This document shows, one piece after another, positions 1 to 64,000 of a stretch of 64,000 nt of DNA (its first letter is position 1; each line of letters begins with the position of its first letter). The notes under the pieces are model-generated. The model searched no databases. It worked only from the letters and a program-made list of their open reading frames with translations, and had not been told where the DNA came from. Origin of the DNA: Amniculibacterium aquaticum (GTDB taxonomy: Bacteria > Bacteroidota > Bacteroidia > Flavobacteriales > Weeksellaceae); assembly GCF_003852705.1 (NCBI RefSeq), contig NZ_REFA01000014.1, positions 1 through 64,000 of the forward strand, given 5' to 3'. Position numbers and translations under genes: made by a program.

Positions 1-119
1 GAATGAACGCTTGGATAGATAGCTTTAAAGCGCTATTAATACGATATGAAACTAAAGAAAAACATTGGAGGGATTTTCATCTGCTCGCATTCTGTTGTAT
101 TTTGATTAGGAAACATTAA
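1..119 (+). CDS. IS transposase, C-terminal end only (cut by window edge)
   Basis: An open frame enters from the left edge and stops at 117-119. The visible 38 residues (first Met codon at 3) include NAWIDSFKALLIRYET and end LLAFCCIFIRKH. This matches, from memory, the C-terminal tail of IS5-type DDE transposases common in Bacteroidetes, where an Asn-Ala-Trp-hydrophobic-Asp-Ser/Ala-Phe motif precedes a hydrophobic end with Arg-Lys. The catalytic triad would lie outside the window, so I cannot tell whether the copy is intact. The family assignment rests only on this tail. Confidence 0.6.
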   Translation, partial: MNAWIDSFKALLIRYETKEKHWRDFHLLAFCCILIRKH

Positions 120-127
120 ACAAGTTC
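116..127. repeat. Candidate right terminal inverted repeat of the IS
   Basis: The 12-mer TTAAACAAGTTC overlaps the transposase stop codon. Several IS5-like elements end within a few bases of the transposase stop, so this is a plausible right end. The matching left end (GAACTTGTTTAA) would be upstream of the window and cannot be seen. Confidence 0.3.
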
Positions 128-163
128 GATGTTAAAATTAAATTAAAACAAAAATACAATCTG

Positions 164-171
164 TAATTTTG
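164..171 (+). promoter_or_regulatory. Bacteroidetes -7 promoter element for tag
   Basis: TAATTTTG matches TAnnTTTG and lies 16 nt before the ATG of tag, so transcription would begin about 12 nt before the start codon. It lies just outside the IS end, so the gene appears to keep its own promoter. Confidence 0.45.
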
Positions 172-187
172 ATGAAAATTTTGTGTG

Positions 188-748
188 ATGGCAGAACGGT
201 TTCGCTGTCCTTGGTGCGAAAAGGACGATTTGTATAGAAGATATCACGATGAAGAATGGGGAAATCCCGTCTTTGATGATAAAATATTTTTTGAATTTAT
301 GATCCTTGAAGCCTTTCAAGCGGGACTCAACTGGCATACGATCCTGAAAAAAAGAGACGGGTTTCGAAATGCTTTTGATGGTTTTGATGTGGTAAAAGTG
401 TCTCGGTATAATGAAGATAGGGTGGAAGAATTGATGTCGAATTCTGATGTAATTAGAAATAGATTGAAAATTTTAGCGGCCATAAACAATGCAAAGCGGT
501 TTATAGAGATTCAGGAAGAATACGGATCGTTTTCTAATTTTATATGGTCGTTTGTTGAAGGTGAGCCTGTTGTGAATTTTCCTAAAAGCAGTTCTGATGT
601 TCCTGCAACAACAGAGTTATCGGATACTATTGCTGGGTTTTTAAAAAAGAGAGGTTTCAAATTTATGGGTTCGACGGTGGTGTACGCTTTTTTACAAGCC
701 ACGGGTTTGGTCAACGATCACTTGAAAACTTGTTGGCGAAGTCACTAA
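188..748 (+). CDS. tag: DNA-3-methyladenine glycosylase I
   Basis: This is a base-excision repair enzyme that removes 3-methyladenine from alkylated DNA in the cytoplasm. The 186 residues match the usual Tag length. The N-terminal CPWC, the following YHDEEWG block, the LEAFQAGLNW segment that carries the essential Glu, the LKKRGFKF motif and the C-terminal GLVNDHLKTC (His and Cys zinc ligands) are all present in family order. An in-frame GTG at 185 directly precedes the ATG at 188; the ATG is preferred. The gene stands alone between an IS end and a convergent tRNA gene. Confidence 0.95.
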   Translation: MAERFRCPWCEKDDLYRRYHDEEWGNPVFDDKIFFEFMILEAFQAGLNWHTILKKRDGFRNAFDGFDVVKVSRYNEDRVEELMSNSDVIRNRLKILAAINNAKRFIEIQEEYGSFSNFIWSFVEGEPVVNFPKSSSDVPATTELSDTIAGFLKKRGFKFMGSTVVYAFLQATGLVNDHLKTCWRSH

Positions 749-784
749 AAAAATAATCCCTCACAACTTTCGTTATGAGGGATT
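747..784 (-). terminator. Rho-independent terminator of tRNA-Leu
   Basis: The arms AATCCCTCA (755-763) and TGAGGGATT (776-784) pair perfectly. Read on the minus strand the hairpin is followed by ATTATTTTTTT, placing a terminator directly behind the tRNA. On the plus strand no T tract follows, so it serves the tRNA rather than tag. Confidence 0.8.
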
Positions 785-790
785 CCCGTG

Positions 791-870
791 TACCCAGGAC
801 CGGAATCGAACCGGTACTCCTAAGAACTGGTGTTTGAGACCAGCGCGTCTACCAATTCCGCCACCTGGGC
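791..870 (-). tRNA. tRNA-Leu (anticodon CAA)
   Basis: On the minus strand the acceptor arm GCCCAGG pairs with CCTGGGT (one G-U at the end). A D-arm containing GGTAGACGCG and a TPsiC arm with GGTTCGATTCC are present. The anticodon stem CTGGT/ACCAG encloses the loop CTCAAAC, giving anticodon CAA, which reads UUG. The variable arm is long (about a dozen bases), as expected for class II leucine tRNA. The 3' CCA is not encoded. The discriminator base is A at position 791. Confidence 0.95.
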
Positions 871-889
871 CGCTATTGTTTTACGGTTG

Positions 890-897
890 CAAATATA
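890..897 (-). promoter_or_regulatory. -7 promoter element for tRNA-Leu
   Basis: The minus strand reads TATATTTG 19 nt upstream of the tRNA 5' end, a perfect TAnnTTTG match. Confidence 0.55.
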
Positions 898-944
898 GGG
901 GTATTTTTTAAAACTCCAAGAGTTTTTTTATTTTTTTTTGAAAT

Positions 945-1706
945 TTATAGTTCAATTTCTAATCCATCAAATGCAAGTTTAACATTGTCAGGGAGTTGGT
1001 GGTTTTCTTCATGTTTGCCAAAATGGTGGCTAAGATGGGTGATGTATAAAGTTTTTGGTTTCAATTCGGCGTTAAGCTTCAGAATATCGTCTAAAATAAA
1101 GTGTGCAGGATGGGGATTTTCTTTTCGAATGCAGTTTAAAATTAAAAAATCAAGATTTTTCAACTTCAATTTTTCATCTTCAGGGATGAGGGATGCGTCC
1201 GTAATGTATGCTGTTTTGTTGAATTTGAATCCTAAGATCGGAAGCTGATGGTGCAACAGATGGATGGTTTCTATTTCAACATCAAATAAATGTAAGGTTT
1301 CTTGCATTTCGAAAATATCAAACGATGGCGCTCCCGGGTATTTGTTTTCGGAAAAAGCATACGGAAAGCGAAGTTTTATTTCGTTGCCGACTCTTTGGTT
1401 GCAGTAGATGGGCATGGAGCTTTTCCCCCTGAACAGTATGGGTCTTACATCGTCCAAACCAATGACATGGTCGTTGTGTTCGTGTGTTATCAGGATGGCA
1501 TCTATGTTTTTTTCTTTCTGGTTTAACATTTGAGTTCTGAAGTCGGGACCACAATCGATCAGGATTTTGTGCAGATGGTCGGTGGTGATGAGTGCCGAGG
1601 TTCTTAGTCGCTGGTCTTTAGGATTTGTAGAGGTGCAAACCTTGCATTCGCAACCGATTACGGGAATTCCTTGTGAAGTTCCTGTGCCTAAAAATTTTAA
1701 CTTCAT
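945..1706 (-). CDS. MBL-fold metallohydrolase, PhnP-like
   Basis: This is a 253-residue metallo-beta-lactamase-fold hydrolase that should bind two metal ions. It has the HxHxDH signature as ITHEHNDHVIG, a later metal-ligand region ITDAS, and a C-terminal THLSHHFGKH. The N-terminus GTGTSQGIPVIGCECKVC carries a Cys-x-Cys-x2-Cys group like the extra structural zinc site of PhnP (phosphoribosyl cyclic phosphate phosphodiesterase). No phosphonate (phn) genes are nearby, so the true substrate is unknown; a cyclic phosphodiester is an inference from family. It is transcribed divergently from the next gene, with a 46-bp gap. Confidence 0.85.
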   Translation of the reverse strand: MKLKFLGTGTSQGIPVIGCECKVCTSTNPKDQRLRTSALITTDHLHKILIDCGPDFRTQMLNQKEKNIDAILITHEHNDHVIGLDDVRPILFRGKSSMPIYCNQRVGNEIKLRFPYAFSENKYPGAPSFDIFEMQETLHLFDVEIETIHLLHHQLPILGFKFNKTAYITDASLIPEDEKLKLKNLDFLILNCIRKENPHPAHFILDDILKLNAELKPKTLYITHLSHHFGKHEENHQLPDNVKLAFDGLEIEL

Positions 1707-1722
1707 ATTTTCAAGGTTGGGT

Positions 1723-1730
1723 TAATTTTG
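1723..1730 (+). promoter_or_regulatory. -7 promoter element for the 1753 gene
   Basis: TAATTTTG lies 22 nt before the start codon at 1753, inside the short divergent gap. Confidence 0.45.
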
Positions 1731-1752
1731 GTAAATTTACAAAAATTTTGAA

Positions 1753-3192
1753 ATGTCCCTGTTAGAACATAAACTTACCCCAAAACAAAAAGCACTTACC
1801 ATCAATTTAGACTCCTCCGTGTACGGGACTTTTGCCGAAATTGGCGCCGGTCAGGAAACGGTTAGGCAGTTTTTCCGTGTTGGTGGTGCTTCTAACACCA
1901 TTGCAAAAGCCATGTCGGCTTATGATAAAGATTTTTCCGATGCCATCTACGGTAAGGAACCTAAAAACCGATATGTTACCCAAAATCGTTTGAGAAAAAT
2001 GCTTCGCTATGAAGTGTCTTTGATTGAAGAACGACTCAATAGAGAGAATTTTCCGGACAGAAGGTTTTTTTCCTATGCCAATACGGTAACCACCATTAAC
2101 TTTGACAAAACCAACCAAGGTCACGGTTGGGTAGGAATTTGTTTTCAATCCAAATGCGATGAAGGGTACAACGAAATCGTACTTCATGTAAAATTTCACG
2201 ATAACGATGCCGCTCTGCAACAAGAGACTCTTGGTTTTCTTGGGGTAAATTTGATCTACGGTGCTTTTTACTATTCGGATAATCCCAGAAGATTGATCGA
2301 ATCTTTGTATGAAGATATCGCTAAGGACAAGTTGGAAATTGATATGATCGATTTCTCCGGTCCTTCTTTCGAATATGTGGACAACCGATTGATGAGTCTG
2401 CAGTTGGTCAGAATGGGGATGACCGATGCTGTTATTTTCAATCCTGATGGGCACAACATGTTGCCAGCAGATTTGCTGTACAAAAAAAATATTTTTGCAG
2501 TTCGTGGAAGTTTCAGACCCGTAACCCGAGTGAATATCGATATGTTCGACAACGGTTTGGAAATGTTCATGAAAGACAACAATTGCCATAATGATAATTT
2601 GGAAGTTTTGTTTGAAATTACCATCTCCAATCTTAGAGCATCCGGAGCCATAGACGAAAGAGATTTCTTGGATAGGGTAGATGTTTTGGGGAAATTGGGT
2701 TACAATGTTATCATTTCCAATTTTTCGGAATACTATAAATTGGTTGACTATTTCGCAGGATACACCAAAGAGAATGTTGGAGTTGCGATGGGCGTGAACA
2801 ACTTGTTGATGGTATTCGAAGAAAAATACTACAACCACTTGTCAGGTGGGATTTTGGAGGCTTTCGGTAAGGTGTTCAAGAAAAATGTAAGAATTTATCT
2901 TTACCCGTATTACGATATGGATAATAAAATTTTGCTGAACTCTGACAATCTAAGGGTAGATGAAAATCTGAAAGAATTGTACAAATACTTCAAACACAAC
3001 AGGAGAATTGTAGATATCGAAAATTACAACATGAAGTATTTGGAAATTTATTCCAGAGAAATTCTTGAAAAAATAGCCCGCAACGAAAAAGGTTGGGAAA
3101 GCCAATTGCCAGCCGGAGTTCCGGAAATGATCAAATACCGAGGTATGTTTGGGTATAAAAACGAAATGTTAGCAGACGATACGCATGAATAA
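1753..3192 (+). CDS. Conserved cytoplasmic protein of unknown function
   Basis: The gene encodes 479 residues. There is no signal peptide, no membrane segment and no beta-barrel pattern; the composition is that of a soluble enzyme or scaffold. The N-terminus contains TFAEIGAGQETVRQFFR and GGASNTIAKAMSAYDKDFSD, which I remember as strongly conserved in a family spread through Bacteroidetes and some other phyla. I recall members carrying unrelated database names, including receptor and nucleotide adenylyltransferase labels; nothing in the sequence supports either. Its last 8 bases overlap the free-methionine sulfoxide reductase gene, so the two are probably translationally coupled. I do not know its function. 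Confidence 0.85.
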   Translation: MSLLEHKLTPKQKALTINLDSSVYGTFAEIGAGQETVRQFFRVGGASNTIAKAMSAYDKDFSDAIYGKEPKNRYVTQNRLRKMLRYEVSLIEERLNRENFPDRRFFSYANTVTTINFDKTNQGHGWVGICFQSKCDEGYNEIVLHVKFHDNDAALQQETLGFLGVNLIYGAFYYSDNPRRLIESLYEDIAKDKLEIDMIDFSGPSFEYVDNRLMSLQLVRMGMTDAVIFNPDGHNMLPADLLYKKNIFAVRGSFRPVTRVNIDMFDNGLEMFMKDNNCHNDNLEVLFEITISNLRASGAIDERDFLDRVDVLGKLGYNVIISNFSEYYKLVDYFAGYTKENVGVAMGVNNLLMVFEEKYYNHLSGGILEAFGKVFKKNVRIYLYPYYDMDNKILLNSDNLRVDENLKELYKYFKHNRRIVDIENYNMKYLEIYSREILEKIARNEKGWESQLPAGVPEMIKYRGMFGYKNEMLADDTHE

Positions 3193-3640
3193 TACAGAAC
3201 TTAAAAAAAGACTGTCGATAATAATTGAAAGTCCAAGTACCAATATCAACGACAAATTGTTGAAGATTTGTCAATTTTTAAATCAGGAAATTTCCTATTT
3301 TAATTGGACGGGATTTTACTTTAAAAACGGTAACAAAGACGAGTTGATTCTTGGCCCTTATGTAGGAGCATCCACCGATCATACGGTAATTCCGTATGGG
3401 AAAGGAATTTGTGGACAGGTTGCCGTATCCAACCAAACTTTTGTGGTTCCGGATGTTATGGCGCAAGACAATTACCTGAGCTGTTCTGTAGAAACCAAAG
3501 CCGAAATCGTTGTTCCCATCATGAAAAATGGAGAAAACTTAGGACAAATTGATATCGACTCGCATACCTTAAATCCTTTTACCGATGAAGATAGAGCGTT
3601 GTTGGAATGGATTTGCGAAAAAGTTGCCGGATTACTTTAA
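3185..3640 (+). CDS. msrC: GAF-domain free methionine-(R)-sulfoxide reductase
   Basis: This single GAF domain of 151 residues reduces free methionine-R-sulfoxide in the cytoplasm. The family signature is present: WTGFYF near residue 40, GKGICGQVA, VVPDV, SCSVETKAEIVVPI and QIDIDSHTLNPFTDED. Two conserved cysteines, in GICG and in LSCS, are at the expected places. The third cysteine found in some characterised enzymes is not obvious in between. The gene starts inside the end of the upstream gene and overlaps the tail of the convergent gene by 9 bp. Confidence 0.85.
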   Translation: MNNTELKKRLSIIIESPSTNINDKLLKICQFLNQEISYFNWTGFYFKNGNKDELILGPYVGASTDHTVIPYGKGICGQVAVSNQTFVVPDVMAQDNYLSCSVETKAEIVVPIMKNGENLGQIDIDSHTLNPFTDEDRALLEWICEKVAGLL

Positions 3641-4366
3641 AACTTCAATTTGCAGGATCAAATCTTGGTAATACCGTTTGCATCTTGCCAAATGGGTTCC
3701 GTACCACGAAAAAGCTTCACCATCAACAATGATGATTTTTTTATTGGGTAGTTGCTCCAGAAGCTCAACTTTGTGTTTTTCTTGAAAAGGATACGGTTCT
3801 GTTGAAAGCAGTATAAAATCCGAATTTTCCATATCCGAAATTTCTATCATCGGATATCTGGACTGATGAATGTGTGTGTTTTTTAGCCCAAGTCTTTCTA
3901 AAATATGATGGATAAAGGTGTCGTGCCCGATCGTCATGTACGGTTTTTTCCAGATGAGATAGCTGTAGGAAAGGTCTTTATTCAAAATTTTTTGGGGAAA
4001 TGCATCCTTAACTTTTTCAATCCATTTATTGGCAATCTCCGATTTATCAAGTCTTTTACCCAGCTCTTTTAGGAATTGAGTATTGTCTTCTAAAGTATCT
4101 ATTTCTGTAAGCCAAACCGGGAAATAGGGCATCAATTCCTCTACCTGATCTTTTACATTTTCTTCCTTGTTGGCGATAATAAGATCCGGATTGATCGCTT
4201 TTATTTTTTCGACATCAATGTTTTTTGTGCCTCCGATTTGTGCGACTTTTTCTACCTTATTTTTTGGATGAATGCAGAATTTTGTTCGACCAACAATTTC
4301 AATGTTCGTTAATCCAAAATCAAACAAAGTTTCGGTAATGGACGGGACTAGTGAGATGATTCTCAT
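3632..4366 (-). CDS. BtuF-like helical-backbone metal/cobalamin-binding protein without signal peptide
   Basis: This 244-residue protein has the fold of class III ABC substrate-binding proteins (BtuF/TroA type): an N-terminal RIISLVPSITETLFDFG, GRTKFCIHP, IGGTKN and a second lobe with TIGHDTFIHHILERLG. It begins directly at the domain start, with no Sec signal or lipobox, so it should stay in the cytoplasm. No ABC permease or ATPase is adjacent. It lies 12 bp downstream of mgtE on the same strand and probably shares its transcript. The ligand is unknown; cobalamin or metal binding is inferred only from the fold. Confidence 0.8.
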   Translation of the reverse strand: MRIISLVPSITETLFDFGLTNIEIVGRTKFCIHPKNKVEKVAQIGGTKNIDVEKIKAINPDLIIANKEENVKDQVEELMPYFPVWLTEIDTLEDNTQFLKELGKRLDKSEIANKWIEKVKDAFPQKILNKDLSYSYLIWKKPYMTIGHDTFIHHILERLGLKNTHIHQSRYPMIEISDMENSDFILLSTEPYPFQEKHKVELLEQLPNKKIIIVDGEAFSWYGTHLARCKRYYQDLILQIEVLK

Positions 4367-4378
4367 AATAATTTTAGG

Positions 4379-5698
4379 TTAAAGCAGCTTTCCTGAAAGG
4401 AAAAGTCCGGCAACGGTGAAGTAGATGATCAGACCGGTTACATCCACCAAAGTGGCCACAAACGGAGCAGATGAGGTTGCAGGATCCAGTTTGAATTTTT
4501 TCAATACAAAAGGAATCATGGATCCACTTAGTGTTCCCCAAAGAACGATGGCTACCAAGGACAATGAAACGCTTAATCCAACAAAAACCCAATATTCGCC
4601 ATAGTCGTAAAGTCCCATTTCCTGCCAAAGCATGATTCTTAAAAATCCGATAGCACCGAGGATTCCGCCTAAAAATAAACCAGAGGTAATTTCTTTTTTT
4701 AGGACATACCACCAATCTTTAAGCGTGATTTCTTGCAAAGCCATAGCCCGGATGATGAGTGTGGCGGCTTGTGATCCTGAATTACCACCAGAAGAAATGA
4801 TCAGTGGGACGAATAGAGCAAGTACCACAGCTTTTTCAATTTCATGGTCAAAGAATCCCATTGCCGAAGCCGTGAGCATTTCGGAAACGAATAAAATGAT
4901 CAGCCAAGTGGCTCTTTTTCGGATCATTTCCATCCATGAAGTTTGGGTGTAAGGAAGGTCTAATGCCTCCAAACCCCCGAATTTTTGGATGTCTTCCGTG
5001 TTTTGTTGTTCAATCTGATCCAAAATGTCATCAATGGTCACGATGCCTACCAAGACTCCGGCTTCTGTGACAATTGGAAGTACGGTTCTGTCGTATTTTT
5101 CAAAATAAGAAACGGCATCTTCTTTGGTGGTGGTGGTACTGATGGCAACAAAATGGTTGTCGGTAATGTCAGAAACCAAATCCTCTTCTTCGGCCAACAA
5201 TAAGGATCCGATGGTTAAATCGTCGATGAGTCTGTTTTTTTCATCAACCACATAGAGGTGGTTCATGGTTTCCACTTTTTTGCCTACTTTTTTTATTTGT
5301 TGAAGGCATTTTTTTACGGTCCATTCCTTTCGGATTTGGATGTAGTAGGGGGTCATCAACCTGGCAATGGAATTGGGTTTGTAGCCCAAAAGTTTCAGAG
5401 CAATCCTTCTTTCCTGAGGATTAAGGTGGTTGATGGAATATTTGATCAGTTCGTCCGGGAAATCTTCGAACAAAGCGGTTCTGTCATCCGGAGTCATGCC
5501 GTTCAAGATTTCAGAAACCTCTTCGCTACCAATGCTTCGGATGGTTTCTTCTTGGAAATCCGGATCTAAGTGGGCAAAAACCTCTGCTTTATATTCTTTT
5601 GGAATCCTAAGGAATGCCAGAAGTCTTTCATCTGCGTGCAGTTCACTCAGATTTTCTGCAATATCTGCCGGGTTAAAAATCAATTTCTTAGTATCCAT
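4379..5698 (-). CDS. mgtE: Magnesium transporter MgtE
   Basis: This Mg2+ channel of the inner membrane has 439 residues, the usual length. The N domain (about 1-130) with [12 protein letters not shown] is followed by a CBS pair (about 130-255; [20 protein letters not shown]) and then five membrane helices (about 270-439). The last part includes [21 protein letters not shown], the family pore signature, and [15 protein letters not shown]. In this family the N and CBS domains gate the pore by sensing internal Mg2+. The BtuF-like gene follows 12 bp downstream. Confidence 0.95.
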
Positions 5699-5786
5699 TT
5701 TAATCTAAATATTTTGACCGGTTATTAAATTAAAAATTGCATTGAACTCCATGAAGATGTGGGACTGATCAAAAATTCAAAGCGCA

Positions 5787-5794
5787 CAAAAGTA
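5787..5794 (-). promoter_or_regulatory. -7 promoter element for mgtE
   Basis: The minus strand reads TACTTTTG about 90 nt before the mgtE ATG. The leader that results (about 85 nt) is too short for an M-box-type magnesium riboswitch. Confidence 0.4.
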
Positions 5795-5843
5795 CCTTAA
5801 ATTTTATAAAAAATAAGAGTTTATTTATTTCTTTTTAATTTTT

Positions 5844-6425
5844 TTAAGTCGAAGAATTTGTTTTTTGTAATTTTAGGCATCTGAGGACTTCTTTCAAAGC
5901 TCCTTTTGTTCCCAGTTTTACAAAATTTTCTGCAGAACCCAAAAGCCGTTTATTTTTTTTATAAGTATCGTATTGTGTTTCTGTTAGGAGATCGCCATGC
6001 GCATTGTAGAGTTTCATGCCAACGATTACCTGGCTGGAAAATACATATTTGCCTAAACCTACCTTGAAATATTTAATTTTCGAAACCACAGCATAGTCGG
6101 CTTGGTTGTTTAGGCAATATTCTTTTATGGTGTCCGGATTAACTTCGTCAAAAGGAATCAATTGATCGGCTCTTAATAGGATGTTTTGATTGTTTTCGCT
6201 TAATTTATCCGAAGCAGCTGAGAAAAAAGTAGAGTTACTGGGCTCTTTGATCTCTTCCAAATCGGGTTGGATGTCCGGATTGAAATAGAGGATTTTTTTA
6301 CTTTTTAATTGTTTAATTTCGTTATTTTGTATTTTATTTTGCACAAGTTGTTGTGCTTTTAGGTAAGCTAAGCCTCCTAAAAGTACGGTAACTGTGGTGT
6401 AAATAAGAATTTTATTCCTCTTCAT
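5844..6425 (-). CDS. Hypothetical membrane-anchored protein
   Basis: This 193-residue protein starts KRNKILIYTTVTVLLGGLAY, a single N-terminal signal anchor, followed by a soluble domain facing the periplasm. I do not recognise a family. The soluble part contains EYCLNNQADYAVVSKIKYF and SQVIVGMKLYNAHGDLL, which resemble beta-strand patterns of small lipoprotein-like domains that help build envelope structures; this is only an impression. It has its own promoter and is divergent from rpsO. Confidence 0.7.
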   Translation of the reverse strand: MKRNKILIYTTVTVLLGGLAYLKAQQLVQNKIQNNEIKQLKSKKILYFNPDIQPDLEEIKEPSNSTFFSAASDKLSENNQNILLRADQLIPFDEVNPDTIKEYCLNNQADYAVVSKIKYFKVGLGKYVFSSQVIVGMKLYNAHGDLLTETQYDTYKKNKRLLGSAENFVKLGTKGALKEVLRCLKLQKTNSST

Positions 6426-6433
6426 AATTCATA

Positions 6434-6441
6434 CAAAAGTA
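6434..6441 (-). promoter_or_regulatory. -7 promoter element for the 5844-6425 gene
   Basis: The minus strand reads TACTTTTG only 8 nt before the start codon, predicting a very short or absent 5' leader. Confidence 0.4.
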
Positions 6442-6527
6442 GTTTTATTTCTAGGGAAATCAAAAGTTTATTCAATAGATTGTTGTATTTTTCACCTATA
6501 CAGTTGAATAGATTTTTTAAATAATGG

Positions 6528-6557
6528 TTGGCGATTCAAAAAAAAGTTATACTTTTG
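6528..6557 (+). promoter_or_regulatory. Promoter of rpsO (TTG-N19-TACTTTTG)
   Basis: TTG at 6528-6530, a 19-nt spacer and TACTTTTG at 6550-6557 fit the Bacteroidetes -33/-7 consensus, with the ATG 37 nt downstream. Confidence 0.65.
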
Positions 6558-6593
6558 CAGCTCGTTACATAATAATCATTAAACAATATTTGC

Positions 6594-6863
6594 ATGTACT
6601 TAACATCAGAAAAGAAAGCAGAAATCTTCGCAAAACACGGAAAATCTGCACAAGACACAGGAAGCGCTGAAGGACAAGTTGCGCTTTTTACTTACAGAAT
6701 TAACCACCTTTCAGGTCACTTGAAAGCGAATCACAAAGATTATAACACAGAAAGATCTTTGGTGAAATTGGTAGGTAAAAGAAAAGCTTTGTTGGATTAT
6801 CTTAAGAAAACGGATATCGCAAGATATAGAGCAATTATTGCTGAATTAGGATTAAGAAAATAA
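6594..6863 (+). CDS. rpsO: 30S ribosomal protein S15
   Basis: This 89-residue protein binds 16S rRNA early in small-subunit assembly. The family core GSAEGQVALFTYRINHLSGH and the C-terminal region ARYRAIIAELGLRK are present, at full length. The gene lies directly upstream of pnp, the classical rpsO-pnp neighbourhood, but here a strong terminator and a separate promoter lie between them. Confidence 0.98.
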   Translation: MYLTSEKKAEIFAKHGKSAQDTGSAEGQVALFTYRINHLSGHLKANHKDYNTERSLVKLVGKRKALLDYLKKTDIARYRAIIAELGLRK

Positions 6864-6885
6864 TCTATTCTTTACAAAGAATTCT

Positions 6886-6918
6886 AAAGCAACTCAAATT
6901 TATGAGTTGCTTTTTTTT
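6886..6918 (+). terminator. Terminator of rpsO
   Basis: The arms AAAGCAACTCA and TGAGTTGCTTT form a hairpin with a 6-nt loop, followed by a run of T. It would separate rpsO from pnp transcription. Confidence 0.85.
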
Positions 6919-6992
6919 ATTTTTCTCCTTTAAAATCATTAATTTTTAGGAAATTAAGAATTGATAATGACGGCTAGCTGAGTAAAAAATAC

Positions 6993-7000
6993 TACCTTTG
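6993..7000 (+). promoter_or_regulatory. -7 promoter element for pnp
   Basis: TACCTTTG gives a predicted start near 7004, leaving a leader of about 64 nt before the preferred pnp ATG. No clear -33 element is visible. Confidence 0.5.
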
Positions 7001-7032
7001 CCCAGAAATTTTTTTAAAGATTAATATTAACT

Positions 7033-7050
7033 GCACTCAATACGGAGTGC
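7033..7050 (+). promoter_or_regulatory. Stem-loop in the pnp 5' leader
   Basis: GCACTC and GAGTGC pair perfectly around a 6-nt loop and end 17 nt before the ATG at 7068. In enterobacteria pnp is autoregulated through a leader stem-loop, so a similar role is conceivable here, but the stem is only 6 bp. Confidence 0.4.
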
Positions 7051-7067
7051 CTAAGACGAACAAATTT

Positions 7068-9239
7068 ATGAATGCTCCACAAGCAATTATTGAAAAAATT
7101 CAATTAAAAGATGGTAGAGAAATTACCATCGAAACGGGCAAACTAGCCAAACAAGCCAACGGATCTGTTGTTGTAAAATGCGGCGGAACCATGTTGTTAG
7201 CCACCGTTGTTGCCAATAAAGACGCTAATCCAGGGGTAGATTTCCTACCATTAACCGTTGATTATAGAGAAAAATTCTATGCCGGTGGTAAAATACCGGG
7301 TAACTTTTTCCGTAGAGAGACCAAACCTTCTGATGAAGAAGTCCTAACCATGCGTTTGGTGGACAGAGTTCTGCGTCCGCTTTTCCCAGAAGATTTCCAC
7401 GCAGAAGTACAGGTGATGATTTCCCTGATTTCTTATGATAAAGAAGTTATGCCAGAATCGTTGGCAGGACTTGCTGCCTCTGCAGCGATTGCCATTACCG
7501 ACATCCCTTTCAATGGACCTATGTCTGAGGTAAGAGTGGTAAGAATAGACGGTCAATTGTCCATCAATCCAAGCCTTGAAAATTTGGCTAAAGCCGATTT
7601 GGATATCATGGTAGGGGCCACCAAAGATTCCATCGTAATGGTGGAAGGTGAGATGAAAGAAATCTCCGAAGCAGAGATGATCGAAGCCATCCAATTTGCA
7701 CATGAAGAAATTAAAGTACAAATAGAAGCTCAAGAAAGATTGGCTTCAAAAATTGCTTCATCACAAACAAAAAGAGAATATTGCCATGAAGTGCATAACG
7801 AAGAAATCCGTGAGAAAGTATGGAAAGAATGTTATGACAAAGTATATCAAGTAGCCAGAGTTCCTTCGGCAAAAGAAGAAAGAGGAGAAAAATTCAAAGC
7901 GGTTTTGGAAGAGTTCTTGTCTCAATATTCTGAAGAAGAAAGAGCAGAAGTGGAGTCTTTCGTGAAAGTATATTACCACGATGTTGAAAAAGAAGCCATG
8001 AGACAAATGATCCTGAACGAAGGAATCCGTTTGGACGGTAGAAATTCAACAACCATTCGTCCTATTTGGTCGGAAGTAGATTATCTTCCTGGTGCACACG
8101 GTTCTGCAATCTTTACAAGAGGTGAGACCCAATCTCTAACAGCGGTAACTTTAGGATCTGTAAAAGATGCCAACATGGTCGATACGGTTGCTATTAACTA
8201 CGATCAAAGATTTTTCTTGCATTATAATTTCCCACCATTCTCTACCGGCGAAGCCAGACCACTAAGAGGAACTTCCAGAAGAGAGGTAGGACACGGAAAC
8301 TTGGCTCAAAGAGCTTTAGCAAACATCATTCCTGCTGAAAATCCATACACCATCCGTGTGGTTTCTGATGTTTTAGAATCCAACGGATCGTCTTCAATGG
8401 CAACGGTTTGTGCCGGGACATTGGCTCTTATGGATGCAGGGGTACAAATTACAAAACCGGTTTCCGGTATTGCAATGGGATTGATTACCGATCCTAAAAC
8501 GGGAAAATTTACGGTACTTTCTGACATCTTAGGAGATGAAGACCACTTGGGTGATATGGACTTTAAAGTAACAGGAACTGCAGACGGAATTACAGCTTGC
8601 CAAATGGATATTAAAATCCAAGGTTTGTCTATGGATATTATGAAAACAGCCCTGAACCAAGCTAGAGATGGTCGTTTGCATATTTTGGGCGAAATCCTAA
8701 AAACCATTGATGCTCCAAGAACCGATGTTAAACCACATGCTCCAAAAATGGAAGTTTTGGAAATATCTAAAGATTTTATCGGTGCAGTTATCGGACCTGG
8801 TGGAAAAATCATTCAACAAATGCAAAAAGATTTTGAAACGGTTATTTCTATTGAAGAAATTGGAGAAATCGGTAGAATCGAAATTTCAGGCGTTTCTAGA
8901 GAAAATATCAACGCAACCATTGCAGCCATCAACGAGATAACATTCGTACCGGTTGTAGGCGAAGTGTACAAAGGTAAAGTTGTGAAGGTGATGGATTTCG
9001 GAGCTTTTGTTGCCATCGCAAAAGGAACTGAAGGTTTGCTTCATATCTCAGAAATCGAATGGAAGAGATTGGACAAAGTTCCGTATGCTGAAGGCGATGA
9101 GGTTGAAGTGAAATTTATGGGGTACGACGATAGAAAGAAAATGAAACTTTCTAGAAAAGTGTTGTTGCCAAGACCTCCTAAACCAGAAGCAAAACCAAAA
9201 ACAGAAAAATCTGAAGAACCACAAGCACCACAAGCTTAA
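7068..9239 (+). CDS. pnp: Polyribonucleotide nucleotidyltransferase (PNPase)
   Basis: This 3'-to-5' phosphorolytic exoribonuclease of RNA turnover has 723 residues. Two RNase PH domains flank an alpha-helical domain; the second core contains [20 protein letters not shown] and [21 protein letters not shown] ([12 protein letters not shown], about residue 573) and S1 ([15 protein letters not shown], about 640) domains follow, and the tail is rich in Lys, Pro and Glu. A GTG at 7047 is in frame, but it lies in the leader stem-loop; the ATG giving [13 protein letters not shown] aligns with where homologues start. Confidence 0.97.
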
Positions 9240-9256
9240 TGTTTTTTTAAATAATG

Positions 9257-9292
9257 GAAAGCCACTTGAAAAAGGTGGCTTTCTTTTTTTTT
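9257..9292 (+). terminator. Terminator of pnp
   Basis: GAAAGCCAC (9257-9265) and GTGGCTTTC (9275-9283) form a stem that is followed by nine T. Confidence 0.85.
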
Positions 9293-9305
9293 GAAAAGTT
9301 TTCCC

Positions 9306-9336
9306 AAAAAAAATCCAAGGAAACGGGTTCCTTGGA
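9306..9336 (-). terminator. Terminator of tyrosine phenol-lyase
   Basis: TCCAAGGAA and TTCCTTGGA pair across a 5-nt loop. On the minus strand eight T follow directly. It lies tail to tail with the pnp terminator. Confidence 0.8.
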
Positions 9337-9382
9337 AAAACAAAAAAAATCAAATTTGAAATTGATCGTATTTTTTTGGGTA

Positions 9383-11115
<1,733 letters not shown>

Positions 11116-11700
11116 ATGAAACATCTATTGACCCTACGATTTCAATTCTATAAAAACCTTGGCGAAAAAGCCATGGAACCCCTGATGGAAGATGAATTGC
11201 ATTGGCAATACAATGAGGAAAGCAACAGTATCGCAGTTTTGGTAAATCACATTTCTGGAAACATGCAGTCCAGATTTACAAATTTCCTCACCGAAGACGG
11301 CGAAAAACCGTGGCGTAATCGCGATGCTGAATTCGAAAATAGTTACCAATCCAAAGAAGAACTCTTGAATATTTGGGAAAAAGGTTGGGATTGTCTTTTT
11401 CAGGCTTTGGAACAACTCGATGAAGAAAACCTAAAGAACACCGTAACGATTCGTGGTGAGGCAATGTTGGTGGCAGATGCATTGTTCAGGCAACTTTCTC
11501 ATTACGCCTATCATGTTGGACAAATGGTATATATCGCAAAAATGATTAAAAACAGTGATTGGAAATCTCTTTCCATACCTAAAAATAAATCCAAAGAATT
11601 TAATGCTAAAATGTTGAATAAGAATGAAGATTTGGAACAAGAAAATGCCTCTCCTGTGTGCTTTGCAAAAAGCAACGAAATAAGAGACGAGTACAAATAG
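11116..11700 (+). CDS. DinB-like four-helix protein (DUF1572 family)
   Basis: This 194-residue soluble helical protein has WQYNEESNSIAVLVNHISGN and HYAYHVGQMVYIAKM, the His-bearing helices typical of DUF1572/DinB-superfamily proteins, which often bind a divalent metal and include thiol transferases. Its substrate is unknown. The ATG at 11116 is preferred because AAAAGGAG precedes it by 7 nt; an upstream in-frame start at 11071 lacks such support. Confidence 0.75.
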   Translation: MKHLLTLRFQFYKNLGEKAMEPLMEDELHWQYNEESNSIAVLVNHISGNMQSRFTNFLTEDGEKPWRNRDAEFENSYQSKEELLNIWEKGWDCLFQALEQLDEENLKNTVTIRGEAMLVADALFRQLSHYAYHVGQMVYIAKMIKNSDWKSLSIPKNKSKEFNAKMLNKNEDLEQENASPVCFAKSNEIRDEYK

Positions 11701-11757
11701 AGATCTCTGTATTGGTGATAATAAAAGAGGCATTACTCTTACTTAACATAAAATTCG

Positions 11758-11765
11758 TACTTTTG
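11758..11765 (+). promoter_or_regulatory. -7 promoter element for mtaB
   Basis: TACTTTTG lies 22 nt before the mtaB ATG. Confidence 0.5.
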
Positions 11766-11787
11766 CAGTCGATTTTATCATACCACT

Positions 11788-13119
11788 ATGACTCAAAAAA
11801 AAGCAGCATATCATACTCTAGGATGCAAATTAAACTTTGCAGAAACCTCTACCATTGCTAGACAATTAACGGCAAATGGTTATGAGAAAGTAAGTTTCGA
11901 AGATCCTGCAGATGTATATGTCATCAACACTTGCTCGGTTACCGAAACAGCAGATAAAGAATGCAAACTCCATGTGAAAAGAGCCCTGAAAGCCAATCCC
12001 AACGGATTGGTGGTCATCATCGGATGTTATGCCCAACTAAAACCTGAAGAGATTTCTAAAATTGAAGGGGTAGATTTGGTTTTGGGAGCCAAAGAAAAAT
12101 TTAATATTCCTAGATATCTTAACGAACTCAAAAAATCCGAAAACCAAGGTATCGTACATTCTTGCGAAGTAGAAGAAGCCGATTTTTTCATTGGAAGTTA
12201 TTCCATTGGAGACAGAACCCGTGCCTTCCTCAAAGTACAAGACGGGTGCGACTATAAATGTACCTATTGTACCATCCCTATGGCGAGAGGAATTTCCAGA
12301 TCCGACACCATCGAAAATGTGGTGAAAAACGCTAAAGATATTGCAGCCAAAGACATTAAAGAAATTGTACTGACCGGTGTTAATATTGGTGATTACGGTA
12401 AAGGCGAATTTGGAAATAAAAAACACGAACATACTTTCTTGGATCTCATTACGGAACTGAATAAAGTTGAAGGTATCGAAAGGATCCGTATTTCTTCCAT
12501 TGAACCAAATTTGTTGAAAGACGAAAGTATAGAATTGGTGGCCAAGTCTCAACGATTTGTACCGCATTTTCATATTCCCTTGCAAAGCGGTAGCGACGAG
12601 TTGTTGAAGAAAATGAAACGCCGATATCTGACCAAATTATATTCGGACAGGATATCAAAAATCCGAGAAATAATGCCGGATTGTGCCGTTGGTGTCGATG
12701 TTATTGTTGGTTTCCCAGGAGAAACGGATGAAGAGTTTTTCAAAACTTATAATTACCTGAATGAACTTCCGATTTCTTACCTTCATGTTTTTACCTATTC
12801 CGAAAGAGAAAATACAGAAGCCGTTGATATGGACGGCGTAGTTCCTGTGGCAGAGAGAAAGAAAAGAAATAAAATGCTGAGGATACTTTCCGAGAAAAAG
12901 AAAGTAGCCTTCTACCAATCTCAATTGGGAAAAACCCATCCCGTTTTGTGGGAGCACGAAAACAAAGACGGCATGATGTTCGGGTTTACCGAAAATTATG
13001 TGAGGGTACAAAAACCTTTTGATGCCTCTTCTGTTAATCAAATTGAAGTATTAACCCTGAACCAAATAGAAGCTGACGGGACCGTTTCTGTACTCCCTGT
13101 CGAAGTGGAAGCGAACTAA
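11788..13119 (+). CDS. mtaB: tRNA t6A37 methylthiotransferase MtaB
   Basis: This radical-SAM enzyme of 443 residues adds a 2-methylthio group to t6A at position 37 of ANN-decoding tRNAs. The N-terminal UPF0004 domain has the three cluster cysteines in GCKLNFAE, NTCSVTE and GCYAQ. The radical-SAM cluster motif is CDYKCTYC near residue 150, and a C-terminal TRAM-like region follows. The absence of an isopentenyl-A-type context and the form GCKLNFAE favour MtaB over MiaB and RimO. Confidence 0.93.
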   Translation: MTQKKAAYHTLGCKLNFAETSTIARQLTANGYEKVSFEDPADVYVINTCSVTETADKECKLHVKRALKANPNGLVVIIGCYAQLKPEEISKIEGVDLVLGAKEKFNIPRYLNELKKSENQGIVHSCEVEEADFFIGSYSIGDRTRAFLKVQDGCDYKCTYCTIPMARGISRSDTIENVVKNAKDIAAKDIKEIVLTGVNIGDYGKGEFGNKKHEHTFLDLITELNKVEGIERIRISSIEPNLLKDESIELVAKSQRFVPHFHIPLQSGSDELLKKMKRRYLTKLYSDRISKIREIMPDCAVGVDVIVGFPGETDEEFFKTYNYLNELPISYLHVFTYSERENTEAVDMDGVVPVAERKKRNKMLRILSEKKKVAFYQSQLGKTHPVLWEHENKDGMMFGFTENYVRVQKPFDASSVNQIEVLTLNQIEADGTVSVLPVEVEAN

Positions 13120-13140
13120 TCTTGGGGTTTTAAATAAATT

Positions 13141-13178
13141 AAAAACGGTCAAATTTCTGGAGAATTTGGCCGTTTTTT
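13141..13178 (+). terminator. Terminator of mtaB
   Basis: AAAACGGTCAAATT and AATTTGGCCGTTTT form a stem with one G-U pair, followed by T. It separates mtaB from the convergent oxidase operon. Confidence 0.8.
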
Positions 13179-13216
13179 ATGAAGATTGAAAAGTTTGTAA
13201 AAATTATCACAGGCTC

Positions 13217-13633
13217 TTAGTTGGGCGAATTGATGGCACTCGTAATACTATAGAATGCTCCCCAAGCCAATATACTCAGAATGAGTACCCAAACCCATAC
13301 CGGAATGGTTCTTGGGTTTTCGCTTCCTTTGATAATAAAATTTTGGTTTTTACCCGTGTCATAAGCATTGAGCATGAGAGGTACTGTCCCGTTGATGGTA
13401 TCGTTGTTGGAAAGGCCATCAACATGGATTACAGGGCCGTTTTGCACCGTAAAGGGAATAATTTTTATCCCCTCTTTATTTTCAAATTTACTAATGATTT
13501 TTAGTTGATGGTCTCCGTCGGTTAGCTTGGTGGTATCCAACTGAAAGACAATGGGCGGATCTAGATTGGCAATGGGGTTGGGTTCGTCATCGATATAGAT
13601 CAAAACGGTAGTTTTTGGAGTATTCATATTCAA
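13217..13633 (-). CDS. Oxidase-operon protein with Ig-like domain and C-terminal anchor
   Basis: This 138-residue protein has a soluble beta-rich domain, including GPVIHVDGLSNNDTING and the strand pattern of a bacterial Ig-like fold, and one C-terminal membrane helix (RTIPVWVWVLILSILAWGAF). There is no heme motif. It is the last gene of the cbb3 operon, 6 bp after the previous one. Its position suggests an accessory or assembly subunit, perhaps taking a FixH/CcoG-like role, but I cannot assign it. Confidence 0.6.
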   Translation of the reverse strand: MNMNTPKTTVLIYIDDEPNPIANLDPPIVFQLDTTKLTDGDHQLKIISKFENKEGIKIIPFTVQNGPVIHVDGLSNNDTINGTVPLMLNAYDTGKNQNFIIKGSENPRTIPVWVWVLILSILAWGAFYSITSAINSPN

Positions 13634-13639
13634 GATGGT

Positions 13640-13900
13640 TTAAAAATTAAGAATACTATTTTTAATGTGTTGGTCTTTCTTACTTTCTGGTTTTACAATA
13701 TATTTTACAAAATAAAATACGGTAAGAAAAGAAATCACCACAATAATTCCTACGGCAATCCAGTCCCAAAAACTTTGTGGTCCTGCTCCATGCGTTAGTC
13801 CTCTGGTAATTTTGGGTTGTTTTAGATCGCAAGCCTCACACGCTTTATAAAAGGTATGTAAGAAAAGTAGAATTGCAATTAGATATGTTTTTGTTTTCAT
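13640..13900 (-). CDS. Small membrane subunit of the cbb3-type oxidase operon
   Basis: This 86-residue protein has a hydrophobic N-terminal segment that could be a signal or a helix, a CEAC pair of cysteines, then GLTHGAGPQSFWDWI and one clear transmembrane helix (IAVGIIVVISFLTVFYFVKY). Its ATG overlaps the TGA of the CcoO-like gene (ATGA), so translation is coupled. It may be a CcoQ/CcoS-like small subunit; the cysteines could bind metal. The function is inferred from context only. Confidence 0.6.
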   Translation of the reverse strand: MKTKTYLIAILLFLHTFYKACEACDLKQPKITRGLTHGAGPQSFWDWIAVGIIVVISFLTVFYFVKYIVKPESKKDQHIKNSILNF

Positions 13901-14889
13901 TTTATTTTATCCATTATGGTTTTAACATCGTCGGCGGTAACGGTTTTTCCGCTGTTGCCCCAACTGGTTCTTTCGTGATTGATGATGGCTGCTACTTCTT
14001 CAGGTTTTAAATTGGCTGTTGTACCCACAGGAGGCATAACGCCATAGGCTGGAGCAAGTCCGTTGTAACCTTTCATGATGATGGTGATGTACAATTCCAG
14101 ATCTTCACCGGTAACGACTTTGTCCCCTTTTAGCGGTGGGAAAGCTCCAGGAACTCCTTCGCCAGAACTTTGGTGGCAAGAAGCACAATGGGTGTTGAAG
14201 AGGTTTTCGCCATCCGGAAGGGTAGAGGCACCGCTAGAAGCACTTACTTTCACTTCTTTTTTGTATAAAAATTCTTTCGGAGGCATGGATTGTGGCAGTT
14301 CCGTTTGTTTTAAAGATAGCAGATAGGCTACCAGATCTTTTGCATCTTGAGAAGCTACAATTTTTCCAGTGATTCCTGCTCGAAATTTTTCAGGTACTTT
14401 TACTTCAACATCGTGTACGCCCAGTTCTGGTTTTACGATAAATAACCATTTGTAAGAGGGCATTACCGATTCTGGGACTACTGCTCTGGGATTGTAAAGG
14501 TGGGTGTATTGCCAATCGGTGCTTGCTTGTCGGTTTCCGACATTGGTAAGGTCGGGCCCTGTTCTTTCGGATCCCAAAAGATTGGCGGTATTTTGCCAAA
14601 CATTCATTCTTTTGTTTCGGGCATAATCGGCTGCAATACTGGGTCTGTTCCCAAAAACCTGATCCATATCTACATTTCTTACCTGTTGGGTATGACAGGC
14701 AATACAACCTTCAGAAATATAGATTTCTTTACCTCTTTGTTCGGATTCGGTCAAGGGTTTAGAGTTGGGCAAAGGTTGGTAGTCCCTCATGCTTTGCAAA
14801 GAAGGGAAAATGCATATAATAAGTGCTAAGCCTAAAAATAAAGCAAGAGCAGTGGTGAATAATTTTTTTTGATTGTTAAAAAAGTCCAT
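13897..14889 (-). CDS. ccoO: cbb3-type oxidase CcoO fused to a second cytochrome c domain
   Basis: This 330-residue membrane-anchored diheme protein feeds electrons to CcoN. After an N-terminal helix (about 10-32), the CcoO part has heme motif CIACH (about residue 62), TQQVR, ERTGPDLTNVG and the ligand region PESVMPSY. From about residue 215 a separate class I cytochrome c domain follows, with heme motif CASCH and a Met-containing MPPVG region. Normal cbb3 operons have monoheme CcoO plus diheme CcoP; no CcoP gene is present here, so the fused domain probably replaces part of it. It lies 5 nt after ccoN. Confidence 0.88.
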   Translation of the reverse strand: MDFFNNQKKLFTTALALFLGLALIICIFPSLQSMRDYQPLPNSKPLTESEQRGKEIYISEGCIACHTQQVRNVDMDQVFGNRPSIAADYARNKRMNVWQNTANLLGSERTGPDLTNVGNRQASTDWQYTHLYNPRAVVPESVMPSYKWLFIVKPELGVHDVEVKVPEKFRAGITGKIVASQDAKDLVAYLLSLKQTELPQSMPPKEFLYKKEVKVSASSGASTLPDGENLFNTHCASCHQSSGEGVPGAFPPLKGDKVVTGEDLELYITIIMKGYNGLAPAYGVMPPVGTTANLKPEEVAAIINHERTSWGNSGKTVTADDVKTIMDKIK

Positions 14890-14894
14890 TTCCT

Positions 14895-16622
14895 TTATAT
14901 TTGTTTAGCATGAACGATATTTAGAATTTCTTCTGGAGTATCGGGGATTTTTATTTCTTTTTTAGGAACAACCATTCTGTAAAAATTGTAAGCAAATACA
15001 AAATGCGAAATCCACATCAAAGTACCTCCAACAGCCCTAAAGACCCAATACGGAACGGATTGTACCACTCCTTTTATAAAAGGCTCTTTGTCCATCCACA
15101 TCAATCCTTTTTCTGTAGAACCAATCATTAACGAGAATATGTAAATCATTAACCCAACCAAAGCGAGCCAAAAGTGCAAACCTACGGTTAAACTGGGCGG
15201 TTCTAACGAAGTGATCCTTGGCACCAAGGTATAGGTAAATGAGAACAGCATGAATGTGATAATTCCGTACATGGTCATGTGAGAGTGAGCCACGGTAAAA
15301 TCGGTGAAATGCCATACCAAATTGGCCCATCTAAAAGCTTCGGCAGTACCTTGCAGAGATCCTGAAAAATAAAAAATTACAGAAACTACATAAAAAGGCA
15401 TGATGTAACTCCATCTCAGCCTGTGCCATTTTCCTTTCATGGTCATCATAAAGTTGAAACTGCCCGCAACAACAGGGACTACCATATCCACACTGGCAAT
15501 TATGGCTACGGTTTGTAACCACCAAGGAATGGGACTGAAAATAAAATGATGGGTACCTATTAAGGTATAAAATAATATTTGAGTCCAAAATGCGAGTACA
15601 CTCAGGCTGTAGGAATATACCGGTGTATCCAATTCTTGGGGTAGGAAGTAGTACATTAATCCTAGATTGAGAAACATAAACCACATCCCAACCGCTTGGT
15701 GCATATAGAAACCTTGAACGATGGTTTCGCCCAATCCGTCTTGCCAAAACGGTAAATAACCCACCAAGACAATAACGGCTATAAACATCATGGCTGCAAC
15801 AATATACCAGTTCGATACATAGATGTCTTCGGTCTTTCTGGTCTGTATGGTTTTTATGAAATTGTACAAACTAAGTCCAATGCCCATGGCAAATAGTCCC
15901 ATAACAGGCCAAATATATTCCCTGTATTCGCCACCACTGTTGTTGATGCCTAACATAAGACAGATACTGCCGATCAGTACAGCACTTGCCATTAAAACTA
16001 AACTGTAATATCCCAGCTTGATGCTGTGCAATTTGGTATTTCCGACTCTTGGTACTACAAAATAGGATAGACCAACCATTGCGGTGGAAGCCCAACCCCA
16101 AAATACCATATTGGTATGCACCGGTCTTAGTCTTCCGAAACTGAGCCAAGAAATGTGATCCGAATCTGGGGCGACAAATTTTATACCCAAATATTCTCCC
16201 ACACTGGTCCCGATGATGAGCCAAAGAATGCTAATGCCTAGAAACCAAAGGATTAGTTTTTTTTCTTCATCAGGGATGGTTAGCCTTGCTTTTCTTTGCC
16301 TTTTGGAAGCCAAGAACCGAATATCATGGATCTCCTTGGATTCTGTAATCAATCCTCTTGGATCCTCTACCGGATTTGGGTTGGCCAATTCGTTTCCGCC
16401 GAGTTGAAATTCCAATTCTTTTTGTCTTTTTTCTAAAGCTTGGATTTCATCTTCAGGTAAGGATTCGATTTTTTGAAGGATTTGTTTTAATTCTCTTTTC
16501 TTTAGGGTGTCCGAAATCATTCTATTGATTTTGATGATCACCAGGATCAACATGAAAATTACGGGAATTAAGAGAAGAAAAATGGTAATTTGAACACTGC
16601 TTTCGCTTAAATTATTATCCAT
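14895..16622 (-). CDS. ccoN: cbb3-type cytochrome c oxidase catalytic subunit CcoN, N-terminally extended
   Basis: This heme-copper oxidase reduces O2 in the inner membrane, usually at low oxygen. It has 575 residues against about 475 for a standard CcoN. The catalytic part keeps the low-spin heme ligand region VHTNMVFWGW, the CuB/Tyr region FYTLIGTHHF, and HFTDFTVAHSHMTMYG with the heme ligands. About 115 extra N-terminal residues form one membrane helix (TIFLLLIPVIFMLILVIIKI) and a charged coiled-coil linker (LKQILQKIESLPEDEIQALE). The Tyr next to the HH pair argues for oxidase over nitric oxide reductase. It is first in a four-gene operon. Confidence 0.92.
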   Translation of the reverse strand: MDNNLSESSVQITIFLLLIPVIFMLILVIIKINRMISDTLKKRELKQILQKIESLPEDEIQALEKRQKELEFQLGGNELANPNPVEDPRGLITESKEIHDIRFLASKRQRKARLTIPDEEKKLILWFLGISILWLIIGTSVGEYLGIKFVAPDSDHISWLSFGRLRPVHTNMVFWGWASTAMVGLSYFVVPRVGNTKLHSIKLGYYSLVLMASAVLIGSICLMLGINNSGGEYREYIWPVMGLFAMGIGLSLYNFIKTIQTRKTEDIYVSNWYIVAAMMFIAVIVLVGYLPFWQDGLGETIVQGFYMHQAVGMWFMFLNLGLMYYFLPQELDTPVYSYSLSVLAFWTQILFYTLIGTHHFIFSPIPWWLQTVAIIASVDMVVPVVAGSFNFMMTMKGKWHRLRWSYIMPFYVVSVIFYFSGSLQGTAEAFRWANLVWHFTDFTVAHSHMTMYGIITFMLFSFTYTLVPRITSLEPPSLTVGLHFWLALVGLMIYIFSLMIGSTEKGLMWMDKEPFIKGVVQSVPYWVFRAVGGTLMWISHFVFAYNFYRMVVPKKEIKIPDTPEEILNIVHAKQI

Positions 16623-16661
16623 TGTGTCAACTTTTTGATCTAACTGTTTTTATTTGTGCTA

Positions 16662-16669
16662 CAAAGTTA
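16662..16669 (-). promoter_or_regulatory. -7 promoter element of the cbb3 operon
   Basis: The minus strand reads TAACTTTG 39 nt before the ccoN ATG, with transcription predicted to start near 16658. Confidence 0.6.
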
Positions 16670-16692
16670 TTTTCAAAAAAAAGTGATTAATA

Positions 16693-16706
16693 ATGATTCA
16701 AATCAA
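16693..16706 (-). promoter_or_regulatory. FNR/CRP-type operator upstream of ccoN
   Basis: On the minus strand TTGAT-TTGA-ATCAT matches the FNR consensus TTGAT-N4-ATCAA at all but one position. Its centre (16699.5) is about 41.5 bp upstream of the start predicted from the -7 element, the standard class II activator position. An oxygen-responsive regulator is the natural candidate. Confidence 0.6.
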
Positions 16707-16842
16707 TATTTATTTAAAAAAAATGAACTATTTTATAATTAAATGAATATAAACAGAATTTTATTTGAGTATTAATCAAATGATTGATTCTGTTAAAATT
16801 AACGATTTGTAAAATAAATAATTGCAATGGATTTGGATATTG

Positions 16843-16872
16843 TTGATTTAATAAAATATTTTCATATTTTTG
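16843..16872 (+). promoter_or_regulatory. Promoter of marC-like gene (TTG-N19-TATTTTTG)
   Basis: TTG (16843-16845), a 19-nt spacer and TATTTTTG (16865-16872) lie 20 nt before the ATG. Confidence 0.65.
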
Positions 16873-16892
16873 CAAAATTAATAATTTAGACC

Positions 16893-17489
16893 ATGTTGGA
16901 ACATTTCTCCATTAAAGAAACCCTTACCGCAACCATGATTTTGTTTGCCGTAATCGATATCTTAGGATCTATTCCTATTATAGTTAGTTTAAAACAAAAA
17001 TTCGGGAAGATCGATTCTGAGAGAGCAACCATCGTTGCAGGACTTCTCATGATTTGCTTCTTATTTGTCGGAAAACAGATGCTAAAATTTATTGGTTTGG
17101 ATGTCAATTCATTTGCCATTGCAGGAGCTTTTGTAATCTTTATTATTGCCTTGGAAATGATCTTGGGAATAGAAATTAATAAAAGTACCGAGGCCAAATC
17201 GGCCTCCATTGTTCCTATTGCTTTTCCTTTGATTTCTGGTGCCGGAACACTGACCACCACACTTTCCTTGAAGGCGCAGTACCATGATGTTAACATCATT
17301 GCAGCCATCGTCATCAATACCGTTTTTGTGTATTTTATTTTGAAATCGGCCAACTGGATCGAGCAAAAACTGGGCGATGGAACTTTGCAAGTTTTACAGA
17401 AAGTCTTTGGAGTTATTCTTTTGGCGATTTCCATCAAATTGTTTACCACCAATTTTGCAGAATTAATTGCAACTTATGTTAGGTTTTAA
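16893..17489 (+). CDS. MarC-family integral membrane protein
   Basis: The 198 residues form six predicted membrane helices. Family features are the FAVIDILGSIPIIVSL start region and PIAFPLISGAGTLTT in the middle. MarC/UPF0056 proteins sit in the inner membrane; their transported substrate is unsettled. The original link to multiple antibiotic resistance in E. coli was not upheld, so no resistance role should be assumed. Confidence 0.88.
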   Translation: MLEHFSIKETLTATMILFAVIDILGSIPIIVSLKQKFGKIDSERATIVAGLLMICFLFVGKQMLKFIGLDVNSFAIAGAFVIFIIALEMILGIEINKSTEAKSASIVPIAFPLISGAGTLTTTLSLKAQYHDVNIIAAIVINTVFVYFILKSANWIEQKLGDGTLQVLQKVFGVILLAISIKLFTTNFAELIATYVRF

Positions 17490-17502
17490 TCCTCAGTCTT
17501 AG

Positions 17503-17510
17503 TATTTTTG
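17503..17510 (+). promoter_or_regulatory. -7 promoter element for the 17529 gene
   Basis: TATTTTTG lies 18 nt before the ATG at 17529. Confidence 0.45.
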
Positions 17511-17528
17511 CAGTTCAATTTTTTGATT

Positions 17529-17723
17529 ATGAAAACCATATACAAAGTATTTTTAGTTTTATTCGTCGTGTTTTTGGGAGTTAACCTCTATGTTATCGAC
17601 TGGAAATTGGGTGTGTTTCACGAAGACAATACCACTTTGCTTATTTCGCTGGTATCGTCCATTCTAGGACTTCTAGCCGTATTTGTCCTGCACACTTGGA
17701 GCAAACTTGGAATTAAAAATTAA
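17529..17723 (+). CDS. Small two-helix membrane protein, unknown function
   Basis: This 64-residue protein starts MKTIYKVFLVLFVVFLGVNL and has a second helix, LLISLVSSILGLLAVFVLHT. The segment between them (YVIDWKLGVFHEDNTT) would be periplasmic if both ends are inside. The ATG at 17529 is chosen because it follows the promoter; an in-frame start at 17508 would lie inside it. A strong terminator follows, so the gene looks like a genuine single-gene unit. Confidence 0.65.
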   Translation: MKTIYKVFLVLFVVFLGVNLYVIDWKLGVFHEDNTTLLISLVSSILGLLAVFVLHTWSKLGIKN

Positions 17724-17746
17724 CCGAATACACAAATTTTCTATAC

Positions 17747-17774
17747 AACCGTTTCTATCGAAACGGTTTTTTTT
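17747..17774 (+). terminator. Terminator of the small membrane protein gene
   Basis: AACCGTTTC and GAAACGGTT pair across a TATC loop and are followed by eight T. Confidence 0.85.
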
Positions 17775-17781
17775 ATTTCAA

Positions 17782-17798
17782 GTGCAGTTGGACTGCAC
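17782..17798. promoter_or_regulatory. Palindromic operator-like site
   Basis: GTGCAGT-TGG-ACTGCAC is a perfect 7-bp inverted repeat. The TTG of the predicted -33 box of the following promoter lies in its centre, the usual place for a repressor site. It could instead act as an RNA hairpin if upstream transcription reads through. Confidence 0.45.
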
Positions 17799-17816
17799 AC
17801 TTGCTTTTTAGCTTTG
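17788..17816 (+). promoter_or_regulatory. Promoter of the 49-codon membrane peptide (TTG-N18-TAGCTTTG)
   Basis: TTG (17788-17790), an 18-nt spacer and TAGCTTTG (17809-17816) end 19 nt before the ATG at 17836. Confidence 0.5.
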
Positions 17817-17835
17817 TATATATTTATATGTCACG

Positions 17836-17985
17836 ATGGAAGCTATAGGATTTCTTTATCAGATTGTTCTTATTTTTTTCTTTATAATGGTTACACTGAT
17901 TTTGTTAGCCGTAATGTTGTTTTTTTTAATCTGCATTATGGCTCAAATTTTTAAGATTGGTATTAGAATGTTTCGCTGTTTCTGA
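17836..17985 (+). CDS. Small single-helix membrane peptide (49 aa)
   Basis: The frame starts ATGGAAGCTATAGGA and ends TTTCGCTGTTTCTGA. The product has a long very hydrophobic stretch (about residues 8-34) and a short basic tail with Lys and two Arg, so it should insert with the C-terminus inside. The size and charge pattern resemble small membrane toxins, but no antitoxin RNA or partner is evident. A matching promoter and operator-like palindrome upstream are the reason to list it. From here to 18194 nothing else is coding. Confidence 0.4.
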   Translation: MEAIGFLYQIVLIFFFIMVTLILLAVMLFFLICIMAQIFKIGIRMFRCF

Positions 17986-18134
17986 TAATTCAGTTGTATT
18001 TTGTATTTTTGAAATATGAACACTTGTTAGTTCAGCCGTGGACTGTAGTTCCTTGTGTGATGGCTGATGAGTGTTTTTTTACCAAAATAAAGTACATAAA
18101 TGAGGTTAAATCGACTGGGGCAAACAGCGGGACG

Positions 18135-18186
18135 GCTAAATCTTTCAACTTGCAATTCTTACCGCATTTTGTCAATGCGATTTAGC
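18135..18186. repeat. Nested inverted repeats
   Basis: The outer arms GCTAAATC (18135-18142) and GATTTAGC (18179-18186) enclose an inner hairpin, CGCATT-TTGTC-AATGCG (18163-18179). The outer arm sequence GACGGCTAAA also recurs once at about 19437, beyond the neighbouring gene. The arrangement resembles a folded recombination site or a terminator without a T tract. No integrase is nearby, so I make no firm assignment. Confidence 0.35.
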
Positions 18187-18194
18187 TGTAGTGC

Positions 18195-19316
18195 TTATTC
18201 GTAATATTCTATTTCTCTCGTCCATTTGAAAAGATCTTTACCATCAACATTTTTAATAATTTCTATCCAATTGTTTTTTGAGTCAAATTTATAATTAAGG
18301 TTTACAATATGTTTTTTTCCTTCCTCAATGTATTCAAATTTTGAAATTTTCCCATCTTTATATTGAAATTTTTCAATTATTGTTGCCTTTTTAATATCTT
18401 CATTGCAGCAATATCTTTCAGTAACTTTCCCAAATTTGTTGTATTTAAAATAATTAATAGTTACGATACCATCTTTATATTTTCTACTTATAGATACTAA
18501 ATTGTCATTTTTATATTTATAATCAAGTTGAAGTCCTAATTGTGGAATTTTTCGATTTTCATCATGCTTATATAAATCATAAGTCTGATACCTTAAAATT
18601 CTATTTTTTTCATCATAAATGATTACAAGATCTTTATATACTGTTAAAAGTGTATCTTGAACTCCATAAGACCAAGTTCGTTCTCCCTTTTGTTGCCAAG
18701 AGTTTGGATTCTTGTATATTCTATATTTTAATTTTCCACTTTCATTGTAAAAATATTTATACTCATCTATAGTTCCATTTTCATCATATTCTTTTAGCGT
18801 TTTTAATTTATCATTTTCGAATTTTTTATAGGTATATCTAAAATAATCATTTTTATTTTTTTGCCTTATTATATTTACATCTCCATAATCCGAATAATAA
18901 TAATTGGTTGTATAAACTGAATAGTTTGTAGAATCAATTTCTTTAATAATTTTATTTTCTTTGTTATAGATTTTCTTGTACGAGTTATTGAAATTATCTT
19001 TTTTACCATACCACAAATCACTCACGATATTTCTATTTTTATCAAAAGTTCTGACATAATTTATGTAATAGCACTGGTTTGAAGTGTACCAAGTTTTCTT
19101 AAATCTCGAAAAGGTTGCTTCAGGTCCCATAAAACCAGAATGTCCATAATCATCGTAATATAATAATTGTGGGTTCTCAATTTCAGTTAAAAAAATTACT
19201 TTTTCTTTAATTTTTTTTACATTACCATAAATTGTATCTTTAGGTAAATAGTCCTGAGATTTACATTCTGCAATTATGAAGAATGAAAAAATGAAAATAA
19301 ATATTCTATCAATCAT
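18195..19316 (-). CDS. Secreted YD/RHS-like repeat protein, unknown function
   Basis: This 373-residue protein has an N-terminal signal-like segment (RIFIFIFSFFIIAECKSQ), possibly a lipoprotein given the Cys. The rest is a run of Tyr-rich beta-strand units such as YNKENKIIKEID, YNESGKLKYRIY, YDEKNRILRYQ and YNKFGKVTERY, which look like degenerate YD repeats. It is more AT-rich and Lys/Asn-rich than its neighbours, consistent with acquisition. I do not recognise a function. Confidence 0.65.
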   Translation of the reverse strand: MIDRIFIFIFSFFIIAECKSQDYLPKDTIYGNVKKIKEKVIFLTEIENPQLLYYDDYGHSGFMGPEATFSRFKKTWYTSNQCYYINYVRTFDKNRNIVSDLWYGKKDNFNNSYKKIYNKENKIIKEIDSTNYSVYTTNYYYSDYGDVNIIRQKNKNDYFRYTYKKFENDKLKTLKEYDENGTIDEYKYFYNESGKLKYRIYKNPNSWQQKGERTWSYGVQDTLLTVYKDLVIIYDEKNRILRYQTYDLYKHDENRKIPQLGLQLDYKYKNDNLVSISRKYKDGIVTINYFKYNKFGKVTERYCCNEDIKKATIIEKFQYKDGKISKFEYIEEGKKHIVNLNYKFDSKNNWIEIIKNVDGKDLFKWTREIEYYE

Positions 19317-19576
19317 TTAAGTGTAATTATTGTAATATTCTGATGAAATTTAATTATAATATTGAAAATCAAACAATTATGTTTTTTCTGTTTTTAAATT
19401 ATTTGATTTTCTAAAATAGGAAAAATTTATTTCGTAGACGGCTAAAAATAACTTTGTTTTCGAGTAAGGTATTACTATGCTTTTTCAGATTGTTAAAATT
19501 AAACAATAAAAAATAAAATGAACAACAGTAGTGGCTCTATTTCTAATTTGTTTGTTGGAGGTTTGTTGTAGTTCTC

Positions 19577-20391
19577 TTATTTTAATTTTTTCAATACATT
19601 ATTTTGAAGTAAGGATTTCATTTGCGTTATAGCTGCTTGGTTTAGTTGGATAAGTCGTTCATTTTGTTTCAAACCTTGTCGGATAAGTAATGCGTTAATA
19701 CTTTCCATATTACTTAATACCACCAATTGTTCCAATGTCGCATAATCTCTAATGTTTCCATTTTTGTCAGGATTATTGCCTCGCTATTGTTTGGCTGTAA
19801 TTCCGAAAAGTGCTACATTCAATAAATCCGCTTCGTTTGCATAAACAATACTCACTTGTTGTTTTGTAATATGTTGAGGTATCAGATTTTCTTTGATAGC
19901 GTCTGTTTGAATATGATAGTTTACTTTGGCTAATGTCCGTTGTAAGTTCCATTCTAACTTCAATCGGTCATTTTCTTCGTTTTTCAGTCGTTGAAACTCT
20001 TTTATTAGGTAAATTTTGAACTGTGGACTAATCCACATACCAAATTCAAAAGCAATGTCGGGGTGTGCATAAGTTCCTCCGTATCGTCCTACAGTTGCTT
20101 TTAGTCCAATTGCATTTGTCTTTTCAACCCATTCTTTTACACTTAGTTTATAGCTATTCAACCCTGCCTGACTTTTAATTGTGGCATATTCGCCATAATT
20201 AAAATTGGTGTTGTAAATACTTTCCCAAACCCCAAGATATTCAACTGTATTTCTGTTTCGAAGCCAATCGGAAATGAAAAAATCTCCATCTTTTGCTTTC
20301 AGCATATCGGTTAATGAAATATACTCTTGTTCTTTGTCAAGAATTATCGTAATTACTTTTCCTTCAACTTCTATTTTCTTATTCTTGCCAT
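19577..20391 (-). pseudogene. KilA-N domain protein gene with frameshift and nonsense mutation
   Basis: The longest intact piece (stop at 19784, first internal ATG at 20305) encodes FFISDWLRNRNTVEYLGVW and HPDIAFEFGMWISPQFK, a KilA-N DNA-binding domain. Upstream in the same frame homologous residues continue (KNKKIEVEGKVITII, EYISLTDMLKAKDG), but the only ATG (20391-20389) is one base out of frame, as if one A was lost early. Downstream an amber codon at 19786-19784 stands where a Trp codon (TGG) is expected, and the frame then stays open to 19577 with a credible tail (NGNIRDYATLEQLVVLSNME). Two lesions indicate a decaying gene. No other phage gene is nearby. Confidence 0.8.
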
Positions 20392-20500
20392 ATTCTACAA
20401 TGTATATTGTAAAATTACAAAAAGAAAACTTTAGTATTTGCGATTAGTATTGGACTTACTACTAACTTTTAAAATTTCTACTACTGTAAGGTTGAGGTCA

Positions 20501-21460
20501 TCAACGATTAATGACCAAGTTGTTGATGATGGCCAAGGATTTCAGTTCGGTCTCTTGCCATTCTTTTTCTGGAGAACTGTCTTTGGTAATGCCTCCGCCA
20601 ACGAATATTTCTGCATGGTCGGTGTAGAATTTTGCACAGCGAAGATTGACAAAAGAATACAGGAAATCTTCCGTTTCTATCCGGCTGTAGCCGGCATAAA
20701 ATTCTCTGCTGAATCCTTCCAATTCCAAGATTTTTTCTTGACAAATGTCTTTGGGTATCCCACAAACTGCCGGAGTAGGATGCAGGTCTTGTAGAAGATT
20801 CTGTACATGTTCTTCTTCAATTTCTATGGAAAAATCGGTCCTCAAATGTTTGATATTTCCTGAAGGATGATCGTAGGTTTGGGATTGTTCTACCGTTTTA
20901 GAATACGATTTTAAGACATCCAAAATATAATCGCTCACGGGTTGCTGCTCTTCAATCTCTTTTTGTGACCAATTTTCGGCTATGGGCAGAGTCCCGGCAA
21001 GGCTCATGGTTTGGAATTTTTTTGTTTTCTTATCGTAAATGCCCAATGCCTCAGAAAAAGCCCCCATCCAAGCCAAATTATGTTCGGAAAAAGCATAGAC
21101 AAATGCAGATGGATATTTCTTGCACAGGTTAAGAAATGAATTGGGAAAATCTATTGTGGCGTAATCGACTATTTTTTTTCTCGCAATAACCAGTTTTTTT
21201 AATTTGTTTTGCTGGATGATTTCTACCGTTTTCTCAATTTTTTTTAGGTATTCTGCTTGGCTTTCTTCTGCATGATGAAAGTCGTTTTCTGGAAGTTCAA
21301 ACTCAATGTTTTCAATTTCTTGCTTGGTGATTGCTACCATTTTACCCCTGAAATCAAGCCGTTCATTACCATCAAAAGAATGGAGGTTGTATTGGGTGTC
21401 GCCACAAGAACGGTCCAGTTTATACAATTGATCCTGATGGGGAAATTTGAAAATCAACAT
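20501..21460 (-). CDS. menF: Isochorismate synthase
   Basis: This 319-residue chorismate-binding enzyme converts chorismate to isochorismate, the first dedicated step to menaquinone. Family motifs are KLVIARKKIV, FVYAFSEHNLAWMGAFSE, MSLAGTLPIA, HLRTDFSIEI, LHPTPAVCGIPK and FYAGYSR, ending with the IFVGGGIT block. Siderophore synthesis could also use such an enzyme, but the DHNA-CoA thioesterase homologue two elements upstream points to menaquinone. The protein is shorter than E. coli MenF at the N-terminus, which is usual in Bacteroidetes. Confidence 0.9.
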   Translation of the reverse strand: MLIFKFPHQDQLYKLDRSCGDTQYNLHSFDGNERLDFRGKMVAITKQEIENIEFELPENDFHHAEESQAEYLKKIEKTVEIIQQNKLKKLVIARKKIVDYATIDFPNSFLNLCKKYPSAFVYAFSEHNLAWMGAFSEALGIYDKKTKKFQTMSLAGTLPIAENWSQKEIEEQQPVSDYILDVLKSYSKTVEQSQTYDHPSGNIKHLRTDFSIEIEEEHVQNLLQDLHPTPAVCGIPKDICQEKILELEGFSREFYAGYSRIETEDFLYSFVNLRCAKFYTDHAEIFVGGGITKDSSPEKEWQETELKSLAIINNLVINR

Positions 21461-21521
21461 GTGTAGGATACGGATTTTTTTTGATGAAAGTTCTTTACAA
21501 AATTGATGTGGAAGAGATTAA

Positions 21522-21625
21522 GAGCCCGTTTAAAATTTTCCCGAAATAATAAATCGGCTATTTCTAATCGTTCTCATCAGCCTTTTTGTATTCAAAAATT
21601 CTAGATATAAAATTTAAACAGGCTC
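21522..21625. mobile_element. 104-bp MITE with 3-bp target duplication
   Basis: The left end GAGCCCGTTTAAAATTTT and the right end, read inward as GAGCCTGTTTAAATTTT, are near-perfect terminal inverted repeats. TAA flanks both sides (21519-21521 and 21626-21628), a 3-bp duplication as made by IS1031/IS5-group transposases. There is no reading frame inside. It sits between menI and menF on the minus strand. Confidence 0.75.
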
Positions 21626-21645
21626 TAAATTTTCAGCAGGTTGTC

Positions 21646-22080
21646 TTAGACTTTACCGATCGGGATGATGTTGTTGGTCATGGTGGTATGATTGACCAAG
21701 TTTCCTTTTTCATCACGAATTTCAATTTGAGAAACATGCACGGTATTTCCTTTTCTGATAAAGGAAGCTGTACCGGTAACCAGGCCGCTTTTTTTTGCTC
21801 TCAAATGGTTAGAGTTGATGTTGGTACCCACAGGGACCACTTTGCTTGTATCTACATGGAGGTAGGAAAGGCAAGAACCCAAAGTTTCGGCCAATACGCA
21901 ACTAGCACCGCCGTGCAATATGCCATAAGGTTGGTGGGTTTTTTCGCAAACCGGCATGGTTGCCGTTAGGGTATCTTCGGTAACATCGGTGAATTTTATG
22001 TCCAGATGTCCAGCCATGGTTTTCCCGGCTCTCCAACCGTTCAGTTCGTTTAACAGTTCTTCTTTTTTTGTATGATCCAT
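21646..22080 (-). CDS. menI: Hotdog-fold thioesterase, probable DHNA-CoA hydrolase
   Basis: This 144-residue PaaI-type hotdog protein has the core ILHGGASCVLAETLGS, whose Glu is the likely catalytic residue, as in E. coli MenI. MenI releases 1,4-dihydroxy-2-naphthoate from its CoA ester in menaquinone synthesis. Proximity to menF supports this role over phenylacetate metabolism. plsC lies 9 bp upstream on the same strand. Confidence 0.8.
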   Translation of the reverse strand: MDHTKKEELLNELNGWRAGKTMAGHLDIKFTDVTEDTLTATMPVCEKTHQPYGILHGGASCVLAETLGSCLSYLHVDTSKVVPVGTNINSNHLRAKKSGLVTGTASFIRKGNTVHVSQIEIRDEKGNLVNHTTMTNNIIPIGKV

Positions 22081-22089
22081 GGGGGGTGT

Positions 22090-22662
22090 TTAATAAATTT
22101 TAGGATTCCAGTTTTCAGGAATTTTTGCTTTAATATTGTTTTTGATGTAGTACTCTTGGATTTCTTGCATGATGGTTTCGTAAGGTTCGGAAACCAGTTT
22201 TTCATACGGTATTTTGTATCCTAAAATGATAGAATTGGTTCCAAAATCTCCTGCTGCCAGTACCAACGGTACTTTCGCTGCCAAAGCCATGTGATAGAAG
22301 CCTTTTCTCCATTTTTCAACTCGGCTTCTTGTTCCCTCAGGAGTGATGACCAGTGAGAAGTCTTCTTTTTCAAAAAGTTTGGCAACAAAATTAACCAAAT
22401 CGTTTTTCTGACTTCTGTCGATACCAATACCGCCAATGGCTTTTACTACAAAACCGTACCAAGCTTTGGTGTGCGCATCTTTGATGATGACTTTCAGATT
22501 CTTACCCAAAGACCAATAGGCAAGGTTACCCAGTAGATATTCCGAATTATGAGTGTGTGGGGCAACCACAAGAATACAACGATCCAAGTTGGATGCATCT
22601 CCGTGTAGGACCACCTTCCAACCTATAATTTTGAGTATGAGTTTTGATAGAATTTTTTTCAT
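22090..22662 (-). CDS. PlsC-like 1-acylglycerol-3-phosphate acyltransferase
   Basis: This 190-residue membrane-associated acyltransferase has block I as APHTHNSEY, block II as IGGIGIDRSQ and block III as TPEGTRSR. The canonical HX4D catalytic box reads HTHNSE here, with Glu in place of Asp. Small PlsC homologues of this type in Bacteroidetes act on various acceptors, including lipids other than lysophosphatidate, so the exact substrate is open. It heads a plsC-menI-menF run. Confidence 0.82.
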   Translation of the reverse strand: MKKILSKLILKIIGWKVVLHGDASNLDRCILVVAPHTHNSEYLLGNLAYWSLGKNLKVIIKDAHTKAWYGFVVKAIGGIGIDRSQKNDLVNFVAKLFEKEDFSLVITPEGTRSRVEKWRKGFYHMALAAKVPLVLAAGDFGTNSIILGYKIPYEKLVSEPYETIMQEIQEYYIKNNIKAKIPENWNPKIY

Positions 22663-22680
22663 GATTTAGCTTTTAATTCA

Positions 22681-22713
22681 ATAAAAAAGAGCATAACAAA
22701 GGCTGTTATGCTC
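22681..22713 (-). terminator. Terminator of the padR-pspC transcript
   Basis: GAGCATAAC (22689-22697) and GTTATGCTC (22705-22713) pair perfectly. On the minus strand TTTTTT follows. It lies just upstream of plsC and ends the transcript that comes from 24949. Confidence 0.8.
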
Positions 22714-22738
22714 AACAAAGATATTGATAATAATTTGT

Positions 22739-22801
22739 TTAAAATAGATTGGTGATGAAATCCATAAATTTTATGGCGATTTCGAAAGCTAACTGTATCA
22801 T
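22739..22801 (-). CDS. Possible 20-residue amphipathic peptide
   Basis: The frame ATGATACAGTTAGC...TTTTAA encodes MIQLAFEIAIKFMDFITNLF, which would form an amphipathic helix. It lies 118 bp behind the PspC gene and 25 nt before the terminator, so it is in the same predicted transcript. No ribosome-binding site is evident and nothing else supports translation. Confidence 0.25.
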   Translation of the reverse strand: MIQLAFEIAIKFMDFITNLF

Positions 22802-22919
22802 TGTGTGTAATTTATTAATGGTTGTGATTTGATTGAGCTAATGTACTAATTATTGATCAATTGTTTGAAATTTAATTGTTAAAAAAAAGCTAAATTTTTA
22901 ATACATCATTTTTTTTAGT

Positions 22920-24608
22920 TTAGTTTGTTTCAATCTTGATGTTGCTTTTATCGTCTTTTATTTGGATGTTGATGTTTTTTAGTTGTTCCAAATCTTTCAG
23001 ACCTTTTGGCATTTTTTTCTCAAGAATCTTTTCAGCAACATCCTTGTGGTATTTTTTACCATTGACGGTTATGGAGTCCTTGTCCTTATCGTTGATGGAT
23101 ATGTCTAGCTTGTCGCCTGCAATTCGGGTCGAATCGTATTCTACCGTGACATCATCATCTTGGTCATCATCCATGGAAAGGTGCAGATTGTCATTCAGTG
23201 CGATCACTTTTTTAGTTCTTGGTACCACCAATTCATAATCGACATCATAATCTCTCAATCGGTATTGGTAGGGATATTTGAAATAGTTGGGCAGTAGGAT
23301 TTTGTTGTCCACCACTTCCACAGGGATTTCCATTTTCAAAGGTTGGTTGTAGCCGTCGGCAGATTTCTTTACCAAAAGATAAGGTGCAAAGACTCCATCT
23401 TTATGGGTAACCTCCAGATACGGACTGTCTTCTTGATAGATGTTTTGCAAATCCGAATAGATTTCGTCTCCATAGGATTTAAAATTCTGAGGGACAGCCA
23501 CTTTCTTTAGATCGACCAAAATACTGTCCGATGTACTGTTGATGGCGATGCGATCTTCCTCTTCGTTATTTCCTGTGTATATGGTTTTGTATTTCAGGGC
23601 TTTGTATCCAAAAAGTCCTAGGAAAATGATCCACAGAAATACCAATCCTCCAATCACATAGCCGGTGTAATTCAGTCTGGTTTTTGGCGAAATTAATCGG
23701 ATGGAGATGAATAGGAATATCAAAGACGGAATAAAAACCGTAAGAAAAGCAAAGATAATCCCGAAATATTTTAGAAAACCATCTTGCAAATAAAACTGTA
23801 TATTGCCCGGAAGATCTACAAAATCATTGTCCAAGCTTACACCAAAAACAGCGATGGCAGAAAACAACAATCCCAATCCCATAAGACCAAAAATCCCACC
23901 GATGAAAAAACGAAATACATTCCAAATTCCGCTTCCTGTTTTGTTGATGAAAGGCTTACTTTCTTGGTACATCTCTCCAAGTTTATGGGTCGATTCATTG
24001 GCGAAATCCAAGATTTTACCGGACTCTTCCTTGATGTTATCAAAATTAACCGGTTTTCCCTTCATCTTCAAAAAATCCGAAGTTGTTTTGGCTTGTGGCA
24101 AAACGATCCAAAGTACGCAATAAATTACGATGACCAAGAATGTAGAGATCATGGTGAACAATCCGATAATTGCAATTAATGCCCAAATAACGCGCATCCA
24201 ATTGATGTCCATACCGAAATAATTGGCCAACCCGGCACACACACCGCCCATTTTTGCATTCTCGGGATCACGGAACAATTGTCTTGGTATGTTGTTACCG
24301 TAATTGGTATAACTTTTCTTTTGCTTGTCGTTGGTTTGGTAGGCTTCTTCTTGCTCTTCAATCACTTCAGGGCTACCAATTTGGGTCATGATTTTTTCGA
24401 CATCGCCATCGTTGATGACTTCTCTTTTACCTAAAGATTCTTTGAAAAGTTCAACCATTCTCAGCTCTATATCGTGCATTACTTCGTCGGACTCTTCCTG
24501 ATCCAAGGAGTTTCTAAGTGCCGAAAGATAATCGTTCAGTTTTATGTAGGCATGTTCCTCTATGGTGAATGAGAAACCGGCAAGTCCTATAGATAGTGTT
24601 TTATTCAT
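22920..24608 (-). CDS. PspC-domain membrane protein
   Basis: This 562-residue protein has a cytoplasmic N-terminal part (about 1-105, with ELRMVELFKESLG), then a PspC domain (MGGVCAGLANYFGMDINWMR and IVIYCVLWIVLP), further membrane helices near 225-345, and a C-terminal periplasmic region (about 350-562) ending in Lys/Asp-rich sequence. It follows a PadR gene by 11 bp. Pairing of PadR with a PspC-domain protein is common in Bacteroidetes and suggests regulated envelope-stress function; this is inference. Confidence 0.85.
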   Translation of the reverse strand: MNKTLSIGLAGFSFTIEEHAYIKLNDYLSALRNSLDQEESDEVMHDIELRMVELFKESLGKREVINDGDVEKIMTQIGSPEVIEEQEEAYQTNDKQKKSYTNYGNNIPRQLFRDPENAKMGGVCAGLANYFGMDINWMRVIWALIAIIGLFTMISTFLVIVIYCVLWIVLPQAKTTSDFLKMKGKPVNFDNIKEESGKILDFANESTHKLGEMYQESKPFINKTGSGIWNVFRFFIGGIFGLMGLGLLFSAIAVFGVSLDNDFVDLPGNIQFYLQDGFLKYFGIIFAFLTVFIPSLIFLFISIRLISPKTRLNYTGYVIGGLVFLWIIFLGLFGYKALKYKTIYTGNNEEEDRIAINSTSDSILVDLKKVAVPQNFKSYGDEIYSDLQNIYQEDSPYLEVTHKDGVFAPYLLVKKSADGYNQPLKMEIPVEVVDNKILLPNYFKYPYQYRLRDYDVDYELVVPRTKKVIALNDNLHLSMDDDQDDDVTVEYDSTRIAGDKLDISINDKDKDSITVNGKKYHKDVAEKILEKKMPKGLKDLEQLKNINIQIKDDKSNIKIETN

Positions 24609-24619
24609 CGTTAGTTTTT

Positions 24620-24949
24620 TTAGTTGTTTTGAGTAATTTTTTGTACAGATTCAGTCAGTTCGTTCCAAGTCAATTGCAATTCTGTTAAAAATAAATTGCC
24701 TTTTTCCGTGATTTGATAGTACTTTCTGGGCGGTCCTCCTGTAGATTCTTCCCAACGATAGGAGAGAAATTCTCCATTTTTCAATCGGGTAAGGAGCGGG
24801 TAGAGGGTGCCTTCGACAACATCCAATTGGCCTTTCTTCAACTCTTCAATCAGATCAGAAACATACATTTCTTTTCTGTTGATGAGGCTGAGAATGCAAA
24901 ATTCCAAAATCCCCTTACGCATCTGCGCTTTTGTGTTTTCGGTATTCAT
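24620..24949 (-). CDS. PadR-family transcriptional regulator
   Basis: This 109-residue winged-helix protein has ILEFCILSLINRKEMYVSDL, LDVVEGTLYPLLTRL and the wing GGPPRKYYQITEKG, all standard for PadR. It lies first in a transcript with the PspC gene and probably represses its own promoter, as is common in this family. Confidence 0.92.
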   Translation of the reverse strand: MNTENTKAQMRKGILEFCILSLINRKEMYVSDLIEELKKGQLDVVEGTLYPLLTRLKNGEFLSYRWEESTGGPPRKYYQITEKGNLFLTELQLTWNELTESVQKITQNN

Positions 24950-25005
24950 TATTTCTATTTTGTTATTTGATTAAACATTTTCATCCTGTTATGAATTTGA
25001 TATGA

Positions 25006-25013
25006 CAAAGATA
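25006..25013 (-). promoter_or_regulatory. -7 promoter element of padR-pspC
   Basis: The minus strand reads TATCTTTG about 60 nt before the padR start. The flanking AT-rich dyads (for example ATATATAT) could hold the PadR operator. Confidence 0.45.
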
Positions 25014-25097
25014 TATATAAAGTTTGGTATTATGCAATACAAAGTAGTGAAATAATTTTATTTTATTTGTTAAGTAATTGATTATCAAGCGTAAAAT

Positions 25098-26270
25098 TTA
25101 TTTTAGAAAAAGAATGAAAATCAGACTAAAGATGAAAATTATGGAAATTAAGAAAATCATCCACGAAAAATTGACCAACAGTATTCCGGTTGTGCTCCCC
25201 AAAATACTGGCTCCTAAATAATAACAAAGTAGGTAAATGGCAATGCTAACCGATTTCTTACTGTGGTAAAACTCGCCAATGCTCTTGCTGCACACCGTAT
25301 GTGCTACAAAAAAAGCATAAGTGAACAAGGCAACTCCAAGAACAACCGTGATGGGGTTAGCGAAAAAAATCATAGAAATCCCGAAAACTCCCAAGATGCT
25401 CATGGCTTTCAGAATTTTTTTGGATGAATTGAGTTTTCTCTGCCAAAATGAAACCGACATCGAGCCTCCAATCCCCGCAATGTACAAGAAATACACATAC
25501 GGAATCCATTCTTGCGAAATGTTAAAAGGCGATTTTACCAAGAAAAAAGCCATGTAGTTGTACAAGCTGACAAAGGCGCCCAAAAGCAGAAATCCGGTTA
25601 GGTAATAGGAGAATAGTTTTTTGTTGAATATCAGCATCATGTTTGGCTTTATCAACGATAGAAACGATTGTTTCTTGGGAATAAAATGCTTGGACTTGGG
25701 GGAAAATAAGAAAAAAAGTACGGCAAAAATAAAACAAACCACTCCGATGATTTCCGAAGCCGTTTTCCAAGAATATTCGTGGGCAAAATGTGAGGCCATC
25801 ACCCTTCCGACCATACCTCCAATGGCATTTCCGGAGATGTATAATCCTGTAATTTTTAATTTTTTTGATGCCGAAACTTCTTCTGAAATATACGCCAAAC
25901 AAACCGAAGTTGCACCCGCCAAAAAATAACCTTTCAGAAAATTAAAAAACAAAAGCAAGGTGAAATGGTTGGAAAATGAAGATAACAATGCGAAAACCGC
26001 CGAGGACAACAAAGAGTAGCCAATTACTTTTTTCCTGCTGTATCGGTCGGCAACAAACATGGCGGTCAGCAATCCCAAAGCCATCCCAAAGGTGGATGAC
26101 GAAACGGCCAAACTGCTTTGGGCTTTGTCTATTCTAAAATAATCGACCAATTCCGGGAGCAACGCCTGATAATAATACAACAATCCAAAACAAGACAATC
26201 CGGACAAGAAAACCGAAATTCCGATTTGCAAGTCTCTATTGGTGTTGGTTTTTGCAGGATTGTTGGTCAT
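25098..26270 (-). CDS. MFS transporter
   Basis: This 390-residue protein has about twelve membrane helices. The motif between helices 2 and 3 reads MFVADRYSRKKVIG, matching the MFS A motif G-x3-D-R-x-G-R-[KR] loosely. The overall pattern is like YnfM/drug-efflux type carriers. The substrate is unknown. It starts 9 bp after mutS2 and probably shares its transcript. Confidence 0.85.
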   Translation of the reverse strand: MTNNPAKTNTNRDLQIGISVFLSGLSCFGLLYYYQALLPELVDYFRIDKAQSSLAVSSSTFGMALGLLTAMFVADRYSRKKVIGYSLLSSAVFALLSSFSNHFTLLLFFNFLKGYFLAGATSVCLAYISEEVSASKKLKITGLYISGNAIGGMVGRVMASHFAHEYSWKTASEIIGVVCFIFAVLFFLFSPKSKHFIPKKQSFLSLIKPNMMLIFNKKLFSYYLTGFLLLGAFVSLYNYMAFFLVKSPFNISQEWIPYVYFLYIAGIGGSMSVSFWQRKLNSSKKILKAMSILGVFGISMIFFANPITVVLGVALFTYAFFVAHTVCSKSIGEFYHSKKSVSIAIYLLCYYLGASILGSTTGILLVNFSWMIFLISIIFIFSLIFILFLK

Positions 26271-26279
26271 TATTTGGGG

Positions 26280-28430
26280 TTAAATTCTTTCCAACTCGTC
26301 GCTGGAAATTTGGGTTTTGAACGAACCGTAGTTTACCATGACCTTGCCGTTTTTTAGGATTTCATCAATGGTGCCCACAGAGGTACTGCCGGCAATCCGT
26401 ACGCGTTGTCCAATTTTTATCCAAAGTTTTCGTTCTTCTTTCTTTTGGGTCTCCAGTTTTTCGTTGGTTTCTGCAATTTTTTCAATCACTTCTACCTTTT
26501 TCAGTTGCTGGGTTACTTTTCTTTTGATGACCTGCAATTTCTTAGTTTCGTCTTTGTCGGCACCCAATTTTCTAAACTTTTCTTGTTCCAAGATTTTTAC
26601 AAAATCTTTTACCAATTCTTTTCTGGATTTACCGTTGATGTAGGAAGTGATGAAGGCTTCTATTTTGTTCCCGAACTGCAATTTGCGATGTTCTTCTTCA
26701 TACAATTTTTGGAAATTGTAGAGTTTTTGCTCCAGTTGATCGTTCATTTTTTTTAGATTCTCCTTTTTGTCCACCACCGATTCTTTTTGTTCGGAAAGGT
26801 TGGATTTTAATTTTTCGACTTCAAATTTTTCTTGTTGAAGTTTGACAATGGTTTTATCCAGATTCACCACATCTTTTTCTACTTTTTCCCTTGCGCTCCG
26901 GATGATGAATCTTGGAATTTTATTTTTCTCGGCCACTTCAAAAGTAAAAGAACTTCCGGCTTGTCCCACCTCCAATTTATAGAGAGGCTCAAGAGAATGC
27001 TCATCAAACAACATGGCGGCATTGGTGGCAGCCGGCAACTGCTCTACAACCAATTTTATGTTGGTGTAATGGGTGGTGATGATGGCAAAAGATTTTTTTT
27101 CGTAGAAAAATTCCAAGAAACTCTCGGCCAAAGCGCCTCCCAATTCGGGGTCGGAGCCGGTACCAAATTCGTCGATCAGCAAAAGGGTATTTTCATTGGC
27201 TTCACGGATAATTCTGGACATTTTTTTCAACCTGGACGAATAGGTCGAAAGATGATTTTCTATGGATTGGTTGTCGCCGATATCGGTTTTTATATTTTCG
27301 AAGAAAAACATTTCCGACTTTGGATGTGCCGAGATCAGGATGCCACTTTGCAACATCAACTGCAACAAGCCTACCGTTTTTAGGGTGATGGATTTTCCAC
27401 CGGCATTGGGTCCGGAGATGCAAATAATTCGGTTGTGCTCGGTTAATGAAAGGGTTTGCGAGAAGATTTCTTTATTTTCAGCTCGGTTTCTCAACAGCAA
27501 CAAAGGATGAAAAGCTTCACGAAGTTTTAGCGTTTTGTGGGGGTTAATTTTAGGTAAAATTCCGCCTGTTTTTTCAGCAAACTTGGCCTTGGCACGGGTC
27601 AGATCCAGATCGAAGATGTACTGTTGGTAGGCTTCTAATTCTGGAGCGAAAACCGATATTTCGGCTGTGAGAACCCTCAGTAATTTGTCGATTTCTTTCT
27701 TTTCTTCTTCTTCGGCTTCCCTAAGTTTGAATTGGTGTTTTACTACAGAATCCGGTTGTATGTAAGTGATAGAACCCGTTTTGGACATTCCCAAAAACCT
27801 ACCGGGAACTCTTTTTTTGAATACTGATTTTACGGCCAATACCCTTTGGTCGTCGATAATACTCTCGCGAATATCGTCCAAGAAATCTCCGGAAGCAAGG
27901 GCCGAAAGTGTACGGTTAAAGTTTTCCTGAATGTGCTTTTTTGCCATTTGCATTTCCGTTCTTATGGTTTTTAAGGTCGGTGTAGCCTCCGATTTTACCT
28001 CTCCAAAACGGTTGAAAACTTTGTCTATTTTTTCGATAATTTCTTTTCTGAATTCCAGGGCAGAAACTTCTGAAAGCAAAATAGGAAATGCTGCGGACAG
28101 AGTAGGAAAATATTTTTGCAGTCTTCCAATTTGCTCGGTAATGGTTTTTATTTTTATGAATCCGGCATTCTCTAATCGATAATTTTCTATGGGCAGCACT
28201 TTCAGTTCTGCAAGGATGTCCTCGTATTCGTCGAATGGGATGGCATTTGCGCTTTCAAAACTCGTCAGATATTCTGCTGTTTTTTTTAGAGCAATTTCTG
28301 CGGTTTCTCTATCGATAGGTTTTAGATTAAGAATGGCATTTTGGGTTTTTGCCGAATAAGCAAAAGGTGCAATCTCCGATAACAAGGTCGGAAACTCCAG
28401 TTCGTTAAGGTCTGTATCTTGAATATTCAC
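26280..28430 (-). CDS. mutS2: MutS2-family ATPase lacking the Smr domain
   Basis: This 716-residue homologue of MutS2 has the core/clamp region, Walker A GPNAGGKS, Walker B LLLIDEFGTGSDPE, a long coiled-coil (about 505-640), and a small KOW-like end (GQRVRIAGSTSVGTIDEI). The C-terminal Smr nuclease domain of Bacillus-type MutS2 is absent; the protein ends just where it would begin. MutS2 has roles in suppressing recombination and rescuing collided ribosomes. The start codon is GTG, preceded by a promoter so close that the mRNA may be leaderless. Confidence 0.9.
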   Translation of the reverse strand: MNIQDTDLNELEFPTLLSEIAPFAYSAKTQNAILNLKPIDRETAEIALKKTAEYLTSFESANAIPFDEYEDILAELKVLPIENYRLENAGFIKIKTITEQIGRLQKYFPTLSAAFPILLSEVSALEFRKEIIEKIDKVFNRFGEVKSEATPTLKTIRTEMQMAKKHIQENFNRTLSALASGDFLDDIRESIIDDQRVLAVKSVFKKRVPGRFLGMSKTGSITYIQPDSVVKHQFKLREAEEEEKKEIDKLLRVLTAEISVFAPELEAYQQYIFDLDLTRAKAKFAEKTGGILPKINPHKTLKLREAFHPLLLLRNRAENKEIFSQTLSLTEHNRIICISGPNAGGKSITLKTVGLLQLMLQSGILISAHPKSEMFFFENIKTDIGDNQSIENHLSTYSSRLKKMSRIIREANENTLLLIDEFGTGSDPELGGALAESFLEFFYEKKSFAIITTHYTNIKLVVEQLPAATNAAMLFDEHSLEPLYKLEVGQAGSSFTFEVAEKNKIPRFIIRSAREKVEKDVVNLDKTIVKLQQEKFEVEKLKSNLSEQKESVVDKKENLKKMNDQLEQKLYNFQKLYEEEHRKLQFGNKIEAFITSYINGKSRKELVKDFVKILEQEKFRKLGADKDETKKLQVIKRKVTQQLKKVEVIEKIAETNEKLETQKKEERKLWIKIGQRVRIAGSTSVGTIDEILKNGKVMVNYGSFKTQISSDELERI

Positions 28431-28434
28431 AAGG

Positions 28435-28442
28435 CAAATTTA
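28435..28442 (-). promoter_or_regulatory. -7 promoter element for mutS2
   Basis: The minus strand reads TAAATTTG, ending 4 nt before the GTG start codon. Transcription would begin at or next to the start codon. Confidence 0.45.
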
Positions 28443-28527
28443 AAGAAATTTTGGTGGACAAATTTATCTCAGGCTCTTATTTCTAAAGTTTTAAACATGA
28501 ATATTTTAATTTATGAATCGCGATGTT

Positions 28528-28535
28528 TATTTTTG
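28528..28535 (+). promoter_or_regulatory. -7 promoter element for ung
   Basis: TATTTTTG lies 16 nt before the ung ATG. Confidence 0.5.
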
Positions 28536-28551
28536 TTGAAATTTCCTCTGA

Positions 28552-29220
28552 ATGACTTGGCAAAAAGTTCTACAACCCATCACCCAAAGCAGCTATTACC
28601 ATCAATTATTGGATAAAGTTCATCAAGAATATGCCAATTATCATTGTTTTCCACCAGAAAACCAAATATTCCGAGCTTTAGAGTTGACGCCTTTTGATGA
28701 GGTGAAGGTTGTTGTTTTGGGCCAAGATCCGTATCACGACGATCATCAAGCCAATGGTTTGGCTTTTTCGGTTTCCAACAAAGTGAAAACACCGCCTTCG
28801 CTCAAAAATATTTATAAAGAATTGTACCAAGATTTGGGTATTGTCCGCAACTCCAACGAATTGGATGATTGGGCAAAACAAGGTGTGCTGCTGCTCAATG
28901 CAACACTTACCGTTAGGGCTCATCAGGCCAACTCTCACCAGCATTTGGATTGGGAACAATACACGGATTTTATCATTCAATCGGTTTCTGAAAAGCATGA
29001 AAAAATAGTGTTTGTACTTTGGGGAAGTTTTGCACAGAAAAAAGTAAAATTAATTGATGAAAAAAAGCATTTCATCATACAATCTGCGCATCCATCGCCG
29101 CTCTCAGCCTATCGAGGATTTTTTGGTTCTCAACCTTTTTCCAAAATCAATGCCTTTTTAAGAGATCAACAAAAGGAAATCATCCATTGGGAAGATGCTG
29201 TTGCATCGACCTTGTTCTAA
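28552..29220 (+). CDS. ung: Uracil-DNA glycosylase
   Basis: This 222-residue family 1 UDG removes uracil from DNA. The water-activating loop VVLGQDPYHD, PPSLKNIYKEL, LLLNATLTV and the minor-groove loop AHPSPLSAYRGFFG are all present. Its stop codon overlaps the tail of the next, convergent gene by 4 bp. Confidence 0.97.
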   Translation: MTWQKVLQPITQSSYYHQLLDKVHQEYANYHCFPPENQIFRALELTPFDEVKVVVLGQDPYHDDHQANGLAFSVSNKVKTPPSLKNIYKELYQDLGIVRNSNELDDWAKQGVLLLNATLTVRAHQANSHQHLDWEQYTDFIIQSVSEKHEKIVFVLWGSFAQKKVKLIDEKKHFIIQSAHPSPLSAYRGFFGSQPFSKINAFLRDQQKEIIHWEDAVASTLF

Positions 29221-29711
29221 TCTGTGTTTTTTTTTATAATTTTTAATACGACACTGTATTTTCTGTCTTCGATGGCAATTTTTTTCGATGGATAAGGATT
29301 TAGTTCAACCAATGAAACGATAAGATTGTTAAATTCCACCGAATTTTCGTAACCTTTTTTAACATCGTTCAAGGTAGAGAGTTTTAAAATTTTTGGTCGG
29401 GTAAAGATGCCTATCACTTCCACTTCCACGGTCCCTACTCCTTGCCAAATGCATTTTACTTCCTTTGGACATCGGCTGTCTTCAACGATAGATTTAAAAG
29501 TAAAATTGGTGTCGAATTCTTTCAGAAAGCGGTTTTCACCTTCTTGAAATGTGTAGGTGTTTTTCATGTTTTTTTCTTCGGATACCGTTTGATTTTTTTG
29601 TGAACTTTTATTCTTCCCATAGATTTTTTTTTGAGCCTGGCAGTTCTGGAAAAGACATAAAGCAATTGAAAAAAATACTATTTTACCTATGTTACGGATG
29701 GTTGTTTTCAT
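29217..29711 (-). CDS. Secreted hypothetical protein (possible lipoprotein)
   Basis: This 164-residue protein has a signal peptide ending IALCLFQNCQAQ; the Cys in FQNC could be a lipobox, though the -3 residue is unusual. The mature part contains FKSIVEDSRCPKEVKCIWQG and VEVEV, a pattern I remember from small secreted proteins of Bacteroidetes with a two-Cys beta domain. Function unknown. Confidence 0.7.
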   Translation of the reverse strand: MKTTIRNIGKIVFFSIALCLFQNCQAQKKIYGKNKSSQKNQTVSEEKNMKNTYTFQEGENRFLKEFDTNFTFKSIVEDSRCPKEVKCIWQGVGTVEVEVIGIFTRPKILKLSTLNDVKKGYENSVEFNNLIVSLVELNPYPSKKIAIEDRKYSVVLKIIKKNTD

Positions 29712-29733
29712 TTTAAATTAGGATTTTAATGAA

Positions 29734-30222
29734 TTAAAAAAAAGCATAATAAACAGTAACCAAAAACATCGCCAAACCAATCATAAAGCTAAACCCCGTG
29801 GAGATGAAAAAGCCTACAAAAGCACCTTTTACAGAGTTAAGTGCTTTTTGTTTATCCTTAATATCGTGTAACAATTCGCCAAGAAAAACGCCCAAAAGCA
29901 TCCCGATGAGAAAACCAAACGGAATGGGAATCCAAATGAAACCAATAAGAGTCCCTATAAAAGAGCCAACGGAACCCCATCGTGTGCCGCCGTATTTTTT
30001 ATTGGTCCTTGCCGGAACCCAATAGTTGAGGATGCCAGAAGTTATTGTAAGCGCACCAAAAAGCCAAACATAAAGCATCGGCATGTCGTTGCTTGTCCCG
30101 AATTTGTAAAGTAAAATTCCTAAAAAACTAACAATAAGCCCGGGAAGAACCGGAAGTACCGTCCCCATTAATCCGATGATTAGTAGAATTAGGCTGATGA
30201 AAATGACCAATGATGAATCCAT
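29734..30222 (-). CDS. DUF456-family membrane protein
   Basis: This 162-residue integral membrane protein has about four to five helices and Gly-rich motifs such as LPVLPGLIVSFLGILLY and GFLIGMLLGVFLGELL, typical for DUF456. Function unknown. The start at 30222 (MDSSLVIFISLILL) is preferred to an upstream in-frame one at 30321 because the latter adds a charged non-family extension that covers the divergent promoter. Confidence 0.8.
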   Translation of the reverse strand: MDSSLVIFISLILLIIGLMGTVLPVLPGLIVSFLGILLYKFGTSNDMPMLYVWLFGALTITSGILNYWVPARTNKKYGGTRWGSVGSFIGTLIGFIWIPIPFGFLIGMLLGVFLGELLHDIKDKQKALNSVKGAFVGFFISTGFSFMIGLAMFLVTVYYAFF

Positions 30223-30282
30223 TTTGTGTTTTAATTTGAAAGATAAAAATACGGAAATAATCTTTTCTCCTATTAAATTTCT

Positions 30283-30290
30283 TATTTTTG
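30283..30290 (+). promoter_or_regulatory. -7 promoter element for the MscS-type channel gene
   Basis: TATTTTTG ends 5 nt before the ATG at 30296, so the transcript is probably leaderless or nearly so. Confidence 0.45.
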
Positions 30291-30295
30291 CTCTT

Positions 30296-31558
30296 ATGAA
30301 CGACGAACTGAAGAATACCAAAGGCCTTTTTAGGACCGTAAGCGACCAGATACATTATCTTATAAAGGATCATGTGGCCGATAATTTCGTTCTTTTGTTG
30401 CAGATCTCTGTTAAATTTTTGTTTCTGCTTGGGGTTCTTATTTTGATGAATTACATCATAAAGTTGACCCTAAACGGTGCTCATTATCTGTTTTCAAAAA
30501 AATATGAAAAAGAACCGGTCGTTTTGGCTTTGTATCAAAGTAAAATGCTCAATTCCATTTCTAATTTTTTGGCTTTGCTCTTCACCAAGCAACTTATAGT
30601 TTCGGTATTTTACAGACACCCAAAAAGTTATATTTTTTTAGAAAGGCTGTTCTATGTGTTAATGATTATTGCAGGATGGTTTCTTTACAAAAGAATACTC
30701 AATTCTATCGAGCGGTATTTTATCTTAAAAGAAGATTACTATCGGATAACTGGACATAGAGCCATCACTCAATCGCTCAAAATTATTGAGGCCATTATTT
30801 TTATTTTCCTTATTGTAACCACCATTTTTGGTATTTCTGCAAGTACCATTCTTGGGTCTTTAACCGCCATGACCGCCGTTATTGTTCTCATTTTTAGAGA
30901 TACCATTTTAGGAATCATCACCGGTATCCATGTCTCGACTTCCAAAAATCTGAAAGTGGGCGATTGGATTGGGATTCCTAAATACAATATTGAAGGTAAT
31001 GTGCAGGACATCAGTTTGTTGACCACTAAGATTCAGAATTTCGACAAAACCATTTCCACCATTCCAACCTACGATTTGCTTTCTACTGAAATTAGAAATC
31101 ATCAAATTATGTACGAAGGAAGCAGTCGAAGAATAAAAAGATCCATCTATTTCAACATAAAATCGTTCAAATTTGTCGATCAAACTTTTTATGAAAAAGT
31201 AAAAGACATCAACCTGATTTCTGAATATTTGGATAAAAAACTAAAGGAAATTGCCGAGTCTAAAAAAGGCATTAGCAATGCCAATCGATTGATTAATGGA
31301 CAGCAATTGACCAACATCGGACTCTTCAGAAATTATGTTTATAATTACCTCAAAAACAACCCAAGAGTCGATGCCGATGAGATTGTCTTGGTGCGCCAGT
31401 TGGAGATTTCGCCTCAAGGTTTGCCCTTAGAAATCTACTGTTTTGCCAACAAAGCCGAACTGGTGGATTATGAAAAAATCCAAGCCGACATTTTCGATCA
31501 CATCCTGACTGCGGCTCAAGAATTTGAGTTGGAAGTCATGCAAACCAGTGTAAAATAA
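30296..31558 (+). CDS. Mechanosensitive ion channel, MscS family (YbdG-like)
   Basis: The 420-residue inner-membrane channel has several helices in the N-terminal half. The conserved pore/beta region follows (LGSLTAMTAVIVLIFRDTIL, then HVSTSKNLKVGDWI), and then the cytoplasmic domain (IPTYDLLSTEIRNHQIM). The long insert and the WI-x-IP pattern resemble E. coli YbdG more than MscS. It would release solutes during osmotic downshock. Upstream in-frame starts lie before the promoter and are rejected. Confidence 0.9.
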   Translation: MNDELKNTKGLFRTVSDQIHYLIKDHVADNFVLLLQISVKFLFLLGVLILMNYIIKLTLNGAHYLFSKKYEKEPVVLALYQSKMLNSISNFLALLFTKQLIVSVFYRHPKSYIFLERLFYVLMIIAGWFLYKRILNSIERYFILKEDYYRITGHRAITQSLKIIEAIIFIFLIVTTIFGISASTILGSLTAMTAVIVLIFRDTILGIITGIHVSTSKNLKVGDWIGIPKYNIEGNVQDISLLTTKIQNFDKTISTIPTYDLLSTEIRNHQIMYEGSSRRIKRSIYFNIKSFKFVDQTFYEKVKDINLISEYLDKKLKEIAESKKGISNANRLINGQQLTNIGLFRNYVYNYLKNNPRVDADEIVLVRQLEISPQGLPLEIYCFANKAELVDYEKIQADIFDHILTAAQEFELEVMQTSVK

Positions 31559-31588
31559 TTTTTAATTAAGACCCATATCGTTAACCGA

Positions 31589-32308
31589 ATGACCAAACTC
31601 TCTGTTAATATCAACAAAATTGCCACCCTGAGAAATGCCCGTGGTGGCGATGTCCCAAGTGTAACCCAAGTAGCTGTAGATGCCGAAAGATTCGGTGCAC
31701 AAGGCATTACCATACATCCAAGACCGGATGAAAGACACATAACCAGAAAAGATGTCTATGATCTGAAACCTTTGGTGAAAACCGAATTTAACATCGAAGG
31801 CAATCCGCACCGTCCCTTTATCGACATGGTATTGGAAGTGAAACCCGAACAGGTCACTTTGGTTCCGGATGCCGATGATGCGATCACCTCCAATGCAGGT
31901 TGGGATTGCGAAAAACATAAGGATTTTTTAAAATCCGTGATTGCTGAATTTAAAAATGCAGGCATCAGAACTTCAATTTTCTTAGACCCCAATCCGGAAA
32001 TGGTAAAATTTGCCGCTGAAACCGGTACGGATAGGATAGAACTTTATACCGAAGCCTACGCAAAAAATTACAGCATCAACAAAGAAGAGGCGATAAAAGC
32101 GTATGTAGAAACCGCTTTGGAAGCCGAAAAATATGGTTTGGGCATCAATGCAGGACACGATCTGAGTTTGGAGAATTTAAAATATTTCTCTGACCAAATC
32201 CCAAATTTGTTGGAAGTTTCCATCGGTCACGCTCTTATTTCTGAAGCCTTGTACATGGGATTGGAAAACACCATTCAGGCCTATTTGAAGAGATTGGCAA
32301 AGTGGTAG
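31589..32308 (+). CDS. pdxJ: Pyridoxine 5'-phosphate synthase
   Basis: This 239-residue TIM-barrel enzyme closes the ring of pyridoxine 5'-phosphate from 1-deoxyxylulose 5-phosphate and 3-amino-2-oxopropyl phosphate. It has [39 protein letters not shown] and INAGHDLSL. The organism therefore makes vitamin B6 by the DXP-dependent route. Confidence 0.96.
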
Positions 32309-32340
32309 TTGGTTGATGGTTGTCAGTTGATGGTTGTCGG
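32305..32340. repeat. Simple repeat TTGATGGTTGTC x2
   Basis: Two copies of TTGATGGTTGTC (32313-32324 and 32327-32338) lie at the end of pdxJ, preceded by TTGG. The same motif, reverse-complemented, occurs inside mvaD at 36467-36509. Confidence 0.6.
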
Positions 32341-32364
32341 TATTTGAAAATGAGACTGTACCTC

Positions 32365-32396
32365 CATCACTTCATCACTTCATCACTTCATCACTT
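32365..32396. repeat. Tandem repeat CATCACTT x4
   Basis: Four perfect 8-bp units, with partial copies just up- and downstream (CTCCATCACC, CTTCATCAC). It lies between pdxJ and the hydrolase gene. Confidence 0.8.
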
Positions 32397-32442
32397 TATA
32401 GCTCCATCACCAAATCTCTTCATCACATTTTAACTTTAATAA

Positions 32443-33219
32443 ATGAACCTATTACATTCAAAAATATACGGAACTGAGCAGACGGGGACACCTCTTTTGG
32501 TGTTTCATGGTTTGTTTGGGATGCTCGACAATTGGGGAAGTTTCGGCAAAGAATTTGGAGAACTTTTTCCCACCCATCTTATGGATCTCAGAAATCACGG
32601 GAAGTCCTTCCACTCGGAGGAGATGGATCTTGATGCCATGACAGCGGATATCCTGAATTATATGGAGGCCCATGGTTTGGAAAAAATTAATCTTCTGGGG
32701 CATTCTTTAGGCGGAAAAGCCGTGATGACATTTGCCATCACTTATCCCGAAAAAGTGGATCACCTTATTGTGGTCGATATGGCTCCAAAGGCCTATCCTC
32801 CGCATCATCAGGGGATTATAAAAGCGTTGCAGTCGGTGGATTTTTCTGTGGTGAAATCTAGACAAGAAGCTGAAGAAATTTTAGCTCAATACATCCACGA
32901 AAAATCGGTGATTCAGTTTTTGGCCAAAAACCTATATTGGACTGAAGATAAACAATTGGCGTGGAGGTTTAACCTAAAAACATTGGCCGAGAAATACAAC
33001 GATTTTGTGGCTTCGGCGATAAAATTTGGTCAATTTTCCGGGGAAACTTTGTTTTTGGGTGGTGCAAAATCCAATTACATTTTACCTCAAGACGAATTTC
33101 TCATTAAGCAACAATTCCCCAATTCGAAAATCATACACATTGCCAACGCCGGACATTGGGTTCAGGCAGAAAATCCCAAGGATTTTAATCAGGCGGTAAA
33201 AGATTTTTTAATTGTGTAA
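32443..33219 (+). CDS. Alpha/beta hydrolase (YbfF-like)
   Basis: This 258-residue hydrolase has the nucleophile elbow GHSLGG (Ser near 89), the oxyanion HGLFG near residue 22, MDLRNHGKS, and the catalytic His in NAGHWVQAENP. It is close in pattern to YbfF esterases, which hydrolyse acyl-CoA or short esters. It may join lipid metabolism with the SDR and acyl-CoA ligase genes downstream. Confidence 0.88.
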   Translation: MNLLHSKIYGTEQTGTPLLVFHGLFGMLDNWGSFGKEFGELFPTHLMDLRNHGKSFHSEEMDLDAMTADILNYMEAHGLEKINLLGHSLGGKAVMTFAITYPEKVDHLIVVDMAPKAYPPHHQGIIKALQSVDFSVVKSRQEAEEILAQYIHEKSVIQFLAKNLYWTEDKQLAWRFNLKTLAEKYNDFVASAIKFGQFSGETLFLGGAKSNYILPQDEFLIKQQFPNSKIIHIANAGHWVQAENPKDFNQAVKDFLIV

Positions 33220-33250
33220 ATTTGAAAAATATTAAAAATAAAACTTCTTT

Positions 33251-34252
33251 ATGGTATTAGTGACCGGTGCTACTGGGATTTTGGGTCGAGTGATTGTTTT
33301 GGATTTGCTGAAACAAGGTAAAACCGTTCGTGCAACCAAAAGACCCAGCTCAAATGTAGAAGAAGTCAGAAAATCATTTACCTTTTATACCGAACAACCC
33401 GATTATTATTTTGATAAAATAGAGTGGGTAGATTGTGATTTTGAAGATATACATTCTCTAGAAGCCGCTGTAAAAGGCATTTCAGAAGTCTATCATTGTG
33501 CCGCCAAAGTCAGTTTTCATCCCAAAGACAAAGAGGAAATGTACCAAACCAATATCGAAGGAACCAAGCAATTGTTGTACGCTTGTCAAAATTCATCGGT
33601 TACAAAATTTTGCTTTATATCTTCTATCGCTGTTTTGGATGGGGTGAATGATGTGGGCGAAATGGATGAAAATTCAGATTTTAATTCCAAATTAGAACAT
33701 TCGGCCTATGCCAAATCCAAACATTTTGCAGAAATGGAGGTGTGGCGGGCTTCTGCGGAAGGACTGAAAGTGGTCATCGTTAATCCCGGCGTCATCATCG
33801 GTTCCGGAAATTGGAACGCCAGCTCTGGAGCGTTGTTTAAAAAACTTCAGAAAACTCCTTTTTCTTTTAGCGGCTCCACTTCTTATGTCGATGTCAGGGA
33901 TGTCTCCGCATGTGCCATTCAACTGATGGAAGAGAATGTATTCGACCAAAGATTTATCTTGGTTTCAGAATCTAAGAAAATCTCAGAAGTGGCGAATTTC
34001 GTTAGAAAAAATACAGGTTTGACTGCGGTAAATGTCGTTTCCAATTCTATTTTGAAATTCGGCGTTTTTCTGAATGCCATTCTCGGCTGGGCTGTACCTG
34101 TTTTTAGATTGATGAACAAAGTCAACATCCAAGCTCTAACTTCCGACCATAAAATTTCCAATAAAAAAATCATCAATCAATTGGACTTTCAATTCATTCC
34201 GGTTATGGAAAGTTTGAAGTTTCATTTGAACAATTATACTAAAAAATCCTAA
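33251..34252 (+). CDS. NAD(P)-dependent epimerase/reductase (extended SDR)
   Basis: This 333-residue protein has the nucleotide motif VTGATGILGRV at the N-terminus, an SSIAVLDG strand and the catalytic YAKSK (Tyr-x3-Lys). The C-terminal half is like 3beta-HSD/dihydroflavonol-reductase types. Its stop codon overlaps the ATG of the acyl-CoA ligase by one base (TAATG), so the products are probably made together. The substrate is unknown. Confidence 0.85.
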   Translation: MVLVTGATGILGRVIVLDLLKQGKTVRATKRPSSNVEEVRKSFTFYTEQPDYYFDKIEWVDCDFEDIHSLEAAVKGISEVYHCAAKVSFHPKDKEEMYQTNIEGTKQLLYACQNSSVTKFCFISSIAVLDGVNDVGEMDENSDFNSKLEHSAYAKSKHFAEMEVWRASAEGLKVVIVNPGVIIGSGNWNASSGALFKKLQKTPFSFSGSTSYVDVRDVSACAIQLMEENVFDQRFILVSESKKISEVANFVRKNTGLTAVNVVSNSILKFGVFLNAILGWAVPVFRLMNKVNIQALTSDHKISNKKIINQLDFQFIPVMESLKFHLNNYTKKS

Positions 34253-36012
34253 TGAATTTTACCTCATTCATCCATAAAAATGCCGATTTGTATCTTAGAA
34301 AACCGGCTTTAGGCTTCAAGAAAGACAACGAGTGGAAAGAAATCAATTGGTCGGTTTTCCGTACCATTGTTTGCAAAACGGCCAATGCCCTTAGAGAGCA
34401 CGGCATCAAAGAAAATGATAGAGTAGCCATTTATTCTGAAAACTGTGCCGAATGGATTTGTTTCGACCTTGCCGTGATGGCTTTGGGCGCCGTAACCGTA
34501 CCCATCTATGCCACCAATAACCAAGAACAGACCGCATATATACTGAACGATTCCCAAGCCAAAATTATTTTGGTGGGCAACCAAGAGCAGTACGATGCGG
34601 CTTTTGAAATTATTCAGAAATCTCAATTTCTAGAGAAAATATTGGTCATCAAAAAATCCGTTTGGATCAAAAAAGAAAATACCGAGTATCTGGAAAATTT
34701 CATGAAACCCGGAAAAGAACATTTTGAAATTGTTGAAAAAAAGGATGACGATATCGCCACTTTAATCTATACATCGGGTACCACAGGAGTCCCCAAAGGG
34801 GTGATGCTTACCCACGGTAATTTTCAGAAATGTGTAGATTCTCACTTTGAGTTTTTTAAATTTGATAACTTCGTGAACGAGCATTCTTTGGCTTTTCTAC
34901 CACTAACCCATGTTTTCGAGAGAAGTTGGACTTTGCTTTGCCTTTACGGTGGTGCCAAAGTTTCGTTTTTAGAAAATCCCAAACTTATCGCGCATGCCTT
35001 AACCGAGGTTAAGCCGAGTTTGATGTGCTCTGTACCAAGATTTTACCAAAAAATCTACGGCGGTATCCAAGAAATGGTAGCCTCTGGATCCGATTCTAAA
35101 AAGAAAGTTTTCCATTGGGCTTTGAAAATTGGGGGTGAAGTGGCAGAGTTGAATAGGAAGAATCAATCCGTTCCTTTTGCTCTGGGCATCAAAAACAAAA
35201 TAGCCAATGCCATGGTGTTCTCCAAAATTAAAAATAGATTGGGAGGAAATCTTTGGTTTATGCCTTGTGGCGGAGCTTCTATCTCTGCGGAAGTGACAAA
35301 GTTTTTCGATGCTATGGGAATACACATCACGGTGGGTTATGGTCTTACCGAGACTACTGCAACCCTGACGGCTTTCCCTTTCAAAAATTACGAACACGGA
35401 ACCGCCGGAAAACCTCTTGGTAATACTCAAATAAAAATTGGGGAAAACGATGAAATCCTTGCCAAAGGCGATGGCATCATGAAAGGATACTACAACAAAC
35501 CCGAAGATACTGCAAAAGTCTTTACCGAGGACGGTTGGTTCAAAACGGGTGATGCCGGTAAATTTGATGAGAGTGGAAATCTTATCATCACCGATAGAAT
35601 AAAGGATCTGATGAAAACATCCAACGGAAAGTACATCGCGCCACAACCGATAGAAAACCTGCTCTCCAACAACAATTACATCCAACAAGTGATGCTGATT
35701 GCCGAAGACAAGCCTTTTGTATCGGCACTTATCGTTCCTAATTTTGAATTTTTACAAGAAAAAATTAAAGAACTAAACATCCCTTTTACCCATTGGACCG
35801 AGGTGATGGGAAATCCTAAAGTGAAAGACCTCTACAAACAAAAAATAGATGAGGTACAACACGCGCTTTCCGGAGTGGAAAAAGTGAAAAAATTCCACCT
35901 GATGCCTGCAGAATTTGAGATTTCTTCAGGCGAAATTACACCAACTTTAAAAATTAAAAGAAACATCGTTTTACAAAAATATCAATCCCTGATTGATGAG
36001 ATGTATGCCTAA
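34252..36012 (+). CDS. fadD: Long-chain fatty-acid-CoA ligase (AMP-forming)
   Basis: This 586-residue ANL-superfamily enzyme activates long-chain fatty acids to CoA esters. It shows the P-loop LIYTSGTTGVPKGVMLTH, GYGLTETTATL, DGWFKTGDAGKFDESG and ITDRIKDLMKTSNGKYIAPQ. The last resembles the bacterial long-chain ACS type (FAA1-like). It is coupled to the SDR gene before it. Confidence 0.9.
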   Translation: MNFTSFIHKNADLYLRKPALGFKKDNEWKEINWSVFRTIVCKTANALREHGIKENDRVAIYSENCAEWICFDLAVMALGAVTVPIYATNNQEQTAYILNDSQAKIILVGNQEQYDAAFEIIQKSQFLEKILVIKKSVWIKKENTEYLENFMKPGKEHFEIVEKKDDDIATLIYTSGTTGVPKGVMLTHGNFQKCVDSHFEFFKFDNFVNEHSLAFLPLTHVFERSWTLLCLYGGAKVSFLENPKLIAHALTEVKPSLMCSVPRFYQKIYGGIQEMVASGSDSKKKVFHWALKIGGEVAELNRKNQSVPFALGIKNKIANAMVFSKIKNRLGGNLWFMPCGGASISAEVTKFFDAMGIHITVGYGLTETTATLTAFPFKNYEHGTAGKPLGNTQIKIGENDEILAKGDGIMKGYYNKPEDTAKVFTEDGWFKTGDAGKFDESGNLIITDRIKDLMKTSNGKYIAPQPIENLLSNNNYIQQVMLIAEDKPFVSALIVPNFEFLQEKIKELNIPFTHWTEVMGNPKVKDLYKQKIDEVQHALSGVEKVKKFHLMPAEFEISSGEITPTLKIKRNIVLQKYQSLIDEMYA

Positions 36013-36045
36013 TTTTTTTGAATAAGATTTTTTTAAAACCCAACC

Positions 36046-37119
36046 ATGACACAAGAATTCATATCAAATAAAGAATACAAAATTTTTTCCGCAGAAGCTT
36101 CGGCTTCTTGTCCCAGCAACATCGCCCTGATAAAATATTGGGGAAAATATGCTAACCAAATACCGGCAAACCCAAGCATTTCCTACACCCTGAACCGTTG
36201 CAAAACCATCACCAAAATGGAGTTTGTGGCTGGTGAGGATTTTTCTGTTCAGACTTTTTTGGCAGGAAATGAAGAGAAAAAATTTGCAGAGAAAATAGAA
36301 AAATATTTCAAAAATATCGAAGTGTATCTCCCTTGGATTCTCAAAGGAAAGTACATCATCCGAACAGAAAATACCTTCCCACACTCTTCCGGAATTGCCA
36401 GTTCGGCATCCGGTTTTGGTGCCATTGCCCAATGCTTGATGACTTTGGATAACATTTTCGCTTCAGAAAACCAACAACCAACAACCGACAACCAACAACC
36501 ATCAACCAAAAAAGCATCCTTTCTTGCTCGTTTGGGATCCGGTTCGGCGTGCAGAAGTTTGTACAACGGATTGATCGTTTGGGGCGAAACAGAAACGGTG
36601 AATGGCAGTTCAGATCTTTTTGCCGTGCCGTATCCTGAAGACGAAATCCACCCAAAATTTAAGAAATTTAACGACTGGGTTTTACTCATCCACGAAGGTC
36701 AGAAAACCGTTTCTTCCACCGTGGGACACGGGTTGATGAATACCAATCCTTATGCTGAAAGAAGATTTCAGGAAGCCAAAGAAAATTTTTTCTTGCTGAA
36801 AGACATTTTGAAATCCGGAGATATGGAAAAGTTCATCCAACTGGTAGAGCACGAAGCACTCACCCTTCATGCCATGATGATGATGAGCGAGCCGGCTTTT
36901 ATCCTCATGAAAACCGGAACCATGGAGGTCATCAACAAAATTTGGAATTTCCGTCAGCAAACTTCTTTGCCACTTTTCTTTACCCTAGATGCCGGAGCCA
37001 ATGTACATGTTTTGTTCCCCGAAAACGAAACGGCAGAAGCCATCAAAGATTTTATCAACACAGAGCTCCTTCCGCATACCCAAAACGGCGGAGTGGTGAA
37101 GGATGAGATGAGGTTTTAG
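36046..37119 (+). CDS. mvaD: Diphosphomevalonate decarboxylase
   Basis: This 357-residue GHMP-kinase-fold enzyme makes isopentenyl diphosphate from mevalonate diphosphate. It has NIALIKYWGKYANQIPANPS, FPHSSGIASSASGFGA and RLGSGSACRSLYNG. Its presence implies the mevalonate route to isoprenoids, normal for Flavobacteriia. Between the two last motifs there is an in-frame low-complexity insert (NQQPTTDNQQPSTK), apparently a captured simple repeat. Confidence 0.94.
   Translation: MTQEFISNKEYKIFSAEASASCPSNIALIKYWGKYANQIPANPSISYTLNRCKTITKMEFVAGEDFSVQTFLAGNEEKKFAEKIEKYFKNIEVYLPWILKGKYIIRTENTFPHSSGIASSASGFGAIAQCLMTLDNIFASENQQPTTDNQQPSTKKASFLARLGSGSACRSLYNGLIVWGETETVNGSSDLFAVPYPEDEIHPKFKKFNDWVLLIHEGQKTVSSTVGHGLMNTNPYAERRFQEAKENFFLLKDILKSGDMEKFIQLVEHEALTLHAMMMMSEPAFILMKTGTMEVINKIWNFRQQTSLPLFFTLDAGANVHVLFPENETAEAIKDFINTELLPHTQNGGVVKDEMRF
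36467..36509. repeat. In-frame simple repeat inside mvaD
   Basis: ACCAACAACC-type units run from 36467 to 36509 and encode Asn/Gln/Pro/Thr-rich residues. On the minus strand the sequence reads TTGGTTGATGGTTGT and GGTTGTCGGT, the same words as in the repeat at 32305-32340. Confidence 0.7.
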
Positions 37120-37142
37120 TGCTAAAATCAGCATTTTTTTTT
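37120..37142 (+). terminator. Weak terminator of mvaD
   Basis: TGCT-AAAATC-AGCA is a 4-bp stem just after the stop codon, followed by nine T. The stem is short, so this is tentative. Confidence 0.4.
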
Positions 37143-37255
37143 AGGAGCTATTTCCTGCTTTCCGTTGCAATCTTTTGTTCGTGCCTCACAAAAGGATTTT
37201 CACTGCAATCAGGGCTAGGGTCTAGGCAGTTAACAGAAATCCTTTCCAAACATTC
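37143..37255. repeat. Flavobacterial intergenic repeat (REP-like)
   Basis: The segment contains GGAGCTATTTCCTGCTTTCC, GCAATCTTTTGT and, after a 9-nt spacer, ACAAAAGGATTTTCACTGCA, with pairing between AATCTTTTGT and ACAAAAGGATT. From memory, repeats with these words occur behind genes in many Flavobacteriia. Only one copy is in this window. Together with the next repeat it fills the 519-bp gap before the LLM gene. Confidence 0.45.
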
Positions 37256-37271
37256 ATCATCTATTTTTTTT

Positions 37272-37482
37272 GTACATGACAAAAAAATAGAATAGCTTAA
37301 TTATAACCACATAAGTACATAGATAGTGTCGTTATTGCGAAAATAAATACGAGCAGGACACAATAGAAATCCGTCTTTGACGGATACTAAGTGCAACTAT
37401 GCAATCTTATTGCCAATAATTCTATGTTTCTATGTGGTTTAAATCAGATATCTATATAGCTGTTATAATTTTTGTCATGTAC
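37272..37482 (+). repeat. ~210-bp palindromic interspersed repeat, copy 1
   Basis: The 211-bp element has terminal inverted repeats GTACATGACAAAAA and TTTTTGTCATGTAC, inner arms AACCACATAAGTACATAG and CTATGTTTCTATGTGGTT, and a central ATCCGTC-TTT-GACGGAT hairpin. There is no reading frame. Two further copies lie at 38690-38898 (inverted) and 50196-50402 (diverged). Confidence 0.85.
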
Positions 37483-37615
37483 TTAGGAAAAAAAGTAAAA
37501 TTGTTGTTTTTCGTGAGGACAAAATCGTAAAACTAAATCCATAATCTTGGATATGCTAAAGGACTACTCGTATTCTTTCTTATCTTATATCAATGTTAGG
37601 CTTTTCTCTTTGCTG

Positions 37616-37623
37616 TACATTTG
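37616..37623 (+). promoter_or_regulatory. -7 promoter element for the LLM gene
   Basis: TACATTTG lies 16 nt before the ATG at 37639. It lies between the two inverted repeat copies. Confidence 0.5.
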
Positions 37624-37638
37624 CATAAAAATAAGCGT

Positions 37639-38664
37639 ATGAAAAAGTTTGAATTGGGTGTGGGCATGTTTGGAGATTTGGCTTTAGATGAAGCAACCAA
37701 CAAATATGCCGATGCCGGACAAAAATTACAAGAAATACTTAGCGAAATACAATTGGCAGACCAACTGGGTTTAGATGTCTTTGCCTTGGGCGAACACCAC
37801 CGTCCAGATTATGCGGTATCTTCGCCAGAGATGGTGCTTTCGGCTGCTGCTGCTTTAACCCAAAACATCAAACTGATGTCTGCCGTTACCGTGTTGAGTT
37901 CTGCAGAACCGGTGAAGGTTTATCAGGATTTTTCAACCTTAGATCTTATTTCTAACGGAAGAGCCGAGATCGGTGTGGGTCGCGGAAGTTTCACCGAGTC
38001 TTTTCCGCTTTTTGGCTACGACCTGAACGATTATCACGAACTTTTCGAGGAAAAATTGGGTTTGTTGCTCAAAATCAACAATCAAGAAAATGTAAGCTGG
38101 CGTGGGAGGTTAAGAGCTCCTATGATAGACCAAACCGTATATCCAAGAGCGGTGAATAACGGAAAACTACCCATTTGGATTGCTGTAGGCGGTACGCCAG
38201 AGTCGGTGCATCGTGCTGCTCGATTGGGGTTGCCTCTGATTGTTGCCATCATCGGGGGTATGCCAAAGCAGTTTCAACCTTTGATGGACTATTACAAAAA
38301 AGAATACCTCCGTTTCGGACACGATCCCGAAGCCATGCAAATAGGGATTCATACCCATACTTTTGTGAGTGAAGATCCTGAAGTTGTAGAAGGATATTTC
38401 AAAAATTATGCTTCTCAAATGGATAGAATTGGTAGAACTCGCGGTTGGTCGCCTTACACAAAAATGCAATACGACGGAGGCAGAAGCCGAGAGGGTGCTT
38501 TGTTTATCGGTAATTCTGAAGAAGTTGCCGAAAAAATAAATGCAGTGAAAGAAATGTTTGGACTTACCCGATTTATCGGTCACATGGATGTAGGTGCGCC
38601 CAACCACGATCTGATGATGCAAAGCATTGAACTGTTTGCAACGAAAGTAAGAGAGCGGTTATAA
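37639..38664 (+). CDS. LLM-class flavin-dependent oxidoreductase
   Basis: This 341-residue luciferase-like monooxygenase has a TIM-barrel core with DVFALGEHHRPDYAVSSPEM, VTVLSSAEPVKVYQDFSTLD, GRAEIGVGRGSF and LPIWIAVGGTPESV. It should use reduced FMN; the substrate is unknown. A TTG start at 37621 overlaps the promoter, so the ATG at 37639 (MKKFELGVGMFGD) is taken. The gene and its promoter are framed by inverted copies of the ~210-bp repeat. Confidence 0.9.
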   Translation: MKKFELGVGMFGDLALDEATNKYADAGQKLQEILSEIQLADQLGLDVFALGEHHRPDYAVSSPEMVLSAAAALTQNIKLMSAVTVLSSAEPVKVYQDFSTLDLISNGRAEIGVGRGSFTESFPLFGYDLNDYHELFEEKLGLLLKINNQENVSWRGRLRAPMIDQTVYPRAVNNGKLPIWIAVGGTPESVHRAARLGLPLIVAIIGGMPKQFQPLMDYYKKEYLRFGHDPEAMQIGIHTHTFVSEDPEVVEGYFKNYASQMDRIGRTRGWSPYTKMQYDGGRSREGALFIGNSEEVAEKINAVKEMFGLTRFIGHMDVGAPNHDLMMQSIELFATKVRERL

Positions 38665-38689
38665 AATATTTTTTCTAAATTACCTCAAA

Positions 38690-38898
38690 GTACATAATAA
38701 AAATAGTAACAGCAAAATAATCAGCTACTTAAACCACATAGAAACATAGAATTATTACAAAAAAAGTTATATAGTTACACTTAGTATCCGTCAAAGACGG
38801 ATTTCTATTGTGTACTGCTAGTATTTATTTTTGCAAAAACGAAACTTTCTATGTACCTATGTGGTTATAATTAAGCTATTCTATTTTTTATCATGTAT
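38690..38898 (-). repeat. ~210-bp palindromic interspersed repeat, copy 2 (inverted)
   Basis: Read on the minus strand it follows copy 1 closely, sharing AGAATAGCTTAATTATAACC, CACAATAGAAATCCGTCTTT, GACGGATACTAAGTG and AATAATTCTATGTTTCTATG. Its length is 209 bp. It lies 25 bp behind the LLM stop codon. Confidence 0.85.
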
Positions 38899-38935
38899 TA
38901 AAAAATTGCATAAACACTAAACACCAAACACCAAA

Positions 38936-39310
38936 ATGAAACTCCACCACATTGCGATTATTTGTTCGGATTATGAGCGTTCTAAAAAATTTTACACAGA
39001 GATTTTAGGACTCAAAATTCTTCGTGAAGTGTATCGAGAAGAGCGAAGATCTTGGAAGCTGGATCTGGGAATAGAAGAGGACTATGTCATCGAGCTTTTC
39101 TCATTTCCCAATCCACCACAAAGGCCATCCAGACCAGAAGCTTGCGGTTTGAGGCATCTGGCTTTTGGGGTAGATGATGTTGAGGCGAAGAGGAAGGAAC
39201 TTCAACAAAAAGGTTTAGCATGTGAAGAAATTAGATTGGATGAATTCACAGAGAAAAAATTCTTTTTCACCCAAGATCCGGACTACTTGCCGATAGAGTT
39301 TTATGGGTGA
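38936..39310 (+). CDS. VOC-family metalloprotein (glyoxalase-like, YaeR type)
   Basis: This 124-residue vicinal-oxygen-chelate protein has MKLHHIAIICSDYERSKKFY (first His ligand), YVIELFSFP (Glu), CGLRHLAFGVDDVEAKR (second His) and PIEFYG (second Glu). This is the full four-ligand set of a metal site and the spacing of the YaeR/SMU1112c group. Lactoylglutathione lyase activity is not established for this group. Confidence 0.88.
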   Translation: MKLHHIAIICSDYERSKKFYTEILGLKILREVYREERRSWKLDLGIEEDYVIELFSFPNPPQRPSRPEACGLRHLAFGVDDVEAKRKELQQKGLACEEIRLDEFTEKKFFFTQDPDYLPIEFYG

Positions 39311-39404
39311 AAATGCTTGAAATTTCTACAACTTTTGTGTGTTTTTTGTCTAAATTCCATCAAACAAACTATTTTAATCAATTGTAAATGTCCATTTGAA
39401 AACA

Positions 39405-39440
39405 ATTAAAGCTGCCCGAGTTTGGACAGCTTTAATTTTA
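39405..39440. terminator. Bidirectional terminator between convergent genes
   Basis: ATTAAAGCTG (39405-39414) and CAGCTTTAAT (39427-39436) pair across a 12-nt loop. T-rich sequence follows on the plus strand and AT-rich sequence on the minus strand. Confidence 0.7.
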
Positions 39441-39454
39441 TTTTGAAATACGGT

Positions 39455-39691
39455 TTATTTTTCAATAGAAGGATGTTCGTTGTTCTTATTTTCAAATTGT
39501 GAGTAATCGGTGTCTTTGGTTTTTCTAGAAACAAAAGCAGCTCTGAAAATTCCTAAGGCCAATCCCAATATGCTGAAAATTTCAAACAAGAAAATACCGG
39601 TACTGTTTTGCGAAAAAAAATAGCAAATTCCACCCAAAATAGATCCTATGATCCATGAAATGAGTACTGTTCTAATGAAATTTAAACTCAT
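39455..39691 (-). CDS. Small two-helix membrane protein, unknown function
   Basis: This 78-residue protein has helices in RTVLISWIIGSILGGICYFF and FLFEIFSILGLALGIFRAAF and a hydrophilic tail. It is 10 bp behind rpe on the same strand. I do not recognise a family. Confidence 0.65.
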   Translation of the reverse strand: MSLNFIRTVLISWIIGSILGGICYFFSQNSTGIFLFEIFSILGLALGIFRAAFVSRKTKDTDYSQFENKNNEHPSIEK

Positions 39692-39701
39692 ACTGTTCGG
39701 T

Positions 39702-40361
39702 TTAGTCGAAGGAAACTTTTAACAATTCAATGGTTTTAGCAGGATCTTCTGTTGAAAATACGGCATTTCCGGCAACCAAAACATCGGCACCTGCATCAAA
39801 AAGCTTGGAAGCATTGTCCAGATTTACTCCACCATCAACTTGGATCAATGCAGTAGAATTGTTGGACACGATCAAATCTTTGGTTTCCTTGATTTTTTTA
39901 TAGGTATTTTCAATAAATTTTTGTCCACCAAAGCCCGGATTCACGCTCATTAACAATACCAAATCTACATCTGCAATAATATCTTCCAACATCAAAACAG
40001 GAGTCGAAGGATTGAGGACAACGCCAGCTTTTGCTCCTTTGCTCTGTATCAAATTGATGGTGCGGTGCAGGTGTGTACAAGCTTCGTAATGTACGGAAAC
40101 AAGGTCTGCACCGTAATCGATAAATTCTTCAACATACTTTTCAGGTTCCACGATCATCAAGTGGACATCCACAAATTTCTTGGCATGTTGCTGTATGGTT
40201 TTCATCACCGGGAATCCGAAGGAAATATTCGGGACAAATCTCCCGTCCATAACATCCACATGCAACCAATCGGCTTGGGATTGGTTCAGCATTTCTATGT
40301 CTCTTTGCAGGTTTCCGAAATCTGCAGACAGAAGGGATGGAGCGATTAATTTAGTTTTCAT
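39702..40361 (-). CDS. rpe: Ribulose-phosphate 3-epimerase
   Basis: This 219-residue TIM-barrel metalloenzyme interconverts ribulose 5-phosphate and xylulose 5-phosphate in the pentose phosphate pathway. It has APSLLSADFGNL, LHVDVMDGRFVPNISFG, VDVHLMI, LLMSVNPGFGGQKFI and IQVDGGVNLDN, with all catalytic and metal residues. Confidence 0.97.
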   Translation of the reverse strand: MKTKLIAPSLLSADFGNLQRDIEMLNQSQADWLHVDVMDGRFVPNISFGFPVMKTIQQHAKKFVDVHLMIVEPEKYVEEFIDYGADLVSVHYEACTHLHRTINLIQSKGAKAGVVLNPSTPVLMLEDIIADVDLVLLMSVNPGFGGQKFIENTYKKIKETKDLIVSNNSTALIQVDGGVNLDNASKLFDAGADVLVAGNAVFSTEDPAKTIELLKVSFD

Positions 40362-40390
40362 TTTACTTGATATAAATTTAGATCTTTTTA

Positions 40391-41467
40391 TTAATGGTAT
40401 TTCAAATTCATTTTTGGATTAATGTTGATCAAAGATTCATAGATTAATTGAATGACATTGGCTACATCTTCCTTGGCCACCATTTCTACTGTGGTGTGCA
40501 TATAGCGCAAAGGTAGGGAAATTAATGCACTTGGAGTTCCACCATTGGCATGTGCAAAGGCGTCGGTATCTGTACCTGTCGTTCTGCTGGAAGCAGCTCT
40601 TTGGTACGGGATGTTTTTGGTTTTTGCGGTTTCAATAATCAATTCACGGATTTTGTGATGTACCGTGGGTGCAAAATAGACCACCGGACCTGCTCCACAT
40701 TTTTGTTCGCCTTCTTTTTTCTTGTCAATCATTGGGGTTGTGGTGTCGTGGGTAACATCGGTAACGATAGCAATGTTAGGTTTTATGGTATCTGCAATCA
40801 TATCTGCACCGTACAAGCCAACCTCTTCTTGTACAGAATTGGTAATGTATAGGCCAAAAGGTAGTTTTATGTTGTTTTCCTTTAACAATCGTGCAACTTC
40901 GGCAATCATAAATCCTCCGATACGGTTGTCCAAAGCACGACAAACAAAGTATCTGTCGTTCATTTCGAAAAATTCGTCCGGATAGGTTATCATGCAACCT
41001 ACTTCAATCCCCATATCCAAAACTTCCTGCTTGCTGGTTGCGCCACAATCGATAAAGATGTTTTCGATTTTTGGAGTGGTTTCCTTTTCATTTCCAATTC
41101 GGGTATGGATTGCCGGCCAACCGAAAACACCTTTTACGATGCCTTTTTCGCCGTGGATGTGTACAATTTTGGAGGGCGCAATCATTTGGTCGGAGCCACC
41201 ATTTCGGATGACATAGATCAACCCATCATCGGTAATATAATTGACATACCAAGAGATTTCATCGGCATGAGCTTCTATAACGACTTTGAAAGGAGCCTCC
41301 GGATTGATAATTCCGTAGCAAGTTCCGTAATGATCGATTTCAATTTTGTCCACAAAATTTTGTATGTAGTCCATCCAAACTTTTTGTCCTTTGTGTTCGT
41401 AACCTGTTGGGGAAGATGTATTTAAATATTCTTCTAGAAAATGAAGTGATTTTTTTTCGAATTTCAT
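40391..41467 (-). CDS. M42-family metallopeptidase (glutamyl aminopeptidase type)
   Basis: This 358-residue dizinc aminopeptidase has the metal and catalytic positions EAHADEISWYV, CRALDNRIGG, NSVQEEVGLYGA, VTDVTHD and RYMHTTVEM. M42 enzymes form dodecameric TET particles that trim peptides in the cytoplasm. It lies 29 bp upstream of rpe and may be cotranscribed with it. Confidence 0.92.
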   Translation of the reverse strand: MKFEKKSLHFLEEYLNTSSPTGYEHKGQKVWMDYIQNFVDKIEIDHYGTCYGIINPEAPFKVVIEAHADEISWYVNYITDDGLIYVIRNGGSDQMIAPSKIVHIHGEKGIVKGVFGWPAIHTRIGNEKETTPKIENIFIDCGATSKQEVLDMGIEVGCMITYPDEFFEMNDRYFVCRALDNRIGGFMIAEVARLLKENNIKLPFGLYITNSVQEEVGLYGADMIADTIKPNIAIVTDVTHDTTTPMIDKKKEGEQKCGAGPVVYFAPTVHHKIRELIIETAKTKNIPYQRAASSRTTGTDTDAFAHANGGTPSALISLPLRYMHTTVEMVAKEDVANVIQLIYESLININPKMNLKYH

Positions 41468-41521
41468 AGATAAAAGGAATGATTTTTGCGTTAATTTTTA
41501 TTGATTTAAAGGGTAAAAATA

Positions 41522-42229
41522 ATGAATTTTAAACAACTCCACTTGATATTTTTTTTGTTTTTGGGTATTTTTATGCATGCTCAAAACGATTCCGCTTTAA
41601 TATCCAGGCCATTGAGTCAGTATCCTGAAGATTTGTTGAAAGTAGATGAATTCGGGAACAAATATTATTATGATGAACAACAGAAAGCAAAAATCTACGA
41701 AATAAATGGCGAAACTGTAGTGGTAATGGATGAAATTGTCCTTTTGAATAAACCAAAGTTTAATAACCAACTGGATCAAAATTACTATTTCTTTCTTAAT
41801 AAAAAACTCAATCGCGTGTATCCGCTTTTTATAAAAGCCTTGGGGCAATACCGCGATGTACAATTGCAAGCATCTAAGTTGGAGAGTTCGGACAAAAGAA
41901 AATACATTAAAACCAAACAGAACGAATTGGCATCGCAATACGAAACTCAACTTAGAGATCTAACCACCACTGAAGGTCGTGTATTTGCAAAATTAATGAA
42001 CAGAGCAACCGGAAAAACGGTTTACGAAATAATTAAAGAACTGAGAGGAGGTTGGTCGGCTTTTTGGTGGAATGTGAAAGGAAATGTTGCCGATGTGGAT
42101 ATCAAAGAACCTTATGACCCGCATGCCAATAGGAGCGATGCTTTTTTGGAATCCTTACTACGATCCAACTGGAATGTAGGCTATCTGAAACCTTATCCTG
42201 GTGCGAGTTCCTACAAAATTTCAAAATAA
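41522..42229 (+). CDS. DUF4294-type secreted protein
   Basis: This 235-residue protein has a signal peptide (LHLIFFLFLGIFMHAQ). The mature part is helical, with LNRVYPLFIKALGQYRDVQ and RGGWSAFWWNVKGNV. I recall this as DUF4294, found in Flavobacteriia with unknown role. It lies 7 bp before the S1/P1 nuclease gene, so the two are probably cotranscribed. Confidence 0.75.
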   Translation: MNFKQLHLIFFLFLGIFMHAQNDSALISRPLSQYPEDLLKVDEFGNKYYYDEQQKAKIYEINGETVVVMDEIVLLNKPKFNNQLDQNYYFFLNKKLNRVYPLFIKALGQYRDVQLQASKLESSDKRKYIKTKQNELASQYETQLRDLTTTEGRVFAKLMNRATGKTVYEIIKELRGGWSAFWWNVKGNVADVDIKEPYDPHANRSDAFLESLLRSNWNVGYLKPYPGASSYKISK

Positions 42230-42236
42230 ATTTATC

Positions 42237-43022
42237 ATGAAACCTAAAAAACTATTGACCATTTTTATGCTTTTGTTTCTTTTTACAGATGCATTTGCAT
42301 GGGGCACAACAGGCCATAGAGTTATTGCCGAAGTTGCCGAAAGAAATTTAACCAAAAGAGCGCAAAGAAAATTGCATAAGATCATTGGCGATCAAAAATT
42401 AGCCTATTGGGCCAATTGGCCGGATTTTATAAAATCGGATACCACAGAGGTTTGGAAATCTACAGACACCTGGCATTATGTGAACATTAGCAATGCAAAA
42501 GATCTTGCAGAATTTTCTAACTCTTTGCATAATTTGTCTGGATCTAATTTATATACCCAAATCAACACATTGTCTGCACAAATAAAAGACAAGAAAACTC
42601 CTTTAAAAGACAAAGAAATAGCATTGCGATTTTTAATCCATATTGTAGGAGATATGGCGCAACCCATGCATGTGGGAAATGCCGAAGACAAAGGTGGAAA
42701 TTCTATTAAAGTTACTTTCTTTGGTCAGTCGGCCAACCTTCATTCGCTTTGGGATAGCAAATTGGTAGATTATCAAAAATACAGCTATACCGAATATGCC
42801 GATGTATTGCTAAGAAAACAGCATGACAAAGATTCCATTCAAGACGGTTCGTTAGAAAGTTGGCTTTACGATAGTCGATTGCAAGCCGAAAAAATCTACG
42901 ATTATTCTAAGTTGAAAACCAATTATATGTACGAGTACGATTATCGTTTCAACGATTTGCTAGAAAGGCAGTTGTTGTACGGAGGACTTCGTTTGGCAAA
43001 AATTCTGAATACCATATTATAA
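42237..43022 (+). CDS. Secreted S1/P1-type zinc nuclease
   Basis: The 261-residue precursor has a signal peptide ending DAFA, after which the mature protein would begin with Trp (WGTTGHRVIAE), as needed because the N-terminal Trp ligates zinc in this family. Further zinc ligands lie in WPDFIKSD, TWHYVNI, HIVGDMAQPMHVG and NLHSLWDSKLV, so three metals can be bound. It cuts single-stranded DNA/RNA and 3' nucleotides outside the cell. The start at 42237 is preferred to 42201, which overlaps the upstream gene. Confidence 0.9.
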   Translation: MKPKKLLTIFMLLFLFTDAFAWGTTGHRVIAEVAERNLTKRAQRKLHKIIGDQKLAYWANWPDFIKSDTTEVWKSTDTWHYVNISNAKDLAEFSNSLHNLSGSNLYTQINTLSAQIKDKKTPLKDKEIALRFLIHIVGDMAQPMHVGNAEDKGGNSIKVTFFGQSANLHSLWDSKLVDYQKYSYTEYADVLLRKQHDKDSIQDGSLESWLYDSRLQAEKIYDYSKLKTNYMYEYDYRFNDLLERQLLYGGLRLAKILNTIL

Positions 43023-43035
43023 AGCATTCTAAAGA

Positions 43036-43073
43036 AATAAGGATGAACTCGATACGGGTTCATCCTTTTTTTT
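43036..43073 (+). terminator. Terminator of the S1/P1 nuclease operon
   Basis: AAGGATGAAC (43039-43048) and GTTCATCCTT (43058-43067) form the stem, followed by T. Confidence 0.85.
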
Positions 43074-43074
43074 G

Positions 43075-43485
43075 TTAAAATCGTTGTTTTAATTTTTCAA
43101 AAACCAAAGCATCGATTGGCAGTGTAAATGGATTTTCTTGATCCAAGGAAATCCACTCAACTTTTTCAATACAAGGATCACGAATGATGAGCTCGTCCTC
43201 ATCCACCAAATCTGCCGTGTAATATACGGTTAGCAATTGTTCATTTTCACGAAATCTGGACTCTAGAAAGTCTTCTTGAGTATAAAAATGCTGAATATTT
43301 TTTATTTTTAAATTCAATTCTTCATCAAATTCACGATGCAAACACTCGATTACGCTTTCTCCAAATTCCAAACCTCCACCAGGAAGCTTTAGTAAGGCTT
43401 CGCCGGCATATTCTTCATACAAAGCCAAAACTTTTCGGTCTTTTATACAACAAGCATAGATTCGGATGTTTATTTTGTCGATCAT
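43075..43485 (-). CDS. NUDIX hydrolase
   Basis: This 136-residue protein has the Nudix box GGGLEFGESVIECLHREFDE followed by ELNL. The pattern G-x5-E-x7-R-E-x2-E-E is kept, while the last Gly is Asn, a tolerated change. The N-terminal IRIYACCIKDRKVLAL starts the usual sheet. Substrate unknown; a nucleoside diphosphate derivative is likely. Confidence 0.88.
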   Translation of the reverse strand: MIDKINIRIYACCIKDRKVLALYEEYAGEALLKLPGGGLEFGESVIECLHREFDEELNLKIKNIQHFYTQEDFLESRFRENEQLLTVYYTADLVDEDELIIRDPCIEKVEWISLDQENPFTLPIDALVFEKLKQRF

Positions 43486-43525
43486 ATATATAAGGTGTTA
43501 TTGATTTTTGTAAAGTTAGTGGTTT

Positions 43526-44200
43526 TTAAGATTTCCATGCATTCAGCATTTCTCTTTTTCCGGGTGGCCCTTGTAGCTTTTCAACCGTCATGCCCAATTC
43601 TTTTAGAATTCTTTTTACACTTCCTTTGGAGGAGTAGGTGGTTAGTAAGCTGTTGATATTCATTTTGTTAAATACCATTTCGAACAGTGGTTTTTCCCAA
43701 AGATCGGGTTGTACTCGTGCCCCAAAGCAATCGAAATAGACCAAATCTACAGGAGGCATTTCTTTATTTTGAAGTTCAAAAAAGTCACACTCTATTTTTT
43801 TGAGATTAAAATTAGGAACAATCTCCACCAATTTTTCCCACTCCACAGCATGAATTTTTTGCTCTATTTCTGTTAAATTTTGTTCACAAAAAAGTGAAGA
43901 GTAGTTCAGATTCGATCTCTCGGTCTCATTTATGGGATATTTTTCCAGAGAAAAATAATTGATAACATGATTTTTGTTAGTTTTTAAAAATTCATTAATT
44001 GTAACCAAAACATTCAAACCTGTTCCAAAACCAAGTTCTAAAATGTTAATTTCATTTTTATTCAAACGATTGAGTCCATTTTTAATAAATACATGCTCCG
44101 CTTCTTGTAGCGCTCCATGATGAGAATGATAGCATTCGTCTAAATCTTTAATATACAGTGTTTTACTACCGTCGTTGGTGGTTTTTATCTCTCTTTCCAA
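43526..44200 (-). CDS. mnmD: tRNA (mnm5s2U34)-methyltransferase MnmD
   Basis: This SAM-dependent enzyme of about 224 residues completes mnm5(s2)U at the wobble position. It has YHSHHGALQEAEHVFIKNGL, LELGFGTGLNVL (SAM loop), LVYFDCFGARVQPDLWE and YSSKGSVKR. It is a free-standing MnmD without the MnmC1 oxidase part. No ATG exists near the 5' end. A TTG at 44215 overlaps a TAAATTTG promoter-like element (44220-44213); the TTG at 44200 begins where homologues begin (EREIKTTNDGSKT), so that start is given. Confidence 0.88.
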   Translation of the reverse strand: MEREIKTTNDGSKTLYIKDLDECYHSHHGALQEAEHVFIKNGLNRLNKNEINILELGFGTGLNVLVTINEFLKTNKNHVINYFSLEKYPINETERSNLNYSSLFCEQNLTEIEQKIHAVEWEKLVEIVPNFNLKKIECDFFELQNKEMPPVDLVYFDCFGARVQPDLWEKPLFEMVFNKMNINSLLTTYSSKGSVKRILKELGMTVEKLQGPPGKREMLNAWKS

Positions 44201-44230
44201 GGCTTTTTTTTTCAAATTTAAACGAAAATT

Positions 44231-44259
44231 TTGACAATTAAAAAATTATGTTAAATTTG
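44231..44259 (+). promoter_or_regulatory. Promoter of ilvE (TTG-N18-TAAATTTG)
   Basis: TTTTG ending at 44233, an 18-nt spacer and TAAATTTG (44252-44259) lie 25 nt before the ATG. Confidence 0.65.
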
Positions 44260-44284
44260 TTCAATACCAATTAAAATTTACAAA

Positions 44285-45346
44285 ATGATAATTCAAAAAA
44301 CGACCAACCCTCGAATTTCTACATTTGATCCAAAGAATTTTACTTTCGGAAGTGCATTCATCGACCACATGATTATTTGTGAATATGAAGACGGAAAATG
44401 GGGGGAAGCGAAATTGATGCCTTATGGTCCACTGCCTTTTACTCCTGCAATGATGGGGGTAAACTATGGACAAGCTTGTTTTGAAGGGATGAAAGCCTAC
44501 AAAGACGAAGCTGGAGATGTATTTTTATTCAGAGCTCAGAAAAATTTCGAGAGATTTAATAAGTCTGCTAAAAGATTGGCCATCCCAGAAATACCAGAAG
44601 AGGTTTTCATTGGTGGACTAAAAGCTTTGGTGGACATGGATAGAGAGTGGGTTCCTGCAGGAATTGGAAACTCTTTGTACATCCGTCCTTTGGTTTTTGC
44701 TACCGAAGAGGCTCTAAAAGCTAGAATTTCATCCAAGTACATGTTTGCCATCGTTGCAACACCGGCAAAAAGCTACTATGCAGAACCGGTTTCTGTAAAA
44801 ATTTCCGATCACTATTCTAGAGCTGCAAGCGGAGGGGTAGGATCTGCAAAAGCTGCAGGTAACTATGCTGCTTCTTTCTATCCAACTCAGTTGGCAAACG
44901 AGGAAGGGTATGAGCAAATTATCTGGACTGATGATGCAACGCATGAATATTTTGAAGAAAGTGGAACCATGAATGTTTTTGTTAGAATCAACAACACCAT
45001 TTACACACCACCAACATCCGAAAAAATCTTGGACGGAGTTACCAGAGATAGCTTTATCGCTTTGGCAAAACACAAAGGAATTGAAGTGAAGGTAGAGCCT
45101 GTTGCCGTTGAAATGGTGATTAATGCATACAAAGATGGAAGCTTAAAAGAAGTTTGGGGAGTAGGAACTGCCGTTGTTACTAGCGCTTTCAAAGCTTTAG
45201 GCTACAAAGGTGAACGATTAGAATTGCCCATGTTACCAAAAGAAGAAAGTTATGCATTAACCCTTCAAGATGAATTGGTGAACATCCAAAATAACAAAGC
45301 CGAAGATCCATTTGGTTGGAGAATTCTTGTTGAAAAGAAATTTTAA
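44285..45346 (+). CDS. ilvE: Branched-chain amino acid aminotransferase
   Basis: This 353-residue fold-type IV PLP enzyme carries out the last step of Leu, Ile and Val synthesis or the first of their breakdown. Motifs are GVNYGQACFEGMKAYK, GIGNSLYIRPLVFATEE, GVGSAKAAGNYAASFYPTQ (PLP Lys) and DGVTRDSFI. The length and motifs fit the long (BCAT2-like) class. Confidence 0.95.
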   Translation: MIIQKTTNPRISTFDPKNFTFGSAFIDHMIICEYEDGKWGEAKLMPYGPLPFTPAMMGVNYGQACFEGMKAYKDEAGDVFLFRAQKNFERFNKSAKRLAIPEIPEEVFIGGLKALVDMDREWVPAGIGNSLYIRPLVFATEEALKARISSKYMFAIVATPAKSYYAEPVSVKISDHYSRAASGGVGSAKAAGNYAASFYPTQLANEEGYEQIIWTDDATHEYFEESGTMNVFVRINNTIYTPPTSEKILDGVTRDSFIALAKHKGIEVKVEPVAVEMVINAYKDGSLKEVWGVGTAVVTSAFKALGYKGERLELPMLPKEESYALTLQDELVNIQNNKAEDPFGWRILVEKKF

Positions 45347-45374
45347 TACCAAATATCAACAATATTTGAAAGAG

Positions 45375-45402
45375 CAAGTCCGAAATTATTCGGGCTTGTT
45401 CC
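45375..45402 (+). terminator. Terminator-like hairpin behind ilvE
   Basis: CAAGTCCGAA (45375-45384) and TTCGGGCTTG (45389-45398) pair across ATTA with one G-U. The T tract is short. Confidence 0.55.
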
Positions 45403-45459
45403 ATTTTACGGATAACCTATTTTTCCGTATTATTGCATTTCTAAATCCAAGATTAATAA

Positions 45460-46572
45460 ATGAAAATTTCAGGAAAAATAATATTAACCCTAGCGAGTAT
45501 CTCGCTTTTTAGTTGTACCTCAATATATAAGAAAATGAACATAGACAAAGAAATTTACGAAGGTCTTCAGGATGGACTTTATGCCAATTTACAAACTTCC
45601 AAAGGAAACATGGTTGTAAAATTCGAAGATAAAAAATCTCCAGTAACCGTAGCCAATTTCATCGGTTTGGCCGAAGGAAAAATTGAAAATACTTCTAAGC
45701 CAAAAGGAACTCCTTTTTATGACGGAACCATTTTTCACCGTATTATCAAAAACTTTATGATCCAAGGTGGCGATCCAAAAGGAACAGGAATGGGCGATCC
45801 GGGGTATAAATTTGATGACGAGAAAAACAACCTTCAGCACACAGGAAAAGGAATTTTGTCGATGGCAAATTCCGGACCGAATACCAACGGCTCTCAGTTC
45901 TTCATCACCGAAGTGGCAACCCCTTGGTTGGATGGAAAACACACCATTTTCGGAGAAATTGTTGTAGGAAAAGATCTTGTTGATGTTATCGCCAATGTAG
46001 AAACCGGTGCGCAAGACAAACCAAAAACCGATGTGGTGCTAGAGAAAGTTTCTGTTTTCTCAAAAGGCGATCAATACAAAGATTACGATGCCGCAAAAGT
46101 TTTTAACGAAGGTAAAAGTAAAATTAAAGAAGCCAATCAAGAATATTTGGCTAAAGAAGCAGAAGAAAAAAAGAAAAGAGAAGTAGAATTTGCAGCCAAT
46201 CAATTGAAATTGGTGAACGATTTGAAATCCGATATGCAAGAAACAGAATCTGGACTTTTCTATAAAATTACCAAAAATACAGAAGGTAAAGCACCTAAAA
46301 AAGGAGATACCGTTTCTGTACATTATGCCGGGAAATTGGTAGATGGAAGCGAGTTTGATAACTCTTTTAAAAGAGGCGAACCTATCCAAATTCCTATCGG
46401 ATTGGGACATGTGATCAAAGGTTGGGACGAAGGCATTATGTTGTTGAAAGAAGGAGAAACAGCAACCTTGCTTATCCCTGCCGAATTGGGATACGGTGCT
46501 AGAGGTGCTGGTGGCGTGATCCCACCAAATGCTTGGCTGATTTTCGATGTCGAATTGGTAAAAGTAAAATAA
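45460..46572 (+). CDS. Dual-family peptidyl-prolyl isomerase lipoprotein (cyclophilin-FKBP)
   Basis: This 370-residue protein has a lipobox at SLFSC, so it should be a lipoprotein. A cyclophilin domain (about 40-200) contains FHRIIKNFMIQGGDP, MANSGPNTNGSQFFIT and WLDGKHTIFGE. A Lys/Glu-rich helical linker (about 205-265) follows, then an FKBP domain (about 275-370) with VSVHYAGKLVDGSEFDNS, GWDEGIMLLKEGE, PAELGYG and IPPNAWLIFDVELV. Both active-site sets look complete. Such cyclophilin-FKBP fusions are known from flavobacteria; they should assist folding of secreted or outer-membrane proteins. Confidence 0.93.
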   Translation: MKISGKIILTLASISLFSCTSIYKKMNIDKEIYEGLQDGLYANLQTSKGNMVVKFEDKKSPVTVANFIGLAEGKIENTSKPKGTPFYDGTIFHRIIKNFMIQGGDPKGTGMGDPGYKFDDEKNNLQHTGKGILSMANSGPNTNGSQFFITEVATPWLDGKHTIFGEIVVGKDLVDVIANVETGAQDKPKTDVVLEKVSVFSKGDQYKDYDAAKVFNEGKSKIKEANQEYLAKEAEEKKKREVEFAANQLKLVNDLKSDMQETESGLFYKITKNTEGKAPKKGDTVSVHYAGKLVDGSEFDNSFKRGEPIQIPIGLGHVIKGWDEGIMLLKEGETATLLIPAELGYGARGAGGVIPPNAWLIFDVELVKVK

Positions 46573-46577
46573 ATTTT

Positions 46578-46602
46578 AATCCGGGTTTACCCGGATTTTT
46601 TA
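46578..46602 (+). terminator. Terminator of the PPIase gene
   Basis: AATCCGGGT and ACCCGGATT pair across a 2-nt loop and are followed by T. Confidence 0.8.
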
Positions 46603-46617
46603 TTCTTTTTCATCTTC

Positions 46618-46625
46618 TAAATTTG
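46618..46625 (+). promoter_or_regulatory. -7 promoter element for dnaG
   Basis: TAAATTTG lies 12 nt before the ATG at 46638. Confidence 0.5.
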
Positions 46626-46637
46626 TATTTTTACCCC

Positions 46638-48557
46638 ATGATTACTCAAACAACGATAGACAAAATATTTTCGACCATTCGGGTCGAAGAAATTATTGGC
46701 GAGTATGTTCAACTGAAAAGGGCAGGAGCAAACCTAAAAGGACTGAGCCCATTTCGAGACGAAAAATCTCCCAGCTTTGTTGTTTCTCCAAGTAAGCAAA
46801 TTTGGAAAGATTTTTCCACAGGAAAAGGAGGCAATGCCATATCCTTTCTTATGGAAATTGAAGGATTTACCTATCCCGAAGCCTTGCGTCATGCTGCTAA
46901 AAAATACAGCATCGAGATCGAAGAAGACAAAAGAGAACTTACAGAAGAAGAAAAAAAATCCCAAACCGATCGTGAGTTGTTGTACAAAATTCATGAAGTG
47001 GCCAACGATTTTTTTCAAAATATTCTTTGGAACGACGACGAGGGCAAAGCCATAGGTCTATCGTATTTCAAAGAAAGGCAACTCTCGGAAGCCATCATCA
47101 AAAAATTTCATTTGGGATATTCACCGGAGCTTAAAAATGCCTTCACCCAATTTTCCCTGGACAAAGGTTATACTCAAGATATTTTAGTGAAATCGGGTTT
47201 GTCCATTTTTCCTGAAAATGCCCCCAACGGGATCGATCGTTTTAGGGAAAGAGTCATTTTTCCCATTCATAATTATTCGGGAAGGGTTGTAGGTTTTGGA
47301 GCCAGGATTTTGAAATCCAATGTGAAAACGGCCAAATATCTCAACTCTCCGGAAACCGAAATTTATCACAAGTCCAATATTCTCTACGGTTTGCACCAAA
47401 GCAAACAAGCCATTTCCAAAGAAAATCTATGTCTTTTGGTAGAAGGGTATATGGATGTGGTTTCCTTGCATCAAGCCGGGATTGAGCATGCGGTGGCCAG
47501 TTCCGGAACGGCATTAACTACGGAACAAATTAAGTTGATAAAAAGACTTACTGAAAATGTAACGATTTTATTTGACGGAGATACGGCAGGCATCAAGGCG
47601 AGTTTTAGAAGTATCGATTTGCTCCTTCAACAAGGGATGAATATTCGGGTTTTGTTGTTTCCTGACGGACACGATCCCGACTCATTCTCAAAAGCCCATC
47701 CACAAGAGTTTGTAGAAAATTTTATTAAAAATGAAGCCAAGGATTTCATCGATTTCAAAGCCGAAATTTTATTAAAAGAAGCCGATAACGATCCCATAAA
47801 AAAGGCCGAAGCCATACGCGATATCGTGAAATCTGTAGCTTTTGTGACCAATTCCTTGAAGCAGGAAGTCTATTTGCAAGAGGTTTCTGCCAAGTTTGGG
47901 ATTAGCCAACAAAGTCTTTTCAACGAGTTGGGAATTCAGAATCAAGTAGCTCATAGCCAGCCACAACACAGGGTTCAGAACCAGGTTCAGCCCAAACTAG
48001 AAGTGGTTTCTGAGCAGAATTTTACCATAGAACCTCTCTTGCTTTTAGAAGAAAAACTGGTAGAATTGATGCTGAGATACGGAGATCGAGTGATCACAAG
48101 AACCGATCAGGACAACCAAACCTACAAAATTTCGGTGATCGAAGAAATCATACATCATTTTTCTGAAGACGATTACGAACTACAAACTCCACTGAATAAA
48201 AAAATTGTGGGCGAAATACAGGATGGACTAAAATCGAACACACTAAGATCAGGTGATTTTTTTGCCACTTTGATGGACGAAGAACTCTCGTCCAAAGCGG
48301 CTGATGTCTTGATTGAACAGTACCAAACCAGCGATTGGTCCAAACACAACATCTACTTCAGTAAAGAAGAAGAATTGGTACCCAAAATTATTTCGGATAT
48401 CATGATTAGGCATAAAAGAGAATATATTGTAAAGTTGATTGATCAAATGAAAAATCAATTGGAAACAACTGAAGACAAGAACGAGATTTATATGAAAATT
48501 ATTGCACTGTCGCAGTTGAAAAATACTATAGATCATCAAATGTATCGGGTTTTATGA
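46638..48557 (+). CDS. dnaG: DNA primase with degenerate zinc-binding domain
   Basis: This 639-residue primase lays RNA primers at the replication fork. The N-terminal domain keeps the zinc-ribbon fold pattern, but the ligands are changed: GLSPFRDEKSPSF has Ser37 and Arg40 where Cys and His are expected, and IWKDFSTGKGG has Asp58 and Thr61 for the other two Cys. The catalytic core is intact (RVIFPIHNYSGRVVGFGAR, LLVEGYMDV and LFDGDTAGIKA of the TOPRIM fold, PDGHDPDS). A C-terminal helicase-binding region follows. The upstream in-frame start at 46533 lies in the previous gene and is rejected. Confidence 0.95.
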   Translation: MITQTTIDKIFSTIRVEEIIGEYVQLKRAGANLKGLSPFRDEKSPSFVVSPSKQIWKDFSTGKGGNAISFLMEIEGFTYPEALRHAAKKYSIEIEEDKRELTEEEKKSQTDRELLYKIHEVANDFFQNILWNDDEGKAIGLSYFKERQLSEAIIKKFHLGYSPELKNAFTQFSLDKGYTQDILVKSGLSIFPENAPNGIDRFRERVIFPIHNYSGRVVGFGARILKSNVKTAKYLNSPETEIYHKSNILYGLHQSKQAISKENLCLLVEGYMDVVSLHQAGIEHAVASSGTALTTEQIKLIKRLTENVTILFDGDTAGIKASFRSIDLLLQQGMNIRVLLFPDGHDPDSFSKAHPQEFVENFIKNEAKDFIDFKAEILLKEADNDPIKKAEAIRDIVKSVAFVTNSLKQEVYLQEVSAKFGISQQSLFNELGIQNQVAHSQPQHRVQNQVQPKLEVVSEQNFTIEPLLLLEEKLVELMLRYGDRVITRTDQDNQTYKISVIEEIIHHFSEDDYELQTPLNKKIVGEIQDGLKSNTLRSGDFFATLMDEELSSKAADVLIEQYQTSDWSKHNIYFSKEEELVPKIISDIMIRHKREYIVKLIDQMKNQLETTEDKNEIYMKIIALSQLKNTIDHQMYRVL

Positions 48558-48636
48558 CAATTTGGCGCTCACTTTTTCAGGAATGATTTTTGTGGAATAA
48601 AAAAATATTTTAACTTTAAAAATAAATTATAATACA

Positions 48637-49320
48637 ATGGATATAAAAAAGGAATTTAGAGATTTTTCTGTGAAACATCTCGGTAATAGTGGTTTGGTAA
48701 CCGATCAATATATGGGAATTTTTAACCCAACCAATCTTACGCCCTACATCATGGAAGAAAGAAGATTGAATGTAGCACAAATGGATGTTTTTTCTCGTTT
48801 GATGATGGACAGAATTATCTTTTTGGGTACAGGGATTGATGACCAAGTTGCCAATATTGTAACGGCTCAGTTGCTGTTTTTGGAGAGTTCGGACTCTAGC
48901 AAAGACATTCAAATTTACATCAATTCTCCAGGAGGCAGTGTCTATGCCGGTTTGGGAATTTACGACACCATGCAGATCATTAAGCCCGATGTAGCGACCA
49001 TTTGTACAGGTATGGCAGCATCTATGGGAGCTGTTCTTTTGGTTGCCGGAGAAAAAGGGAAAAGATCGGCTTTGAAACATTCTAGAGTGATGATCCATCA
49101 GCCTTCCGGTGGTGCACAAGGTGTTGCCAGCGACATGGAAATAAACCTAAGAGAAATGCTGAAGTTGAAAAAAGAATTGTACGACATCATCTCTCACCAC
49201 TCGGGTCAAGATTATGAATGGGTTGAAAAATCTTCGGACAGAGATTATTGGATGACTTCTGAAGAGGCCAAAACCTACGGCATGGTCGATGAAGTTTTGC
49301 AAAGATCAACAGAAAAATAA
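48637..49320 (+). CDS. clpP: ATP-dependent Clp protease proteolytic subunit
   Basis: This 227-residue serine peptidase forms the tetradecameric chamber used by ClpX or ClpA/C. The catalytic Ser is in TGMAASMGAVLL, the His in VMIHQPSGG, and the Asp further on in the NLREMLKLKKELYDII region; INSPGGSVYAGLGIYD is the adjacent family motif. The N-terminal extension of about 30 residues before the core is common in Bacteroidetes. No clpX is adjacent. Confidence 0.96.
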   Translation: MDIKKEFRDFSVKHLGNSGLVTDQYMGIFNPTNLTPYIMEERRLNVAQMDVFSRLMMDRIIFLGTGIDDQVANIVTAQLLFLESSDSSKDIQIYINSPGGSVYAGLGIYDTMQIIKPDVATICTGMAASMGAVLLVAGEKGKRSALKHSRVMIHQPSGGAQGVASDMEINLREMLKLKKELYDIISHHSGQDYEWVEKSSDRDYWMTSEEAKTYGMVDEVLQRSTEK

Positions 49321-49338
49321 TTATTTCTGAACGATACA

Positions 49339-49373
49339 AAAAATGGTGTTCCTTTTTCGGGACACCATTTTTT
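49339..49373. terminator. Bidirectional terminator clpP/tpiA
   Basis: AAAATGGTGT and ACACCATTTT form a stem flanked by A and T runs on both sides, between convergent genes. Confidence 0.8.
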
Positions 49374-49394
49374 ATGTTTGAAGTGGATGAATTT

Positions 49395-50156
49395 CTAAGC
49401 GTTAAATCCTTCGATAATTTTAGAGAAATCTTCGATTTTTAGAGCAGCTCCACCGATCAAACCACCATCTACATCGGGTTTAGAAAAAATTTCTTTGGCG
49501 TTGTCCGGTTTTACAGAGCCTCCGTACAAAATGGAAACCTCCTCAGCCGTTTCTTTACCGTATTTTTCAGCGATTAAATTTCTGATGAAGGCATGCATTT
49601 CCTGTGCCTGATCTGGTGTAGCGGTTTCTCCCGTACCGATGGCCCAAACCGGTTCGTAAGCAATCACCACTTTTTTTATTTCTTCTGCAGAAAGGGTAAA
49701 CAAAGCCACTTGAGTTTGGTTTTTGATGACTTCAAAATGTTCACCTTTTTTTCTTTGTTCCAAAGTTTCGCCGTTGCAATAGATTGGTGTCAATCCTGCA
49801 TCCAAAAGGGCTTTTACTTTTCTGTTGGCATGGGAGTCGGTTTCGCCATGGTACAATCTTCTTTCAGAATGGGCAACCAAGGCACCGGTAGCTTCTATGG
49901 ATTCGAGCATATCTACAGACAGTTCGCCGGTATAGGCACCACTTTTGTGTTCGCTAACATCTTGCGAAAATACACCAATTTCATCCTGCTCGTACAAGTC
50001 TTTCGCCATCATAAGATACAAAGATGGCGGAGCAATCCACACTTCGCATTGGGTTGAATTTTCTTTTTTATATTCTAATAATTGAGCCATCAATTGTTGT
50101 GCATCAATTACATTTTTATTCATTTTCCAGTTTCCGGCAACGATATTTTTTCTCAT
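49395..50156 (-). CDS. tpiA: Triosephosphate isomerase
   Basis: This 253-residue glycolytic TIM-barrel enzyme has NWKMNKN near the start, the catalytic His in AHSERRLYH, the catalytic Glu in IAYEPVWAIGTG with the mobile loop following, and ILYGGSVKPDNA for phosphate binding. Full length. Confidence 0.98.
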   Translation of the reverse strand: MRKNIVAGNWKMNKNVIDAQQLMAQLLEYKKENSTQCEVWIAPPSLYLMMAKDLYEQDEIGVFSQDVSEHKSGAYTGELSVDMLESIEATGALVAHSERRLYHGETDSHANRKVKALLDAGLTPIYCNGETLEQRKKGEHFEVIKNQTQVALFTLSAEEIKKVVIAYEPVWAIGTGETATPDQAQEMHAFIRNLIAEKYGKETAEEVSILYGGSVKPDNAKEIFSKPDVDGGLIGGAALKIEDFSKIIEGFNA

Positions 50157-50195
50157 TTTTCAGATTTATTTTTGGGGTAAATATTTTTTATTAAA

Positions 50196-50402
50196 ACATG
50201 ACAGCATACAAAATAACAAAATGCAAAACAGAGTCACATAGGAGGTATCGTTTTTGGTAAAAAGAAAGAAATAGTAGTAACACAATAAATCTCCGTCCTT
50301 GACGGGCTCTATATGTAACTGTGCGATCTTATTCCTACAGGTCTTATGCTCCTAAGTGGTTTTATTTGCGGATTATTTATTTGTTACAATTTTTTCATGT
50401 AC
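50196..50402 (+). repeat. ~210-bp palindromic interspersed repeat, copy 3 (diverged)
   Basis: This 207-bp copy begins ACATGACA and ends TTTTTTCATGTAC. It keeps the central block order: CACAATAAATCTCCGTC, then CTTGACGG, GTAACTGTGCGATCTTATT and CTAAGTGGTTTT. It is more diverged than the 37/38-kb pair but clearly collinear with copy 1. It fills the gap between tpiA and the TerB-like gene. Confidence 0.7.
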
Positions 50403-50415
50403 CTAGAGTTTTTTT

Positions 50416-50769
50416 TTATTGAATTTTCCAAATGTTTTTCAAGAGTTTGTAGTACAGGTGTTCTCGTTCGCTAACGATTTGATCTGCTTTTATTAAAGCT
50501 TTAGCAAAGTGGATGAAGGATTTTCTTTCATCGGCTGTCGAATCGTCTAAAAAACAATGGGCATGAAATTCGAAATGATCTTTCCAATCCTCTTGTTGCA
50601 GTGTGGCAATCACTTCCAATTCATTGTCCAAGTTGATCTGAAAAGGAAATTCCTCGCTTAGATATTGGTGTATTTTTTTTCCTTCTTCTGGCGAAAAATG
50701 ACCGTCAACAGAAGATAGAATCATTAGCAAATGGTATCCTGCGATGGATTTGTTGGATTTTTGTAACAT
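50416..50769 (-). CDS. TerB-like small helical protein
   Basis: This 117-residue protein has YHLLMILSSVDGHFSPEEGK near the start and IHFAKALIKADQIVSEREH near the end. The repeated acidic A/S-x-D-x-x-x-S/x-x-E pattern is like that of TerB/DjlA-N helical domains, which often bind metal at acidic residues. No tellurite-resistance genes are nearby, so only the fold is suggested. Confidence 0.6.
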   Translation of the reverse strand: MLQKSNKSIAGYHLLMILSSVDGHFSPEEGKKIHQYLSEEFPFQINLDNELEVIATLQQEDWKDHFEFHAHCFLDDSTADERKSFIHFAKALIKADQIVSEREHLYYKLLKNIWKIQ

Positions 50770-50802
50770 GATATTTGGGATGTAAGTGAAGTAAATGTAC
50801 GA

Positions 50803-51903
50803 TTATTTGGACAAATAGTCAGCGGCAGGAAGCTTGTCCACAATGGTTCCGTTTTTCAAAATCAAAACAAAAGGATTGCTTCTGGCGATGGTTTTGGTTG
50901 CTGTTGCGTCCATAATTGCTTTGTTGATGGTTTTAAAGATATTCGGATCTGTAGATATGCCCATTACAAAAGCCTCTTTTTCGGCTTTAGCTTTGGCCTC
51001 TAATTTTGCAATCATTTTAGGATCTACTTTTTCCGGAGCATACGAAAAGATCAGTACAGCCTTTGGCGCTTGGATGATTTGGTCGGTAAAGTTCTGTCCA
51101 GAAGCGTCTTCAATATTAAATTTGCTGATTTCAGATTTGTATCCTTCGTGCGTAAGTTTAGAAATGTCTTTTCCTTCCACAATTTCCCAAGGAGTCCCTT
51201 CTTTCCAATATTCTTCCAGATTGACATAGTCGTCTTGGTTTACGATCTTTTCTTCTTTCGTTTTGTTGTTTTTAAGGGTGTAAAAAGTTTTGTATTCGGA
51301 TGGATTTTTTGCTATTTTTTCCTTTTCAACTTTCAGATTGGTACCGATTTTATAATCTCTAAAATCGATCATTGGCTCGTTACAAATTCCATAACCCATG
51401 ATGGATGCAGAAGCAAATGTGGATAATAACAATGCTATTTTTTGAAATTTATTAACCTGAATTTTCTGACTGAACGATTTTTTATAGCCCAACCAAAGCA
51501 AGATGAGTCCAAGTAAAAGGAAAATGTCTTTGTAAAAACTTTGCCAAGGTGTAAATTTTATGGCATCACCAAAGCATCCACAATCCGTAACTTTGTTGAA
51601 ATAAGCCGAGTAAAATGTCAAAAATGCAAAGAAAATACAAAGTGCAATCAGTAAAGCCAGACTTTCTTTAATCTTAATTTTCAACAACAACATCAATCCT
51701 AATAGCAGCTCGAAAGCCACTACAAAAATAGCAATGGGCAAGGCTTGTTTTTCAAAAAAAGGCAGGTTGAATACGCTTGCAGAAAAATATTCTTCTAGTT
51801 TAAACGAAAAGCCTACAACATCTACAGCTTTTACAAAACCAGAGGCAATAAAAATAAGGGCAACAACAATTCTCAGGAGGTTTACAAAAATCATTTTATA
51901 CAA
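50803..51903 (-). CDS. BT_3928-type protein: DoxX/MauE-like membrane domain plus thioredoxin-like domain
   Basis: This 366-residue protein begins with four membrane helices (about 5-140) in the DoxX/MauE pattern, including IASGFVKAVD and a cysteine pair in VTDCGCFGDAIKFTPWQSFY. A fifth helix leads to a C-terminal domain (about 180-366) with thioredoxin-like strands (KAVLIFSYAPEKVDP, NPFVLILKNGTIVDKLP) but no CxxC. I recall it as a conserved Bacteroidetes family. A role in redox handling across the membrane is inferred from the first domain. It follows the DUF1599 gene by 18 bp. Confidence 0.75.
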   Translation of the reverse strand: MYKMIFVNLLRIVVALIFIASGFVKAVDVVGFSFKLEEYFSASVFNLPFFEKQALPIAIFVVAFELLLGLMLLLKIKIKESLALLIALCIFFAFLTFYSAYFNKVTDCGCFGDAIKFTPWQSFYKDIFLLLGLILLWLGYKKSFSQKIQVNKFQKIALLLSTFASASIMGYGICNEPMIDFRDYKIGTNLKVEKEKIAKNPSEYKTFYTLKNNKTKEEKIVNQDDYVNLEEYWKEGTPWEIVEGKDISKLTHEGYKSEISKFNIEDASGQNFTDQIIQAPKAVLIFSYAPEKVDPKMIAKLEAKAKAEKEAFVMGISTDPNIFKTINKAIMDATATKTIARSNPFVLILKNGTIVDKLPAADYLSK

Positions 51904-51921
51904 GTTTGTGTTTTACAGTTT

Positions 51922-52473
51922 TTAGGATTGGTTTTCTTCAACAATTTTTATCAGGCAGAAAACCGCATAGTTCAACATGTCATAGTAGTTGGCATCCAAG
52001 CCTTCGGAGACCAAAGTTTTACCTTGGTTATCTTCTATCTGTTTGGTTCTCAGTACTTTTTGGTAGATAAGGTCGGTGATGGATGTGGTTCTCATTTCTC
52101 TCCAAGCTTCGCCGTAGTCGTGGTTTTTTCTTTCCATCAGGGCTTTTGCTTCTTGGGCAAAGAAATCATAATTTTTTAAGGTTTCCTCTTTGTTTTCGTA
52201 CAAACTTTCAGAGGTTCCTTTTTCCAATTGTATCAGTCCAATGATGGCATAATTGACAATGGCAATAAAGCAATCTTTTTCATTTTCGTCTTCAATTTTT
52301 TGTTCAGATTTGGTTTGCAAGGTCACCAATCGCTTTATTTTTATGTAGATTTGGTCGGTAACAGAACTGCTTCTAAGGATTCTGAATGCAGATCCGTAGT
52401 CTTCGTATTTTTTAGAGAAAAGATTTCTACATTCGGAAATCGCTTTGTCGTACTGTATGTTGGTTTTAATCAT
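51922..52473 (-). CDS. DUF1599 protein with two internal repeats
   Basis: This 183-residue soluble helical protein consists of two similar halves: residues about 13-50 (KKYEDYGSAFRILRSSSVTD then QIYIKIKRL) and about 110-150 (KNHDYGEAWREMRTTSITD then LIYQKVLR). DUF1599 is also called nucleotide modification associated domain 1 and is related to all-alpha NTP pyrophosphohydrolases. A nucleotide-handling function is thus possible; folP lies divergently next to it, which could point to folate or pterin chemistry, but this is speculation. Confidence 0.8.
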   Translation of the reverse strand: MIKTNIQYDKAISECRNLFSKKYEDYGSAFRILRSSSVTDQIYIKIKRLVTLQTKSEQKIEDENEKDCFIAIVNYAIIGLIQLEKGTSESLYENKEETLKNYDFFAQEAKALMERKNHDYGEAWREMRTTSITDLIYQKVLRTKQIEDNQGKTLVSEGLDANYYDMLNYAVFCLIKIVEENQS

Positions 52474-52492
52474 GATAATTTTCTAAAAAGCT

Positions 52493-52500
52493 CAAAGATA
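52493..52500 (-). promoter_or_regulatory. -7 promoter element for the DUF1599 operon
   Basis: The minus strand reads TATCTTTG 19 nt before the ATG. Confidence 0.5.
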
Positions 52501-52610
52501 ATGAATTTGATGAGAATTTTGTTTGAATTATTTCAGAAGTTAATCGTGATTTTTTTTAGATAAATTTTGATTTTCCTTGAGATCTCAATCTCTAGAATCT
52601 GTATAAATCT

Positions 52611-52618
52611 TATTTTTG
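52611..52618 (+). promoter_or_regulatory. -7 promoter element for folP
   Basis: TATTTTTG ends only 4 nt before the ATG at 52623, so the mRNA is predicted to be leaderless. Confidence 0.5.
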
Positions 52619-52622
52619 TTCC

Positions 52623-53465
52623 ATGAAATCACAAGAAACCATCTTTACACTGAATACTCAAGGGACAATACAACTTTTGGAACGCCCCAAAATAATGGGA
52701 ATACTGAATGTTACACCAGATTCCTTTTCGGATGGTGGTCAATTTTTCAGCATTAAAAATGCAATTTTGCATGTAGAGAAATTGATTTCTGAAGGTGCCG
52801 ATATCATCGATATTGGTGCTCAATCGACCCGACCAAACGCCGAGTTTATTTCAGCCAAACAAGAAATCGATAGACTTGGGAAAATCATTATGCATATTAA
52901 AAAAGAATTTCCCAAAACTGTAATTTCTTTGGATACTTTTTATGCAGATGTTGTTCGTTTTGCAGCTGCTGAAGGGGTGGATGTGGTCAATGATATTTCT
53001 GGTGGACAGTACGATGCAGAAATGTTGAAAACCGTTGCTGATTTGGGTTTGCCCTATGTTTTGATGCATGTGAACGAACGGTATTCTGAAATGCACGATA
53101 AAAAAATAGACGGCGATGTTATACCAGAACTCAATCGTTATTTTTCAAAAAAAATAAACCAATTGTATGATTTAGGGATAAAAGATATAGTCTTGGATCC
53201 GGGAATAGGCTTTGGGAAAACCATTTCCCAAAATCATCAAATCTTGGACGAGCTCCATTTGATAAATTTTGGAAAATCCCCAGTGTTGGTGGGGATTTCC
53301 AGAAAATCGTTTATCTACAAACCTTTGGGTAAGTTGCCAACTGAAATTGTTGAAGAAACCCAAAAACTGCATTTGAAAGCCTTAGAGAATGGGGCAAATA
53401 TCCTCAGGGTCCATGATGTGGCAGCTACGAAACAGACCGTTGATGCTTATCTGAAATTTAGTTAA
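52623..53465 (+). CDS. folP: Dihydropteroate synthase
   Basis: This 280-residue TIM-barrel enzyme joins dihydropterin diphosphate with p-aminobenzoate in folate synthesis and is the sulfonamide target. It has MGILNVTPDSFSDGGQF, ADIIDIGAQSTRPNA, VVNDISGG, VLDPGIGFGKT and VGISRKSF. The last 8 bp overlap the tail of the convergent gene. Confidence 0.96.
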   Translation: MKSQETIFTLNTQGTIQLLERPKIMGILNVTPDSFSDGGQFFSIKNAILHVEKLISEGADIIDIGAQSTRPNAEFISAKQEIDRLGKIIMHIKKEFPKTVISLDTFYADVVRFAAAEGVDVVNDISGGQYDAEMLKTVADLGLPYVLMHVNERYSEMHDKKIDGDVIPELNRYFSKKINQLYDLGIKDIVLDPGIGFGKTISQNHQILDELHLINFGKSPVLVGISRKSFIYKPLGKLPTEIVEETQKLHLKALENGANILRVHDVAATKQTVDAYLKFS

Positions 53466-53694
53466 GTTGCGCCATTTTGTCGGCATATTCTTTGGCAAAA
53501 AGTTTACGATCTTCTTCCAATTTTTCAATGTTGGTGGGTAGGGTATAACCAAAAAGAACTTTGTTTTCTTCGTCTAAAAAAAGTAGTTCTTTCTCCTTTC
53601 CATCAATCATTTGAGAGAAAATTTCCCACATCGAGGCATCTTTTAATTTCAACAATTCAAAAAAATCTTTGGCTTTTATTTCTATGGTTTGCAT
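53458..53694 (-). CDS. Small hypothetical protein
   Basis: The product is 78 residues from the ATG at 53694 (MQTIEIKAKDFFELLK); a longer in-frame version from 53772 would overlap the upstream gene's end. It is Lys/Glu-rich and probably helical, with no cysteines and no membrane segment. It lies directly after the DUF5686 gene (which ends at 53696) and could be coupled to it. No family recognised. Confidence 0.55.
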   Translation of the reverse strand: MQTIEIKAKDFFELLKLKDASMWEIFSQMIDGKEKELLFLDEENKVLFGYTLPTNIEKLEEDRKLFAKEYADKMAQLN

Positions 53695-53695
53695 C

Positions 53696-56143
53696 TTAAA
53701 ATCCGAGTAATTTAAATTTAATTTGGATGGCAAAGTTATGCTTAAAATCCGAACTGGCATAATGACCCACACGGTAGAAAAAGCCGATGTTGTATTGTGT
53801 TGCTAGAAAATTATTCCATTCCAGACCCACTTCCTGGTACAGATGATCCAGCTTTTCAAAGTCGAATTGATGGATTTTCGTGTCCTTCATATCGCCAATA
53901 ATCCCTCTGTAAACCAAATCAAAGCTGGAAATGTTTTTCCCAAATGTTCGGAAATACCATGGTATTCTGTGGGTAATGTAGGTGCCCACAAATTTGTCAT
54001 TAAAATATTTTCCGCCTTCCATGGTGGCAAAACCAAGATAAGATGTCAAGTTGTAGTTCAGTTGGTTGTTTCCATTTCCCAATCCGTTCATCATAAATTT
54101 GTGCCAAATAGGAGCATTTCCCGTTGTGAAACCGCCGTATAAACGAATGCCCGATGTGCCGATTTTGGTTTTGAATTGGTGCACCAATAAGGCATCCCAA
54201 CGGCTGTAGTTCAGTTCACCACCAAATAAGTTTAGACCTTGCTCATAATTCAGGTAGAAATCGGGATAATTTTCCTCAAAGGTGAATTTTCCTGATGGGG
54301 TCATGATGTTTTTGGATTTTGGAGCATATTTTAAAGTGACCATGGTGGAAAAATTCTGAAAATTCTGTCCCAAATTATTGAAGTTATAGGCAAATAAAGC
54401 CTCTTCATTTTGTTTTTTTGAAGAAACATTTAAAGTAATTCCGTTGGTAATGTCGTGTTCATAAGCCATTTTGAAGCCTTTGTATCGGAAAAAACGATTG
54501 TTGTTCAGATCTACTTCAGAGTTCATAAGGCCCATTTTCATGTTCCAAAGATTTTCGTTAAACCTCCCTGCTGCAATGACATCATCAAAATATTCGGCAC
54601 GGAAAAAAGCATTTCTTTTCAGTGAAGTTTTCACATCAACACCCATTCCGTATTTCCATTGAGAATCTCGGAAACCATAGCCGACATAGGCATCGGGTGA
54701 AATGTAAGGATGGAATTTTTCGTTTAGTTTTACAGCCAAAGTGGTTCTAAATCCTTCATGCAGATTGAATTTTAATATTTTTGGAAGGTCAAAATCAAAC
54801 ATGCCCAATCGTAATTTTCCTTTGACAAAACCAGAAAGTAAGCCTATTTTCTGATCGATTTTGTACTTTTTTCCAACGCTGTCAATTTTTTCATAAGTGG
54901 TCAGTTCTCTTTGGCTTAGACTATCGGTTCTGTATTGGTCCAACAATTTACCGTTGGCATTTCTTACCTCCAAACTGTAGCCTTCAAAATCCTTTTCTCT
55001 ATTGGTTAAAGGGGTGGTAAAGTCGAAATAATCGGACTTCATGTAGGCATAATTTCCAAATGATTTGGGCTTTCGCTTGGGTGAGTTTTCAGTTTTTTCT
55101 TCGGCTTTCTTATTTGAGTCATTGAAAACGGTATTTCCCAGTCGAATCTTTAAATTCTCCGATTGCAAAAACCATTTTCCGTTGTGCAAAGTCCAAGTAC
55201 TGGAAATGTACCCTTCGTTTTTGATTTTGGAGTTGTGTTCAATTTTTTTGATGCCGTAGGTTGCAGCATCAATGTACAGGAAGCCTGTAAATTTTCGTCT
55301 GCTGTTTTTATCTTTGTAACTTGCCGGCCTGAATTTGATTACATAAGTCTTTCTTCCATCAATATCCAGCGAATCGGTAAGGAAAAAACGGTACAATTTT
55401 CTGTTTTCTTCTTTGATCTCTCTTGGGACTCTGTTTCGGTTGCTTCGCAGCGTCATCATCTCGTACAAAGGTTGGTTAAGGCCGGAAACGCGATTGTCCA
55501 ATACCAAAGTTTTTTCCCCTTTTTTCTTAGACCAAAGAAATTCCATGGCTCTTTCCCAAATAAAAAGTTTGCTGTCTTGTAACAAATGCATGAACTGAAT
55601 GCCCTCCAACGAGTCTTTTTTCTTATTTTTATTTTGGTTGATGTTGGGTTTCAAGGATTTTAGAGAGTCCAATCGGTTGTTGGTAAACTGTTTGAAGCTT
55701 GCAATACTGTCCTGATCAAAATCCATCGAGATTTTTTCATACGCTTTGAAGGAATAAGAGTCCAAAGACTTGGGTGAATTTTCATCGTAGTGATTGTTTA
55801 CTTTTTTTAGCAAAGCAATGGCACGAGGATCGTTTTTGTCGGCAATGGTAACCGTTTCTATCGCCTTTTGTTTGGGATCATCCACGGTAAGTTGTACTTT
55901 CATGTTTTTTTCGACAAAGCTTTCTTCATCATAAAATCCAAGTGCTTTTATTTGAATTTTTTTGCATTTGGTACTGAACTTTAATTCGCCCTTGTCATCG
56001 GTTTTTCCTAAAAATTTATCCACACAATAGATGGAAGCACCTTTTATGGGCTTGTTATCCAAGCGACTGACCGAAATGGTGTTTTGAGCGAAAAAAAGAG
56101 AAGGAATAAAAATAAAGATCAATAAAGCAGCAAATTTTCTCAT
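53696..56143 (-). CDS. DUF5686 / carboxypeptidase-like regulatory domain outer-membrane protein
   Basis: This 815-residue protein has a signal peptide (RKFAALLIFIFIPSLFFAQ). A carboxypeptidase-regulatory-like beta domain (about 20-100; VSRLDNKPIKGASIYCVD, TDDKGELKF) is followed by a long region with amphipathic strands ending ...AIQIKFKLLGF, whose terminal Phe suits an outer-membrane beta-barrel. This layout matches the DUF5686 family of Bacteroidetes, of unknown function. The start at 56143 is supported by a promoter at 56162-56169. Confidence 0.82.
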   Translation of the reverse strand: MRKFAALLIFIFIPSLFFAQNTISVSRLDNKPIKGASIYCVDKFLGKTDDKGELKFSTKCKKIQIKALGFYDEESFVEKNMKVQLTVDDPKQKAIETVTIADKNDPRAIALLKKVNNHYDENSPKSLDSYSFKAYEKISMDFDQDSIASFKQFTNNRLDSLKSLKPNINQNKNKKKDSLEGIQFMHLLQDSKLFIWERAMEFLWSKKKGEKTLVLDNRVSGLNQPLYEMMTLRSNRNRVPREIKEENRKLYRFFLTDSLDIDGRKTYVIKFRPASYKDKNSRRKFTGFLYIDAATYGIKKIEHNSKIKNEGYISSTWTLHNGKWFLQSENLKIRLGNTVFNDSNKKAEEKTENSPKRKPKSFGNYAYMKSDYFDFTTPLTNREKDFEGYSLEVRNANGKLLDQYRTDSLSQRELTTYEKIDSVGKKYKIDQKIGLLSGFVKGKLRLGMFDFDLPKILKFNLHEGFRTTLAVKLNEKFHPYISPDAYVGYGFRDSQWKYGMGVDVKTSLKRNAFFRAEYFDDVIAAGRFNENLWNMKMGLMNSEVDLNNNRFFRYKGFKMAYEHDITNGITLNVSSKKQNEEALFAYNFNNLGQNFQNFSTMVTLKYAPKSKNIMTPSGKFTFEENYPDFYLNYEQGLNLFGGELNYSRWDALLVHQFKTKIGTSGIRLYGGFTTGNAPIWHKFMMNGLGNGNNQLNYNLTSYLGFATMEGGKYFNDKFVGTYITHRIPWYFRTFGKNISSFDLVYRGIIGDMKDTKIHQFDFEKLDHLYQEVGLEWNNFLATQYNIGFFYRVGHYASSDFKHNFAIQIKFKLLGF

Positions 56144-56161
56144 GGTTTTTGTATAATCAGT

Positions 56162-56169
56162 CAAAAATA
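56162..56169 (-). promoter_or_regulatory. -7 promoter element for the DUF5686 gene
   Basis: The minus strand reads TATTTTTG 18 nt before the ATG at 56143. Confidence 0.5.
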
Positions 56170-56351
56170 ACAATAAAATTGAAACTTTTTTATGAATGTT
56201 GAAAATAAAACACAATCATTCGGTTTATCTTTGGTACTATTTGAATCTATAAATGATTATAAAGGCTAAACTTGCAATTTTTTTGTTAATTTTAAATAAA
56301 AATATTATTATTGTGTTGAATGGTCTTATATCCATACAAAACAACAGAATT

Positions 56352-57887
56352 ATGAAAGCTAAAAACCTTTATATTGTACTTTTGTCGTGTGTCTTTTCTA
56401 CTTGGAATGGTCAAGGCAAAGCCTCTTTTGATTCTTCAATTAATGAGAGATCCCAAGCGGTAAATTCAACAGAAATTGAAGCGACTTTGCCCGAAATAAA
56501 CAGAGAGTTTAGAGGTGTTTGGATATCTACGGTAGCCAATATCAATTGGCCGTCTAAAAACAATCTGTCGGTTGCACAACAAAAAGAAGAAGCCATAAAA
56601 ATGTTGGATCTTGTACAAAATGCCAACTTTAATGTGGTGATTTTGCAAGCCAGACCTTCTGCAGATGCCTTGTATAAAAGTAGCTTAGAGCCTTGGTCTT
56701 ATTTCTTAACAGGCGAAACCGGCAAAGTACCTTTTCCTTTTTATGACCCTTTAGAATTTTGGATTTCCGAAGCCCATAAAAGAGGACTGGAACTCCATGT
56801 TTGGATGAATCCTTTCCGTGCAAGTCATTCTACAGGAGGACCGGTAACCGCGCAATCCATGGTGAAGAAAATGCCCAACCAAGTGGTGAGATTAAAAAAT
56901 GGAATGTATTGGTTTGACCCGGCCGATATCGAAACTCAAAACCATGTATCGAATGTGGTGAAGGAAATTCTGAAAAATTATGATGTCGATGGCATCCACT
57001 TCGATGATTATTTCTATCCTTACAAAGAATACAACGGTGGTGCCGATTTTCCGGATTACAAATCGTGGTCGGCGTATCAAAAATCGGGCGGACAACTTTC
57101 TAGACCCGATTGGAGAAGAGACCAGGTCAATCGCTTTGTAAAGCGAATTTATACCGAAATAAAAACCGATAAAAACAATGTGAAATTTGGAATTTCTCCG
57201 TTCGGAATTTGGAAACCCGGCTTCCCAGAAGGCATCACGGGAAGTTCGCAATACGATGAACTTTTTGCCGATGCCAAACTTTGGCTGAATGAAGGTTGGG
57301 TCGATTATTTTGCACCACAATTGTACTGGAAAATTGGAGGCCTCCAAGATTTTGAAGCTTTATTAAAATGGTGGCAACAAGAAAATAAAAAAAACAGACA
57401 CCTTTTTCCCGGTCTGAATACGGTAGGATTGAAGAATGTTTTGGATAAACCCAAAGAGATCATCAACCAAATATTAATTGACCGAAAAATTGAAGAAAAA
57501 GATAAGGGGGTTATCCATTGGAGTATTGCCGGAATTACGAAAAGCAATGCCATGTTAGAAGCCCTGAAGTCGGTGTACCGTGAAAAAGCCATAGTTCCCG
57601 CTTCTCCTTGGTTGAAATCTGAAATCCAAACAAAACCGAGCATCTATTTGTTGACGGACGGCGATCGATTAAAAATTAATTGGATGACAAAAAAACAGCA
57701 AATAGTAAAACAATGGGTCTTGTTTCTGAAATACGGAAACGAATGGAAACAAGAAATCCTAATTCCAGAAACCTCCAATCGCTTGGTTGATGTGAAGTGG
57801 AACGGCAATAAGCTCAATACGGTAGCCTTGAAATACATTGATCCTCAGGGTAACGAGTCGCCTGCAGAAATTAGGAAAATGAATTGA
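56352..57887 (+). CDS. GHL10-family glycoside-hydrolase-like protein (YngK/DUF187)
   Basis: This 511-residue secreted protein has an N-terminal hydrophobic signal (NLYIVLLSCVFSTWNG) and then the TIM-barrel domain: REFRGVWISTVANINWPS, VVILQARPSADALYKS, LHVWMNPFRA, VDGIHFDDYFYPY and FGISPFGIWKP. The HFDDYFYP motif carries the likely catalytic acids. A C-terminal beta domain (about 430-511) is fibronectin-III-like. Family members act on bacterial cell-wall or surface glycans. The upstream start at 56253 would hide the signal peptide, so 56352 is used. Confidence 0.88.
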   Translation: MKAKNLYIVLLSCVFSTWNGQGKASFDSSINERSQAVNSTEIEATLPEINREFRGVWISTVANINWPSKNNLSVAQQKEEAIKMLDLVQNANFNVVILQARPSADALYKSSLEPWSYFLTGETGKVPFPFYDPLEFWISEAHKRGLELHVWMNPFRASHSTGGPVTAQSMVKKMPNQVVRLKNGMYWFDPADIETQNHVSNVVKEILKNYDVDGIHFDDYFYPYKEYNGGADFPDYKSWSAYQKSGGQLSRPDWRRDQVNRFVKRIYTEIKTDKNNVKFGISPFGIWKPGFPEGITGSSQYDELFADAKLWLNEGWVDYFAPQLYWKIGGLQDFEALLKWWQQENKKNRHLFPGLNTVGLKNVLDKPKEIINQILIDRKIEEKDKGVIHWSIAGITKSNAMLEALKSVYREKAIVPASPWLKSEIQTKPSIYLLTDGDRLKINWMTKKQQIVKQWVLFLKYGNEWKQEILIPETSNRLVDVKWNGNKLNTVALKYIDPQGNESPAEIRKMN

Positions 57888-57943
57888 TGTTTTTTCCTTT
57901 TTTAGTTCAAACTTCCGAAATAAAATAGAATTTCGTACGGATA

Positions 57944-57982
57944 AAAATGGATTCAGATCTGATCTGAATCCATTTTTTTTAT
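57944..57982 (+). terminator. Terminator of the GHL10 gene
   Basis: ATGGATTCAGATC (57947-57959) and GATCTGAATCCAT (57961-57973) form a perfect 13-bp stem followed by a long T tract. Confidence 0.9.
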
Positions 57983-58045
57983 TTTTATTAGGAAATAAGT
58001 ATTAATTTTAATCTGTAAAGAAGTTGATTTTTGTTCTAAATATAA

Positions 58046-60748
58046 TTGGTTTTGCTTAAAAATAGAATATACAAACTGCTGTTTTTATTATTGATATTCC
58101 TTCAGTGGAAGGTCAGTGCTCAACATGCATCGTATCTGGAAACCATAACGGAAAAGGAAGGCTTACCGTCCAATTATATTTTTTCCATTACACAAGACGA
58201 TACAGGAGTTATGTGGTTGGGTACGGATAAAGGTTTGGTAAAATACGACAATCATAAATATACAGTTTACGACAGCGATTCTGGATTACCGGGAAATTAT
58301 GTAAATGTTGTTCAGTCTCTTGGAGGAAAGGGATTGTTATTGGAAATATCAGAAAAAGGGAAATATTATTTTGATATCCACAAAGAAAAAATTACTTCAG
58401 AATATAAGATTTTTAAAAATAAATATTCAATATTCAATATCAAAAAATCATTACAATATTCTAATTATCAGATTGTTAGTTTTTTAAATTCAACGATGGC
58501 TTGTGCAATCCATAAAGATCATCCAGAAAAACTTATTGAACTTAAATCTAAAGCATCTTCATCCGACCCCGATAAAATTAATTATTATTTAGAAACTAAA
58601 AATGGTTTACTTTTTTTAGCAAATTCGGATTATCTAAAGTCTCAACCCCTATTTTCAGACAGGAATTATCAGTATCAGTACCAATACGGAAAAGGAATTG
58701 TTCGTTATAAAAATGGAAAAATTGTAGATTTCCTAAACGAGAATACGGGTTTGGGGAGCAATTTGGTTTCTTCTTCATACCAAATGGCCAATGGAGATCT
58801 TTATTTTGCAACGCTCGGTAGTGGCTTGACCGTCATTAAAAAAAACAACCAAAGATCGGTTTTTGAGTTTGAGAAATTAAATCCAAAAGCAGTGGGCTAC
58901 CAAGACGGTCAGTATTTTATACTTTCCGATGGTTTTTTGTATATTCTGAATGAAAAAAAAGTGGTGAAGAAAGTCTTTCTAAACAAAGATGCTCTTACAT
59001 TTTCTTTGTTTGGTGATGAATTTTATTTGGGTTCTTTTACCGGATTTACAAAATATCATTTTCAAAACAATCAATTGAAAAAGTTGTCTCATCTTCCTTT
59101 GACATCGGGGATTTCAAAAATAATTAAGGCAAACAATAGCATTGTATTTTCTTGTTATGGGAGCGGATTTTATTCTGAACAAAACGGGAAATTCGTACAG
59201 CAGTCAACGCCGTATTTTAATAATATCGAAAATTTATTTCAAATAGAAGGAGGTAATTTGGTCTTTACTTCACAAGAATCCGGTTTTACCATTTTGGATA
59301 AGAACCGAAAGATTATTGGACATTTCAACAAAAAAAACGGTTTGCCCAGCAACAACATCCAATATGCATTTGGTGAAAAAGATACCCTGTGGATAGGCTC
59401 CAAAAAAGGACTGACCGCTGTAGTTCAAGATAAAATTTATCGTTCTTTTCAAGAGGCTCAAGGATTTGTCGGTACCAAAGTGCTTTGCATTTTCAAATCT
59501 TCCAACGATCAACTTTGGGTGATTTCGGATCGTATGATGATGAAAAAAGTGGGGAACCAACTACAGCCTCTGGAAAATATAAATTTATTGGATGGCAAAA
59601 ATCCAATAAAGCACTGTTACTTTTCTTCAGAAAGGCAAGAATTGTTGTTGGCTATGAAAAATAGCATTTCCGTTATTAAAATTAAAGACATTAAGCCGAA
59701 CGAACATCCCGAAGCCCCGAAACTGGAAAAAATATTGCTAAATGGTGAAAATGTAGAAAAAGAAAATTTCCTAAATCTAAAGGCCGATAACTATACTACA
59801 GAATTGTTTTTTGCATCGGTTGATAAAAATCCGCTTTCCAAAACCACCTATTATTATCGGGTAAACCAAAGCGAATGGAGGCCTTTTATTGAAGCCAATT
59901 TCCTTAGATTTCATCATTTGGATCAGGGAGAATATATTTTAAATTTCAAAACCATGAATGCCGATGGTTACGAGAATGTCATGCCTCAATCTTTGGTTTT
60001 GAAGGTCAATGAACATTTTTATCAGAATCTTTGGTTCATTCTGGGTTTGATCCTTTTTTTAGGCTCCATCACGGGTTGGTTTTTTTATGATATTAAAAGC
60101 AGAAAGCTTCAAAAAATGCATCAAGAAATGATGTTCGAAAGTAAATTGGAATCGGAGAGAAGACGCATCAGCAGGGATCTTCATGATAATATTGGCGCGT
60201 ACACCACCAGTCTTATTTCTAAAGTAGATCAATTGCAAACCTCAAAAATAAAAAGTAAAAGCAGCAAGTTGGAAGAAATTCGCGAAAATGCCACTTACAT
60301 CCTCAGTCTATTACGACAGACCATTTGGGTACTTTCCTTAAAAGATACCAGTGTCGAAAGTCTATACGATTATTTTAAAAATTATATTTATAAAATTATA
60401 GGCACTGAAAGTCCAATAAAAGTTGATTTTGTTGATGAAATAGAAAACGATAAACCGTTGGATTCCTCGAAAGCCATTGAGTTGTTTAGAATTTTGCAAG
60501 AAAGTTTTCAGAATATTTTAAAACATGCACAAGCCGATACCGTAGTCGTTACGGTAAAAAGTTCCGAAATTATCTCAATCACGGTAGAAGACAATGGTAA
60601 AGGCTTTGATGCAGAGCTTGTAAAAACAGGAAACGGTCTGCAAAACATGAAAGATAGGGCTCAGGAAATAGGGTTTTCAATAGAGATATTATCCAACAGT
60701 AAAGGAACGAAAATTTGTATTTTGGAAAATGAAAAATGCGTAAAATAG
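58046..60748 (+). CDS. Propeller/Y_Y_Y sensor histidine kinase (HisKA_3)
   Basis: This 900-residue sensor kinase has a signal peptide, then two-component propeller repeats (about 30-560; for example EGLPSNYIFSITQDDTGVMW and NGLPSNNIQYAFGEKDTLWIG), a Y_Y_Y domain (about 590-655), one membrane helix (LWFILGLILFLGSITGWFFY), and a LytS/NarX-type kinase. The phosphorylated His is in RRRISRDLHDNIGAY, and the ATP-binding site in SITVEDNGKGFD. No ATG is near the 5' end; TTG at 58046 (or 58052) must be used. The response-regulator gene follows by 51 bp. Confidence 0.9.
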   Translation: MVLLKNRIYKLLFLLLIFLQWKVSAQHASYLETITEKEGLPSNYIFSITQDDTGVMWLGTDKGLVKYDNHKYTVYDSDSGLPGNYVNVVQSLGGKGLLLEISEKGKYYFDIHKEKITSEYKIFKNKYSIFNIKKSLQYSNYQIVSFLNSTMACAIHKDHPEKLIELKSKASSSDPDKINYYLETKNGLLFLANSDYLKSQPLFSDRNYQYQYQYGKGIVRYKNGKIVDFLNENTGLGSNLVSSSYQMANGDLYFATLGSGLTVIKKNNQRSVFEFEKLNPKAVGYQDGQYFILSDGFLYILNEKKVVKKVFLNKDALTFSLFGDEFYLGSFTGFTKYHFQNNQLKKLSHLPLTSGISKIIKANNSIVFSCYGSGFYSEQNGKFVQQSTPYFNNIENLFQIEGGNLVFTSQESGFTILDKNRKIIGHFNKKNGLPSNNIQYAFGEKDTLWIGSKKGLTAVVQDKIYRSFQEAQGFVGTKVLCIFKSSNDQLWVISDRMMMKKVGNQLQPLENINLLDGKNPIKHCYFSSERQELLLAMKNSISVIKIKDIKPNEHPEAPKLEKILLNGENVEKENFLNLKADNYTTELFFASVDKNPLSKTTYYYRVNQSEWRPFIEANFLRFHHLDQGEYILNFKTMNADGYENVMPQSLVLKVNEHFYQNLWFILGLILFLGSITGWFFYDIKSRKLQKMHQEMMFESKLESERRRISRDLHDNIGAYTTSLISKVDQLQTSKIKSKSSKLEEIRENATYILSLLRQTIWVLSLKDTSVESLYDYFKNYIYKIIGTESPIKVDFVDEIENDKPLDSSKAIELFRILQESFQNILKHAQADTVVVTVKSSEIISITVEDNGKGFDAELVKTGNGLQNMKDRAQEIGFSIEILSNSKGTKICILENEKCVK

Positions 60749-60775
60749 CTTAGTGTGTATGCAGTCGAGGATCTG

Positions 60776-60783
60776 TAAATTTG
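60776..60783 (+). promoter_or_regulatory. -7 promoter element for the response regulator
   Basis: TAAATTTG lies 16 nt before the ATG at 60800, so the regulator can be expressed apart from the kinase. Confidence 0.5.
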
Positions 60784-60799
60784 TTAAAAATTCATAGTT

Positions 60800-61462
60800 A
60801 TGATTAGGGTAGCCATTGTGGACGATAATGCAGTCAATAGGAAAACCATAAAGGACAAACTTTTGCCTTATAGCGATATCCATTTGGCCTTCGAAGCTCA
60901 TAATGGAGAAGATTTTTTTGTGCAGCTGGATGAATTTCCAAAAAATCAACATCCACAAGTGGTTCTAATGGATCTAGAAATGCCTAAATTGGATGGGATT
61001 TCTACCATTTCTTTAGCCTCAGTTCGGTATCCGGAAATGAAGTTTATCGTACTCACCATTTTTGAAGATAACGACAAAATATTTGAAGCCATAAAAGCCG
61101 GTGCTAGTGGTTATTTGCTAAAAGAAGACAAGGCTGTAAACATCGTAGAGGCCATAACCAATGTCGTGATGTTCGACGGTATCCCCATGAGTCCCGCCAT
61201 CGCAAGACGAGCAATGAAGCTGCTTTCGGAATCTACCCCGCCTGAGAAAAAAATAGAAAAGACCTCGGATTATCAACTGAGTGATAGAGAAATGGAAATA
61301 CTAAAAGAAATTGTAAAAGGTCATAATCCAAAAGAAATTGGTGAGAAGCTCTTTATTAGTCCCAATACGGTTCGAACCCATGTCAATAATATTTATAAAA
61401 AACTCCACCTCAATTCCAGAAGCCAAATTATCAATTTGGCTCATAAAAACAAATGGATATAG
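60800..61462 (+). CDS. LuxR/NarL-family response regulator
   Basis: This 220-residue protein has a receiver domain (VAIVDDN, phospho-acceptor Asp in VVLMDLEMPKLDG, conserved Thr in VLTIF and Lys in LLKED) and a C-terminal LuxR helix-turn-helix (LSDREMEILKEIVKGHNPKE and SPNTVRTHVNNIYKKL). It is the partner of the kinase directly upstream. The secreted-protein genes that follow are candidate targets because of position only. Confidence 0.94.
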   Translation: MIRVAIVDDNAVNRKTIKDKLLPYSDIHLAFEAHNGEDFFVQLDEFPKNQHPQVVLMDLEMPKLDGISTISLASVRYPEMKFIVLTIFEDNDKIFEAIKAGASGYLLKEDKAVNIVEAITNVVMFDGIPMSPAIARRAMKLLSESTPPEKKIEKTSDYQLSDREMEILKEIVKGHNPKEIGEKLFISPNTVRTHVNNIYKKLHLNSRSQIINLAHKNKWI

Positions 61463-61477
61463 TTTTTTATATTCTTT

Positions 61478-61512
61478 TTGAAGTCAATTTCTTTTTGAAG
61501 TTGACTTTTTTA
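61478..61512 (+). terminator. Terminator of the two-component system
   Basis: AAGTCAA (61481-61487) and TTGACTT (61501-61507) pair and are followed by T. Confidence 0.6.
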
Positions 61513-61661
61513 TTTTTCACATTTTAACAAGTATATAATACGCTTTTTTGCGTATTGACATATAAAACGATCTTTTCTCAAATTTGATGAAAATTCTTTT
61601 TGATCAATATTCAAAATAAATTAATTCAAAAAATTTGTATAAACAACTAAACACAATTAAC

Positions 61662-63113
61662 ATGAGAACACAACAACTTTTAACAAGATTATTTGTTACA
61701 GCAATGCTTTTGGTAGGTGTAAATACCATGAAAGCAAACAATGTATCGATTACCGGAACAGCAGTGACCGGTAGCACACTCAGCTTTAATATCAGTTGGG
61801 AAAATTCTTGGTATGCCAGTGCAGCACCGGCCAATTGGGATGCTGTTTGGGTATTTGTAAAATACCAAGATTGCAATACCAAACTTTGGGCACATGCCAA
61901 TCTGAGCACTACAGCCAACGATTTTAGTGCCGGAACTCCTTTACAAGTCGATCCTGTATCCGATGGAAAAGGAGTTTTTGTAAGACGGAGTGCAGTTGGT
62001 GGTGGAAACATTTCCAATGTTGCGGTTTCGTTAAAACTTAATATTCCTGCAGGTACTTACAACTACAAAGTTTATGGTATTGAAATGGTCAATGTACCAC
62101 AAGCCAGTTTTCATCTAGGAGATGCAGTGGGTGGATACGGGTTTACACCACTTACGGTAGATGCCAATGCACAAAGTAATGGACTTACTACTGCTCAACT
62201 TGGTTCATATTCTGCAGATTTGCAACCTACTTTTCCCATGGGATACGATTCTTTTTATTGTATGAAATATGAAATTACCCAAGAACAATATGCCGATTTC
62301 TTGAACTCTCTTACTTTTACACAACAAAAAAACAGAGTCACAGGTGATCCAATATCTACTGCAGGTACTTATGTTACTTGGCCTACCTATTCCTACAGAA
62401 ACGGTTTAGCTATTGTTACTCCGGGCAACAACGGAGCAATTCCAGCCGTTTTTGGTTGCGATGGCACTGCAGGAACTCCTAACGGTTCCAACGACGGGCA
62501 AAATATCGCCATGAACTCTATGTCTTGGGCAGATCTTGCTTCATATTTGGATTGGGCAGCACTAAGGCCAATGACCGAAATGGAATTTGAAAAAGTATGC
62601 AGAGGAACTTTACCAAGAGTAGATGGAGAATACATTTGGGGATCTACTGAAATTACACAAAGTACGAGTAGTAGCATTACCAATGCAAAAATGAGTAATG
62701 AAATTTCATCAGTTACTGTTAATAATGGAATGTGTAATTATGGAACAAATACCACAGCTATTAATTACGGACCTACAAGAGTTGGAATGTTTGCAACAGG
62801 TTCTTCCGGAAGACTCTCTGCGGGTGCTGCTTTTTACGGTGCAATGGAAATGGGAGGTAATCTAGGAGAAAGAACAATCGCTGTTAATGTAACCGGGAAA
62901 AATTTTATTGGTGAATTAGGAGATGGTACTATTAGCTCCACCGGTTTTGCAGATGTAGCAACCTGGCCTTCTAATTCAACGGCCTCTGGGGTGATTATGA
63001 GAGGCGGTGATTATTTAAATGCGGCGGTTTATGTTAGAACTTCAGACAGATCTTTTCTCTTTAACGACTCTTCTGCAAGAAGTTATAATGCCGGAGGTAG
63101 AGGGGTTAGATAA
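61662..63113 (+). CDS. Secreted SUMF1/FGE-like domain protein without catalytic cysteines
   Basis: This 483-residue protein has a signal peptide (TRLFVTAMLLVGVNTMKAN), a beta-sandwich-like N-terminal region (about 25-145), and a formylglycine-generating-enzyme-like domain (about 150-483) with FHLGDAV, YCMKYEITQEQYADFLNSLT, RPMTEMEFEKVCRGTLP and VIMRGGDY. The cysteines of true FGE near the C-terminus are absent; the protein ends NAGGRGVR, where many relatives have GFRCVR. It is thus likely structural or binding rather than a sulfatase activator. It is followed by a large adhesin gene. Confidence 0.8.
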   Translation: MRTQQLLTRLFVTAMLLVGVNTMKANNVSITGTAVTGSTLSFNISWENSWYASAAPANWDAVWVFVKYQDCNTKLWAHANLSTTANDFSAGTPLQVDPVSDGKGVFVRRSAVGGGNISNVAVSLKLNIPAGTYNYKVYGIEMVNVPQASFHLGDAVGGYGFTPLTVDANAQSNGLTTAQLGSYSADLQPTFPMGYDSFYCMKYEITQEQYADFLNSLTFTQQKNRVTGDPISTAGTYVTWPTYSYRNGLAIVTPGNNGAIPAVFGCDGTAGTPNGSNDGQNIAMNSMSWADLASYLDWAALRPMTEMEFEKVCRGTLPRVDGEYIWGSTEITQSTSSSITNAKMSNEISSVTVNNGMCNYGTNTTAINYGPTRVGMFATGSSGRLSAGAAFYGAMEMGGNLGERTIAVNVTGKNFIGELGDGTISSTGFADVATWPSNSTASGVIMRGGDYLNAAVYVRTSDRSFLFNDSSARSYNAGGRGVR

Positions 63114-63129
63114 CATTTTTTTTAGATGT

Positions 63130-63153
63130 ATTTTATCTTGTTAAAGATAAAAT
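63130..63153. repeat. Hairpin between the SUMF1-like and adhesin genes
   Basis: ATTTTATCTT-GTTA-AAGATAAAAT is a perfect 10-bp stem with no T tract. It could stabilise mRNA ends or attenuate readthrough in the 74-bp gap. Confidence 0.45.
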
Positions 63154-63187
63154 TGTATAAAATAATAATCATAAAAATCTAAAAAAG

Positions 63188-64000
63188 ATGAAACCAACTT
63201 ATCAATATATAGTTGCATTCATTGTCTTTTTGGTCACTCACATTCCTATTTACTCCCAATACAATGGAGGTATTGCAGACGGTTCTTCTCTCAATATTTT
63301 GGGTCAGGTAACTTGCTCTACGCCTGGACATTATTATACCTATATGGGAGGGAGTGCAGATGGGAATTCTGTGGATACCAAGATGTATGCAATTTGTGAC
63401 ACGCCACCAGGCTCTTATGCCTATCTGGGTGGTGTTGGAGATGGAAGTACAGTGCATGGGGTTAGTTACCACTCTTGTGGTTTAGCTCCAGGTGCTTATG
63501 CTTATCTCGGTGGAATAGGTGATGGAAGTGGCTTAGAAACAAAATCGTTTGTAGTCTGTGCTTATCCACCACAATTCTATACCTATTTTGGAGGTAATTC
63601 TGATGGGGCTGTTGCGGATACAAAAGTGTATTGTACACCAACACCTCCAGTTGCTAACTTTACAGCTGCACCTACAGAAATTTGTGTAAACCAAACGGTG
63701 CAATTTACAGATGCATCTACCAATGCTGTAGCTTGGGAATGGACATTTACAGGTGGGACTGTTGTTGCACCATCAACATTGAATAGCCAGAATCCTGTGG
63801 TTAAATATACAACTGCAGGCACCTATGCGGTTAGCCTAAAAGCAATTAATCAAGATGGCGAAAATACCGTAACGAAAACGGCCTACATTAAAGTAAATGC
63901 AACTGCATCTATCTCTGGAACAAGTCCTAATTCTAGATGTGGGGCAGGATCGGTTACCCTAAGTGCAACACCTAATTCGGGAACTGTAAAATGGTACGAT
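63188..64000 (+). CDS. Large repeat/PKD-domain surface protein, 5' part (cut by window edge)
   Basis: 271 codons are open to the right edge. A signal peptide (YIVAFIVFLVTHIPIYSQ) is followed by about five units of roughly 30 residues, each with an aromatic/Gly-Gly/Asp-Gly core (YNGGIADGSS, YMGGSADGNS, YLGGVGDGST, YLGGIGDGSG, FGGNSDGAV) and mostly one Cys between units. A PKD domain follows (about 155-235; VQFTDASTNAVAWEWTFTGG and YAVSLKAINQDG), then the start of an Ig-like domain. This is typical of Bacteroidetes adhesins exported by the type IX system, but the C-terminal sorting signal is outside the window. Confidence 0.85.
   Translation, partial: MKPTYQYIVAFIVFLVTHIPIYSQYNGGIADGSSLNILGQVTCSTPGHYYTYMGGSADGNSVDTKMYAICDTPPGSYAYLGGVGDGSTVHGVSYHSCGLAPGAYAYLGGIGDGSGLETKSFVVCAYPPQFYTYFGGNSDGAVADTKVYCTPTPPVANFTAAPTEICVNQTVQFTDASTNAVAWEWTFTGGTVVAPSTLNSQNPVVKYTTAGTYAVSLKAINQDGENTVTKTAYIKVNATASISGTSPNSRCGAGSVTLSATPNSGTVKWYD

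Follow-up and report, generated by a model that had tools for sequence, protein, structure and literature searches.

A separate cbb3-clade lineage of predicted haem-copper oxidases in Bacteroidota with glutamine at position 323 and a second haem c domain on CcoO

A cbb3-like operon and its relatives

What kind of respiratory enzyme is encoded by a cbb3-like operon that has an enlarged CcoN, a CcoO carrying a second haem c domain and no ccoP in its vicinity? Such an operon of four genes lies on the minus strand at positions 13217-16622 of the window, by which we mean the whole stretch of 64,000 nucleotides analysed here, and its features are the following.

14895..16622, minus strand: CcoN-like catalytic subunit, 575 aa (PF00115 over residues 123-535, 266.7 bits; alignment with P. 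stutzeri CcoN; predicted model)
13897..14889, minus strand: CcoO-like protein with a C-terminal class I cytochrome c, 330 aa, two CxxCH (PF02433 over 5-168, PF00034 over 226-305)
13640..13900, minus strand: 86-aa single-pass membrane protein with a leader-like start, CxxC, one helix and HIK in the tail (hydrophobic 43-71)
13217..13633, minus strand: 138-aa protein (TTG start), predicted beta-sandwich (Ig-like) followed by a C-terminal membrane helix (one hydrophobic segment, 107-132; model)

None of the four ORFs contains an internal stop, the genes for CcoN and the CcoO fusion (CcoO-c) are 5 bp apart, and that for CcoO-c overlaps the 86-aa gene by 4 bp; an alternative ATG at 13627 would shorten the 138-aa protein to 136 aa. 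The coordinates and the completion of the operon by two small membrane proteins, each with one hydrophobic segment, agree with a sequence-only reading of this DNA. That reading was also right that the operon lacks a ccoP: the single CcoP match in the source genome lies on another contig, beside canonical ccoNO, so that the canonical set which it proposed to look for elsewhere is indeed present, with a monohaem CcoP. This one CcoP might also serve the CcoN studied here, which that reading had named as a case against its view. A candidate FNR-type box upstream, one mismatch from the pattern and 84 bases before the ATG, was rejected, since sites of this kind turn up in 67 of 1580 random stretches as well as in 6 of 79 upstream regions.

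Relatives are encoded at at least 80 further loci (80 listed of the 88 matches of a pattern scan), and the operon layout recurs across many families of Bacteroidota. The recurrence of the same layout in so many genomes rules out the frameshift or sequencing artefact that the earlier reading had named as the case against the fusion. The family loci include near-copies: 15 pairs reach 97% or above in the core, and one pair is identical. The CcoN family forms a branch of its own beside canonical CcoN: in a tree of 27 rows picked from 92 family rows and 20 of 21 canonical ones, with a single canonical row from outside Bacteroidota and a caution about long branches meeting, 26 of the 27 family rows fall into one branch (SH-aLRT 99) and the 20 canonical rows into another (100), the row outside being L023 (G120). 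No description of this lineage was found in the literature searched, including the available parts of PMC5492636, PMC12569097, PMC8756737, PMC10359470, PMC8780969, PMC8398457 and PMC4816578, with Murali's NOR survey represented by citing papers; the 'unknown group' of haem-copper enzymes that PMC5492636, in the part available, takes from Muntyan 2015 may be this oxidase lineage.

The catalytic subunit

Residue 12 of P. stutzeri CcoN aligns with residue 122, just ahead of the COX1 core, which leaves about 110 extra residues where the sequence-only reading had counted about 115. Residues 1 to about 120 comprise an N-terminal membrane helix (hydrophobic 5-40; helix 8-53 in the predicted model) and a flexible linker, in which the model places a second helix at 57-70 and then, at 72-112, mostly pLDDT values below 50; the added membrane helix of that reading is thus supported, and its coiled-coil linker is not. 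Behind this extension, the ligands of haem b, haem b3 and CuB (60, 207, 257, 258, 345 and 347 in P. stutzeri numbering) and the active-site Tyr251 of helix VII are conserved in all 92 family rows, three of 95 having been dropped (two canonical CcoNO that had been picked up and one fragment). That the protein is non-catalytic, a haem sensor or a decaying copy, might be entertained on the strength of small partner proteins with no known role, but it is highly improbable given the open frames and the presence of every metal ligand in all 92 rows, across many Bacteroidota families.

At position 323, all 92 family rows have Gln. The canonical rows, which were selected through a motif at 337-341 and came from 20 of 25 regions, have Glu in 21 of 21. 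We take this position to be that of the haem b3 proximal-histidine glutamate of the literature, and the presumed K-type proton path to consist of Tyr223, Tyr237, Tyr317, Ser240 and His243. Gln323 should remove the acidic partner of the proximal histidine and retune haem b3, the conserved Glu bonded to this histidine being held, in the part of PMC8398457 available, to lower the haem b3 potential. As to the proton path, the three tyrosines are kept in 92, 91 and 92 of the 92 rows, respectively, and Ser240 is replaced by Gly in 82 and His243 by Ala in 89; the CcoN studied here retains Ser240.

The best-matching models of CcoN and CcoO are cbb3 models. In the broad sense, the histidine ligands, the potentially cross-linked Tyr251 and the CcoO-type subunit are those of a C-family haem-copper oxygen reductase, for which O2 reduction with cytochrome c is predicted. 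Judged strictly as canonical cbb3, the enzyme departs at Glu323 and stays below the curated equivalog cut-offs for both ccoN (256.9 against 583.15 bits) and ccoO (107.8 against 200.65 bits).

The added haem domain and the small proteins

The fusion of CcoO to a second monohaem domain, claimed from the sequence alone, is borne out by the two domains and two CxxCH listed above, CcoO-c scoring 110.9 bits against PF02433 (FixO) at a cut-off of 29.6. In a search restricted to proteins of 250-420 aa, and so blind to one-haem CcoO, the fusion was found at 95 of 98 loci, four of the 95 being duplicates; strict Met-ligand patterns matched 48 and 75 of 95 and were discarded as too narrow for use. The proposed contrast of two haems here with three in the standard enzyme is unsupported in this phylum: canonical CcoP has a single CxxCH in all 13 cases in which it was found by motif among the same 25 regions, the source genome's own included. 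A CcoO-cytochrome c fusion is also represented by NF011054 / PRK14486 ('putative bifunctional cbb3-type subunit II/cytochrome c'), to which the query aligns over 23-288, with 111.2 bits where the cut-off is 447.

In seven distant relatives, the protein of the fourth gene has the same domains, Ig-like and membrane helix, and then a cytochrome c. In a domain tree with 22 picked CcoO tail domains, the tail domain and the haem domain of the Ig protein make up one branch (95), apart from canonical CcoP. The extra haem domain is, by this tree, akin to that on the fourth protein of the distant relatives and not to canonical CcoP, and from this kinship we infer that CcoO probably gained a copy of the domain, after which the fourth-gene protein lost its own. 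The 138-aa protein is thus likely, by its domain order, a third subunit without haem. It matches PF17957 weakly (E 0.003, below the cut-off), and its predicted model has strands between 6 and 89 and a helix at 110-132; a fold search gave 0 of 619 matches at E <=0.001 and numerous sandwiches of Ig/FN3-like type with Z of 5-6 (6.3 at best), which pointed to no particular function. Homology of its membrane part with that of CcoP is unsupported, the haem-less Ig protein and CcoP having reached a probability of only 22% when their profiles were compared. The 86-aa protein belongs to no confident family in profile searches, and in its cluster (n=78) CxxC is present in 70 members and HIK in 67.

Canonical cbb3 (Bacteroidota CcoNO with CcoP; P. 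stutzeri, 3MK7) thus shares with the enzyme the COX1 core, the haem and CuB ligands, the helix VII tyrosine and a CcoO-type haem c subunit, whereas Gln in place of Glu323, the N-terminal helix and linker of CcoN, the second haem c on CcoO, the haem-less Ig-like protein of the fourth gene and the operon without CcoP set the latter apart.

Neighbouring genes and proposed role

With marker models derived from the family loci's own neighbours, and over loci whose near-copies make them non-independent, 44 of the 93 family loci have a truncated globin and 45 have Rrf2, the corresponding numbers for the 22 canonical ccoNO loci being 0 and 3 (Fisher's test, 1e-5 for the globin and 0.003 for Rrf2). A duplicate Gramella place (L085 = L137) had been removed from these counts (before, 45/94 and 46/94), and two of the 22 controls, L146 and L149, reach to or near a family operon; without both, Rrf2 stands at 2/20, hemerythrin at 0/20 and flavohaemoglobin at 0/20. 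Hemerythrin (23/93 against 2/22), flavohaemoglobin (16/93 against 1/22), ScdA_N/hemerythrin (16/93 against 5/22) and Crp (17/93 against 8/22) show no significant excess over the canonical loci, and copper nitrite reductase has no significant association with the family (4 of 14 genomes that have it, against 60 of 381 that do not; p 0.26). In Gramella AN32, the row reads hemerythrin, ScdA_N/hemerythrin, probable quinol NO reductase, Rrf2, the operon and globin, and in a genome of another class the order is CcoN, CcoO-c, small protein, globin and Rrf2. No such stress gene neighbours the operon in the window itself or at its closest relatives, L024 and L025, and the source genome has no match to the truncated globin. 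It is the neighbours in relatives, not the studied locus, that suggest a link of the oxidase with NO. The sequence-only reading had mentioned neither these neighbours nor Gln323, the separate branch or the probable haem-less third subunit.

These neighbours would be incidental if the enzyme were an ordinary low-oxygen cbb3 isoform that uses the canonical CcoP, which the genome encodes with its canonical set; the window's own surroundings and the cbb3 models matched best by CcoN and CcoO fit such an account. We nevertheless consider it quite unlikely, since the oxidase carries a second haem domain of its own, has lost Glu323 in every family row and scores under both equivalog cut-offs, and since the draft genome of Hymenobacter rubripertinctus (G416) has the oxidase and no match to canonical CcoNO or CcoP, both of which are present in two other Hymenobacter genomes.

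The enzyme might instead be mainly a nitric oxide reductase, in which a cbb3-like CuB/tyrosine centre was turned to NO with the loss of Glu323 and a weakened proton path. The stress- and NO-type neighbours of relatives and the replacements at Ser240 and His243 speak for this, as does the finding that only 10 of 36 family genomes have a further NOR-like COX1 match (judged by ORF length and score), one of them, in G399, of a divergent NorB-like type. The hallmark of cNOR and qNOR is a helix VI Glu beside the metal histidine and no tyrosine. The oxidase shares with them a related core and, in some relatives, stress or denitrification neighbours, but it has Tyr251 and the three CuB histidines throughout, is devoid of acidic residues at 203-216 in helix VI, the site of the cNOR Glu, in 92 of 92 rows, and is separate on the tree. 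The three tyrosines of the presumed proton path and the Ser240 of the studied CcoN also argue against this reading, and the source genome already encodes a cNOR accompanied by norQDE-like genes. As described in the available part of PMC8756737, eNOR, sNOR and gNOR, haem-copper enzymes reported as alternative NORs, have a cupredoxin second subunit and a replaced active-site tyrosine, whereas the second gene here encodes FixO with a cytochrome c (haem c) and the tyrosine is kept. Known cbb3 enzymes reduce NO to N2O (PMC8780969, in the part available), which puts NO reduction within reach; as the main activity, we judge it unlikely.

We favour, with the balance tipping slightly its way, an auxiliary O2-reducing terminal oxidase of the C family (cbb3 clade), of a separate lineage and induced by NO or related stress, with the Ig protein as the remnant of a third subunit. 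Electrons would pass from a periplasmic cytochrome c to the added haem c at the CcoO C-terminus, then through CcoO's own haem c and haem b to the haem b3/CuB/tyrosine centre, where O2 would be reduced to water. Ancestrally, the third subunit would have carried the haem domain, a copy of which would have passed to CcoO; the original would later have been lost in Bacteroidia, the 138-aa Ig-like membrane protein being what remains of the subunit. Most likely, NO or related stress would induce the operon via Rrf2-type, sometimes Crp-type, regulators, and the oxidase would sustain respiration under inhibition of the main cbb3, with NO consumption as a possible further role. A more far-reaching version, which we regard as unlikely, would make the family a separate functional C-family branch that is sister to all sampled canonical cbb3 or predates them. 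Its enzymes would be NO-regulated and would reduce O2 as well as NO at a CuB/tyrosine centre whose haem b3 glutamate has been replaced; the third-subunit haem would have moved to CcoO and left a haem-less Ig-domain anchor.

Family-level annotation would file this oxidase as plain cbb3. Through it, the role of the CcoP haems and that of the haem b3 glutamate in cbb3 enzymes can be studied as in a natural experiment: with the glutamate absent in every sampled member and the outer haem apparently relocated, both would appear changeable while all metal ligands are kept. Should the gene surroundings of its relatives prove informative, it would be an enzyme with which Bacteroidota respire in the presence of nitric oxide.

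Operon anatomy and lineage

The interval 13217-16622 is occupied by four genes, all on the minus strand, whose packing is operon-like, with one 5-bp gap and one 4-bp overlap:

14895-16622, minus strand: CcoN-like protein, 575 aa, with Pfam COX1 at residues 123-535
13897-14889, minus strand: CcoO-like protein with a second cytochrome c domain (CcoO-c), 330 aa, with Pfam FixO at 5-168 and Cytochrom_C at 226-305
13640-13900, minus strand: 86-aa membrane protein without a confident Pfam family
13217-13633, minus strand: 138-aa membrane protein (136 aa from the ATG at 13627) without a confident Pfam family, here called the Ig protein

This anatomy had been described correctly from the sequence alone. 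Residue 12 of P. stutzeri CcoN aligns with residue 122 of the window's protein, which thus carries about 110 extra residues. The added membrane helix proposed for this part agrees with a hydrophobic helix at residues 8-53 of the structure model; the proposed coiled-coil linker is not supported by the model, which has a short helix (57-70) and then a low-confidence linker (72-112). Counted as residues ahead of the GRLRP motif in 93 family CcoN rows, the extension falls into several length classes: 150-169 residues, the window's class (32 rows); 190-229 (29 rows, the aligned ones starting with a leader-like stretch); 270-309 (23 rows, among them L047, L013 and L073); and 40-79, that is, without extension (8 rows), with one row unscorable. 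A second membrane-helix module is visible in the 16 longest rows of the 270-309 class. At locus L012, the extra CcoN module appears to be encoded by an ORF of its own that overlaps its neighbour.

We consider it very probable that the operon represents a real and distinct C-family lineage. In a core tree of 52 rows, including 27 family rows picked from 92, 26 of the family rows group together (SH-aLRT 99), and the 20 canonical rows, P. stutzeri included, make a second branch (SH-aLRT 100); the distant row L023 lies outside both, deep placements being unsure because of long branches. Species genomes scanned by pattern yielded family loci, and among the best 80 of 88 relatives all are named as Bacteroidota except one bin, Algicola (Pseudoalteromonadaceae by taxonomy). 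In an even draw of 395 Bacteroidota genomes, 14 have a match at 1e-80 or better.

The second haem and possible dependence on CcoP

The sequence-only reading erred in contrasting two haems in this oxidase with three in a standard one. Canonical CcoP, sought by motif and found in 13 of 25 regions, is monohaem in all 13, the window genome's own included, so two c-haems are the norm in Bacteroidota and not a reduction. In the Bacteroidia form, CcoO carries both haems and the Ig-like fourth protein has none. At seven loci of other Bacteroidota classes (L155-L161), CcoO also has two haems, CcoN lacks the extension and the Ig-like protein has, beyond its membrane helix, a cytochrome c domain. The most distant family genome (G120), whose CcoN also has Gln at 323, combines a one-haem CcoO with a separate 249-aa protein carrying one haem after a hydrophobic stretch. 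In a tree of 22 picked CcoO tail domains, 7 Ig-protein domains, 13 canonical CcoP domains and the G120 domain, the CcoO tails and Ig-protein domains form one branch (95) apart from the canonical CcoP domains, and the G120 domain is placed next to it (81). By BLAST, the window's tail domain matches its best Ig-protein domain at 1e-35 and its best canonical CcoP at 1e-7. The simplest history would be that CcoO received a copy of the haem domain carried by the operon's own third subunit, which in Bacteroidia later lost the original.

The Ig protein shows no leader-like start, which makes a cytoplasmic location probable for its Ig domain; in this it would resemble the segment ahead of the last CcoP helix, which is cytoplasmic; profile comparison of the haem-less Ig protein with CcoP gave no link (22%).

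In 4 of 36 family genomes (G250, G294, G120 and G416) CcoNO is missing, as judged from ORF lengths and scores, and CcoP searches in G416 and G120 found no match in either. The COX1 proteins of G416 (Hymenobacter rubripertinctus) are one aa3-type and the family oxidase only, with one FixO match and zero CcoP matches; its congeners G415 and G417 have a CcoP match at 2e-23. G416 is a draft genome, so a gap is possible.

Neighbouring genes and other haem-copper enzymes

Rrf2 and truncated globin genes are established NO genes. In fetched stretches, mostly of 6 kb each side, and after removal of one duplicate locus, a truncated globin gene lies near 44 of 93 family loci and near 0 of the 22 canonical ones (Fisher 1e-5); for Rrf2 genes the counts are 45 and 3, respectively (Fisher 0.003). 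The loci behind these p-values are not mutually independent. With only the first locus kept per genus or unnamed lineage (36 in all), globin is found in 18 and Rrf2 in 20. Among 79 named loci, Rrf2 lies directly upstream in 35 and Crp in 8, with globin directly downstream in 35. Pfam confirmed one representative each of Rrf2, Bac_globin, hemerythrin, ScdA_N plus hemerythrin, flavohaemoglobin and Crp; hemerythrin, ScdA_N/hemerythrin, flavohaemoglobin and Crp showed no significant enrichment at family versus canonical loci. In Gramella AN32, hemerythrin and ScdA_N/hemerythrin are followed in a row by a probable quinol NO reductase (presumed from a COX1 match), a membrane protein, Rrf2, the family operon and globin. 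One genome from a different class groups CcoN and CcoO-c with the small protein, globin and Rrf2. Counted by genome, 7 of 14 family-bearing genomes have a globin, against 70 of 381 without the family (p 0.009); copper nitrite reductase shows no significant tie (4/14 vs 60/381, p 0.26). Neither globin nor an adjacent regulator was found at the window's locus or in its genome, and this, like the missing enrichments and the dependence among loci, counts against a link to NO stress.

Many-pass membrane proteins adjoin the operon at L015 (2977-4098, no Pfam match at E 0.01) and L137 (5571-6785). In Chryseobacterium cucumeris (L134), a single 20-kb stretch has the family operon flanked by a probable quinol NO reductase region on one side and canonical ccoNO on the other.

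The window's genome encodes four COX1 proteins, the family oxidase included. A standard ccoNOP set, for which the rest of the genome was checked, is present, with canonical CcoNO as a fusion, a CcoP of 292 aa and a ccoG-like gene; the third is a cNOR with norC and norQDE-like genes (ccoG and nor names by likeness), and the fourth belongs to a divergent NorC/NorB-like pair (contig C3 of G000, L007 7957-9372 and 9317-9700, minus strand). This NorB-like protein lacks cNOR's helix VI metal His and Glu and has Met for the second helix X His (HAM versus HGH); a Chryseobacterium lacus relative (L136 17910-19241) misses the same residues and has an HTM motif. Copper nitrite reductase and nosZ are both above their cut-offs, so the genome can probably make NO.

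Active site and likely role

The active site was compared between 92 family rows (3 of 95 having been dropped, two canonical and one fragment) and 21 canonical rows. All 92 family rows retain Tyr251 and the full set of six histidine ligands. A conserved glutamate bonded to the haem b3 histidine is reported to lower the potential of that haem (PMC8398457). Position 323, which we take to be this glutamate, is Gln in 92/92 family rows versus Glu in 21/21 canonical ones. This change had escaped the sequence-only reading, as had the company of Rrf2 and globin kept in relatives and the likely origin of the haem. Ser240 is replaced by Gly in 82 of 92 rows and His243 by Ala in 89, Ser240 being retained in the window's own CcoN; Tyr223 and Tyr317 are present in 92 rows each and Tyr237 in 91. 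At 203-216, cNOR's Glu region, none of the 92 family rows has an acidic residue. The likeliest task of this oxidase is to reduce O2 in an auxiliary role during NO or related stress, a reading to which we give slightly better than even chances; the chief rival explanation is that it works mainly as an NO reductase.
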